Shown piece by piece: positions 1 to 39,042 of a stretch of 39,042 nucleotides of DNA. The number at the start of each line of letters is the position of its first letter. The first letter of the stretch is position 1. The notes under the pieces are model-generated. The model was not told the DNA's origin. It saw nothing but the letters and a program-made list of their open reading frames with translations, and searched no databases. The DNA lies in the NCBI GenBank assembly GCA_025210965.1, contig JAOAQY010000002.1:1-39042 (forward strand). The letters run 5' to 3'. A program made the translations under genes and the position numbers. Origin of the DNA: Tissierellales bacterium. Its GTDB lineage: Bacteria > Bacillota > Clostridia > Tissierellales > JAOAQY01.

Positions 1-705
1 CCTGTTTTCCATGTGATATATCAAGTTTATTACGCTGTTTAAAAATGGAATATCGTGAGAAATTAATATAAATGCGTTGTCGTATTCCTGTAAATAGCGT
101 TTTAGCCACTCTATATGTTGTTCATCTAAATAGTTAGTAGGCTCATCTAAAAGAAGAATATCAGGTTTTTCAAGAAGAAGCTTTGCTAATAAAACTTTAG
201 TTCGTTGTCCACCACTTAAATCAGATACTGACTTGTCTAAGCCAACATCAGAAAGACCTAAGCCTCTTGCAATTTCATCAACTTTAGAATCAATGATATA
301 AAAATCGTTATTAGTCAATGTATCTTGTATTGTACCCAAATCATCTAACATAACTTCAAGTTCTTCAGGAGAAGCATCTCCCATTTTATCGCAGATATTA
401 TTCATTTCAACTTCTAGATCTAATAAATACTGAAATGCAGATTTTAGCACATCTTTGATTGTATGCTCTGGTTTCAGAGCTGTGTGCTGATCTAAATATC
501 CTACACGTACATTTTTTGCCCAAAGAATTTTCCCTTCATCAGGTTGTAGTTTGCGCGTTATTATATTCATAAATGTTGATTTACCTTCGCCATTTGCACC
601 TATTAAGCCGATATGTTCTCCCTTTAATAAGCGAAAAGAGACATCTTCGAATATAGCTCTGTCTCCGAAACCATGGCTTAGATTTTCTACTGTTAAAATA
701 CTCAT
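1..705 (-). CDS. ABC-F family ATPase, N-terminal 235 residues (gene cut by window edge)
   Basis: The reading frame is open from ATG at 705 to the window edge. ABC-F proteins are soluble twin-ATPase factors that act on ribosomes (translation rescue or antibiotic protection) and are not transporters. Visible in the first nucleotide-binding domain: Walker A GANGEGKS (36-43), signature LSGGQ (163-167), Walker B ILLLDE (183-188) followed by PTNYLD, and the H-loop SHD (216-218). There is no membrane segment. An acidic helical insert (about 95-135) lies between Walker A and the signature. A good AAGGAG site lies about 7 bases before the ATG. The second ATPase domain and inter-domain linker are outside the window, so the subfamily cannot be named. 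It is divergent from the flippase gene at 891. Confidence 0.9.
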   Translation of the reverse strand, partial: MSILTVENLSHGFGDRAIFEDVSFRLLKGEHIGLIGANGEGKSTFMNIITRKLQPDEGKILWAKNVRVGYLDQHTALKPEHTIKDVLKSAFQYLLDLEVEMNNICDKMGDASPEELEVMLDDLGTIQDTLTNNDFYIIDSKVDEIARGLGLSDVGLDKSVSDLSGGQRTKVLLAKLLLEKPDILLLDEPTNYLDEQHIEWLKRYLQEYDNAFILISHDIPFLNSVINLIYHMENR

Positions 706-890
706 AAAAAACTCCTTCAAAATACATAATATTGTAATACTCTATACTATTATATATAAATTAGAAGAGTTGTCAAAGAAATTTGAGATTTTTAGCGAAA
801 AAGCATATAATAAAAGGTATTATAAAACTAGAATAGAACACAAATTCGCAAATAACGAATTTGTTGCAATGGGTAGATTAGGAGAAAAAA

Positions 891-2426
891 GTGATTAAAG
901 AAAATAAGTTTTTGAGAGGAAGTATTTTTTTAGCGATATCTGCTATAGTTGCTAAATGCGTTGGTTTCCTATTTAAGATACCACTTACGAATATGGTGGG
1001 AGCCGAAGCTATAGGGATATTTAACTATGGACATACATTGTATATGACTATGCTTGCAATTGCATTGACTGGTATACCATATGCTTTGTCAAAAATAGTT
1101 GCAGAAAAAATCGCAAATCATAGAGAAAGAGAAGCGCATAGATTATTTAAATTAACTTTTGTGATAATGTTTTTTGGTGGCTTGATGCTATCACTATTAT
1201 TGTTGATCATCACAGATTTTTTTGTAGGGTGGTTTTGGCCAGAAGAGACATATATTGTATTGGTAGGACTTGTATTTTCGCCATTTTTTGTTGCATTATC
1301 AGCTGCCTTCAAAGGCTACTTTTTAGGTCTTGAGAAGTCACAGACTCCAGCTATTGCACAATTAGTTGATGGAATTATACGGTTAATAGTTGGATTAGGT
1401 CTGACATATGTACTATTAAATAGTTTAAAGAAAGAGGCTATATTAGGAGCTGCGATAGGAGTTACAATTGGTAGTCTCTTGTCGCTAGTAGTGTATCTTA
1501 TAGATTATTTAAAAATAAGAAGAAAACTGTATCGAGAAGTGGCGCTGAGAGATAATTATGTTTGGGAAAAAACGAATATAGAATTGATAAAAGAGCTAGT
1601 AGTGATAGCTATGCCTATAGCGATAGGGGCGTTTGCTACTACTCTGATGACTTTAATAGACAGTTTGATGATACCAAATATTTTAATTGGAGAAAATTTA
1701 CATGTGAATTTCGTAAATGAATTGTATGGAAATTATACATCTATTTGGATGTTAGTAAATTTACCTATGGCTCTTTTAATATCACTTAGCAGTAATTGGT
1801 TACCAAAAGTTTCAGAGCTTAAAGCTAAAGAAGAATTACTAAAACTAAAGAAATATTTTGATTTAGGAGTTAAGTGGACATTTTATATAGTATTACCTTG
1901 CACATGTGGTTTTTTTGTATTAGCTAACGAAATATTAAAACTTGTATTTCCGGTGATAAATGGAGCAGAAAACTTATTGAAAATACTTTCAGTGATGCTT
2001 TTATTTGGTGGGATAAACCAGTTATTTGTAACAACATTACAAGGTTTGAATTTAGCTAAAATTACAGTGTATAATTTGATTATTGCTTCTGTCATGAAGA
2101 TTATACTAAATATATTATTTGTTACAAATTTGAATTTTTCTATAGAGGGCATAGCAATATCGAGCGTCGTCAGTTATGGATTTTTAGCTATTTTAAATGG
2201 TCGAAAAGCGCTTAGATTTGTAGGTGCAAATTCTTTAATAAAAGAAACTGTGAAACCGTTAATTGCTAGTGGTGTTATGTCAATATTTTTAATTATGATA
2301 AAAGACAAAGTTGATTTGGTAGCAAATGGGAAAATTAATACTATATGCATAATATTTTTTAGTGCAATCATTTATTTAACTATAATTTTAGTTTTAGAGA
2401 AAAAATCTATTATTAGAAAAAAATAG
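891..2426 (+). CDS. SpoVB/YkvU-type MOP-superfamily flippase (polysaccharide or lipid-linked precursor exporter)
   Basis: A 511-residue, almost entirely hydrophobic protein with about 12-14 predicted membrane helices. The N-terminal pattern (FLRGSIFLAISAIVAKCVGF, then FKIPLTNMVGAEAIGIFNY) is typical of the MOP/MATE-like polysaccharide exporter family that includes SpoVB, YtgP and YkvU of Firmicutes. These proteins flip lipid-linked cell-wall or polysaccharide intermediates across the membrane. I chose the GTG at 891 because an AGGAG site ends six bases upstream and the sequence is hydrophobic soon after it. No glycosyltransferase or sporulation gene lies next to it, so the substrate cannot be inferred. 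The C-terminus is a short basic tail (KKSIIRKK). Confidence 0.85.
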   Translation: MIKENKFLRGSIFLAISAIVAKCVGFLFKIPLTNMVGAEAIGIFNYGHTLYMTMLAIALTGIPYALSKIVAEKIANHREREAHRLFKLTFVIMFFGGLMLSLLLLIITDFFVGWFWPEETYIVLVGLVFSPFFVALSAAFKGYFLGLEKSQTPAIAQLVDGIIRLIVGLGLTYVLLNSLKKEAILGAAIGVTIGSLLSLVVYLIDYLKIRRKLYREVALRDNYVWEKTNIELIKELVVIAMPIAIGAFATTLMTLIDSLMIPNILIGENLHVNFVNELYGNYTSIWMLVNLPMALLISLSSNWLPKVSELKAKEELLKLKKYFDLGVKWTFYIVLPCTCGFFVLANEILKLVFPVINGAENLLKILSVMLLFGGINQLFVTTLQGLNLAKITVYNLIIASVMKIILNILFVTNLNFSIEGIAISSVVSYGFLAILNGRKALRFVGANSLIKETVKPLIASGVMSIFLIMIKDKVDLVANGKINTICIIFFSAIIYLTIILVLEKKSIIRKK

Positions 2427-2510
2427 CTTCGTTTTTCATAAAAATATTGTAAATAAAGTGGAAAAAATAATCAAAAATAAATTTTTAACCGCGATTGCAA
2501 AGAAAAAGTC

Positions 2511-2539
2511 TTGATGAATAATCTCCAGTTTGTTATATT
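2511..2539 (+). promoter_or_regulatory. Putative promoter of the satP-like gene
   Basis: TTGATG, a 17-base spacer, then TATATT, 38 bases before the chosen GTG start. This is a sigma-A-like match found by eye. Confidence 0.5.
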
Positions 2540-2576
2540 AAAAACAGTCTGTGACAAACAAATAGGAGGTGACGGT

Positions 2577-3173
2577 GTGGAAAATCAAGAGAGAAAAATT
2601 TTAGTTGCTGATCCATCAGCTTTAGGGCTTTTTGGTTTAGCAATGGTAACATTAGTAGCATCGAGTCAAAAATTAGGTTGGACGGAAGGTGTTTCATTTA
2701 TTATTCCTTGGGCTATATTTTTAGGAGCGTTTGCGCAATTATTTGCATGTATTTCTGATTCAAAAAAAGGAAATGTCTTTGGAACAACAGCATTTGGAGC
2801 TTATGCATTTTTCTGGATGGCAGTAGCAATGTCTTGGATGATTAAGCTAGGTGTATTTGGTCAAGCAATGGCTGAAAATGCGAGTGGAACACAATTAGGT
2901 TTTGCATTTTTAGGATATTTGATATTTACTTTGTATATGACTTATGCTGCGACAGCAACAAATAAGGTGTTATTTTTTATATTTGTGTTGATAGATTTCT
3001 TATTCTTAGGACTATCTATGAACGGTATCTGGCATATAGAAATTGGTCATGAAATTGCAGCTTATTCAGAATTTGCAATATCAATGTTAGCTTTTTATGG
3101 TTCAGCAGCAAATGTTTTCAAAGCAACATTTGGAAAAGAAGTATTACCACTTGGAAAAGCTTTTAACAAATAA
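2577..3173 (+). CDS. GPR1/FUN34/YaaH (SatP) family acetate/succinate transporter
   Basis: A 198-residue integral membrane protein with about six helices. The family signature near the N-terminus (DPSALGLFGLAMVTL, 12-26) matches the N-P-A-P-L-G-L motif of the GPR1/FUN34/YaaH family. E. coli SatP, a member, moves acetate and succinate with protons; acetate uptake or export suits the pta gene at 20886. I chose GTG at 2577 because a near-consensus AGGAGGTGA (2564-2572) sits right before it. An upstream ATG in the same frame at 2511 lies inside the likely promoter and has no ribosome-binding site. The gene is monocistronic, ending at the hairpin at 3195. Confidence 0.85.
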   Translation: MENQERKILVADPSALGLFGLAMVTLVASSQKLGWTEGVSFIIPWAIFLGAFAQLFACISDSKKGNVFGTTAFGAYAFFWMAVAMSWMIKLGVFGQAMAENASGTQLGFAFLGYLIFTLYMTYAATATNKVLFFIFVLIDFLFLGLSMNGIWHIEIGHEIAAYSEFAISMLAFYGSAANVFKATFGKEVLPLGKAFNK

Positions 3174-3194
3174 CAATTTTTAATAATATATATA

Positions 3195-3229
3195 AAGAGG
3201 ACTATCTGTCGATGATAGTCCTCTTTTTT
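3195..3229. terminator. Intrinsic terminator between two convergent genes
   Basis: A 12-bp perfect stem (3195-3206 with 3214-3225) and a 7-base loop, followed by TTTTTT. It ends the SatP-like gene, and the stem may serve the opposing nitroreductase gene too. Confidence 0.85.
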
Positions 3230-3230
3230 G

Positions 3231-3893
3231 TTATTTCCAAATACTTATTTCATCTATATTTTGTCTAGTTTTTTCCCTTGAAGGATTCTCAGCCCTATAA
3301 CCTAGTGCTAGCATACAACTTACTCCAAATTCGTTTCGATCTAAAATGTTTTCAGAAGCAAGAAGAGATTCAGTTTTTTCTAAATCAAAACCTTCTATAG
3401 GGCATGAATCAATTCCAATCAAAGCGGCAGACGTCATCATATTTCCAAGAGCTATATAAGTTTGTCTATGACCCCATTGCTCTAATGCATCTTTAGACTC
3501 AAGTAATTTAAAATCATCGGTTTGAAATTTCTTATAAAAATCACCTTTCATTTTAACTATATCATCTGGAAGCTTTTGAATATTTTTCATGAAATCAGAA
3601 ATATATGATGAGTCATATTTTAAACTTGAGGATTTTCTGCTCAATAAAACTATGAAGTGACTAGCCGTGGGTAATTGATTTTGAGCTCCCCATGCAAACT
3701 CTTTCATTTTAGTTCTAAGTTCTTCACTTTGAACCACTAAAAATTTCCAAGGTTCAAAACCAAAAGAACTTGGTGATAGTCTTCCTGTTTCTAATATGAA
3801 TTTAAAATCTTCTTCAGAGATTTTTTTGTCAGAGTCAAAAACTTTGCAAGCATGTCTAGAATTAAAAGCATTTAAAATATCAGATTTTTTCAT
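3231..3893 (-). CDS. NAD(P)H-dependent nitroreductase (NfsB/YodC-like flavoprotein)
   Basis: A 220-residue protein with the nitroreductase fold: N-terminal FMN-binding arginine motif (NSRHACKVFD, about 11-20), the LSPSSFGFEPW motif (about 39-49) and the C-terminal CMLALGYR (about 193-200). Length matches E. coli NfsB (217). These enzymes bind FMN and reduce quinones, nitroaromatics or other electrophiles with NAD(P)H. It is read divergently from an HxlR regulator across 138 bases. That arrangement resembles yodC/yodB of Bacillus subtilis, where the regulator senses quinones and diamide, so an electrophile-inducible detoxification role is a reasonable inference. The ATG at 3893 is preceded by AAGGAG. 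Confidence 0.88.
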   Translation of the reverse strand: MKKSDILNAFNSRHACKVFDSDKKISEEDFKFILETGRLSPSSFGFEPWKFLVVQSEELRTKMKEFAWGAQNQLPTASHFIVLLSRKSSSLKYDSSYISDFMKNIQKLPDDIVKMKGDFYKKFQTDDFKLLESKDALEQWGHRQTYIALGNMMTSAALIGIDSCPIEGFDLEKTESLLASENILDRNEFGVSCMLALGYRAENPSREKTRQNIDEISIWK

Positions 3894-3935
3894 ATTGTAA
3901 CACTCCTTATTTATAATTGTTTTTTTCTTGTAATC

Positions 3936-3964
3936 ATTATATAAGAGTGGTTTGAAAATGTGAA
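3936..3964 (-). promoter_or_regulatory. Putative promoter of the nitroreductase gene
   Basis: On the minus strand: TTCACA (3964-3959), a 17-base spacer, TATAAT (3941-3936). On the plus strand a TATAAT at 3983-3988 probably serves the HxlR gene, so the two promoters lie back to back with overlapping -35 areas. Confidence 0.55.
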
Positions 3965-3989
3965 GTAAGCACTTTTTTGTGTTATAATA

Positions 3990-4008
3990 TACTAGAAGAG
4001 ACTAAGTA
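3990..4008. promoter_or_regulatory. Candidate HxlR operator
   Basis: An imperfect inverted repeat TACTA-N8-TAAGTA directly after the plus-strand -10 element. The palindrome AGTATACT follows at 4014-4021, just before the ribosome-binding site. YodB-type operators also begin with TACT and end with AGTA. The assignment is by position and symmetry only. Confidence 0.35.
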
Positions 4009-4031
4009 TAAAAAGTATACTGGAGGATGAT

Positions 4032-4379
4032 ATGAATAAATATAAGCCTTGTGCAGTTGAAGTAGCTTTGAATGTAATTGGTGGAAAGTGGAAAGGTGTT
4101 GTATTGTATCACTTATCACATTCAACTCTCAGATTCAGTGAATTAAAGCGCAAAATGCCAGGAATAACCCAAAGAATGCTTACTAAACAGCTTAGAGAAC
4201 TAGAGTCAGATGGAATAGTAAACAGGACCGTATATCCAGAAGTTCCTCCTAGAGTTGAATATAATTTGACAGAGATTGGTGTTAGTCTAGAGCCGATAAT
4301 AAATGAACTCTTGAATTGGGGAAAGTTCTACGAAAAAATATTGGAAGAAAATGCAATTGATGAAGAAAATTTATTGTAA
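4032..4379 (+). CDS. HxlR-family winged-helix regulator, probably thiol-based sensor
   Basis: A 115-residue protein covering the whole HxlR domain: [12 protein letters not shown] (about 17-28), [20 protein letters not shown] recognition region (about 36-55), a wing with [10 protein letters not shown] (about 76-85). A single cysteine at position 7 sits where YodB of B. subtilis has its redox-sensing Cys6; the protein has no other cysteine. HxlR proteins bind DNA as dimers and often control a divergent oxidoreductase. It faces the nitroreductase at 3231 across one shared regulatory region, so it probably represses both genes. GGAGGATGAT precedes the ATG. Confidence 0.88.
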
Positions 4380-4445
4380 AAGTGACTTATGAGAACAAGA
4401 CATTATGAATGAAAATTAAATACATTACGGTGAGGAGTATTAAAT

Positions 4446-6614
4446 ATGACGAAAAAATTAGTACTAGCAGAAAAACCATCTGTTGGAAGAGATATAGCTA
4501 GAGTTTTAAATTGTAACAAAAAATTAGGAAAAGGTGCTATAGAAGGGAACGATTATATTGTCACTTGGGCCCTAGGTCATCTTGTAACACTTGCTAGACC
4601 AGAGCTGTATGATCAAAAATATGCATCGTGGGACTTAAATGCACTTCCAATGATGCCGGAAAAGTTAAAATTAGAAGTAATACCAAAGACATCTGGACAA
4701 TTTAAATTGGTAAAAAAACTTATGTATAGAAAAGATGTAACTGAAATAATAATAGCAACAGATGCTGGTAGAGAAGGAGAGTTGGTAGCAAGGTGGATTA
4801 TAGACATGGCAAATGTCAAAAAAACTTTGAAGAGACTCTGGATATCATCTGTTACAGACGGTGCAATTAAAAAGGGATTCAAAAACTTAAAAGATGGAAA
4901 AGAATATAGGTCGTTATATAAGGCAGCAGTTGCTAGATCAGAAGCTGATTGGTTTGTCGGATTAAATGCAACTAGAGCACTTACGACTAAATACAATGCT
5001 CAGCTATCATGTGGTAGAGTTCAAACACCAACACTTGCAATGATACAAGCTAGAGAAAGAGAAATTATTGAATTTAAGGCGGTTAAATATTGGGAAATAG
5101 ATGCAAAAAGTAGTGGTATAACCTTTAAGTGGCAAGATAAAAAGACTAATTCAACAAGATGTTTTAACAAAGAACGTATAGAAAAAATTTATGCTGGAAT
5201 ACAGAATAAAGAATTAGAGATTATAAAGTTAGATGAAAAAATCAAAAAGAGCTATGCACCAGAATTATATGATTTGACTACTCTTCAGAGAGATGCAAAC
5301 AAATTGCACGGATTTTCAGCTAAAGAAACTCTTAAGATAATGCAGACTTTATACGAAAGGTATAAAGCACTTACTTATCCAAGGACAGATTCACGTTATT
5401 TGACAGATGATATAGTACCAACACTAAAAGAACGATTAGATGCTGTAAATAACAATGTATATAGAGAAGGGGTTCAAAAAGCAAAACTAAATGGGCTTAA
5501 GGGAAACAAGCACTTTGTTGATAATAAAAAAGTATCAGACCACCATGCTATTATACCTACAGAGCAGAGAATTGAGATGAGCCGATTAGAGTTTAAAGAG
5601 AGGAAAATCTATGAAATGGTGGTTCAAAGATTTATAGAAGTATTGTTACCGCCATATGAATACAGTGAAATGGTTATTGAAGCAGAAATAAATGGTGAAT
5701 TATTTAAAGCAAAGAGCACAAAAACTCTAAAAAAAGGATGGAAAATCTTTTCTCAAAATTCAGATAAAAATTGCGATGTAGAAAATATTAAAGAGGGCAT
5801 GAAAATTAGAGTACAGAATTTGAAAAGAAGTGAACATTATACTCAGCCACCAGCAAGGTTTGATGAAGGAAAATTACTTGCTGCAATGGAAAATCCAAAA
5901 AAATATATGGAAACCAATGATAAATCATTGCTGAAAACAATTGGAGAAACTGGTGGATTGGGAACGGTTGCTACTAGAGCAGATATAATAGAAAAGTTAT
6001 TTAATACCCATTTGATAGAAAAACGAGATCAAAAAATATATATAACGTCAAAGGGAAAACAATTATTAGATCTTGCACCAAAGGCATTAACTTCTCCAGA
6101 ATTAACAGCAGAGTGGGAGATTAAATTAGAACAAATATCTAAAAATAAATTTGATTCACGAAAATTTATAAGTGAAATAAGAGCATATACTTCAGAATTA
6201 GTAAAAGAAATTAAAGCAAGTGAATTGAGTTACAGACATGATAATATGACTAGACAGAAATGCCCAGAATGTGGAAAGTTTTTGCTAGATGTGAGCAATA
6301 AACATGGAAAGGCACTAGTTTGCCAAGATAGGGAATGTGGTTATAAAAAGCAGCTTTCAAGAGTAACAAATGCAAGATGCCCAGAGTGTAAGAAGAAAAT
6401 GAATATGATTGGAGAAAAAGACAATAAGAAATTTGTATGTCCGAAGTGTGGATATAGAGAAAGCTTAGAACATTTTGAAAAAAAGAAAAATGAGAAGAAA
6501 AAGCAAATGTCGAAAAAAGAAGCTCGAAATTATATGAAGAAACAACAAAAGGAAGAAGAGGACTTTAACAATCCATTTGCAGCACTATTAAAAAACATTG
6601 ATGTAAAAAAATAA
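4446..6614 (+). CDS. topB: DNA topoisomerase III (type IA), with C-terminal zinc ribbons
   Basis: A 722-residue protein, close to the size of B. subtilis TopB. The TOPRIM domain starts at MTKKLVLAEKPSVGRDIA and carries the acidic motif DAGREGE (106-112). The catalytic tyrosine is Tyr311 in LTYPRTDSRYLT. The central gate has the conserved HHAIIPTE motif. The C-terminal tail has two treble-clef zinc ribbons: CPECGK...CQDRECGY and CPECKK...CPKCGY, then a basic coil. It nicks and passes single strands, decatenating replication and recombination intermediates. It stands alone, with a weak GTGAGGAG site before the ATG and a strong terminator after it. Confidence 0.96.
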   Translation: MTKKLVLAEKPSVGRDIARVLNCNKKLGKGAIEGNDYIVTWALGHLVTLARPELYDQKYASWDLNALPMMPEKLKLEVIPKTSGQFKLVKKLMYRKDVTEIIIATDAGREGELVARWIIDMANVKKTLKRLWISSVTDGAIKKGFKNLKDGKEYRSLYKAAVARSEADWFVGLNATRALTTKYNAQLSCGRVQTPTLAMIQAREREIIEFKAVKYWEIDAKSSGITFKWQDKKTNSTRCFNKERIEKIYAGIQNKELEIIKLDEKIKKSYAPELYDLTTLQRDANKLHGFSAKETLKIMQTLYERYKALTYPRTDSRYLTDDIVPTLKERLDAVNNNVYREGVQKAKLNGLKGNKHFVDNKKVSDHHAIIPTEQRIEMSRLEFKERKIYEMVVQRFIEVLLPPYEYSEMVIEAEINGELFKAKSTKTLKKGWKIFSQNSDKNCDVENIKEGMKIRVQNLKRSEHYTQPPARFDEGKLLAAMENPKKYMETNDKSLLKTIGETGGLGTVATRADIIEKLFNTHLIEKRDQKIYITSKGKQLLDLAPKALTSPELTAEWEIKLEQISKNKFDSRKFISEIRAYTSELVKEIKASELSYRHDNMTRQKCPECGKFLLDVSNKHGKALVCQDRECGYKKQLSRVTNARCPECKKKMNMIGEKDNKKFVCPKCGYRESLEHFEKKKNEKKKQMSKKEARNYMKKQQKEEEDFNNPFAALLKNIDVKK

Positions 6615-6631
6615 GATGTTATAGCAAATTG

Positions 6632-6664
6632 AAGCTGAGATTGTTAAAAAATCTCAGCTTTTTT
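6632..6664 (+). terminator. Intrinsic terminator of topB
   Basis: An 11-bp stem AAGCTGAGATT / AATCTCAGCTT (6632-6642 with 6650-6660) followed by a T run. Confidence 0.9.
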
Positions 6665-6746
6665 GAATTATAAATCTATGGATTTGCTATGTAAAATATA
6701 TTAAAAAAACATGGCGAAAAGTACTTTTAAAATAAATAAAATGTGC

Positions 6747-6752
6747 TATAAT
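6747..6752 (+). promoter_or_regulatory. Extended -10 of the tRNA-Thr promoter
   Basis: TGCTATAAT (6744-6752) is a good extended -10 box, 16 bases before the tRNA. No clear -35 is seen in the AT-rich upstream sequence. Confidence 0.5.
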
Positions 6753-6767
6753 AATAATTGCGATTAG

Positions 6768-6842
6768 GCTAGCGTGGCTCAGAGGTAGAGCAACTGATTC
6801 GTAATCAGTAGGCCAAGAGTTCAAATCTCTTCGTTAGCTCCA
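6768..6842 (+). tRNA. tRNA-Thr, anticodon CGT, CCA encoded
   Basis: A complete cloverleaf folds by hand: acceptor GCTAGCG/CGTTAGC (one G-T), D stem GCTC/GAGC, anticodon stem ACTGA/TCAGT around the 7-base loop TTCGTAA, T stem AAGAG/CTCTT around TTCAAAT, discriminator T, then CCA. The anticodon CGT reads ACG codons (threonine). It stands alone, with a terminator right after it. Confidence 0.95.
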
Positions 6843-6848
6843 ATTTTT

Positions 6849-6880
6849 AGAGTGATTTTATTTTTAAAATCGCTCTTTTA
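6849..6880 (+). terminator. Intrinsic terminator after tRNA-Thr
   Basis: A 12-bp stem (6849-6860 with 6865-6876, one G-T pair), TTTT loop, then TTTTA. Confidence 0.8.
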
Positions 6881-6890
6881 TATTTTGTTC

Positions 6891-6918
6891 TTGGAAAAAT
6901 TGATAGATGTGATATAAT
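6891..6918 (+). promoter_or_regulatory. Promoter of the queuosine salvage operon
   Basis: TTGGAA, a 16-base spacer, TATAAT, with an extended TGA before the -10 box. It places the transcript start near 6925 and gives a leader of about 250 bases before the first gene. Confidence 0.6.
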
Positions 6919-6982
6919 AATTGTGTCTTGTCAATTACGAGACAATAAAAGTTAAAATCCATAAAGCTGCCTTCTGGCAGGA

Positions 6983-7017
6983 CTGGTTCGAGAACTCCCA
7001 GGATAAAAAACTAAGGA
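6983..7017 (+). promoter_or_regulatory. preQ1-I riboswitch aptamer
   Basis: The stem CTGG (6983-6986) / CCAG (6998-7001) closes a loop starting TTCGAGAAC with a C-rich 3' side. An A-rich tail follows, ending ACTAAGGA (7010-7017). The tail ATAAAAAACTAAGGA and the GGTTC...CCC loop pattern match the preQ1-I class, for example the B. subtilis queC leader. A small hairpin CTGCC/GGCAG (6967-6980) sits immediately 5' and is not part of the known aptamer. The downstream genes are queuosine-salvage genes, which supports the call. PreQ1 binding pairs the loop cytosines with the AAGG tail (family knowledge) and so removes that tail from other pairings. Confidence 0.9.
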
Positions 7018-7079
7018 TTTTTACCTCATCGAAGCGATTTTTTTGCGACGGTTTTTTTGAAGTACTCAAAATTAAAGGT

Positions 7080-7108
7080 AAGTTATGTCCTTAGACATGG
7101 CTTTTTTT
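7080..7108 (+). terminator. Riboswitch-controlled terminator (expression platform)
   Basis: A 10-bp stem (7080-7089 with 7094-7103, two G-T pairs), loop CTTA, then a seven-T run, 68 bases before the queK start. The segment TCCTTAG (7088-7094), spanning the end of the left arm, the loop and the first right-arm base, is an exact complement of the aptamer tail CTAAGGA (7011-7017). GGTAA (7077-7081) also complements TTACC (7021-7025). The antiterminator and the aptamer pseudoknot therefore exclude each other, predicting OFF when preQ1 is bound. Confidence 0.85.
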
Positions 7109-7176
7109 ATTGCTTTTGTTAAGCATATAAAGGGCATGTCAGTTCTCATAATATTATGAGAAAAGGAGAAGTGATT

Positions 7177-8142
7177 ATGAAAGGAAGAAAGGTGATTGTC
7201 GATTGCGATCCAGGAATCGATGATGTATTGGCACTATTATTACTACTTAGATCCCCAGAAATGGATGTACAAGGGATTACAATAGTTGGTGGTAATGTTC
7301 CAGTTGAATTAGGTGCGAAAAATGCACAAAAAGCATTAGAAATGAGTGGTAGGGAGGATATACCAGTATATCTAGGCGATAATAAACCACTCAAAAGGGA
7401 TTTAGTAACAGCTCAAGAAACTCATGGACAAGATGGTCTTGGTGAGAATTTCTTTGAAGTTGAATTAAAGTCTGTAAAAGAAAAATCTGCAGTTGAATTT
7501 CTAGTTGAAAAATTTTCTTCAGAAGAGGAAGTAGAACTCATAGCATTAGGTCCACTTACAAATATTGCTAAGAGTATTGCTCAAAAGCCAAAATTATATG
7601 AAAAATTAAATCGTTTAGTTACTATGGGTGGAAGTTTTAAAAGTCATGGTAATTGTTCACCAGTTGCAGAGTACAATTATTGGGTTGATCCACAGGCGGC
7701 AAATTTCGTTTACAAAAATATCAAATGCCCTATACACATGGTTGGATTAGATGTTACAAGAGAGATAGTACTTACTCCTGATTTGAGAGAGTGGCTAAAT
7801 CAAATTGATACATCACTTTCAAGATTTGTATATGATATTACACAATTTTATGTTGATTTTCATTGGGAATGGGAAAAAATATTGGGGTGTGTAATAAACG
7901 ACCCTCTAGCAGTTGCATATGCTATAAATAGTGATTTTTGTAGTGGGATTGAGCGATTTGTAGAAATTGTTGAGGATGGCCCGGCTATGGGACAGAGTAT
8001 TGTTGATGTTGAACATTTTTATAAGAAAGAGTCAAATGCTAAAGTGCTTACCAATGTTGATTCTAAGGCATTTATGAAGTTCTTTATGGAAAGATTGTTT
8101 CCAAATGAAATTGAGTCTTTAAAACATTTGGAGGTGATTTAG
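7177..8142 (+). CDS. queK: Queuosine nucleosidase (nucleoside hydrolase family), QueK-like
   Basis: A 321-residue inosine/uridine-preferring nucleoside hydrolase family protein. The Ca2+/ribose motif DCDPGIDD (9-16) has the diagnostic DxDxxxDD pattern; the LIALGPLTNIA and VTMGGSF motifs of the fold follow. The general family splits ribonucleosides into base and ribose. The preQ1 riboswitch upstream and the queuine lyase gene downstream say the substrate is queuosine, as in the C. difficile salvage pathway. I chose ATG at 7177 because AAGGAG (7163-7168) lies 8 bases before it; an in-frame ATG at 7156 has no site. The stop codon abuts the next start, so the genes are translationally coupled. 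Confidence 0.88.
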   Translation: MKGRKVIVDCDPGIDDVLALLLLLRSPEMDVQGITIVGGNVPVELGAKNAQKALEMSGREDIPVYLGDNKPLKRDLVTAQETHGQDGLGENFFEVELKSVKEKSAVEFLVEKFSSEEEVELIALGPLTNIAKSIAQKPKLYEKLNRLVTMGGSFKSHGNCSPVAEYNYWVDPQAANFVYKNIKCPIHMVGLDVTREIVLTPDLREWLNQIDTSLSRFVYDITQFYVDFHWEWEKILGCVINDPLAVAYAINSDFCSGIERFVEIVEDGPAMGQSIVDVEHFYKKESNAKVLTNVDSKAFMKFFMERLFPNEIESLKHLEVI

Positions 8143-8700
8143 ATGAGACAAAATAATGTATTGAAATTAACATTGGTTGGAATGGGAATTGCGCTTAATA
8201 TGATGGGTGCATTTATAGCATTGAATCTTAGATTGCCTATATATTTAGATTCTATTGGAACACTGATGGTAGCGTTTTTATTAGGTCCTATTTATGGTGT
8301 GGCTACAGGGCTTTGTGGGAGTGTTATAAGTGGTGTAACATTTGATATATTCTCATTGTATTTTGCTCCGGTGCAAATATTCACAGGATTTTTAGGAGGA
8401 TATTTGTATAAAAAAGATTGGCTTAAAGGCTGGAAGATACCATTTGGAACATTCTTTATGACTATTTTTGTTTCATTTATTGGGGCAGTTATAGCGGCAT
8501 ATCTATTTGGAGGAGTGACATCTTCTGGATCATCGTATATAGTAGCCTTTTTATCAAATATTGGAGTAAACAAAGTGGTTAGTGTATTTATTGTTCAATT
8601 TTTGACAGATTATTTAGATAAACTAGTAGCTGTAATCCTAGTATCTACTGCTATAGTTACTTTACCAAGGAGTATGGCTCAAAGAATAGAGGGAGCATAA
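8143..8700 (+). CDS. ECF transporter S component, probably for queuine/queuosine
   Basis: A 185-residue membrane protein with 5-6 helices, in the size range of ECF substrate-binding S components. The pattern LRLPIYLDSIGTLMVAFLLG followed by PIYGVATGLCGSVISG is typical of S components, where helix 1-2 loops form the binding site. S components capture a vitamin-like substrate and use the shared EcfAA'T energising module encoded elsewhere. Its start immediately follows the queK stop, with GGAGGTGA inside the end of queK. The operon indicates a queuosine-family substrate; QueT and QrtT are the S-component families known for this role, but I cannot say which this is. Confidence 0.82.
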   Translation: MRQNNVLKLTLVGMGIALNMMGAFIALNLRLPIYLDSIGTLMVAFLLGPIYGVATGLCGSVISGVTFDIFSLYFAPVQIFTGFLGGYLYKKDWLKGWKIPFGTFFMTIFVSFIGAVIAAYLFGGVTSSGSSYIVAFLSNIGVNKVVSVFIVQFLTDYLDKLVAVILVSTAIVTLPRSMAQRIEGA

Positions 8701-9389
8701 TGGACAGATATAGTAAAATAATAGATAAAACAAAGAGAGAAATAGTTCTTTTGAAAGGGTTTCCTTGCATTTGGGGCAAATGTTCTTTTTGTGATTATAT
8801 AGATGATAATTCTACGGATAAAGATGAGATGATTAAAATCAATCACGAGGTATTAAGTAACATAACTGGTGAGTTTGGAATACTTGAAGTAATTAATTCG
8901 GGAAGTTGCTTTGAACTACCTAAAGAAACACTCGAAGAAATAAAAGAGATAGTTGAAAGTAAGGGTATTGAAAGGCTCTTTTTTGAAAGCCATTGGTGCT
9001 ATAGAAATAAGGTAGAAGAGATGAGAGATTATTTTGATATTCCTATTACGTTTAAAATTGGAGTAGAAAGTTTTGATTATGGTTTTAGAAATGACTTTTT
9101 GAATAAAAATGCCAAATTTAAAACAGTGGAAGAACTTAAAGAATACTTTGATTCACCTTGTCTTATGGTTGGAATAAAGGGACAAACTAAAGAAATGATA
9201 GATTTAGATATGAAGATTTTGACAGAAAATTTTGATCATGGAACTATAAATATTTATATTGAAAATACTACTCCTCTCAAAAGGGATGACGATTTGGTAA
9301 GGTGGTTTTTAGATAAGTATAAACATCTTATAGACCACCCATCATATGATTTGCTAGTTCAAAACACTGATTTTGGAGTAGGGGACTGA
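8700..9389 (+). CDS. queL: Radical SAM queuine lyase, QueL-like
   Basis: A 229-residue protein whose N-terminus carries a cysteine triad CX4CX2C (Cys23, Cys28, Cys31: CIWGKCSFC), fitting the radical-SAM 4Fe-4S site with one extra residue compared with the usual CX3CX2C. The rest fits a short partial TIM barrel, including a SGSCFELP segment and IKIGVESFD-like strand. In C. difficile a small radical SAM enzyme in the same operon type converts queuine to preQ1, which then re-enters tRNA through Tgt. The start ATG overlaps the upstream TAA (TAATG), with GAGGGAG just before. It ends the operon. Confidence 0.87.
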   Translation: MDRYSKIIDKTKREIVLLKGFPCIWGKCSFCDYIDDNSTDKDEMIKINHEVLSNITGEFGILEVINSGSCFELPKETLEEIKEIVESKGIERLFFESHWCYRNKVEEMRDYFDIPITFKIGVESFDYGFRNDFLNKNAKFKTVEELKEYFDSPCLMVGIKGQTKEMIDLDMKILTENFDHGTINIYIENTTPLKRDDDLVRWFLDKYKHLIDHPSYDLLVQNTDFGVGD

Positions 9390-9397
9390 TAATAAAG

Positions 9398-9450
9398 AAT
9401 GTAGCGATTTTACAATAAATGAAAACTATTGTAAAATCGCTACATTTTTA
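9398..9450. terminator. Strong bidirectional terminator
   Basis: A perfect 20-bp stem (9398-9417 with 9427-9446) and a 9-base loop, followed by a T-rich tail on the plus strand. On the minus strand a less regular TTCTTTATTATC follows. It separates queL from the convergent MATE gene. Confidence 0.92.
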
Positions 9451-10803
9451 TTTTTCAAGTTCAAGATAGAAATTAAGCTTTCGTCTGGTATATATCATAG
9501 TGATTAAAACTGCTGACCAGTTTATTATTACAATTCCCCACCAAATACCACTTAAGCCCATATTTAAGCTAGTACCTAGAATATAAAAAACAATTATAGG
9601 CATTATTAATTGGCGATAAATACCTATATAAAGTGCGTAGAATGGAAACTTTAAGCCTTGAAGTATAGATACAGAGATACTTAAGAATACATAAGTAGTA
9701 AATGCTATAGCTTCAATTTTTAAATAGCTACTGCCGTAACCTATTACTTCTGATGATGAGTTTATTAGACTTACCCAAAAATTAGCTAGAGGATATATTA
9801 TGAGTGTAGCTAATATCATTATAGATACTCCATATTTTAGGCATTTATGATACAATTCCTGAACTCTCCTATAATTTCCAGCACCACTATTTTGACCAGA
9901 GATAGATAGTGCGGCGACATTAAATCCGAAAGTTGGAAGAAGTCCTACTTGTTCTATTCTAAGTGCGGCGCCATACCCAGCTACAGCACTCATAGAACCA
10001 TAGTGTGTTATGAAATAGTTTATTACAAAAGAACCGAGAGCAATGGTCATCATATTAAAACTAGCGGGAAGACCTTGTTTTAATACGGCTAGTATTGGTT
10101 CTAATTTGAATACAGAAAAGTTAAAGGATTTGAAATCAACTATGTTTATTGAAATCAACTTGTAAAGCAGATAAATAGTTCCGACGATTTGTATTATAAT
10201 GGTAGCGAGAGCTACACCAAGAGCATCTAACTTGGGAATGAACCACCATCCATATATAAACATAGGGTCTAAAATGCAGTTGAGCAAGAAACCTAGTATC
10301 AAGTAGTTTCTATAAAATTTAGTTTCACCTACGGAATTTAAAAGAGAGTTTATAGTAGATGTACTAAAAAAGAAAAAGCTTCCTAAAAATATAGTGTTTG
10401 TATATCGTAGCCCATAGTCTAGAGCTAAATCTGATGGATTAAACAATTTAAAAAGAATAGGAGACAATTTTAATCCTACAATAGTGGTAATTAAAGCTAA
10501 AATGAAACTTAGTAAAAAACCATTATAGGACAATAACTGATATCTATTTGTTTCTTTTTTACCCAAAGCATTTGAAAGAAGAGCTGTTAGACCAGTGCTC
10601 ATACCGTAACTTATAGATATTATTATAAAAAATATAGGAAAAGATAGAGTCAAGCCGGCTAAAGCATCGGGATTTATTTTCCCCGCAAAATAAGTATCTA
10701 CGAAATTAAACATGGTTTGAAAAAACATACCTATACTTGCTGGAATAGCTATTTTTAATATTTGTGCTTTTAAATCGCCTTTAGTAAAATCATAATTTTC
10801 CAT
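9448..10803 (-). CDS. MATE family multidrug/metabolite antiporter
   Basis: A 451-residue protein with about 12 membrane helices in two related halves, the usual MATE length. Family-like segments include IPASIGMFFQTMFNFVDTYF (20-39), followed by the AGKINPDALAGLTLS loop, and LPASFNMMTIALGSFVINYF at the start of the second half. MATE proteins export cationic drugs or metabolites against Na+ or H+. The minus-strand start has a clear GGGAGG site seven bases upstream. No neighbour indicates a substrate. It converges on queL and is divergent from the PEP carboxykinase gene across 136 bases. Confidence 0.9.
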   Translation of the reverse strand: MENYDFTKGDLKAQILKIAIPASIGMFFQTMFNFVDTYFAGKINPDALAGLTLSFPIFFIIISISYGMSTGLTALLSNALGKKETNRYQLLSYNGFLLSFILALITTIVGLKLSPILFKLFNPSDLALDYGLRYTNTIFLGSFFFFSTSTINSLLNSVGETKFYRNYLILGFLLNCILDPMFIYGWWFIPKLDALGVALATIIIQIVGTIYLLYKLISINIVDFKSFNFSVFKLEPILAVLKQGLPASFNMMTIALGSFVINYFITHYGSMSAVAGYGAALRIEQVGLLPTFGFNVAALSISGQNSGAGNYRRVQELYHKCLKYGVSIMILATLIIYPLANFWVSLINSSSEVIGYGSSYLKIEAIAFTTYVFLSISVSILQGLKFPFYALYIGIYRQLIMPIIVFYILGTSLNMGLSGIWWGIVIINWSAVLITMIYTRRKLNFYLELEK

Positions 10804-10939
10804 AAAATCCTCCCTTAATATTTTCTTATGTTAACACAATACCCGTAAAAAATATGAATTAATTATTTATATTTCTTAATATTTAAAATACATATAAGTA
10901 TGTTATGATAATGGTGAAAAATAACAGAGGGGGAATATC

Positions 10940-12592
10940 ATGGCTACAAAAGCAAGGTTTTCAAGAGACAATATTGGCAGAAAGAATAAGGTCTTTTCAC
11001 AAATAAGAACGACAATAGAGACTGCGTTTTATGGAAATAATATAAGTGATGTTAATTCATTGAAAGAGGCGTATAAATTATCGAAAAATTCGCCAGGGAC
11101 AATAATTACAGATATGCCAATACACGATGGTGAAGAATTAGGACTTGATCACGATGCAAAGGTGCTTGTTTTTAATGATGGAGCAGTTAAAGGTCGCTGT
11201 GCAGCAGCAAGAAGAATATTAGGAGAGCCTAATGTAGATCAAGAAGATTATGCAACAAAAATAAGAGAAGCAGTGTACCAAACTAGGAATAGAAAAATGT
11301 ATCATGCCCAATCTTTTATAGGGCTGGATACCGATTTCATGACTAGAGCGCACCTTTTAGTCCCAGAGGGACATGAAAACCTTATGTACAATTGGCTTTT
11401 GAATTTTCAAGCTATAAACATTGTTTTTACTAGATTATATAAAGAATCTAAATTGATACCTAGAGAGGGCGATATTTTTGTATTTGCTGATCCCGATTGG
11501 AAACACGAAGATCACCCTATGGGACTAACGTTTTTTGATCCCGAACACAATTGTGCAGCTATACTGGGTATGAGATACTTTGGAGAGTTTAAAAAAGGAA
11601 CACTTACTCTTGCATGGGGATGTGCTAATAGAAATGGGTATGTAGCTTGTCATGGTGGACAAAAACGTTATAACCTACCTGGTGGACGAAAATTTGTTGC
11701 AGGTGTGTTTGGATTATCTGGTTCAGGTAAATCTACACTGACACATGCAAAACATGGTAACAAATATGATGTAACAGTACTTCACGACGATGCGTTTATA
11801 ATTTCTACAGAAGACGGATCTTCAATTGCACTTGAACCATCGTATTTTGACAAAATTGCAGATTATCCTCTATCTAGTCCAGATAATAAGTATTTGTTAT
11901 CTGTTCAAAACTGTGGAGTTACAATGGACGAAGATGGTCAAAAGGTTATAGTAACTGAGGATCTTAGAAATGGCAATGGTAGAGCTATTAAGTCTAGACT
12001 ATGGTCACCTAATAGAGTTAACAAATTTGAAGAGCCTGTCAATGCTATATTTTGGCTTATGAAAGATCCTACACTACCACCAGTTCTTAAGCTTAAAGGA
12101 TCGGAACTAGGATCTGTAATGGGTGCAACTTTAGCGACCAAAAGAACTTCAGCCGAAAGATTGGCTCCAGGGGTGGATCCAAATGCTCTAGTTGTAGAGC
12201 CTTATGCGAATCCATTTAGAACATATCCACTTGTAAACGATTATATAAGTTTTAGAAATTTATTTAGAGATAAGGAAGTGGATTGCTATATATTAAATAC
12301 TGGGCATTTCATTGACAAAAAAATAGAAAAAGAAACTACGTTAGGGATTCTTGAAGCAATAATAGAAAATAAAGCTGATTTTAAACAATGGGGGCCATTT
12401 AAAGAAATAGAGATTATGGAAATTGAGGGCTTCATTCCAGACATAGAAGATATCGAATACAGAGAAGAGCTAAAGCGCAGGATGTATGATAGAGTTAATT
12501 TTATAGAATCAAGAGAAGTAGAACGCGGTGGGTTGGATAGATTGCCAGAAGAGGCTAAGCGAGCTATACTAGATATAATAAATGAGATATAG
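10940..12592 (+). CDS. Phosphoenolpyruvate carboxykinase (ATP) family protein, divergent type
   Basis: A 550-residue PEPCK-fold protein. The P-loop GLSGSGKST (258-266) matches the kinase-1a motif; HDDAF (282-286) matches the metal-binding kinase-2 motif; MRYFGEFKKG (211-220) and ACHGG (His238) match the E. coli segments holding Tyr207, Lys213 and His232. PEPCK interconverts oxaloacetate + ATP and PEP + CO2 + ADP. The usual RSPKDK motif is replaced by KGRCAAAR (84-91), and the arginine equivalent to E. coli Arg333 (LPPVSRLT) appears as Lys384 in LPPVLKLKG. It is therefore a distinct branch whose activity is less certain. It is monocistronic, with an AGGGGG site before the ATG. Confidence 0.75.
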   Translation: MATKARFSRDNIGRKNKVFSQIRTTIETAFYGNNISDVNSLKEAYKLSKNSPGTIITDMPIHDGEELGLDHDAKVLVFNDGAVKGRCAAARRILGEPNVDQEDYATKIREAVYQTRNRKMYHAQSFIGLDTDFMTRAHLLVPEGHENLMYNWLLNFQAINIVFTRLYKESKLIPREGDIFVFADPDWKHEDHPMGLTFFDPEHNCAAILGMRYFGEFKKGTLTLAWGCANRNGYVACHGGQKRYNLPGGRKFVAGVFGLSGSGKSTLTHAKHGNKYDVTVLHDDAFIISTEDGSSIALEPSYFDKIADYPLSSPDNKYLLSVQNCGVTMDEDGQKVIVTEDLRNGNGRAIKSRLWSPNRVNKFEEPVNAIFWLMKDPTLPPVLKLKGSELGSVMGATLATKRTSAERLAPGVDPNALVVEPYANPFRTYPLVNDYISFRNLFRDKEVDCYILNTGHFIDKKIEKETTLGILEAIIENKADFKQWGPFKEIEIMEIEGFIPDIEDIEYREELKRRMYDRVNFIESREVERGGLDRLPEEAKRAILDIINEI

Positions 12593-12598
12593 TTATTT

Positions 12599-12633
12599 AA
12601 AAGGAAGATTTGAATTTTGAATCTTCCTTTTGT
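12599..12633 (+). terminator. Intrinsic terminator of the PEPCK-like gene
   Basis: A 12-bp perfect stem AAAAGGAAGATT/AATCTTCCTTTT (12599-12610 with 12620-12631). The T run is part of the right arm and is short beyond it. Confidence 0.75.
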
Positions 12634-12716
12634 AAAATTATGGGTATAACTTGTTTGATTCACATAAAAAGTGGTATAAAATAGAGAGAAAATAAAATTA
12701 TGGAGGTTGAGAATAG

Positions 12717-13589
12717 ATGCTGTTTAAAGAATATTTAATTGGAAGAAAATCTACTAGAGAGTATTCTTCTAAAAAAGTTGAAACGGAAAGAATACAGCAA
12801 TTGAAGTTTGCTGCAAAAGAAGTAACGGAAAAAATTGGAAGTAATTTAATAGGGTTTGAGTTTTTTGAAAATGGTGATGACATTTATGAGAAACTAGAAG
12901 GTAGAGGTGGATATTCAGGTGTAATGATTAAAAGTCCGCATTACTTTGGAGTTAAGATGGCAAATGATGAAAAAGAGACTAGAATAAAGGCGGCTTATGC
13001 TATGCAATCTGTTTTGAAGGCTGCATTTGAACTTGGCATAGGTACTTGTTGGGTAGATATAAGCAATGTACCACATTCTCTTGAATTAGAATTAGCTGGT
13101 GACGAAGAGCATATAGTAAATTACTTATTTGCATTAGGATATCCTAAGGAAAAGAGCTTTTTTGATTTCAAATCTAAAATTTCTGCTATAGCAGGTATTA
13201 ATAAATTTGATATTAAAAGAGAACTGAAATCAGAAGGTAGTAGTAGATTACCTATAAGTGAATTAGTATATTTAGATAAATGGGGAGAAAATGCGGAGTA
13301 TGAAACTTTAGAACAATGGGGTCTTGATGAGTTGTTCTATCATTTGAGAAATGCACCATCTCACATGAACGCACAGCCTTGGCGTTTTGTTTTGGATAAT
13401 GATGTTATAAAATTGGGGATGCTTCGTCCAAATGATGAAGCGAATTTGACTGATATAGGTATTATGATGTATTTGTTTGAAGGCTTGGCAAATGAAATGG
13501 GAATGAAAGAGACTTGGACAATAGATATTTCAGAAATTTGTGAGGATCACGGAGAAGCGTATCAGCTAGTAGCTGTGTTTGATATGTAA
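12717..13589 (+). CDS. TM1586-type nitroreductase family protein
   Basis: A 290-residue protein of the longer, internally duplicated nitroreductase type: an N-terminal half with RKSTREYSSKKV (10-21) and an ELGIGTCWVDISNV region, and a C-terminal half with LRNAPSHMNAQPWRFVLD, which is the real nitroreductase PS-x-N-x-QPW FMN motif. Thermotoga TM1586 is the structural prototype of this group; no substrate is established. GGAGGTTGA lies ten bases before the ATG, and a terminator follows at 13624. It is unlike the two shorter nitroreductases here (3231, 20144), so it is a separate lineage and not a recent copy. Confidence 0.8.
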   Translation: MLFKEYLIGRKSTREYSSKKVETERIQQLKFAAKEVTEKIGSNLIGFEFFENGDDIYEKLEGRGGYSGVMIKSPHYFGVKMANDEKETRIKAAYAMQSVLKAAFELGIGTCWVDISNVPHSLELELAGDEEHIVNYLFALGYPKEKSFFDFKSKISAIAGINKFDIKRELKSEGSSRLPISELVYLDKWGENAEYETLEQWGLDELFYHLRNAPSHMNAQPWRFVLDNDVIKLGMLRPNDEANLTDIGIMMYLFEGLANEMGMKETWTIDISEICEDHGEAYQLVAVFDM

Positions 13590-13623
13590 CTTTCAGTGTT
13601 TGAATGAATAATAAATATTTTTG

Positions 13624-13673
13624 TGAGCTGTCTTAAAATAGGTGTATTTGTCTATTTTGGATGGCTCATTTTT
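13624..13673 (+). terminator. Intrinsic terminator
   Basis: A long imperfect stem (13624-13641 with 13652-13668, several G-T pairs) followed by TTTTT. Confidence 0.75.
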
Positions 13674-13788
13674 GTATCTATTTTGTTAATAATATAAAAT
13701 GAAATTGACAGTCTACAATATATAGAGGATAATGTAATATGAGAATTTGAAAGAAAAATTCAATAAGTATAGAAGGCGGGTTGGACAT

Positions 13789-14670
13789 ATGTTTGGTTCA
13801 ATAAAACCTATAAAAGATGAGCTCAAAATTCGAGAGTATGATATGTTTAGAGCGTATTATTGTGGATTATGTAAAAAAATAGGGAAAAGACATAATCAGA
13901 TAGCTAGGCTGGGTTTAAGCTATGATTTTACATTTTTAGCATTGATTTTAGATTCAATTATAAACAAAAATACGCTGCTAAAAAAATCAAGATGTCTATT
14001 ACATCCACTTGAGCATGGTAAAATCGTGGATTCTGATAGAGTATTGGATTATGCGAGTGATTTAAGTATATTGCTGTCTCATGCTAAGTTGCATGATGAT
14101 TGGAATGATGAAAAAGACATTAAGGCATTTATAGGATATAAAACATATTCTGTATTTTTGAGAAATATAGAATATAAATATATAGAAAATATAAAAAAAA
14201 TCGACTTGAATTTGGAAAGATTGAGAGAATTAGAAATTGGCAAGTCGAATTCGATTGACTCTTGTGCAGAGACATTTGCTGAAATTATGAAATGTGTATT
14301 TTCTCCAGAATGGCTAGATGAAAAAAAGGCTAGAATACTGGGACAGTTGGGTTATGAATTAGGTAGGTGGATATATATAATTGATGCAGTTGAAGATATG
14401 AAAAAAGACTTTGAAGCAAATTTATTTAATCCATTTATCAACAAAGAAAATCCTAATAAGCAAAATATAGAAAACATAGAGATTAAGGTAAAAAAAGAAA
14501 TAGAAGATACTCTTTTTTTTATTCTAGCGAAAATATCAGATGCATATGAACTATTGGAAATATATCAAAATAAGGGAATACTTGATAATATAATTTATTT
14601 AGGTCTTAGAGCGAAAACGGAAGAAGTTCTTAAGATTACGAAGGGAGAAAATCATGCAAAATCCATATGA
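13789..14670 (+). CDS. DUF5685-like protein with two aspartate-rich motifs, function unknown
   Basis: A 293-residue, largely alpha-helical protein. The N-terminus [18 protein letters not shown], followed by [10 protein letters not shown] (Cys25 and Cys28), matches proteins annotated as DUF5685 in Clostridia. Two acidic clusters stand out: DDWND (103-107) and DAVEDMKKD (199-207), the second in a helix beginning GRWIYIIDA. This spacing recalls the two metal-binding aspartate motifs of all-helical isoprenoid synthases; that is inference. I prefer ATG 13789 to an upstream TTG at 13747 because family members start with MFG and AAGGCGGG precedes it. Its last 17 bases overlap the J-domain gene, implying coupled translation. 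Confidence 0.7.
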
Positions 14671-15256
14671 GGTATTGGGAGTAAAAGAAAATGCTAGCGA
14701 GGATGAGATAAAAACGGCTTACAAGGGATTAGCTAAGAAGTATCATCCTGATAGATACGTGGACAATCCTTTGTCAGACCTTGCAGAAGAAAAGTTTAAA
14801 GAAATAAATATTGCTTATGATCAATTGACGAAGAAACCTAGAGGTAACAATTATAATACGAGTTACAATTCTAACTATAACACAAATCATAATCAGAGTT
14901 ATCAAAAAACAGGTGATGCAAGTTTGAATGTGATAAGACAGCTGATTCAGGCAGGGAGATTTGCAGAAGCCGAAACACAATTGAATCAATTTCACGACAG
15001 AAGTGCTGAGTGGCATTTCTTAAAAGGCGTAGTTGCTATTAATAGAGGTTTTACTCAAATGGGATTTGAGCATTTGAGACATGCAATACAGCTAGATCCA
15101 ACTAATGTAGAATATAGACAGACGTATGATCAAGTCAGAATGCGAGGGCAGAGATACAGAACTACATCTAATGTAAATGGATATAATCAAGTTAATACAT
15201 GTGATTGTTGTACTCAATTGTTGTGCGCTCACTGTCTTTGTCAATGCTTGAGCTGA
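14654..15256 (+). CDS. J-domain protein with helical-repeat region and Cys-rich tail
   Basis: A 200-residue protein. Residues 1-60 are a J-domain ([18 protein letters not shown]) with the invariant HPD at 31-33, which stimulates a DnaK-type ATPase. A polar Asn/Tyr/Ser linker (63-87) replaces a G/F region. Residues 90-165 look like TPR-type helix pairs ([20 protein letters not shown]). The C-terminus carries a dense cysteine cluster (Cys183, 185, 186, 191, 194, 196, 198), perhaps a metal or Fe-S site or a membrane-proximal knot. It has no DnaJ zinc finger of the classical kind, so it is a specialised co-chaperone. The start lies inside the end of the DUF5685-like gene, with AAGGGAG upstream. 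Confidence 0.82.
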
Positions 15257-15291
15257 TTTTGATATTTTGTGAAATTTAGAATAAAAAAATC

Positions 15292-15320
15292 TTGCAAGAG
15301 TAAATTATGTATGGTAGAAT
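15292..15320 (+). promoter_or_regulatory. rpsD promoter
   Basis: TTGCAA, a 17-base spacer and TAGAAT, with TGG before the -10 box. Confidence 0.65.
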
Positions 15321-15327
15321 TTAAGTT

Positions 15328-15436
15328 GGTCGGCACATCTTAAGGATAGCACTGAACATTTAGTTCGTGAAAGCATAAACTATGCTGATTGACCTTCAGT
15401 ATAGGTGCGTATCGTAAGACGTGTGAAGGTTTTTTA
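15328..15436 (+). promoter_or_regulatory. Structured rpsD leader, probable S4 autoregulatory RNA with terminator
   Basis: GGTC (15328-15331) pairs with GACC (15391-15394), enclosing two hairpins, GAAC/GTTC and AGCAT/ATGCT. The ACC of that closing stem is also the start of ACCTTCA (15392-15398), which pairs with TGAAGGT (15424-15430) to form a terminator with a T run. The two structures are mutually exclusive, as expected of a ribosomal-protein leader. Firmicutes rpsD is known to be repressed by S4 binding its leader; whether this RNA belongs to that Rfam family I cannot test. Confidence 0.6.
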
Positions 15437-15488
15437 TACTTAGAGGTGTATGAAACTTCGGCAAAATAAAAAATCGGAGGGATTTAAA

Positions 15489-16085
15489 ATGGCAAGAATG
15501 AGAGAGCCTAGATTTAAACAATGTAGAAGACTTGGATTGAACGTTTACGGACATCCAAAAGCAATGAACAGAGCAAAAAGAGGAACTAGTAGAGCGGATA
15601 GAAAATTATCTACTTACGGAGAGCAATTATTAGAGAAGCAAAGATTGAGAACTTACTACAATGTATCAGAGAAGCAATTCTCTAAATATGTTAAGGATGC
15701 ATTGGCTGGTCAAGGAAATACAGGTGAGGTTCTTGTTCAAAGACTTGAAACAAGATTAGACAACCTTGTTTACAGAGCTGGTTTTGCAAACTCAATTCGT
15801 CAAGCTAGACAAATCGTTGTTCACGGACATATCTTACTTAATGGAAAGAAAGTTGACAGACCTTCATTCAAAGTTGCTGTTGGCGATGTATTGACATTAA
15901 GAGATCGTTCTAAAAAGATTGATATGTTTACTGCAAACTTCCAAGAAATAGCAACAGGCGTTAGCTACATCGAGAAAGATGTTGATAAATTAACTGCTAA
16001 GTTAGTTAAAATGCCAGCTAGAGAAGAAGTTCCAGTACAAATTCAAGATCAGTTGATTGTCGAGTTCTACTCAAGAAAATTATAA
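15489..16085 (+). CDS. rpsD: 30S ribosomal protein S4
   Basis: A 198-residue protein, typical S4 length. It starts MARMREPRFKQCRRLGLNVY, with the S4 RNA-binding domain at about 90-155 (VLVQRLETRLDNLVYRAGFA and IVVHGHILLNGKKVDRPSF). It nucleates 30S assembly by binding the 5' domain of 16S rRNA. I chose ATG 15489 because GGAGGG lies seven bases before it; an upstream in-frame ATG at 15450 would add 13 non-family residues. It is a lone gene, as in Bacillus, and not in the alpha operon with rpsM/rpsK/rpoA. It has its own promoter, leader and terminator. Confidence 0.97.
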   Translation: MARMREPRFKQCRRLGLNVYGHPKAMNRAKRGTSRADRKLSTYGEQLLEKQRLRTYYNVSEKQFSKYVKDALAGQGNTGEVLVQRLETRLDNLVYRAGFANSIRQARQIVVHGHILLNGKKVDRPSFKVAVGDVLTLRDRSKKIDMFTANFQEIATGVSYIEKDVDKLTAKLVKMPAREEVPVQIQDQLIVEFYSRKL

Positions 16086-16098
16086 TCAGAATCATCAA

Positions 16099-16128
16099 AA
16101 GCCGTCTGTATTTCAGATGGCTTTTTTT
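16099..16128 (+). terminator. Intrinsic terminator of rpsD
   Basis: A 10-bp stem AAGCCGTCTG/CAGATGGCTT (one G-T) followed by T7. Confidence 0.9.
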
Positions 16129-16147
16129 GCTAAGGAGGTTTTTTTAG

Positions 16148-16540
16148 ATGTCTAGTAAAAAAGTACATATCGCGCTTATTGCACTAGGAATAGGTATAGG
16201 AATATTTTTTAGTGGGATAATAGTTATGCTTTCACCAGAAGAAGAAACGGATGAGATAAGTGCGCTGGAATACGAAAAATGGGCCGAAAAAGAAGGATTA
16301 TATAGATTAAAAGATATCACTGAAATTCAAGAAAATAGCAAACATTATATAATTTATATAGATGAAAATACTACTATAGACAAGGTTAAATCTATATTAT
16401 TAGAATTAAAACTGATTGATGAAAAAGCTTTAGAAATGATTAGTGAAGAAGAGTATAAATTAGTAGAAAAAAGTTTAATTGACCTAAAGAAAAAATCAGA
16501 TGCGAATAAAATTATTGAAAATTGTTTTGTGAAAAAATGA
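16148..16540 (+). CDS. Small membrane-anchored protein, weak similarity to the MltG/YceG N-terminal domain
   Basis: A 130-residue protein. An N-terminal membrane helix (about 7-29, IALIALGIGIGIFFSGIIVM) anchors a charged, helical domain outside the membrane. The segment YIIYIDENTTIDKVKSILLE and the KLIDEKALEMI that follows resemble the LysM-like substrate-binding motif found ahead of the catalytic part of MltG (YceG) lytic transglycosylases, but the catalytic domain is missing. Short proteins of this kind are common in clostridial genomes and have no assigned role. GGAGG sits nine bases before the ATG; the rpsD terminator lies just upstream, and mrp follows with its own promoter. Confidence 0.6.
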   Translation: MSSKKVHIALIALGIGIGIFFSGIIVMLSPEEETDEISALEYEKWAEKEGLYRLKDITEIQENSKHYIIYIDENTTIDKVKSILLELKLIDEKALEMISEEEYKLVEKSLIDLKKKSDANKIIENCFVKK

Positions 16541-16559
16541 TAATAAACAAATAGAATTA

Positions 16560-16588
16560 TTGGCAAATGACCATAATAGTATTATAAT
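16560..16588 (+). promoter_or_regulatory. Promoter of the mrp-like gene
   Basis: TTGGCA, a 17-base spacer and TATAAT: a near-consensus sigma-A promoter 81 bases before the start codon. Confidence 0.65.
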
Positions 16589-16668
16589 CATAGTTGGAAG
16601 ATAAAATACACAAGAAAAATAAAATTATTTGACTAAAAAATTTAGCAAATCTGTATGGAGGTAATACA

Positions 16669-17418
16669 ATGGGAAAAATAAACAAAATTATTGCAGTTAT
16701 GAGTGGTAAAGGTGGAGTAGGAAAATCCTTTGTCACAAGCTTGGTTGCTATAAATTTACAAAGACAGGGTTACAAAGTGGGAGTATTAGATGCAGATATA
16801 ACTGGACCTAGTATCCCTAAAATATTTGGAGTGAACAAAGAAAGAGCTGTGATGGATGGACAAAAAATGGTTCCAGTTATGAGTAAAGCAGGAACCAAAG
16901 TTATGAGTTTGAATTTGTTGTTGCAAGATGAGACTCAGCCGGTAATATGGAGAGGCCCACTTATCGGAAATACTGCTAAACAGTTTTATGAAGATACTGC
17001 TTGGGGAGATTTAGATTACTTAGTTATAGATTTACCACCAGGAACTGCAGATGTTACATTGACAGTTATGCAAAGCATACCTATTGATGGTATGGTTATA
17101 GTTACATGTCCTCAGGATTTAGTTAGATTAATAGTTGAAAAATCTGTTATTATGGCAGAGAAAATGAATATTCCAATTTTAGGATTAGTAGAGAATATGA
17201 GTTATGCAACTTGTCCAGATTGTGGTGAGAAGATAAATATTTTTGGAGAGAGCAAGGCTGAAAAAGTTGCCAAAGAAATGGAATTGAATTTATTAGGTCA
17301 ACTACCTATTCAATCAGAAATGACTCATATGTGCGATTTGGGAACACTTGAGCAGTATGATGTAAAAGAGCCTGCATTTGTAAAATTAGGAGAAACTATT
17401 TCAAATATCATGAAGTAA
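16669..17418 (+). CDS. Mrp/ApbC/NBP35-type P-loop ATPase, Fe-S cluster carrier
   Basis: A 249-residue protein. The deviant Walker A SGKGGVGKS (12-20) is the Mrp/MinD type; switch II lies in VIDLPPGTADVT (119-130). The paired cysteines CPDC (182-185) are where the Mrp/Nbp35 family bridges a 4Fe-4S cluster across the dimer. It is thought to hold and transfer Fe-S clusters to target enzymes. Length matches the short clostridial form with no N-terminal DUF59 domain. The next gene is a Fur-family metalloregulator, which may be coincidence or a link to iron supply. GGAGG precedes the ATG. Confidence 0.9.
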   Translation: MGKINKIIAVMSGKGGVGKSFVTSLVAINLQRQGYKVGVLDADITGPSIPKIFGVNKERAVMDGQKMVPVMSKAGTKVMSLNLLLQDETQPVIWRGPLIGNTAKQFYEDTAWGDLDYLVIDLPPGTADVTLTVMQSIPIDGMVIVTCPQDLVRLIVEKSVIMAEKMNIPILGLVENMSYATCPDCGEKINIFGESKAEKVAKEMELNLLGQLPIQSEMTHMCDLGTLEQYDVKEPAFVKLGETISNIMK

Positions 17419-17502
17419 AATATTTAAAAGTACTTTTGCTGTGGTTTAATTTCGTATAATTTGGTAAAATAAGAACATAATGAACTATTAGGAGGAGTCA
17501 CA

Positions 17503-17952
17503 ATGGAAGAAAAACTGAAGTATATAGATGATCTTTTGAAAGCTAAGGGGTATAAATTAACATATACTAGACGCTTGATTGTGAAAATGTTCTTAGAGCA
17601 TCCAGATATACATTTTAGTCCGCAAGATGTTTATGAACACTTAAAAGGTGAGGGTAATGATATAGGAATAGCTACAGTATACAGGAGCATAAAAATTCTT
17701 AAAGATAATGATATTATAGAACAGGTAGTATTTAAAGATAAGAGCGTATATGAATTGAAAATATTTGGTAAGAAGAGTATACATGCTCATTTTACGTGCC
17801 AAAATTGTGGCGAATTTTTTGATTATCAGAATATGGATCTTTCTTCAAAGATTGTTTCTTCTATCTATAATATTGAGAAAAAATATGGTTTTAAAGTGAA
17901 AAATGTTGATGTACTACTCAGTGGAGAGTGCAAGTCATGCGATAAAAAATAG
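17503..17952 (+). CDS. Fur-family metalloregulator (Fur/PerR/Zur type)
   Basis: A 149-residue protein with an N-terminal winged helix (about 10-75; HFSPQDVYEHL, IGIATVYRSIKIL) and a C-terminal dimerisation domain with both structural zinc CxxC motifs (Cys99-Cys102 and Cys143-Cys146) and HAH at 94-96. Such proteins repress iron, peroxide or zinc genes when metal is bound. The residues that would separate Fur from PerR or Zur cannot be judged by eye. It has an AGGAGG site and lies 84 bases after the mrp-like gene, possibly as the second gene of that transcript. The folT leader begins directly after it. Confidence 0.88.
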   Translation: MEEKLKYIDDLLKAKGYKLTYTRRLIVKMFLEHPDIHFSPQDVYEHLKGEGNDIGIATVYRSIKILKDNDIIEQVVFKDKSVYELKIFGKKSIHAHFTCQNCGEFFDYQNMDLSSKIVSSIYNIEKKYGFKVKNVDVLLSGECKSCDKK

Positions 17953-17953
17953 C

Positions 17954-17982
17954 TTGCAAAATGAAAACAGATAGTGTATCCT
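17954..17982 (+). promoter_or_regulatory. Putative promoter of folT
   Basis: TTGCAA, a 17-base spacer and TATCCT, beginning right after the stop codon of the Fur-family gene. Confidence 0.45.
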
Positions 17983-17994
17983 TCAATAAGAGAC

Positions 17995-18098
17995 ATCAGA
18001 CAGAGTAGGTGAAGTGCGTTAAGTGTTAAAGGATGGGAGGTTGCCTTTAAACGAAAATGTAATGCATTGCGATGCTTTACCGCTGCCGCTGGACTGAT
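17995..18098 (+). promoter_or_regulatory. Tetrahydrofolate (THF, folT-type) riboswitch
   Basis: The closing stem ATCAG (17995-17999) / CTGAT (18094-18098) surrounds the conserved elements of the THF riboswitch: GAGTAGG, GCGTTAAGTG (18016-18025), GGATGGGA, ACGAA, and a 3' segment ACCGCTGCCGCTGGACT. The match to the Streptococcus folT leader is clear, and the gene that follows is folT. No strong U-tailed terminator follows, only a weak AAAAG/CTTTT hairpin at about 18102-18115. Control may therefore be at translation, through the GGAGG at 18164-18168. Confidence 0.88.
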
Positions 18099-18174
18099 TA
18101 AAAAGAATTCTTTTCTTTTTAGATAGCTAGTCTATGTACTTGTCATGTCTAACTAAAGAGAAAGGAGGGAGGCT

Positions 18175-18900
18175 ATGGATTTTGGAGCTAAAAGAAATCC
18201 GGTTAAAACAATGGTTAGTCTAGCACTTTTTATTGCGCTTAGCGTTGTGTTAACTAGATATCTTTCTATTGCAACTCCGACGCTTAGAATTGGATTTGGT
18301 TCGATTCCAGTAATGTTATCAGGTATGTTTTTTGGACCATTAGCTGGAGCGATAACAGGAGCAGTTGCAGATTTGATTGGATACATGCTTAACCCCATGG
18401 GGGGAAGCTATTTTCCAGGATTTACTATTAGTGCAGCAATCAGAGGCGCATTGTTTGGATTTGTATTTATGACTATGAAGAGCAAGGGGCGCAAAGTGAA
18501 TTTTAATATCGTAAGTGCTGTGGTAGTTAGTATGCTGGCGGTAGGTATCGTTTTGGTATCAAATAGATCGCAAGAGATGAATTTTAATAGTTGGCCACTT
18601 GTAGCTAAGGGATTTTTTGCATTAACTACAGTTGCCTTTATGATTATTCCAGTTTTTATTTCAAAGTATTGGAATAAATCAACATTTGAATTAGAATACA
18701 GCTTGGAAAAAGTTCTATTTGCCATGACGCTGACGTATATCTTAGTTTCTATTGGGCTTAATACTCTTTGGCTTTCTATGCTTATAGGAAAGTCGTTTAT
18801 AGTGTTATTACCTAGTAGAGTGATTACGGGATTGTTTGTTGTGCCAATTCATGCTGTGATAATCTACGCATTATCTAATAGTATGAAAAAAATCATGTAA
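18175..18900 (+). CDS. folT: Folate ECF transporter S component
   Basis: A 241-residue membrane protein with about six helices. The stretch LRIGFGSIPVMLSGMFFGPL (41-60), then AGAITGAVADLIGYMLNP, then GGSYFPGFTISAAIRG, is the FolT signature. FolT captures folates and works with the EcfAA'T module, which is not in this window. The THF riboswitch directly before it fits feedback control of folate uptake. The protein is longer than the usual ~170-190 residues because of an extended hydrophilic and helical stretch (about 95-160) between core helices. AGGAGGGAGG precedes the ATG. Confidence 0.93.
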   Translation: MDFGAKRNPVKTMVSLALFIALSVVLTRYLSIATPTLRIGFGSIPVMLSGMFFGPLAGAITGAVADLIGYMLNPMGGSYFPGFTISAAIRGALFGFVFMTMKSKGRKVNFNIVSAVVVSMLAVGIVLVSNRSQEMNFNSWPLVAKGFFALTTVAFMIIPVFISKYWNKSTFELEYSLEKVLFAMTLTYILVSIGLNTLWLSMLIGKSFIVLLPSRVITGLFVVPIHAVIIYALSNSMKKIM

Positions 18901-18912
18901 TATTGTAATATT

Positions 18913-18933
18913 AAGGCCTTTGGGCCTTTTTTT
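18913..18933 (+). terminator. Intrinsic terminator of folT
   Basis: AAGGCC/GGCCTT hairpin followed by a T7 run. Confidence 0.85.
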
Positions 18934-19027
18934 GTTGGCAAATAAAAGGATAGAGTGATAAAATTTGGTATCTGCGCTTAAACTATTTAGATTATGGTAT
19001 AAATATAATGTATAGGGGGCGGAGAAG

Positions 19028-20119
19028 ATGGAATATTTGAAAGTCAATTGCGACAGTGGAAAATATGACGTATATGTAGGTCATGGAAATAGACGGCAAT
19101 TGAATGAAATTCTGGAAAATGAGTATTTGGAACGTAGAATACTCATTGTGACAGATAATGAAATAGCAAAAATATACTTAGATGAAGTAATAGAAATACT
19201 GAAAGAGCATGAGGTCAATTATGCTATAATTCCTGCTGGAGAAAAAAGCAAGTCTATAGAAACTATGAAATATATATATGAGAAATTACTTGAGAATGAT
19301 TATGGTAGAAAAAGCTTAATATTAAGTCTTGGAGGCGGTGTTGTAGCAGATATAGCTGGATTTGTCAGTTCGACTTATATGAGGGGAATACCATATATAC
19401 AGGTTCCAACAACAATAATTTCACAAGTCGATAGCAGTATAGGCGGTAAGGTTTCTATAAACTTCAATGAATATAAAAATATCAGTGGTGCATATTATCA
19501 TCCAAAAAGTGTCATTATTGATATTGAATTTTTGAAGACACTTAGCGATAGAGAATACTACTCGGGTATATCAGAAATTATTAAACATAGTTTGATAGAG
19601 GATTATGAATTTTTTAGAGAACTAGTAGATAATAAGGAGCTAATTATAGGTAGAGACTTGAAATATATGGAAAAAATACTCATAAAATCGCTTAATATAA
19701 AGAAAACAATTGTGGAAATGGATGAAAGAGATTATGGAATCAGAAGGATACTTAATTTTGGTCATAGTATAGGTCATGGATTAGAATCAATAGGTTTATT
19801 TGAAAAATATACACATGGAGAATCTATAGCACTTGGTATAATCTATGAAACTTTACTTTCGTTCGAAATGGGTCTGATTAAAGAAGCATATTGTAAAGAA
19901 ATACTTGATAGTTTGCTTTGGATAGTTAAACCAGAGAGATATAAGGATGAAGACATAGCACTTTTTTATAGAGTTCTAGAAAAGGATAAAAATAAATTAG
20001 GCAAAGATATGATGTTTATACTTCCAACAGAAAGAGGCCGAGTGGGGATTTTTAAAAACATTGAGAGAGCGAAAATTACAAAATTGCTAAAAAATGGGCA
20101 TCCATTTTTGGATATATAA
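19028..20119 (+). CDS. aroB: 3-dehydroquinate synthase
   Basis: A 363-residue protein of standard AroB length. It has the NAD-binding motif LGGGVVADIAGF (about 99-110), PTTIISQVDSSIGGKVSIN (about 125-143), KHSLIEDYEFF and the zinc-binding FGHSIGHGLE region. It converts DAHP to 3-dehydroquinate, the second step of the shikimate pathway. No other aro gene is next to it, so the pathway is scattered in this genome. GGGGCGGAG lies before the ATG. The nitroreductase at 20144 follows after 24 bases, suggesting one transcript. Confidence 0.95.
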   Translation: MEYLKVNCDSGKYDVYVGHGNRRQLNEILENEYLERRILIVTDNEIAKIYLDEVIEILKEHEVNYAIIPAGEKSKSIETMKYIYEKLLENDYGRKSLILSLGGGVVADIAGFVSSTYMRGIPYIQVPTTIISQVDSSIGGKVSINFNEYKNISGAYYHPKSVIIDIEFLKTLSDREYYSGISEIIKHSLIEDYEFFRELVDNKELIIGRDLKYMEKILIKSLNIKKTIVEMDERDYGIRRILNFGHSIGHGLESIGLFEKYTHGESIALGIIYETLLSFEMGLIKEAYCKEILDSLLWIVKPERYKDEDIALFYRVLEKDKNKLGKDMMFILPTERGRVGIFKNIERAKITKLLKNGHPFLDI

Positions 20120-20143
20120 AATATTAAAATAGGAGCTGATGGT

Positions 20144-20761
20144 ATGAAAAATTTCAAAGAACTAGCTGAAACTAGAAGATCTGTGAAATATTTTGATCCT
20201 GAAAAACCTTTAGAAGATGATATTATAAAAAATATAGTCAATTTAGCAAGTAATACACCTTCTTGTTTTAACTTACAACCGTGGGAAATTATACTAGTTA
20301 AATCTGATGAAGCTAAGAAACGCTTGTATGAAAATGCATGCAGACAAAAATGTGTACTAGATGCATCAGCAATAGCTATAATTATAGGAGATATGAAAGG
20401 TTTTGAAAAAGAGAATCCATTCTGGAAAGAGAAAGTTGATCTTGGATTATCTCAAGAAAAGGTAGATAATTATATAAGGCATTCTGAAAAGATACTATTT
20501 GCAGAAGAGGATCAGAAAATAAAATTTGCATCAACTAATAGTGCGCTTTTTGCAATGTCTCTTATATATGCAGCGTCATATTATGGGGTGGGATCACAGC
20601 CTATGATAGGATTTAATGAAGAAATAGCGAAAATGCTGTATCAAATTCCAGATAATAAAACTATAACGCTTATGATAGCGCTAGGTTATAGAGATGAATC
20701 GAAACCATTAAAGGTTAAAGAGCGAAGATTGAATTATGATGAAATGGTAAAAGAAATATAG
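20144..20761 (+). CDS. Nitroreductase family flavoprotein
   Basis: A 205-residue protein. The FMN-binding motif AETRRSVKYFDPEKP (7-21), ASNTPSCFNLQPWEIILVKS (35-54) and IALGYRDESKP (near 190-200) are all typical of the short nitroreductase family. One unusual feature is Cys65 and Cys70 close together (ACRQKCVLD). Its neighbour aroB offers no functional clue. AGGAG precedes the ATG. Substrate unknown: quinones, nitro compounds or flavin-dependent electron transfer are all possible. Confidence 0.87.
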   Translation: MKNFKELAETRRSVKYFDPEKPLEDDIIKNIVNLASNTPSCFNLQPWEIILVKSDEAKKRLYENACRQKCVLDASAIAIIIGDMKGFEKENPFWKEKVDLGLSQEKVDNYIRHSEKILFAEEDQKIKFASTNSALFAMSLIYAASYYGVGSQPMIGFNEEIAKMLYQIPDNKTITLMIALGYRDESKPLKVKERRLNYDEMVKEI

Positions 20762-20814
20762 CCCCTATACAAATTAACGGATTCGTGGTAAAATTTTAAC
20801 GTTAGAGATAGTAG

Positions 20815-20859
20815 AGAGCACCTAAAATAGGAGTGATTCTATTTGTAGTAGGGTGCTCT
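20815..20859 (+). other. Large two-part hairpin in the pta leader
   Basis: A perfect 8-bp outer stem AGAGCACC/GGTGCTCT and a 6-bp inner stem AAATAG/CTATTT around an 8-base loop. Only GATTTTG follows, so it is a poor terminator. It lies 27 bases before the pta start and could be a weak terminator of the aroB transcript, an mRNA stabiliser or a regulatory leader. Confidence 0.6.
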
Positions 20860-20885
20860 GATTTTGTGCGAAAGGGGTAATTTAA

Positions 20886-21887
20886 ATGAGTTTTATAGAA
20901 GGCATTAAGGCTAAAGCCAAAGCTAAGAAAATGAAAATAGTATTACCAGAATCTTATGAAGAAAGAAACTTAAAAGCTGCAGATCAGATTATAAAAGAGG
21001 GTTTGGCAGAAATAGTATTAGTTGGAAACAAAGATGAGATTACTGCACTTGATTGTGCAAAAAATTTAGATTTAAGTGCTGCTGAGTTTTTAGATCCAAA
21101 AGCCTATGACGGTATGGATGATTTTGTTGAAACATTAGTAGAACTTAGAAAGAAAAAAGGTATGACACCAGAGCAAGCTAGAGAATTGTTAATGGATCCA
21201 ATATATTTTGGTGTTATGCTATTGAAAAAAGAATTAGCACATGGTTTGGTATCTGGAGCAGTTCATGCTACTGCAGATATACTTAGACCTGCTCTTCAAA
21301 TTATAAAAACTGCACCAAATACTAAATTGGTTTCAGCAGCTTTTATAATGGATGTTCCAAATTGTGAATTTGGAAATAATGGTATATTTGTATTTGCTGA
21401 TTCAGCATTGAATCCAAATCCATCATCAGAAGAATTAGCACATATTGCACTTAGCTCGGCAAACACATATAGCGCTCTGATTCAAGATGAACCTATAGTG
21501 GCGATGCTTTCATTTTCAACTTATGGTAGTGCAAAACATCCAGATGTTGATAAAGTAAGCGAAGGTGTTAAGATTGCAAAAGAATTAGCTCCGAATCTTA
21601 AATTAGATGGAGAGTTACAATTCGATGCAGCTATTGTACCATCTGTTGGAAGCTTAAAAGCTCCAGATAGTGATGTTGCGGGAAAAGCTAATGTTTTGGT
21701 GTTCCCAGATTTGGATGCAGCAAATATTGGATATAAAATAGCTCAGAGACTTGCTAAAGCTGAGGCATATGGCCCAGTTACTCAAGGTCTGGCAAAACCA
21801 CTTAATGATTTATCGAGAGGGTGTTCGGTAGAGGATATAGTGGGTACAGTTGCCATTACAGCAGTACAAGCTCAAATGGCAGAATAA
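20886..21887 (+). CDS. pta: Phosphate acetyltransferase
   Basis: A 333-residue protein of the short (domain-only) Pta type common in Clostridia. It starts MSFIEGIKAKAKAKKMKIVL, followed by PESYEERNLKAADQI; later motifs are SGAVHATADILRPALQIIKT and KAPDSDVAGKANVLVFPDLD, both strongly conserved in Pta. It interconverts acetyl-CoA and acetyl phosphate for acetate and ATP formation. No ackA is beside it in the window, so the usual pta-ackA pairing is absent here. AAAGGGG precedes the ATG. Only 42 bases separate it from deoC, so the two are probably one transcript. Confidence 0.96.
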   Translation: MSFIEGIKAKAKAKKMKIVLPESYEERNLKAADQIIKEGLAEIVLVGNKDEITALDCAKNLDLSAAEFLDPKAYDGMDDFVETLVELRKKKGMTPEQARELLMDPIYFGVMLLKKELAHGLVSGAVHATADILRPALQIIKTAPNTKLVSAAFIMDVPNCEFGNNGIFVFADSALNPNPSSEELAHIALSSANTYSALIQDEPIVAMLSFSTYGSAKHPDVDKVSEGVKIAKELAPNLKLDGELQFDAAIVPSVGSLKAPDSDVAGKANVLVFPDLDAANIGYKIAQRLAKAEAYGPVTQGLAKPLNDLSRGCSVEDIVGTVAITAVQAQMAE

Positions 21888-21929
21888 TTTAGATTTAGGG
21901 TGAAAACAATTTGTTTAGGAGGGTTTATA

Positions 21930-22604
21930 ATGGAAAATGTAGCGAAAATGATTGACCACACTATTTTAAAAGCAGACACAACAAAGGCAATGGTAGAAAA
22001 GGTTTGCGAGGAAGCAAGAGAATATAATTTTGCATCGGTATGCGTGAATTCATGCTATGCAGAATTAGTAACAAAACTTTTAAAGGGAACAGATATAAAA
22101 ACTTGCTGTGTAGTAGGTTTTCCTTTAGGAGCAATGACTTCTGATTCCAAAGCTTGTGAAACAGAAAAAGCTATTGCAAATGGAGCAAATGAAATAGATA
22201 TGGTAATAAATGTAGGAGCACTTAAAGATGCAGACTATGATTTCGTAAGAAATGATATTAAAGCAGTAGTTAAAGCTGCAGAAGGTAAAGCTTTAGTAAA
22301 AGTTATTCTTGAAAACTGCTTGTTGACAGATGAACAAAAAGTTAAAGCTTGTGAGCTTTCTAAAGAAGCAGGTGCGGATTTTGTTAAGACATCAACGGGA
22401 TTTAGCACTGGTGGAGCTACTGTTGCAGATGTTAAATTAATGAGAAAGACAGTTGGACCAGATATGGGAGTTAAAGCTTCTGGTGGAGTTAGAACTTTGG
22501 AAGATTTAATGAAAATGAAAGAAGCTGGAGCTAGCAGAGTTGGAGCTAGTGCATCTGTTGCAATAGTTACAGATTCAAAACTAGGTGAAAAAAGCGACTA
22601 CTAA
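21930..22604 (+). CDS. deoC: Deoxyribose-phosphate aldolase
   Basis: A 224-residue DERA of the class found in B. subtilis. The Schiff-base lysine is Lys153 in FVKTSTGF, with the proton-relay Lys182 in VKASGGVRT. It splits 2-deoxyribose 5-phosphate into acetaldehyde and glyceraldehyde 3-phosphate. I chose ATG 21930, which has AGGAGGG six bases upstream; an upstream in-frame ATG at 21900 lacks a site and adds 10 residues before [14 protein letters not shown], a normal family N-terminus. Its link to pta is unusual since deoC normally sits with nucleoside genes; both enzymes feed C2 metabolism. Confidence 0.96.
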
Positions 22605-22646
22605 TAATAGGATATATTAAGAATATATCGTAAATCAATATATATA

Positions 22647-22694
22647 AAACCAGAGGATATTTATGTAGAATAAATATCCTCTGGTTTTTTTATT
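22647..22694 (+). terminator. Strong intrinsic terminator of pta-deoC
   Basis: A perfect 18-bp stem (22647-22664 with 22670-22687), 5-base loop, T-rich tail. Confidence 0.92.
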
Positions 22695-22713
22695 TTACAT
22701 AAATAACTAACAA

Positions 22714-22769
22714 ACTACTAACTACTAAACTACTAACTACTAAACTACTAACTACTAAACTACTAACTA
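22714..22769. repeat. 15-bp tandem repeat, 3.7 copies
   Basis: Unit ACTACTAACTACTAA, exact in copies 1-3 (22714-22728, 22729-22743, 22744-22758) with a partial fourth (22759-22769). The last bases hold the stop codon of the minus-strand TSCPD gene. The unit is built from ACTA/ACTAA steps, so it probably grew by slippage. Confidence 0.95.
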
Positions 22770-23027
22770 ACAAGCTTTAGAATTTTCATTAAGAGACGTT
22801 AGAAGAATTTTGCTAAATTGGTCAGGACAAGATGTACCTTTGCCACCACAAGTAATACCTTCTAATTTTGCTATAACATCTTCCACGAGCATTCCCTCTA
22901 CTAGACTAGTAATACCCTTTAAATTGCCGTTACAGCCACCTACAAAGCTAACGTTGTGAAGTTTTCCGTCGATTATATCATAGTTTACTAATTTTGCACA
23001 TACACCTCGTAATTCTGTTGTTTTCAT
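22767..23027 (-). CDS. Small TSCPD-domain protein (TIGR03905-like)
   Basis: An 86-residue protein with the sequence features of the TIGR03905 TSCPD family: GGCNGNLKGI (30-39), LVEGM (42-46), LEGITCGGKGTSCPDQ (55-70). Its five cysteines (10, 32, 60, 67, 86) could bind zinc or an Fe-S cluster. The domain also occurs at the C-terminus of some class II (vitamin B12) ribonucleotide reductases; as a free protein it has no known function. I chose the start at 23027 because GGAGG lies seven bases upstream; the longer ORF begins inside that site. Its stop codon is inside the tandem repeat. Confidence 0.8.
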   Translation of the reverse strand: MKTTELRGVCAKLVNYDIIDGKLHNVSFVGGCNGNLKGITSLVEGMLVEDVIAKLEGITCGGKGTSCPDQFSKILLTSLNENSKAC

Positions 23028-23158
23028 AAAATACCTCCTACTAATTAATACCCCCACATAGTATCATATTATTAAATGAGGGTCAATAATTAATTTTGAT
23101 AGAAAAAGTTTTTTGTAAATGATTGAGGGTAAACATATAATGACAAGGAGGGGTTTTT

Positions 23159-23671
23159 ATGTCAAAGAAAGAAGACGATATAAGATATTACCTAAAGCCT
23201 AAAGATGACACGGAGAAAAAATCAGATAGTTCAAATAGAGTTAATGCCAAGCAGATGGATGATATAGGACCAAACAATAACTATGAGCTACTCAGTGTGT
23301 TTTTTGTGGAAAGAAATGGACATAGAATGGAAAAAGCAGTGGCTTATATGATTAGAGACATAAAAAAAGGGCGCGCAAGAATATATACAGAGGAGACGGC
23401 ACTAATATTTATACAACATGTGAGTTATGCTAAAGCTATAAAAAATGCTAGAGTAAAGCTTGAAAATGGAGAACTTAAAATAGTCAGCAGAGAGGATTAT
23501 CCTGATATTTATAGTGATTTCTATGCTGTTGTGATAGATAAACCAAAACTCAATAAAAAATTATCTACGGTAGCAACTATAGTTGATTTAAAATACCTGA
23601 CAGAGACTAAAATACAGACAAAGGTCATATCGTTTGAAAAATATATCGGGCAGTATTTTCTAGGATCTTGA
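23159..23671 (+). CDS. Hypothetical protein, unrecognised
   Basis: A 170-residue soluble protein with a charged N-terminal region (1-40, many Lys/Asp/Ser, probably disordered), then a mixed alpha/beta part beginning YELLSVFFVERNGHRMEKAV. There is no signal peptide, membrane segment or cysteine, and I recognise no domain. A GGAGGGG site precedes the ATG, and codon use matches its neighbours, so it should be real. The ppaC promoter lies just after its stop. It may be lineage-specific. Confidence 0.6.
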   Translation: MSKKEDDIRYYLKPKDDTEKKSDSSNRVNAKQMDDIGPNNNYELLSVFFVERNGHRMEKAVAYMIRDIKKGRARIYTEETALIFIQHVSYAKAIKNARVKLENGELKIVSREDYPDIYSDFYAVVIDKPKLNKKLSTVATIVDLKYLTETKIQTKVISFEKYIGQYFLGS

Positions 23672-23672
23672 T

Positions 23673-23701
23673 TTGAAACTTTACTCCTAAACTGTTAGAA
23701 T
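23673..23701 (+). promoter_or_regulatory. Promoter of the inorganic pyrophosphatase gene
   Basis: TTGAAA, a 17-base spacer and TAGAAT, beginning right after the preceding stop codon. Confidence 0.55.
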
Positions 23702-23731
23702 ATATGCAGGATTATTTTAGGAGGAGATTTA

Positions 23732-25351
23732 ATGCAGACATTAATTTTTGGGCACAAGAATCCCGATACCGATACAATTGCATCGACATTGGCACTTTCA
23801 TATTTAAAAAATCAATTGGGATATAATACGAAAGCGTGTGCTTTAGGAGAGCCTAATAAAGAGAGCAAATTTATTTTAGATTTTTTTGATTTAAATAAAC
23901 CAGAACAGATAGATAATGTAAAAATACAAGTGAGTGATTTAGACTACGATAAGCCTCCTAAGATACGACCAAAAACTTCAATTCGTACAGCTTTTCAATT
24001 GATGGAGCAACACAATTTAAAAGCATTGCCAATTATAGGTGAAGATGAAGAGTTAGCTGGAGTCGTAACTATGAAGGATATTGCGATGTCATTGGTTAGA
24101 GGTGATATATATACTCTTGAGACATCACTTGAGAACATTATAAATGATCTAGATGGTACACTTTTAAAAGGTAGTGAGAAAGAAGAAATTAGTGGAAAGA
24201 TATCGGTAATAGCTTTTCATTCTGGGACGATAAAAGGTTCTGATATAATAAATGAAAATAGTATAATTATAGTTGGAAATAGATATGGTATAATAGAGCA
24301 TGCAATTAGTAAAAGGGTTAAATTAATAATAATTACTGGTGAGGATCAGATTCCGGAGAGGTATTTTGAGGAGGCTAAAGATAAAGGTGTAAATGTTATA
24401 GCTACTCCAAAAGATACGTATACTACATCTAAATTGATTCATCAGGCTAATTATATATCATCTATAATGACCGTAGACCTAATAAAATTTTATCAAAATG
24501 AGTACTTGGAAGATGTAGTTGAAGAAATGAGAATGAGAGTACATTCGAACTATCCTATAGTTGATATGAGAAATAATTTTAAAGGTTTTATATCTAGAAA
24601 ACATGTTTTGAATCCAGGCAGGAAAAATGTAATTATAGTAGATCACAATGAGTATAGCCAAAGTGCAGAAGGTCTTAAAGAAGCAAATATATTAGAAATA
24701 GTAGATCACCACAAGATAGGAGATATGTCTACTTCAAAACCAATAAATTTTAGAAATATGGCTGTTGGTAGCACATGTACTATAGTGTACCAAATGTATA
24801 GAGAAAATATGGTAGAGATACCGTATGAAATAGCAGGCATTCTTTTATCTGGTATCATCTCGGATACTCTTTTATTGAAATCACCAACAACGACTGAACT
24901 TGATAGTATTGCAGTTTCAGAGTTAAATGTTCAATTAGGTTTAGACCTGAAAAAATATGCAATGAAAATGTTTAGAACTGGGACATCTTTAGAAGGACAG
25001 AGTATAGATGAAATATTCTACAAAGATTTTAAAGAGTTTGTTTTGGAAGATAAAAAGGTCGGTATTTCACAAATATTTACATTAGATATCGAAGATATAA
25101 ACAATAGAAGAGAAGAATTTTTGAAAAATATTGAATTAGTATTTAAAAATAAAGAGCATGATTTAACATTGATGCTTGTTACTGACATAATGCAAAATGG
25201 CTCATATATGTTCTATAGAAGTGATACTCCGCATTTAATAGCTAATGCATTTGAAATATCTGGAGTACAGGGCTGTTTTGCAAATAAAGTAGTTTCAAGA
25301 AAAAAACAAGTTATACCAGCACTTATGCAAGCTATACGTGCTATGAAGTAA
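23732..25351 (+). CDS. ppaC: CBS/DRTGG-regulated manganese-dependent inorganic pyrophosphatase (family II)
   Basis: A 539-residue protein. The DHH-type catalytic domain is split by a regulatory insert: GHKNPDTDT (7-15), CBS motif 1 (about 75-120), DRTGG domain (about 145-240), CBS motif 2 (about 244-296), then VDHN (303-306), VDHHKIGD (324-331) and a C-terminal DHHA2 part with SRKK (522-525). It hydrolyses PPi to two phosphates using Mn2+. Family knowledge: CBS-PPases are inhibited by AMP and ADP, and those with a DRTGG domain are activated by ATP and Ap4A. AGGAGG precedes the ATG. It ends at a terminator. Confidence 0.94.
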   Translation: MQTLIFGHKNPDTDTIASTLALSYLKNQLGYNTKACALGEPNKESKFILDFFDLNKPEQIDNVKIQVSDLDYDKPPKIRPKTSIRTAFQLMEQHNLKALPIIGEDEELAGVVTMKDIAMSLVRGDIYTLETSLENIINDLDGTLLKGSEKEEISGKISVIAFHSGTIKGSDIINENSIIIVGNRYGIIEHAISKRVKLIIITGEDQIPERYFEEAKDKGVNVIATPKDTYTTSKLIHQANYISSIMTVDLIKFYQNEYLEDVVEEMRMRVHSNYPIVDMRNNFKGFISRKHVLNPGRKNVIIVDHNEYSQSAEGLKEANILEIVDHHKIGDMSTSKPINFRNMAVGSTCTIVYQMYRENMVEIPYEIAGILLSGIISDTLLLKSPTTTELDSIAVSELNVQLGLDLKKYAMKMFRTGTSLEGQSIDEIFYKDFKEFVLEDKKVGISQIFTLDIEDINNRREEFLKNIELVFKNKEHDLTLMLVTDIMQNGSYMFYRSDTPHLIANAFEISGVQGCFANKVVSRKKQVIPALMQAIRAMK

Positions 25352-25353
25352 TA

Positions 25354-25380
25354 AAAAGAGCAGAGAAGTCTGCTTTTTTT
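25354..25380 (+). terminator. Intrinsic terminator of ppaC
   Basis: AGCAGA/TCTGCT hairpin extended by A-T pairs, followed by T7. Confidence 0.8.
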
Positions 25381-25444
25381 ATTACAAAAATTTGATCAGA
25401 AAATGAACAGAATGTGAATAAAAATGAAAATTAGATGAAAATTG

Positions 25445-25473
25445 TTGACAAAGCTTCAAAATGAGCGTAAAAT
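25445..25473 (+). promoter_or_regulatory. Promoter of tetR and probably the RND operon
   Basis: TTGACA, a 17-base spacer and TAAAAT: close to consensus. The downstream inverted repeat (25477-25502) begins three bases after the -10 box. Confidence 0.7.
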
Positions 25474-25476
25474 CAT

Positions 25477-25502
25477 AAAAAGAGAAGGGGGATTCGCTTT
25501 TT
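25477..25502. promoter_or_regulatory. Candidate TetR operator 1
   Basis: AAAAAGAGAA-N6-TTCGCTTTTT, an inverted repeat with one mismatch (9 of 10 positions), between the -10 box and the tetR start, covering the ribosome-binding site. The same half-site and the same 6-base gap occur at 26176-26201. Confidence 0.6.
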
Positions 25503-26114
25503 ATGGCTCAATATAAAAAAGAAGATGTTAGGAATAAGATTATTGAAAATGCTAAAGCTGAGTTTTTAGAAAAGGGTTATCAGAATGCATCGATTTCATC
25601 TATTGCAAAAAATTCACATGTAGGAGTTGGAAATGTATATAGGTACTTTAAAAATAAGGAGGCGATATTAGATGCTATAGTAACACCTGTGGTCGAACGC
25701 ATTAAAAGAACTTTAATAGAGAGTGTTCCTGATGAGCTAGATGAAAACATAGAACCTCATGAAAACATAATGAATGTGATGACATATGTTTTGGATGAAA
25801 TCATCCACTTATCAAAAAATCACAAAGATGAGATATTGATTGTACTATTGAAAAGTCAATCAACACAGTACATGACTATTAAAGAAGAGATAATTCAAAG
25901 TCTAGCGGTTAAAATTAGACGATTGATGCTACAGAGTAATTTAGGCAAAGTTAATGCATTTGGAGATTTGAGTGTTCCGATTTCGGCAGCACTTATAGAA
26001 GGATGTATAAGAATAATATTGTCGGTTTACAACGAAGATAATGAAGATAATTACGATAAACTATATATATTTGCTAGAACTATATTAGAGGGATTGTTGA
26101 TTGAAATTAAGTGA
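25503..26114 (+). CDS. TetR-family transcriptional repressor
   Basis: A 203-residue protein. The N-terminal helix-turn-helix (about 10-58) has ISSIAKNSHVGVGNVYRYFK (31-50), typical of TetR, followed by a variable helical ligand-binding domain. It is read in the same direction as the RND efflux genes, with a shared inverted-repeat sequence before each, so it probably represses itself and the pump and is released by a pump substrate. An AAGGGGG site immediately precedes the ATG, inside the first candidate operator. 106 bases separate it from the fusion-protein gene. Confidence 0.9.
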   Translation: MAQYKKEDVRNKIIENAKAEFLEKGYQNASISSIAKNSHVGVGNVYRYFKNKEAILDAIVTPVVERIKRTLIESVPDELDENIEPHENIMNVMTYVLDEIIHLSKNHKDEILIVLLKSQSTQYMTIKEEIIQSLAVKIRRLMLQSNLGKVNAFGDLSVPISAALIEGCIRIILSVYNEDNEDNYDKLYIFARTILEGLLIEIK

Positions 26115-26175
26115 CTGTATTTGGTAGCTATAGATTGCAATGAGTAGCTAGCGAGCTATAGTTTTTCATTATACC

Positions 26176-26201
26176 AAAAAGAGAATTTGAATTCTCTTTT
26201 G
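26176..26201. promoter_or_regulatory. Candidate TetR operator 2 / hairpin upstream of the efflux genes
   Basis: AAAAAGAGAA-N6-TTCTCTTTTG, flanked by further CC/GG complementarity (26174-26202). It is 19 bases before the membrane-fusion-protein gene. As RNA it also forms a strong hairpin with no clean T run, so partial termination is an alternative. Confidence 0.55.
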
Positions 26202-26220
26202 GAATTAGAGGAGGAAGAAC

Positions 26221-27279
26221 ATGAGAGGTAAAAAAAATTATTTGATATTGGGAGTTATTAGTGTTGCGATTTTGATTAGCGTATTTGGTTGCAAAAAAGG
26301 GGTAAACGAAGAAAAAATAGATGATACAACGCCAGTCGAAGTTATTACTACGGAAAGTAGTGAATTAACAGAGTGTTTGTATAATATCGGAACGGTAGAA
26401 GCCAAAAATATTAAGAAATTGAGTTTTAAAAATAGCGGAAGAATAGAAAAAATCAATGTTGAAGTTGGTGACTATGTAAAAAATGGTCAAATATTAGCAA
26501 CACTTACATCTAAAGAGATGAATTATGCAACTGATAGTGCAAGAGCTCAGTTAGCATCGGCAAAAGAGAGCTATATATTAGCGAAAGATGCCTTAGATAA
26601 AGCACAAGCACTATTTGATACGGGTAGTATATCTAAAAGAAGTTATGATGAAGTGAAAACTAAATATGAAGTTGCTTCGAATAGCTATAAAAAGGCTCAA
26701 GAAGGTTACAATATTCAAAATAATATGAAACAAGAAAACAAATTAGTAGCAAATGCTGAAGGTTACGTAGTAGAAGTTTTGTATGAAGAAGATGAAATGA
26801 TAAACCAAGGTATGCCGATTATAGTGGTTAGAAGTGATAGCAAAATTATTAATATTGGTATGACTCAAGATGAAGTTGATTATGTAAAAATGGGAATGGC
26901 TGTTGATTTGAGTTTTGGAGACGATCACTATGAAGGAAATGTTACCAACATAGGAGAAGTTGCGGATTTAGAAACTAGAACATTTGAGATTGAAGTTTCA
27001 TTCGATGCTCCAGATATAAGACTTGGAAGCATAGGAAAAACAAAAATGGAAATTCAAAAATATCAAGGGATGGTATTGCCGATAGATACTATACTTAATC
27101 AAGGAAATGATTTTGTATATGTAGTAGAAGATGGAGTAGTTGTCAAAAAGAATATTGAATTAGGAACTATATACGGAGATACTGTTGAAGTCAAAGGTAT
27201 TGAGAATGGAGAATTTGTTGTTACATCAAATACAAACAAGATCAAAGCTGGCGATTCTGTAAAAGTAGTAGAAAACTAA
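26221..27279 (+). CDS. RND efflux periplasmic-adaptor (membrane fusion) lipoprotein
   Basis: A 352-residue HlyD/AcrA-family protein. The N-terminal signal ends with the lipobox SVFGC (Cys24), so it is a lipid-anchored protein on the outer face of the membrane. Next come a lipoyl-like half (SGRIEKINVEVGDYVKNGQI), an alpha-helical hairpin (about 95-160, coiled coil), and the second lipoyl half and beta-barrel (VEVLYEEDEMINQGMPIIVV). It connects the RND pump to the outside. Since this looks like a monoderm organism, it would not dock a TolC channel. The RND permease follows 13 bases downstream (from its chosen start). GGAGGAAG precedes the ATG. Confidence 0.92.
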   Translation: MRGKKNYLILGVISVAILISVFGCKKGVNEEKIDDTTPVEVITTESSELTECLYNIGTVEAKNIKKLSFKNSGRIEKINVEVGDYVKNGQILATLTSKEMNYATDSARAQLASAKESYILAKDALDKAQALFDTGSISKRSYDEVKTKYEVASNSYKKAQEGYNIQNNMKQENKLVANAEGYVVEVLYEEDEMINQGMPIIVVRSDSKIINIGMTQDEVDYVKMGMAVDLSFGDDHYEGNVTNIGEVADLETRTFEIEVSFDAPDIRLGSIGKTKMEIQKYQGMVLPIDTILNQGNDFVYVVEDGVVVKKNIELGTIYGDTVEVKGIENGEFVVTSNTNKIKAGDSVKVVEN

Positions 27280-27292
27280 AGGAGTGCGGACG

Positions 27293-30200
27293 ATGAATAA
27301 GTTACTAGAAGGAGCCATAAAAAACAAAAAGATAACGATTTTCTTTGTTGTAGTAGTTGTTCTAATGGGACTATATAGTTATTACGTAGTTCCAAAACAA
27401 GAAGCACCAGATTTAAGTGCGCCATATGCTATTATGACAACAATATACCCTGGGGCTAGTCAAGTTGACGTTGAAAAGCGTGTTACAAAGAAAATAGAAG
27501 ATGAGGTTTCGAAAATAGAAGGTTATGAGTATGCAGAAACCTATTCAAGTAACAATGTTTCTGTGGTAGTTCTCAAAATGAAATATGGAACAGATCCAGA
27601 TGAAGCATGGAAAGACCTTAGAATTAAAATGGATGATTTGCAAAGTGATTTGCCATCTGAATGCTACGATATAGAGTTAAATACAGATGTAGTAGAGACG
27701 GCAGGTATGATTATAAGCTTGACTGGAGAAAACTATTCATATGAAGAACTTGCTTATTATGCAGATGAAATTACTAAAGATTTAAGTGAAGTTGATGGTA
27801 TATCAAAATTCGAGGTGGAAGGTGAGTTAGACCACGAAATAGAAGTTGAAGTTGATTACAAAAAACTAAATTACAACAAACTTTCACTAGATGAACTTAA
27901 ACAATTGATACAAGCTCAAAACGTACAGATACCATTTGGTGAAATAGAAAATGATAATAGTAAAATTACTATAAAAACAGATTCATCATACAAAAGTGCA
28001 AAAGATATAGAAGATATATTGATAGGGGTATCTAGAGAAAATGGTTCTGTATTAAAATTAAAAGATATAGCAAATGTTCATGAAAAACTAGATGAAACAA
28101 GTCCTAAATACAGAGATAATGGAAAAGCAGCGGTGCTCATATCGGGATATTTTGAAGATGGTAAAAATGTAATATTAGTAGGTAAAGATGTTGAAAACAA
28201 GATTGAAGAACTTAAAAGAAACTTACCAAGTGACCTTACATTTAATGAAGTCCTTTATCAGCCAAAAGATGTGGCACTTTCAGTTAATAATTTCATAATG
28301 AATCTTATCCAATCGGTATTACTAGTTATAGTAGTTGTACTAATTGGTTTAGGACTTAGAAATGCGTTAATTATATCAACTGCAATTCCAGTATCTATGC
28401 TTATGACATTTGCGGTACTTCCAGCTATGGGAATCAAAGTACATCAGGTATCTATAGCAGGTATGATAGTAGCACTAGGTATGTTAGTTGATAATGCTAT
28501 CGTTGTAAGTGACTCTATTCAAATAAGAATTGACAATGATGAAGACAAATTGAAAGCGTGTGTAAATGGTACTAAGGATGTTGCTGTGTCAGTATTTGCA
28601 TCTACACTTACTACAGTAGCAGCATTTTCACCATTATTGATGCTTGATTCACTAGCTGGAGATTATGTAGCTTCGCTTCCAAAGGTTGTAATGCTAGCGC
28701 TAACAGGTTCTTATATAACAGCTATATTCATAACACCAACTATGGCATTTTTGTTCTCTAAAAAGAGAAAAGAAAAGATCCAAAAGTATAGATTACGAGC
28801 ATTTTTTACTAGGATGCTTAATAGGTCATTGGAACACAAAGGTATGATGTTTATGTGTATATTACTAGTCATTGGAGGGACCGTATTCTTATTGAGCAAA
28901 TTGCCAATTATATTCTTCCCTAAAGCTGACAAATCTATAGTATATGTGGACATAAAAGCGGAGAAAAATATAGGGCTTGATTATACAAAAAATGTAGTAG
29001 AGCAAGTTGAATCGGTATTGAAAGAACAACCAGAAGTAGTGGGATATGCATCTAGTGTAGGAAGTAGTATACCAAGATTTTACGATACACTTAGAGTTAT
29101 GGTAGAGATGGTAGACAATGCACAAATACTAGTAAATGTTGATTTATCTGAATCAGAAAGATACAGAAATAATACACAATTTGTAGAGGCATTACAAGCT
29201 AGAATAAATGGTAGTGTAACAGGTGGAGAGGCTATTGTAAAAGAACTAGAGTATGCAGAACCGATCGGACATCCTATAAAAATCAGATTGTCTGGAGAAA
29301 ATTATGATATATTAGAAGCTGCAAGTGAGCAGATACAAAATGTATTAAATGCGACTCCGGGAACTATAAATGTAAATGACGATTATGGTAACAAGAATTA
29401 CGCTTATAGTGTCGAAATAGATAAAGAAAAAGCTTCACTATTTGGAATATCGAATTATGATATACAGAATGAAGTGAGTATGGCACTTAGAGGTCGAGAG
29501 GCATCGGTTCTTAGAAAAGATGATTCTGAAAAGAGTATAATAGTAAAAACAGATATACAAACTGTAGAAGATTTAGAAAATCTAAAAATCAAATCTAGAA
29601 TAACAGGCAAAAAAGTGCTATTAAAGAATGTGGCACAGGTAGTTTTAGAAACTCAATTGCCTACTATACTACGATATGATAGAGATTATGCGATAACTGC
29701 GTTCTCAGACGTAAAAACAGGATATAATAGAAGAGATATAGTTGGCAATTTGAAAACAGAAATGTCAAAAATGGATCTTAGTGGGGTTAGAGTTACATTT
29801 GATGGTGAAGATGAAATGATTAAGAAATACTTTGGAAATTTAGGGGTGTCTGCTATATTTGCAGCTATTGCAATATTTGTAATCCTTCTAGTTCAGTTTA
29901 AATCATTCTCACAACCATTTGTAATACTTTGTACTATTCCACTATCAGCTATAGGATCTATACTTGGATTATTTATAACTAGACAACCATTGTCTTTCAC
30001 AGGGCTGCTTGGTATGATAAGTTTAATGGGTATAGTTGTAAACAATGCGATAGTTTTAGTTGACTTTATAAACAAAGAGAGAGCTGATGGAAAGGATAAG
30101 ACGGAAGCTTGTAAAGCAGCTATCGACAAGAGATTCAGACCTATTGTACTTAGTACAATTACGACAGTTATAGGTCTTATACCACTAGCTATATCTGAGA

Positions 30201-30310
30201 GTCAATTATTCAAACCACTAGCTATTGCCTTGATGTTTGGTTTGGTTGTGTCAACATTGTTGACATTGGTTGTAATACCAACAACGTATACGATATTAGA
30301 GAGAGAATAA
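27293..30310 (+). CDS. RND-family efflux pump permease (AcrB/MdtB-like HAE)
   Basis: A 1005-residue protein with the HAE-RND layout: helix 1 near 13-30, a large outer domain with the porter subdomains, helices 2-6 (about 330-490), a second outer domain, and helices 8-12 (about 850-1000). Motifs seen: PGASQVDVEKRVTKKIEDEV (first porter), MIVALGMLVDNAIVVSDSIQ (helix 4 proton-relay region, with Asp pair), LLGMISLMGIVVNNAIVLVD (second half). It is a proton-driven pump for drugs, bile-type detergents or lipids. I chose ATG 27293: AAGGAG lies eight bases upstream; a GTG nine bases earlier is too close. Confidence 0.94.
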   Translation: MNKLLEGAIKNKKITIFFVVVVVLMGLYSYYVVPKQEAPDLSAPYAIMTTIYPGASQVDVEKRVTKKIEDEVSKIEGYEYAETYSSNNVSVVVLKMKYGTDPDEAWKDLRIKMDDLQSDLPSECYDIELNTDVVETAGMIISLTGENYSYEELAYYADEITKDLSEVDGISKFEVEGELDHEIEVEVDYKKLNYNKLSLDELKQLIQAQNVQIPFGEIENDNSKITIKTDSSYKSAKDIEDILIGVSRENGSVLKLKDIANVHEKLDETSPKYRDNGKAAVLISGYFEDGKNVILVGKDVENKIEELKRNLPSDLTFNEVLYQPKDVALSVNNFIMNLIQSVLLVIVVVLIGLGLRNALIISTAIPVSMLMTFAVLPAMGIKVHQVSIAGMIVALGMLVDNAIVVSDSIQIRIDNDEDKLKACVNGTKDVAVSVFASTLTTVAAFSPLLMLDSLAGDYVASLPKVVMLALTGSYITAIFITPTMAFLFSKKRKEKIQKYRLRAFFTRMLNRSLEHKGMMFMCILLVIGGTVFLLSKLPIIFFPKADKSIVYVDIKAEKNIGLDYTKNVVEQVESVLKEQPEVVGYASSVGSSIPRFYDTLRVMVEMVDNAQILVNVDLSESERYRNNTQFVEALQARINGSVTGGEAIVKELEYAEPIGHPIKIRLSGENYDILEAASEQIQNVLNATPGTINVNDDYGNKNYAYSVEIDKEKASLFGISNYDIQNEVSMALRGREASVLRKDDSEKSIIVKTDIQTVEDLENLKIKSRITGKKVLLKNVAQVVLETQLPTILRYDRDYAITAFSDVKTGYNRRDIVGNLKTEMSKMDLSGVRVTFDGEDEMIKKYFGNLGVSAIFAAIAIFVILLVQFKSFSQPFVILCTIPLSAIGSILGLFITRQPLSFTGLLGMISLMGIVVNNAIVLVDFINKERADGKDKTEACKAAIDKRFRPIVLSTITTVIGLIPLAISESQLFKPLAIALMFGLVVSTLLTLVVIPTTYTILERE

Positions 30311-30423
30311 TAATTGACAGATAAAGAACAATCATGGTTTGTATCAAAAATTTATTGAAGTAAAGTGTGTGGGGTATATTTATAATGCATAATAGTTTTC
30401 CCCCTCAAAGATGCTATTGGCGA

Positions 30424-30458
30424 AAGGCTACCCAGTGATTTACTGGGTAGTCTTTTTT
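30424..30458 (+). terminator. Intrinsic terminator in the 30311-30559 gap
   Basis: Stem GGCTACCCAGT/ACTGGGTAGTC (30426-30436 with 30442-30452), loop GATTT, extended by A-T pairs into TTTTTT. It could end the RND transcript, or a small RNA starting near 30390. The rest of this 249-base gap holds no ORF; a GGGG/CCCC pairing (30371-30374 with about 30400-30404) and AATAG/CTATT are visible. Confidence 0.85.
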
Positions 30459-30496
30459 GAGAGACTGTTATTAGCAGATAAGACTGACTTCTATGG

Positions 30497-30525
30497 GTGA
30501 CAAATTCAAAATATTGGTTTATAAT
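30497..30525 (+). promoter_or_regulatory. Promoter of the GDPD gene
   Basis: GTGACA, a 17-base spacer and TATAAT, 35 bases before the start codon. Confidence 0.6.
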
Positions 30526-30559
30526 AGTCGGATAGAGAAAGTTTGTGGGTGATTGAATA

Positions 30560-32398
30560 ATGTTTTTTAAAAGATTTAAATCATGGAAGATAGTACTGGA
30601 TTCATTTAAAGATATAGGAGGATCTATATCTAAAATATTAGAATTTGAATTGACGATGAGATTTTTGTCAGCTTTTTTTGTTTATCCTTTGATAGTTTGG
30701 ATATTCAATGTTTTTATGCATAAAAAAGGATTTACGGCGCTACAAAATAATGATTTTTTAAAGATGGCATTTTCATGGCAAGGGATAATAGCGTTTTTTA
30801 TAATAGTATTAATAGCTCTTTTGTTTATGATAATAGAAATCGGTGGACTAATATTGGTTTCATATAAAATAAAGATGAAAGAGGATAGTATTGATTTTCA
30901 AAAAATAGTAATAGCTACTTTGAAAAAATTTCCAAGGTTTATAGGCCCAGGTGGAATATTAATGGCAGCCTATTTTTTCCTTATATCACCTATACTAGGT
31001 TGGGGAATAAATACAAGTTTGCTCAGTACATTAGCATTACCTAAATTTATTGAAGATTATATATTTAATCAAGAGTGGCTTTTGGTGTTGTACGGTTTTT
31101 TAGTTTCGATATTGTTTTTATTTGCAATCAGATGGATATTTAGCTTGCATTATATAATACTTGAAGACTATAAACCATCAATGGCAATGAAAAAGAGCTG
31201 GCTACTTATAAAAAAAGATATAGGATTATTTATAAAGTATTTCATAGGTATACAAATAGCATCTGCTCTTATGGGATTAGCATTTTTTGTATTGTGGATT
31301 GCTATATTTCTCATGGGAATAGTTATAAGCGTGACACTTAACAATCCTGAGAGATTTTTGCTTATTTTTGGAGCACTAAATAATATTATAATATATGTGT
31401 TTTTGTCATTAGTTATTCCATTTAATATAGCTGCAATAACAAGATTGTTTTATAGATTAAAAAAAGAGCATAAAGAAGAGAGCAAAATTTATGTTGATGA
31501 AAACTTTAGAAACTTTAAATGGTTTAGATTTGGCTGGATATTTAAAAAGCGAATATTTGTCACAGGGCTTATTATAAGTGTATTTGTATTTACTTACTTG
31601 AGCATGCAGATGAATTTGGATTACAGGTTTAATATAAAAAAGCCAGCTATTACTGCGCATAGAGGAAGCTCGTTTAATGCGCCTGAAAATACAATTTCAG
31701 CACTTAAAGTTGCTATAGAAGAGAAATGTGATTTCGCAGAGATAGATGTCCAAGAGACTATAGATGGCCAACTAGTAGTTACTCACGATAGAAATGTCAA
31801 AAGATTTACAGGCGTAGATAAAGATGTATCTGATATGAGTTTTTATGAAATAAGAAGACTAGACTTCGGAGAGTGGTTTAGCAGTGAATTTAAAGGTGAG
31901 AAAGTACCGACTCTTAAAGAAATGATGGATGAAGCGCGAGGAAAGATAAAACTAAATATTGAATTAAAGGGAGATGGGGCCTCTGATGATTTTGTTAAAA
32001 GAGTAACCGAGCTTATAAAAGACGAAAATTTTTATGAAAATTGTATAGTCACATCATTAGATGCTAAAAAGCTAAGGAAAGTTAGAGATTTAGATTCCAA
32101 TATAAAAATAGGAAGCATAATTTATTTAGTTGCAGGGAAATATGAAAATTTAGATTTTGATATCTTAAGTGTAGAATCATCTGTATTAGATCAAGATTTT
32201 GTAATAAAAGCCCATGAAATGGGCAAAGAAGTTCATGTTTGGACTGCAAACGAGGTGGAAGATATTGAGAAATTCATACTTATGGGAGTTGACAATATAA
32301 TTACAGATAGACCAACATTTGTAAATGAGATTTATGAGATGAAAAAAAATGAGGATAAATTTAGTCAAATAATAGAACAGATGATTCTTATCGATTAG
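30560..32398 (+). CDS. Membrane-anchored glycerophosphodiester phosphodiesterase
   Basis: A 612-residue protein in two parts. Residues 1-330 are a multi-helix membrane region of the GDPD membrane-domain type (about 7 helices), and a further helix follows at about 335-355. The C-terminal GDPD TIM barrel begins with AHRG (His367), APENTISALK, AEIDVQETIDGQLVVTHD, with the metal and catalytic residues of the family present (His, Glu, Asp, HD). It splits glycerophosphodiesters, releasing glycerol 3-phosphate from deacylated lipids or teichoic-acid-type polymers. The membrane part probably keeps it at the membrane surface. The start ATG has only a weak GTGGGTGA upstream. It is followed closely by the YgjP-like gene. 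Confidence 0.92.
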   Translation: MFFKRFKSWKIVLDSFKDIGGSISKILEFELTMRFLSAFFVYPLIVWIFNVFMHKKGFTALQNNDFLKMAFSWQGIIAFFIIVLIALLFMIIEIGGLILVSYKIKMKEDSIDFQKIVIATLKKFPRFIGPGGILMAAYFFLISPILGWGINTSLLSTLALPKFIEDYIFNQEWLLVLYGFLVSILFLFAIRWIFSLHYIILEDYKPSMAMKKSWLLIKKDIGLFIKYFIGIQIASALMGLAFFVLWIAIFLMGIVISVTLNNPERFLLIFGALNNIIIYVFLSLVIPFNIAAITRLFYRLKKEHKEESKIYVDENFRNFKWFRFGWIFKKRIFVTGLIISVFVFTYLSMQMNLDYRFNIKKPAITAHRGSSFNAPENTISALKVAIEEKCDFAEIDVQETIDGQLVVTHDRNVKRFTGVDKDVSDMSFYEIRRLDFGEWFSSEFKGEKVPTLKEMMDEARGKIKLNIELKGDGASDDFVKRVTELIKDENFYENCIVTSLDAKKLRKVRDLDSNIKIGSIIYLVAGKYENLDFDILSVESSVLDQDFVIKAHEMGKEVHVWTANEVEDIEKFILMGVDNIITDRPTFVNEIYEMKKNEDKFSQIIEQMILID

Positions 32399-32407
32399 AG
32401 AAGGGAT

Positions 32408-33121
32408 ATGACTATGGAGACTATTTTAGTAGAGGGACAATTGATACCTTACAATATAGAAAAGAAAAATAGAAAGACTATGGCAATTAAAATAATGGAA
32501 GATGGATTGGTCATAGTGTCTATTCCAAAAAGGACTAGCATGAAGGTAGCGAAGAAATTTGCAGAATCGAAGGCTAACTGGATACTAAAAAATAGAAAAA
32601 CTGTTATGAATATATCTAATGAAAAACTAAATACTTATAAAACGGGGAAAAAACTTTATGTAATGGGGGATTTGTATTTGCTTAGAATAAGCAAAGAGAC
32701 AAAATTAAAAAAAGCAAGCATAGAACTTGGTCAAAATGAAATTGTACTAAGCACATTTGATGACAGACCTGACTTTGTTAGAGATGTATTAGAAAAGTGG
32801 TATGGAGTGCAGGCAAAAAAATTTTTTAGTTATAGAACCGAATTACATGCAAAAAAATTAAACTTAGAATATAATCAGATTAGAATAAAGAATCAAAAGA
32901 CTAGGTGGGGCAGTTGTAGTTCAAAGAGAAATTTGAATTATAATTTGCGACTAATGATGGCTCCAGTTGAAATTATAGATTACATCATAATACATGAGTT
33001 ATGCCATTTAGTTCATTTGAATCATTCGGCAGATTTCTGGAAATTAGTTGAGACGATACAACCAGATTATAGAGTTCGACGAGAACTTTTGAATAAATGG
33101 GCACCTAAACTTAATTTTTGA
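32408..33121 (+). CDS. YgjP/SprT-like (DUF45) zinc metallopeptidase
   Basis: A 237-residue protein. The N-terminal half is an antiparallel-sheet region (IPYNIEKKNRKTMAIKIMED). The C-terminal half holds QKTRWGSCSSKRNLNYNLRL and the zinc motif HELCH (196-200), followed by LNHSADFWKLVE, the standard YgjP/DUF45 pattern. These are predicted zinc peptidases without an established substrate. It lies 9 bases after the GDPD gene and its stop (TGA) overlaps an ATG (TGATG) of the next frame, so the three genes likely form one transcript. AGAAGGG precedes the ATG at 32408; ATG at 32414 is an alternative. Confidence 0.87.
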   Translation: MTMETILVEGQLIPYNIEKKNRKTMAIKIMEDGLVIVSIPKRTSMKVAKKFAESKANWILKNRKTVMNISNEKLNTYKTGKKLYVMGDLYLLRISKETKLKKASIELGQNEIVLSTFDDRPDFVRDVLEKWYGVQAKKFFSYRTELHAKKLNLEYNQIRIKNQKTRWGSCSSKRNLNYNLRLMMAPVEIIDYIIIHELCHLVHLNHSADFWKLVETIQPDYRVRRELLNKWAPKLNF

Positions 33122-33138
33122 TGAAAGGGATGATATTT

Positions 33139-33492
33139 TTGTATAAATTATATTACTATCCAAAATGTTCTACATGTAAAAAAGCGGTAAAGTGGATTGA
33201 AGAAAATGAAGTAGATGTTGAAAAAATACACATAGTTGAAAATCCACCATCTAAAGAAGAGTTAATGGATTTGTATAAAAAGAGTGAATTGACTTTGAAA
33301 AAATTCTTTAATACTTCTGGGATGAAGTACAGAGAATTAGGGTTAAAGGATAAACTAGCAGAAATGACAGATGAAAAGGCGATAGAATTGTTGGCGAGTG
33401 ATGGAATGCTAATAAAACGTCCTTTAATTACTGATGGTAAAATGGTCTTGCTGGGATATAAAGAAGCCGTTTGGGAAGAAAATTTAAAATAG
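33139..33492 (+). CDS. ArsC/Spx-family thioredoxin-fold protein (YusI/YffB-like)
   Basis: A 117-residue protein when started at TTG 33139 (MYKLYYYPKCSTCKKAVKWI). That is the normal family N-terminus, about ten bases after AAAGGG. It has the CxxC pair Cys10/Cys13 and the conserved IKRPLITDGKMVLLGYKE block. It resembles the Spx/ArsC/YffB group. The true arsenate-reductase active site and Spx's RNA polymerase contacts cannot be judged by eye, so 'arsenate reductase' is not claimed. ATGs at 33121 and 33130 are in frame and could be used by overlap coupling, but only the TTG has suitable spacing. A terminator follows. Confidence 0.8.
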   Translation: MYKLYYYPKCSTCKKAVKWIEENEVDVEKIHIVENPPSKEELMDLYKKSELTLKKFFNTSGMKYRELGLKDKLAEMTDEKAIELLASDGMLIKRPLITDGKMVLLGYKEAVWEENLK

Positions 33493-33507
33493 AATGTATA
33501 GTTATGG

Positions 33508-33539
33508 AATACCAATTACTTTAGTAATTGGTATTTTTT
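33508..33539 (+). terminator. Intrinsic terminator after the ArsC/Spx-like gene
   Basis: A 12-bp stem AATACCAATTAC/GTAATTGGTATT followed by TTTT. Confidence 0.88.
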
Positions 33540-33646
33540 GTGCTTATTACACCATTGACTTTTTAAATACAGTGAGATAAACTAATTACATGATAGAAAA
33601 AAAACCATCGTGGTAAAAAAATTACAACAAAATGGAGGTAATATTT

Positions 33647-35428
33647 ATGAAAGAATTGCTTACAGGTAATGAAGCTGTAGCTAGAGGAGTTTATGAAGCA
33701 GGCATAATTTATGCTTCAGCATACCCAGGTACACCTAGTACAGAGATATTAGAAAATATATCAAAGTACAAAGAAGATATTATTGCGGAATGGGCGCCAA
33801 ATGAAAAGGTTGCATTAGAGAGTGCTATAGGTTCAAGTATGGCGGGAGCGAGAAGCTTTGCTTCTATGAAACAAGTAGGATTAAATGTTGCGGCGGATCC
33901 ATTGTTTTCGTTTGCTTACACAGGTTCAAGAGGTGGCATAGTAATACTTACAGCTGATGAACCTGGAATACATTCTTCTCAAACTGAGCAGGATAATAGA
34001 TATTATGCCAAATTTGCAAAGATACCTATGGTAGAACCATCAGATAGTCAGGAATGCAAAGATATGGTAAAAGCGGCTATAGAAATAAGTGAGAAGCACA
34101 ATATACCAGTGCTAATGAGAATGACAACTAGAGTCTGTCATAGCAAAAGTGTAGTTGAGCTTAAAGACAGAGAAGAAATAGAACTAGTGCCATATGAAAA
34201 AAATATAGCACAATACACTACTATGCCAGCTTTTGCTCCAGGGCAGAGAGCAAAACTTGAAGATAAATTGATAGAGCTTGAGAAGTTTTCAAATGAGACA
34301 GAGTTAAATTATATAGAGTGGAATGACAAAAAAATAGGTGTTATAAGTTCTGGAGTTGCATACCAATATGCGAGAGAAATATTTGGAAGTGAAGTATCAT
34401 ACATGAAAATAGGATTTAGTTTTCCTCTTCCTATGAAAAAAATAAAAGAATTTGCAAAAGGCGTTGATAAACTTTATGTAATAGAAGAGGTAGAACCTTT
34501 TATAGAGGAGCAATTAAAAGCTGAAGGTATAGAATGCATAGGTAAAGAAAAAATACCAAATATGGGAGAGTTAAATCCAAACATCATAGAAGAAACTTTA
34601 AAAGATAAAGCTAAGGAGTTAATAGAGGTAAATGATGAGAAACTAGTAAAAAGACCACCAGTACTATGTGCAGGGTGTCCTCATAGAGGCGCTTTTTATG
34701 AAGTTGCAAAGAGGATAAAGAAAAATAAATTAGTTGTTACTGGAGATATAGGATGTTATGGACTTGGAGCACTTCCACCACTTAGTGCGGTTGATACCAT
34801 ACTTTGTATGGGAGCTAGTATAAGTGAAGGGCATGGTGCATCTAAAATATTTAAAAAGTACAATACAGGTCAAAAGGTAGTATCTGTAATTGGAGATTCA
34901 ACGTTCTTTCACTCTGGAATGACAGGGTTGTTGGATGTAGTTTATAATAAAAGCAACACAGTTACTCTCATATTGGACAATAGAATTACTGGAATGACAG
35001 GTCACCAAGATCACCCAGGAACAGGACTTACAGCTCAAGGTGAAGTTACAAAAGAAGCAGATATAGAGAAAATAGTAAAAGCATTGGGTGTTGAACATGT
35101 CAGAAAGGTTAATCCTTTAAAACTTGATGAAATGGGAGCTGCACTTGACTGGGCGTTAGAACTAGAAGAACCGTCAGTTATTATAACTAGATGGCCATGT
35201 GCCCTAAAGAAACATTCTGAAAAAGACAATAAAGAATTTGGGAAGTATTTCAAAAAACTAGCGGTTGATAGTGAAAAATGTATTGGTTGTAAAAAATGTA
35301 CTAGTGTTGGATGTCCAGCTATTCATTTTGAAGATAAAAAAGCAAAAATAGATGAAAACATGTGCCTTGGATGCGAAATTTGTGCACAAGTATGTCCTGT
35401 AAAGGCTATAGACATAATTAAAAAATAG
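33647..35428 (+). CDS. iorA: Indolepyruvate:ferredoxin oxidoreductase, alpha subunit
   Basis: A 593-residue subunit. It starts with the pyruvate-ferredoxin-type domain (LLTGNEAVARGVYEAGIIYA and YPGTPSTEI), then the middle domain; TPP-binding motifs are GDIGCYGLGA and GDSTFFHSGMTGLLD. Two C-terminal 4Fe-4S motifs, CIGCKKC...CP and CLGCEIC...CP, pass electrons to ferredoxin. It oxidises aryl pyruvates (indolepyruvate, phenylpyruvate, hydroxyphenylpyruvate) made from aromatic amino acids, giving aryl acetyl-CoA and reduced ferredoxin. I chose ATG 33647 (TGGAGG nine bases upstream); the in-frame ATG at 33632 overlaps that site. iorB follows after 14 bases. Confidence 0.96.
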   Translation: MKELLTGNEAVARGVYEAGIIYASAYPGTPSTEILENISKYKEDIIAEWAPNEKVALESAIGSSMAGARSFASMKQVGLNVAADPLFSFAYTGSRGGIVILTADEPGIHSSQTEQDNRYYAKFAKIPMVEPSDSQECKDMVKAAIEISEKHNIPVLMRMTTRVCHSKSVVELKDREEIELVPYEKNIAQYTTMPAFAPGQRAKLEDKLIELEKFSNETELNYIEWNDKKIGVISSGVAYQYAREIFGSEVSYMKIGFSFPLPMKKIKEFAKGVDKLYVIEEVEPFIEEQLKAEGIECIGKEKIPNMGELNPNIIEETLKDKAKELIEVNDEKLVKRPPVLCAGCPHRGAFYEVAKRIKKNKLVVTGDIGCYGLGALPPLSAVDTILCMGASISEGHGASKIFKKYNTGQKVVSVIGDSTFFHSGMTGLLDVVYNKSNTVTLILDNRITGMTGHQDHPGTGLTAQGEVTKEADIEKIVKALGVEHVRKVNPLKLDEMGAALDWALELEEPSVIITRWPCALKKHSEKDNKEFGKYFKKLAVDSEKCIGCKKCTSVGCPAIHFEDKKAKIDENMCLGCEICAQVCPVKAIDIIKK

Positions 35429-35442
35429 AGAGGTGAATATAT

Positions 35443-36021
35443 ATGAATGATGTAAAAAATATATTATTAGTTGGAGTAGGAGGACAGGGAACTATACTTG
35501 CAAGTAAAATACTTACAACAGGGCTTCTTCATGGCGGATATGATGTCAAAATGTCAGAAATTCATGGTATGTCCCAAAGAGGTGGAAGTGTTTCTACTCA
35601 AGTTAGATATGGTGAAAAGGTAAATTCACCGATTATAGGTAAGGGAAATGCAGATATTTTAGTCTCATTTGAAGAAATGGAAGCATATAGATGGCTATCA
35701 TATGTGAAAAAAGAAGGTAAGGTGGTTTTGAATGACTATAGACTACCATCATCGCCAATGCTCATAGGAAAAGCTAATTATCCTGAAGGATTAAAGGAAG
35801 AAATAACAGAAAAAGTATCGACAGAACTTATTGGGGCTGCTAAAATAGCAGAAGAGATAGGAAATGCTAAGACAATGAATATAGTGCTGTTGGGAGCACT
35901 AGTAAAAGAGATGCAATTGGAAGATATTGATTGGGACAATATCATAGAAAAACTTGTAAAGCCTAAATTTGTAGAGATAAACAAAAAAGCATTTGCTAGA
36001 GGTCTAAATTATAAAAAATAA
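35443..36021 (+). CDS. iorB: Indolepyruvate:ferredoxin oxidoreductase, beta subunit
   Basis: A 192-residue gamma/beta-type subunit: LLVGVGGQGTILASKILTTG (8-27), MSEIHGMSQRGGSVSTQVRY (41-60), SFEEMEAYR. This is the pyruvate:ferredoxin gamma-domain fold that completes the active site. Length matches known IorB (about 190-200). AGAGGTGA precedes the ATG. The next gene, a YheO/DauR-type regulator, starts 13 bases after the stop, so iorAB and the regulator form one operon. Confidence 0.95.
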   Translation: MNDVKNILLVGVGGQGTILASKILTTGLLHGGYDVKMSEIHGMSQRGGSVSTQVRYGEKVNSPIIGKGNADILVSFEEMEAYRWLSYVKKEGKVVLNDYRLPSSPMLIGKANYPEGLKEEITEKVSTELIGAAKIAEEIGNAKTMNIVLLGALVKEMQLEDIDWDNIIEKLVKPKFVEINKKAFARGLNYKK

Positions 36022-36034
36022 GGTTGTGATACGC

Positions 36035-36664
36035 ATGAGCAAAGATTTAGAAAAAGAGATATTGTTAGAATCATACACTCAATTAGTTGATTTTATGGCA
36101 GAGACATTGGGGTCGGAATGTGAGATTGCGCTTCATAAAATCGAAGATCAAAGAGCGGAAATTATAGCTATTAGAAATGGTCAGTATTCAAATAGAAAAA
36201 TTGGTGACCATATTGATGCTATAGGGAAAAAGGTCTATGAGATAGAGAAAAATCTGAGATATCATGCGAATTATGAAAAAGTTAATTATCAGGGGAAGGA
36301 AATGAAATCAAGTTCGTTTTATATAAGAAAGAAGAGCGGAGAGCTTATAGGAATACTATGTTTTAACTTTGATTTGACTTTAGCTAATATGGCAAGAAAA
36401 TATTTTGAAGCATTTATGCCAAAAGAGACAGAAGAAGTGCTTGAAAAAGATACTGTAAATCAAATAACATTTGGTATGATAGATGAAACGATTCAAGCAA
36501 TGAATCTACCTGTTGACCGAATGGTTCCAAATGAGAGGATAGAAGTAATAAAAGAACTCAGAGAAAAAGGTGTATTTGGTATCAAGGGTGCTGTAAGGCA
36601 AGTGGCTAAAAAATTGGAGATATCTGAGACAAGCGTATATAGATACTTAAAAGAAATAGAATGA
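36035..36664 (+). CDS. YheO/DauR-type PAS-HTH transcriptional regulator
   Basis: A 209-residue protein. The N-terminal YheO-like PAS domain spans about 10-115 (VDFMAETLGSECEIALHKIE and IIAIRNGQYSNRKIGD). The C-terminal helix-turn-helix is in KGAVRQVAKKLEISETSVYR (about 182-201). DauR-family members control amino-acid catabolic genes in Pseudomonas. Being directly behind iorAB, it may sense an aromatic amino-acid breakdown product and regulate these genes; this is inference. I chose ATG 36035 (AAGG eleven bases upstream); a GTG at 36026 is nearby. A terminator follows at 36710. Confidence 0.82.
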   Translation: MSKDLEKEILLESYTQLVDFMAETLGSECEIALHKIEDQRAEIIAIRNGQYSNRKIGDHIDAIGKKVYEIEKNLRYHANYEKVNYQGKEMKSSSFYIRKKSGELIGILCFNFDLTLANMARKYFEAFMPKETEEVLEKDTVNQITFGMIDETIQAMNLPVDRMVPNERIEVIKELREKGVFGIKGAVRQVAKKLEISETSVYRYLKEIE

Positions 36665-36709
36665 TCTATAAAAAAATCTTATATCAAAAATACAAATATA
36701 AAAATTACT

Positions 36710-36737
36710 AATAAGGCTTCCTCTGAAGCCTTATTTT
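36710..36737 (+). terminator. Intrinsic terminator of the ior operon
   Basis: Perfect 11-bp stem AATAAGGCTTC/GAAGCCTTATT, CTCT loop, T tail. Confidence 0.9.
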
Positions 36738-36803
36738 TGGTAATCTATAGAAGTCAGAGTTATTATTTGAAATATATTAAGCTTAAGAAGTGGGGGAACG
36801 CTC

Positions 36804-38243
36804 GTGTTAAAAAAATCAAAGAAGTTTTTGAAAGTAGCGGCATTTGCATTAGCAGGAATGGTTGCATTAACTGCATGCAGTGGAGAAAATGCCAAAAAAG
36901 AAGAAACGGAAGAAAATAAAGAAACAACAGCTCAGGTGGAAGTGAAACAACAAAAAACTGAAGGCTTTGAAGAGTTATCAACTGAAAAACTAAAAGAAAA
37001 CTATGAAGATTCTAATTGGGTATTAGTAGATACTCGATTAAATGATTCGTACAATGGCTGGAAATTGTATGGCGAATCAAGAGGTGGACATATAAAAGGT
37101 GCAGTTGATTTTTCTGCTAATTGGTTAACTGTTGAAAATGACAACAAAGAAAGTATTCTTGAAGAAGCACTTGAAATTAAAGGAATAGATAAAGAAAAAA
37201 ATATAGTGCTATATGATGCAAATGGCGAAGAATCTAAAGTTGTAGCAGAGTATTTGAAAGCTAAAGGATATGAAAGTTTGTATGTATACGACGTAGATGG
37301 ATGGGCAGATGATACTAGCCTTCCAATGGAAAAATATGAAAACTATGAAACTATAGTTCCGGCTAAGGTAGTAAAGAATATTTTGGATGGAAAAGATGTA
37401 GAAACATTTGAACCAGGAACTAAAGTTAAAATGGTAGAAGCTAGCTGGGGTGGAGAAGAATTATCTTACGCGAAAGAAGGAGTAGGTCATATTCCTACTA
37501 GTTTCCATATAAACACAGATATCATAGAACCACCAACAGAAAATCCACCTATGTGGATGCTTGCAAGTGATGAGAAATTAGAGCAATTTGCAAAAGACTA
37601 TGGATTTACAAAAGATGATACAGTAATAGTTACAAGTGAAGGACAAATAGCGGCTTACCGTGTTGCGAGTGTTCTAAAATATATGGGTGTAAAAGATGTA
37701 AGAGTATTAAATGGTGGATTAGCATCTTGGAAGAGCGCTGGCTATGAGGTGGAGATGGAAAGTAATAAACCAGTTCCAGTTGAAAGTTTTGGAGCAAAGA
37801 TACCACTTAATGAAGGTGTTATAGATACTCTTGAAGAGACGATAGAAGGATTAAAAAATCCAGAAGAGTTTACATTAGTAGACAATAGAACTTGGAAAGA
37901 ACATATTGGTGAAGATACAGGATATAGCTATCATGACAAAGCGGGTAGAGTACCTGGTTCAGTATTCGGATATGCTGGAAAAACAGATTCTTACTCACTA
38001 GATTACTATAGAAATATAGATGGAACTATGAGAAATAAAGATGAAATATTAGCACTTTGGGCGAAATCTAATATTGATACTACGAAACATTTATCATTTA
38101 TGTGTGGTAGCGGTTGGAGAGTAGCGGAAATATATTTCTATGCAGATACTATGGGTATACCAGATATCGGAATATTTAGTGATGGCTGGATCGGATGGAG
38201 TAACACAGAAGGATTGCCAACAGAAACAGGAGAACCAAAATAA
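36804..38243 (+). CDS. Surface lipoprotein with three rhodanese domains
   Basis: A 479-residue protein. The N-terminus is a lipoprotein signal (KVAAFALAGMVALTAC, Cys25). After an acidic linker come three rhodanese-like domains: about 55-175 (Asp138 at the usual Cys position in VLYDANG), about 205-315 (Ser278 in VTSEGQ) and about 345-475 (real active-site loop CGSGWR, Cys434). Domains 2 and 3 together resemble a tandem thiosulfate sulfurtransferase, in which only the second domain is catalytic; domain 1 is an extra inactive one. It probably acts on sulfur compounds outside the cell. The start is GTG at 36804 with a weak GGGGA upstream. A small membrane protein follows. Confidence 0.88.
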   Translation: MLKKSKKFLKVAAFALAGMVALTACSGENAKKEETEENKETTAQVEVKQQKTEGFEELSTEKLKENYEDSNWVLVDTRLNDSYNGWKLYGESRGGHIKGAVDFSANWLTVENDNKESILEEALEIKGIDKEKNIVLYDANGEESKVVAEYLKAKGYESLYVYDVDGWADDTSLPMEKYENYETIVPAKVVKNILDGKDVETFEPGTKVKMVEASWGGEELSYAKEGVGHIPTSFHINTDIIEPPTENPPMWMLASDEKLEQFAKDYGFTKDDTVIVTSEGQIAAYRVASVLKYMGVKDVRVLNGGLASWKSAGYEVEMESNKPVPVESFGAKIPLNEGVIDTLEETIEGLKNPEEFTLVDNRTWKEHIGEDTGYSYHDKAGRVPGSVFGYAGKTDSYSLDYYRNIDGTMRNKDEILALWAKSNIDTTKHLSFMCGSGWRVAEIYFYADTMGIPDIGIFSDGWIGWSNTEGLPTETGEPK

Positions 38244-38244
38244 T

Positions 38245-38694
38245 ATGATTAAAAAAATTATCAAAATGATGATAATTGCCATTGGAGCTATCGTACAGAT
38301 AGCTCTTTTGGTGATTCCGTGGATATTAGAAGATTTATGTACCAAAAAAGCAGGAGTTATGCATCATGTTTACTATAGAAAAGCTCAATATGCAAATAGC
38401 ATATTTTCAGAGGGAAACTTGATTATAGAGTCGATGGGAGCTGTGATTATAGCGCTAGTATTTGGATTTATTTTATTTAGGGCTTTTAGAAGAAAACAAA
38501 CTCTATTGCTGAAAATAGAAACAACTATAGGTTTTGTGCTGTCGATAATATTTCCTATAATAGCGTATAGTGAAAATTTTAGAGCTAAATTGTCATATCC
38601 TTATTTTTTGATATGTCTAGCAGCTGGAGTATTTTTGCAGGTCATTTTTGTTGCGGGAATCAAGATATTTGATGGCAAATCAAGGAATAAATAA
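38245..38694 (+). CDS. Small membrane protein, unrecognised
   Basis: A 149-residue protein with four predicted helices: about 5-28 (KMMIIAIGAIVQIALLVIPW), 60-82, 90-108 and 117-137. I recognise no family. It starts one base after the rhodanese lipoprotein stop, with AGGAG 12 bases upstream inside that gene, so the two are co-translated and probably work together. A longer ORF in the same frame from 38140 only overlaps the rhodanese gene and lacks a site. A strong hairpin follows. Confidence 0.75.
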   Translation: MIKKIIKMMIIAIGAIVQIALLVIPWILEDLCTKKAGVMHHVYYRKAQYANSIFSEGNLIIESMGAVIIALVFGFILFRAFRRKQTLLLKIETTIGFVLSIIFPIIAYSENFRAKLSYPYFLICLAAGVFLQVIFVAGIKIFDGKSRNK

Positions 38695-38742
38695 TAACTT
38701 AAATAATTTAGATATATCAAAAAATATATAAGGTAATAAAGA

Positions 38743-38804
38743 AGTGGCTCATCTTAAAATTCAGTCGATATGCGAGTGAATTTTAGAATGAGCCACTATA
38801 TTTT
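38743..38804. terminator. Strong bidirectional terminator
   Basis: A 21-bp stem with one mismatched step (38743-38763 with 38777-38797), 13-base loop, then ATATTTTATT. It separates the rhodanese operon from the convergent gene at the end of the window. Confidence 0.85.
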
Positions 38805-38841
38805 ATTGTTAGATACAAATTTTAAGTTTATATATGAAGAA

Positions 38842-39042
38842 TTATTTTTCTAATAATTCTTCATATGGCCATCCACCTTGACCATTTTCTAAGATAAATA
38901 AACGCTCTTCTGCGATGCCTTTTGATTTAAGGTGATTAACAGTATTTTGAGCTCCACCTTTTCCGCCAGGACAGATTACAACGATAGGATCGTCACCATC
39001 TAATTTGTCCATTATAGCATCAATTTTAGCTTTTTCTTCGTC
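38842..39042 (-). CDS. Rhodanese-domain protein, C-terminal 66 residues (cut by window edge)
   Basis: Reading the minus strand from 39042 gives an open frame to a TAA at 38844-38842. Visible: VVICPGGKGGAQNTVNHLK, the rhodanese active-site loop with the catalytic cysteine, then LFILENGQGGWPYEE, matching the conserved VxxLxGGxxxW end of the fold. It is a thiosulfate-sulfurtransferase-type domain, convergent to the rhodanese lipoprotein. Upstream domains or a signal peptide are outside the window. Confidence 0.85.
   Translation of the reverse strand, partial: DEEKAKIDAIMDKLDGDDPIVVICPGGKGGAQNTVNHLKSKGIAEERLFILENGQGGWPYEELLEK

Follow-up and report, generated by a model that had tools for sequence, protein, structure and literature searches.

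According to one account (PMC11477304, citing Yuan et al. 2019 PNAS), C. difficile has a published operon in which a riboswitch precedes queK, qrtT and queL. In the pathway as outlined there and in a second source (PMC11130926), preQ1, queuine or queuosine is taken up by way of the S component, QueK converts queuosine to queuine, QueL converts queuine to preQ1, and TGT uses the preQ1. In the window, by which we mean the whole stretch of 39,042 nucleotides of Tissierellales DNA that was analyzed, we observed three tightly joined plus-strand genes, encoding QueK, an ECF S component and QueL, that lie behind a preQ1-I aptamer and are followed by a probable terminator. We conclude, at a probability of roughly 0.95, that these genes form a salvage operon for queuosine and queuine that is repressed by preQ1 and is of the C. 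difficile type, queK-qrtT-queL, the substrates, the activities and the direction of switching being those predicted from sequence.

A preliminary description of this DNA had predicted that the organism recovers preQ1 from queuosine or queuine, an interpretation that is supported by the kinship of QueL, QueK and the S component and by the presence of tgt in the genome. Nothing in the parts or the layout is new, as the operon already described for C. difficile is found here in a diverged relative. With this locus, a known pathway of micronutrient salvage is seen in a further clostridial lineage; no concept is changed.

Gene order and comparison with C. difficile

The riboswitch, hydrolase, S component and radical SAM protein named in the preliminary description were all present where it had placed them, and the genes are joined by abutment and overlap as it had described. 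The hydrolase gene, queK (7177-8142, plus strand), encodes 321 amino acids from the ATG at 7177; on account of the AAGGAG located 8 nt before it, we prefer this start to that of the longer open reading frame at 7156. The queK stop codon (8140-8142) abuts the ATG at 8143 of the S-component gene, qrtT (8143-8700, plus strand), whose own stop codon (8698-8700) shares one base with the ATG of queL at 8700 (8700-9389, plus strand). Downstream, a 20-pair stem with T tracts (9399-9445), identified by a terminator scan and folding, is probably a terminator common to queL and a convergent MATE gene. Four terminators were seen, this one and the riboswitch terminator at 7080-7103 among them, compared to 1.0 expected from shuffled sequences. 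Upstream, a consensus scan placed a probable sigma-70 promoter, TTGGAA-N16-TATAAT with an extended TG (10 of 12 matches), at 6891-6918 on the plus strand, in a region where such matches were no commoner than chance (17 compared to 14.9 in shuffles).

We scanned 84,980 bacterial and archaeal species genomes for queL and obtained at least 80 queL loci. The order queK, S component, queL was present in at least 50 of the 80 loci listed, some of which are broken by contig ends, and at least 10 further loci of those listed had the S component followed by queL. The two C. difficile loci in this set had the same order, with hydrolase, S component and lyase about 57, 55-57 and 66% identical to the window proteins. 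The arrangement in the window, described earlier as the C. difficile set in a compact three-gene operon, is thus identical to the C. difficile order and not a variant of it. Compared to C. difficile CD1682-1684, the window operon shares the preQ1-I riboswitch, the gene order and all three protein families; it differs in that protein identity is only 55-66%, the leader between the aptamer and queK is longer, and the neighbors are others, with tRNA-Thr and topB upstream and the convergent MATE gene downstream.

The preQ1-I aptamer and its expression platform

A preQ1-I aptamer had been reported ahead of the operon, and cmscan identified it at 6977-7020 on the plus strand as a match to Rfam PreQ1 (RF00522) that covered the full model (positions 1-45 of 45; E = 1.1e-5 for the window) and scored 43.3 bits, a margin of only 4 bits over the gathering threshold of 39. 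Among the loci scanned, 12, including two from C. difficile, had the same aptamer 5' of queK at or above the gathering score; the operons preceded by it include those of C. difficile, Romboutsia, Terrisporobacter, several Clostridium species and others.

The 3' tail of the aptamer, CTAAGGA (7011-7017, plus strand), is the complement of TCCTTAG (7088-7094), a sequence within the stem-loop of a predicted intrinsic terminator at 7080-7103 on the plus strand, found by the terminator scan and by folding. The segment 7010-7110 folds with the pairing between tail and terminator at -22.9 kcal/mol, and the terminator hairpin alone (7070-7115) at -12.2 kcal/mol. When the downstream stretch was shuffled, a 7-nt complement of the tail turned up in 0.5% of the shuffles; the C. 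difficile leader is arranged likewise, with 6 nt of complementarity. This layout makes transcriptional shut-off by preQ1 the likely mode of regulation. When preQ1 is plentiful, the aptamer would fold and occupy its 3' tail, CUA(AGGA), so that the terminator could form and transcription would stop; when preQ1 is absent, the tail would pair with UCCUUAG in the terminator, letting transcription continue.

An exact-match search found complementarity of at least 6 nt between tail and terminator at 15 of 43 aptamer sites, and by this simple test the remaining sites, many with a CTAGG tail, had none. The switching mechanism is consequently supported for the window and C. difficile, its generality beyond these two not being established.

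QueL, QueK and the S component

The QueL protein aligned end to end with PDB 6P78, which was deposited as a queuine lyase, over 229 of 229 residues and without gaps (phmmer, E = 2.3e-86); the two share the cysteine motif and differ in sequence divergence only. The radical SAM motif C-x4-C-x2-C is formed by Cys23, Cys28 and Cys31, and these cysteines are conserved in 81 QueL sequences together with many further residues. Although the generic Pfam Radical_SAM score (24.2) was under its cut-off, the match to 6P78 is unambiguous. The protein belongs with QueL (6P78), as had been proposed, and is 66% identical to C. difficile QueL; as a radical SAM lyase it would cut queuine to yield preQ1.

The hydrolase matched PF01156 at 305 bits and carries the motif DCDPGIDD, in agreement with the DxDxxxDD signature reported for it. 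Membership in this Pfam family is shared with the Rih enzymes, and the best NCBIfam scores of the protein were those of the RihC and RihA models, as would be expected if it were a general ribonucleoside hydrolase of the RihA/B/C kind and the operon served general nucleoside salvage. However, those scores were far below the curated cut-offs (227.6 compared to 382, and 220.6 compared to 433), and identity was 57% to C. difficile QueK and 48-58% to queL-linked hydrolases but only 32-34% to a Terrisporobacter paralog and the E. coli enzymes RihA and RihB. Its gene is also tied to queL and a preQ1 riboswitch within a single operon. On the strength of the scores, the identities and the operon context, we rejected the Rih-type assignment, which we consider highly improbable.

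In a phylogenetic tree, RihA, RihB and the Terrisporobacter paralog (L103) were split from the queL-linked hydrolases with 100/99 support; we used only this split because a distant paralog (L104) disturbs the tree via long branches. The window protein grouped with the queL-linked QueK proteins, as the preliminary description had anticipated, on a rather long branch (0.94) whose place inside the QueK set is without firm support. The window protein has the general catalytic residues in common with RihA and RihB and, in addition, residues such as I14, C160, S161, W169 and R195 that are conserved in the queL-linked set and absent from RihA and RihB. As a QueK, the protein is predicted to hydrolyze queuosine to queuine. 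The hydrolase (7156-8142 when counted from the longer reading frame) was the sole member of PF01156 that the genome yielded, and for this reason it may also have a minor part in the salvage of nucleosides in general. It is unlikely that in this lineage the substrate range of the diverged QueK or S component has shifted, for example to direct use of queuosine monophosphates, or that QueK doubles as the cell's only general nucleoside hydrolase.

The S component, which the earlier description had recognized as an ECF protein, matched PF12822 at 36.8 bits (cut-off 30.7). This was its sole match in the Pfam search, which returned none to the QueT family (PF06177). The protein was 55% identical over 183 amino acids to its counterpart in the C. 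difficile operon (55-57% across comparisons). Both proteins scored similarly with the CD3073 model NF045596, the window protein at 89.6 bits and the C. difficile protein at 86.6 bits, under the curated cut-off of 180. These comparisons assign the S component to the QrtT/CD1683 type and not to the QueT family. The two S components of C. difficile differ in substrate range, and because that range is not readable from sequence, the substrates named here for the window protein are predictions.

The operon's S component also scored weakly against TIGR04518, a family of folate S components (21.6 bits, cut-off 60), and a transporter for folate or another vitamin could have come to lie in the operon by chance. 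Against this stand its 55% identity to its counterpart from C. difficile, the retention of an S component between queK and queL in at least 50 of the 80 queL loci listed, and the presence elsewhere in the window of a distinct S component of the folate type, preceded by a THF riboswitch. With these three observations the reading as a folate transporter was rejected, and we regard it as barely plausible. At that other locus (17999-18900), the THF riboswitch precedes an ECF S component of the folate family, which makes it a second S component under riboswitch control in the window.

Genome complement and other queL loci

The genome assembly comprises 3.60 Mb in 243 contigs and is 95.8% complete. 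The preliminary description had noted that no tgt gene was in view, which is accurate for the window and not for the genome: tgt is present on another contig (C73), adjacent to queA, and queH is on contig C145. In this genome, queG, queD and queF gave no match to their models and queC gave only sub-threshold matches (22.8 bits, cut-off 150.3). With no real match to queC, queD or queF, the genome looks salvage-only for queuosine, the absences not being absolute because the assembly is fragmented and 95.8% complete.

On contig C35 we identified an ECF module, ecfA-ecfT-truA-rplM, in which ecfA, truA and rplM were named by reading the translations. The operon S component would work with a shared ECF module encoded elsewhere to import preQ1, queuine or queuosine; TGT would then insert preQ1 into tRNA, and QueA and QueH would complete queuosine. 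The bacterium is thereby predicted to depend on queuosine precursors taken from its surroundings or released by turnover of its own tRNA. A second S component, of the CD3073 type (209.5 bits, cut-off 180), is encoded on contig C121 (G000; L096 1480-1944) by a gene that runs off the contig end, and no preQ1 riboswitch was found near it in the stretch scanned up to that end. In its gene content the genome resembles that of C. difficile, which is salvage-only and also has a second, CD3073-type S component, making two of the QrtT type.

Several loci, among them L066 (6001-7177), L073, L074 and L077, have a second type of queL operon, in which a PF06177 S component comes directly after queL and queK is lacking. 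They resemble the window operon in coupling queL to an ECF S component; they differ from it in having no adjacent queK, an S component of another family (QueT) and an S gene that follows queL. Upstream of queL, three loci that were checked, which come from different genera, have a divergent minus-strand gene for a PTS_EIIC_2 (PF13303) membrane protein (L001, 4206-5339; L016, 4552-5619; L020, 3106-4173). A gene of the same size, probably also PTS_EIIC_2, lies upstream of queL on the minus strand in a fourth (L007, 3934-5001).
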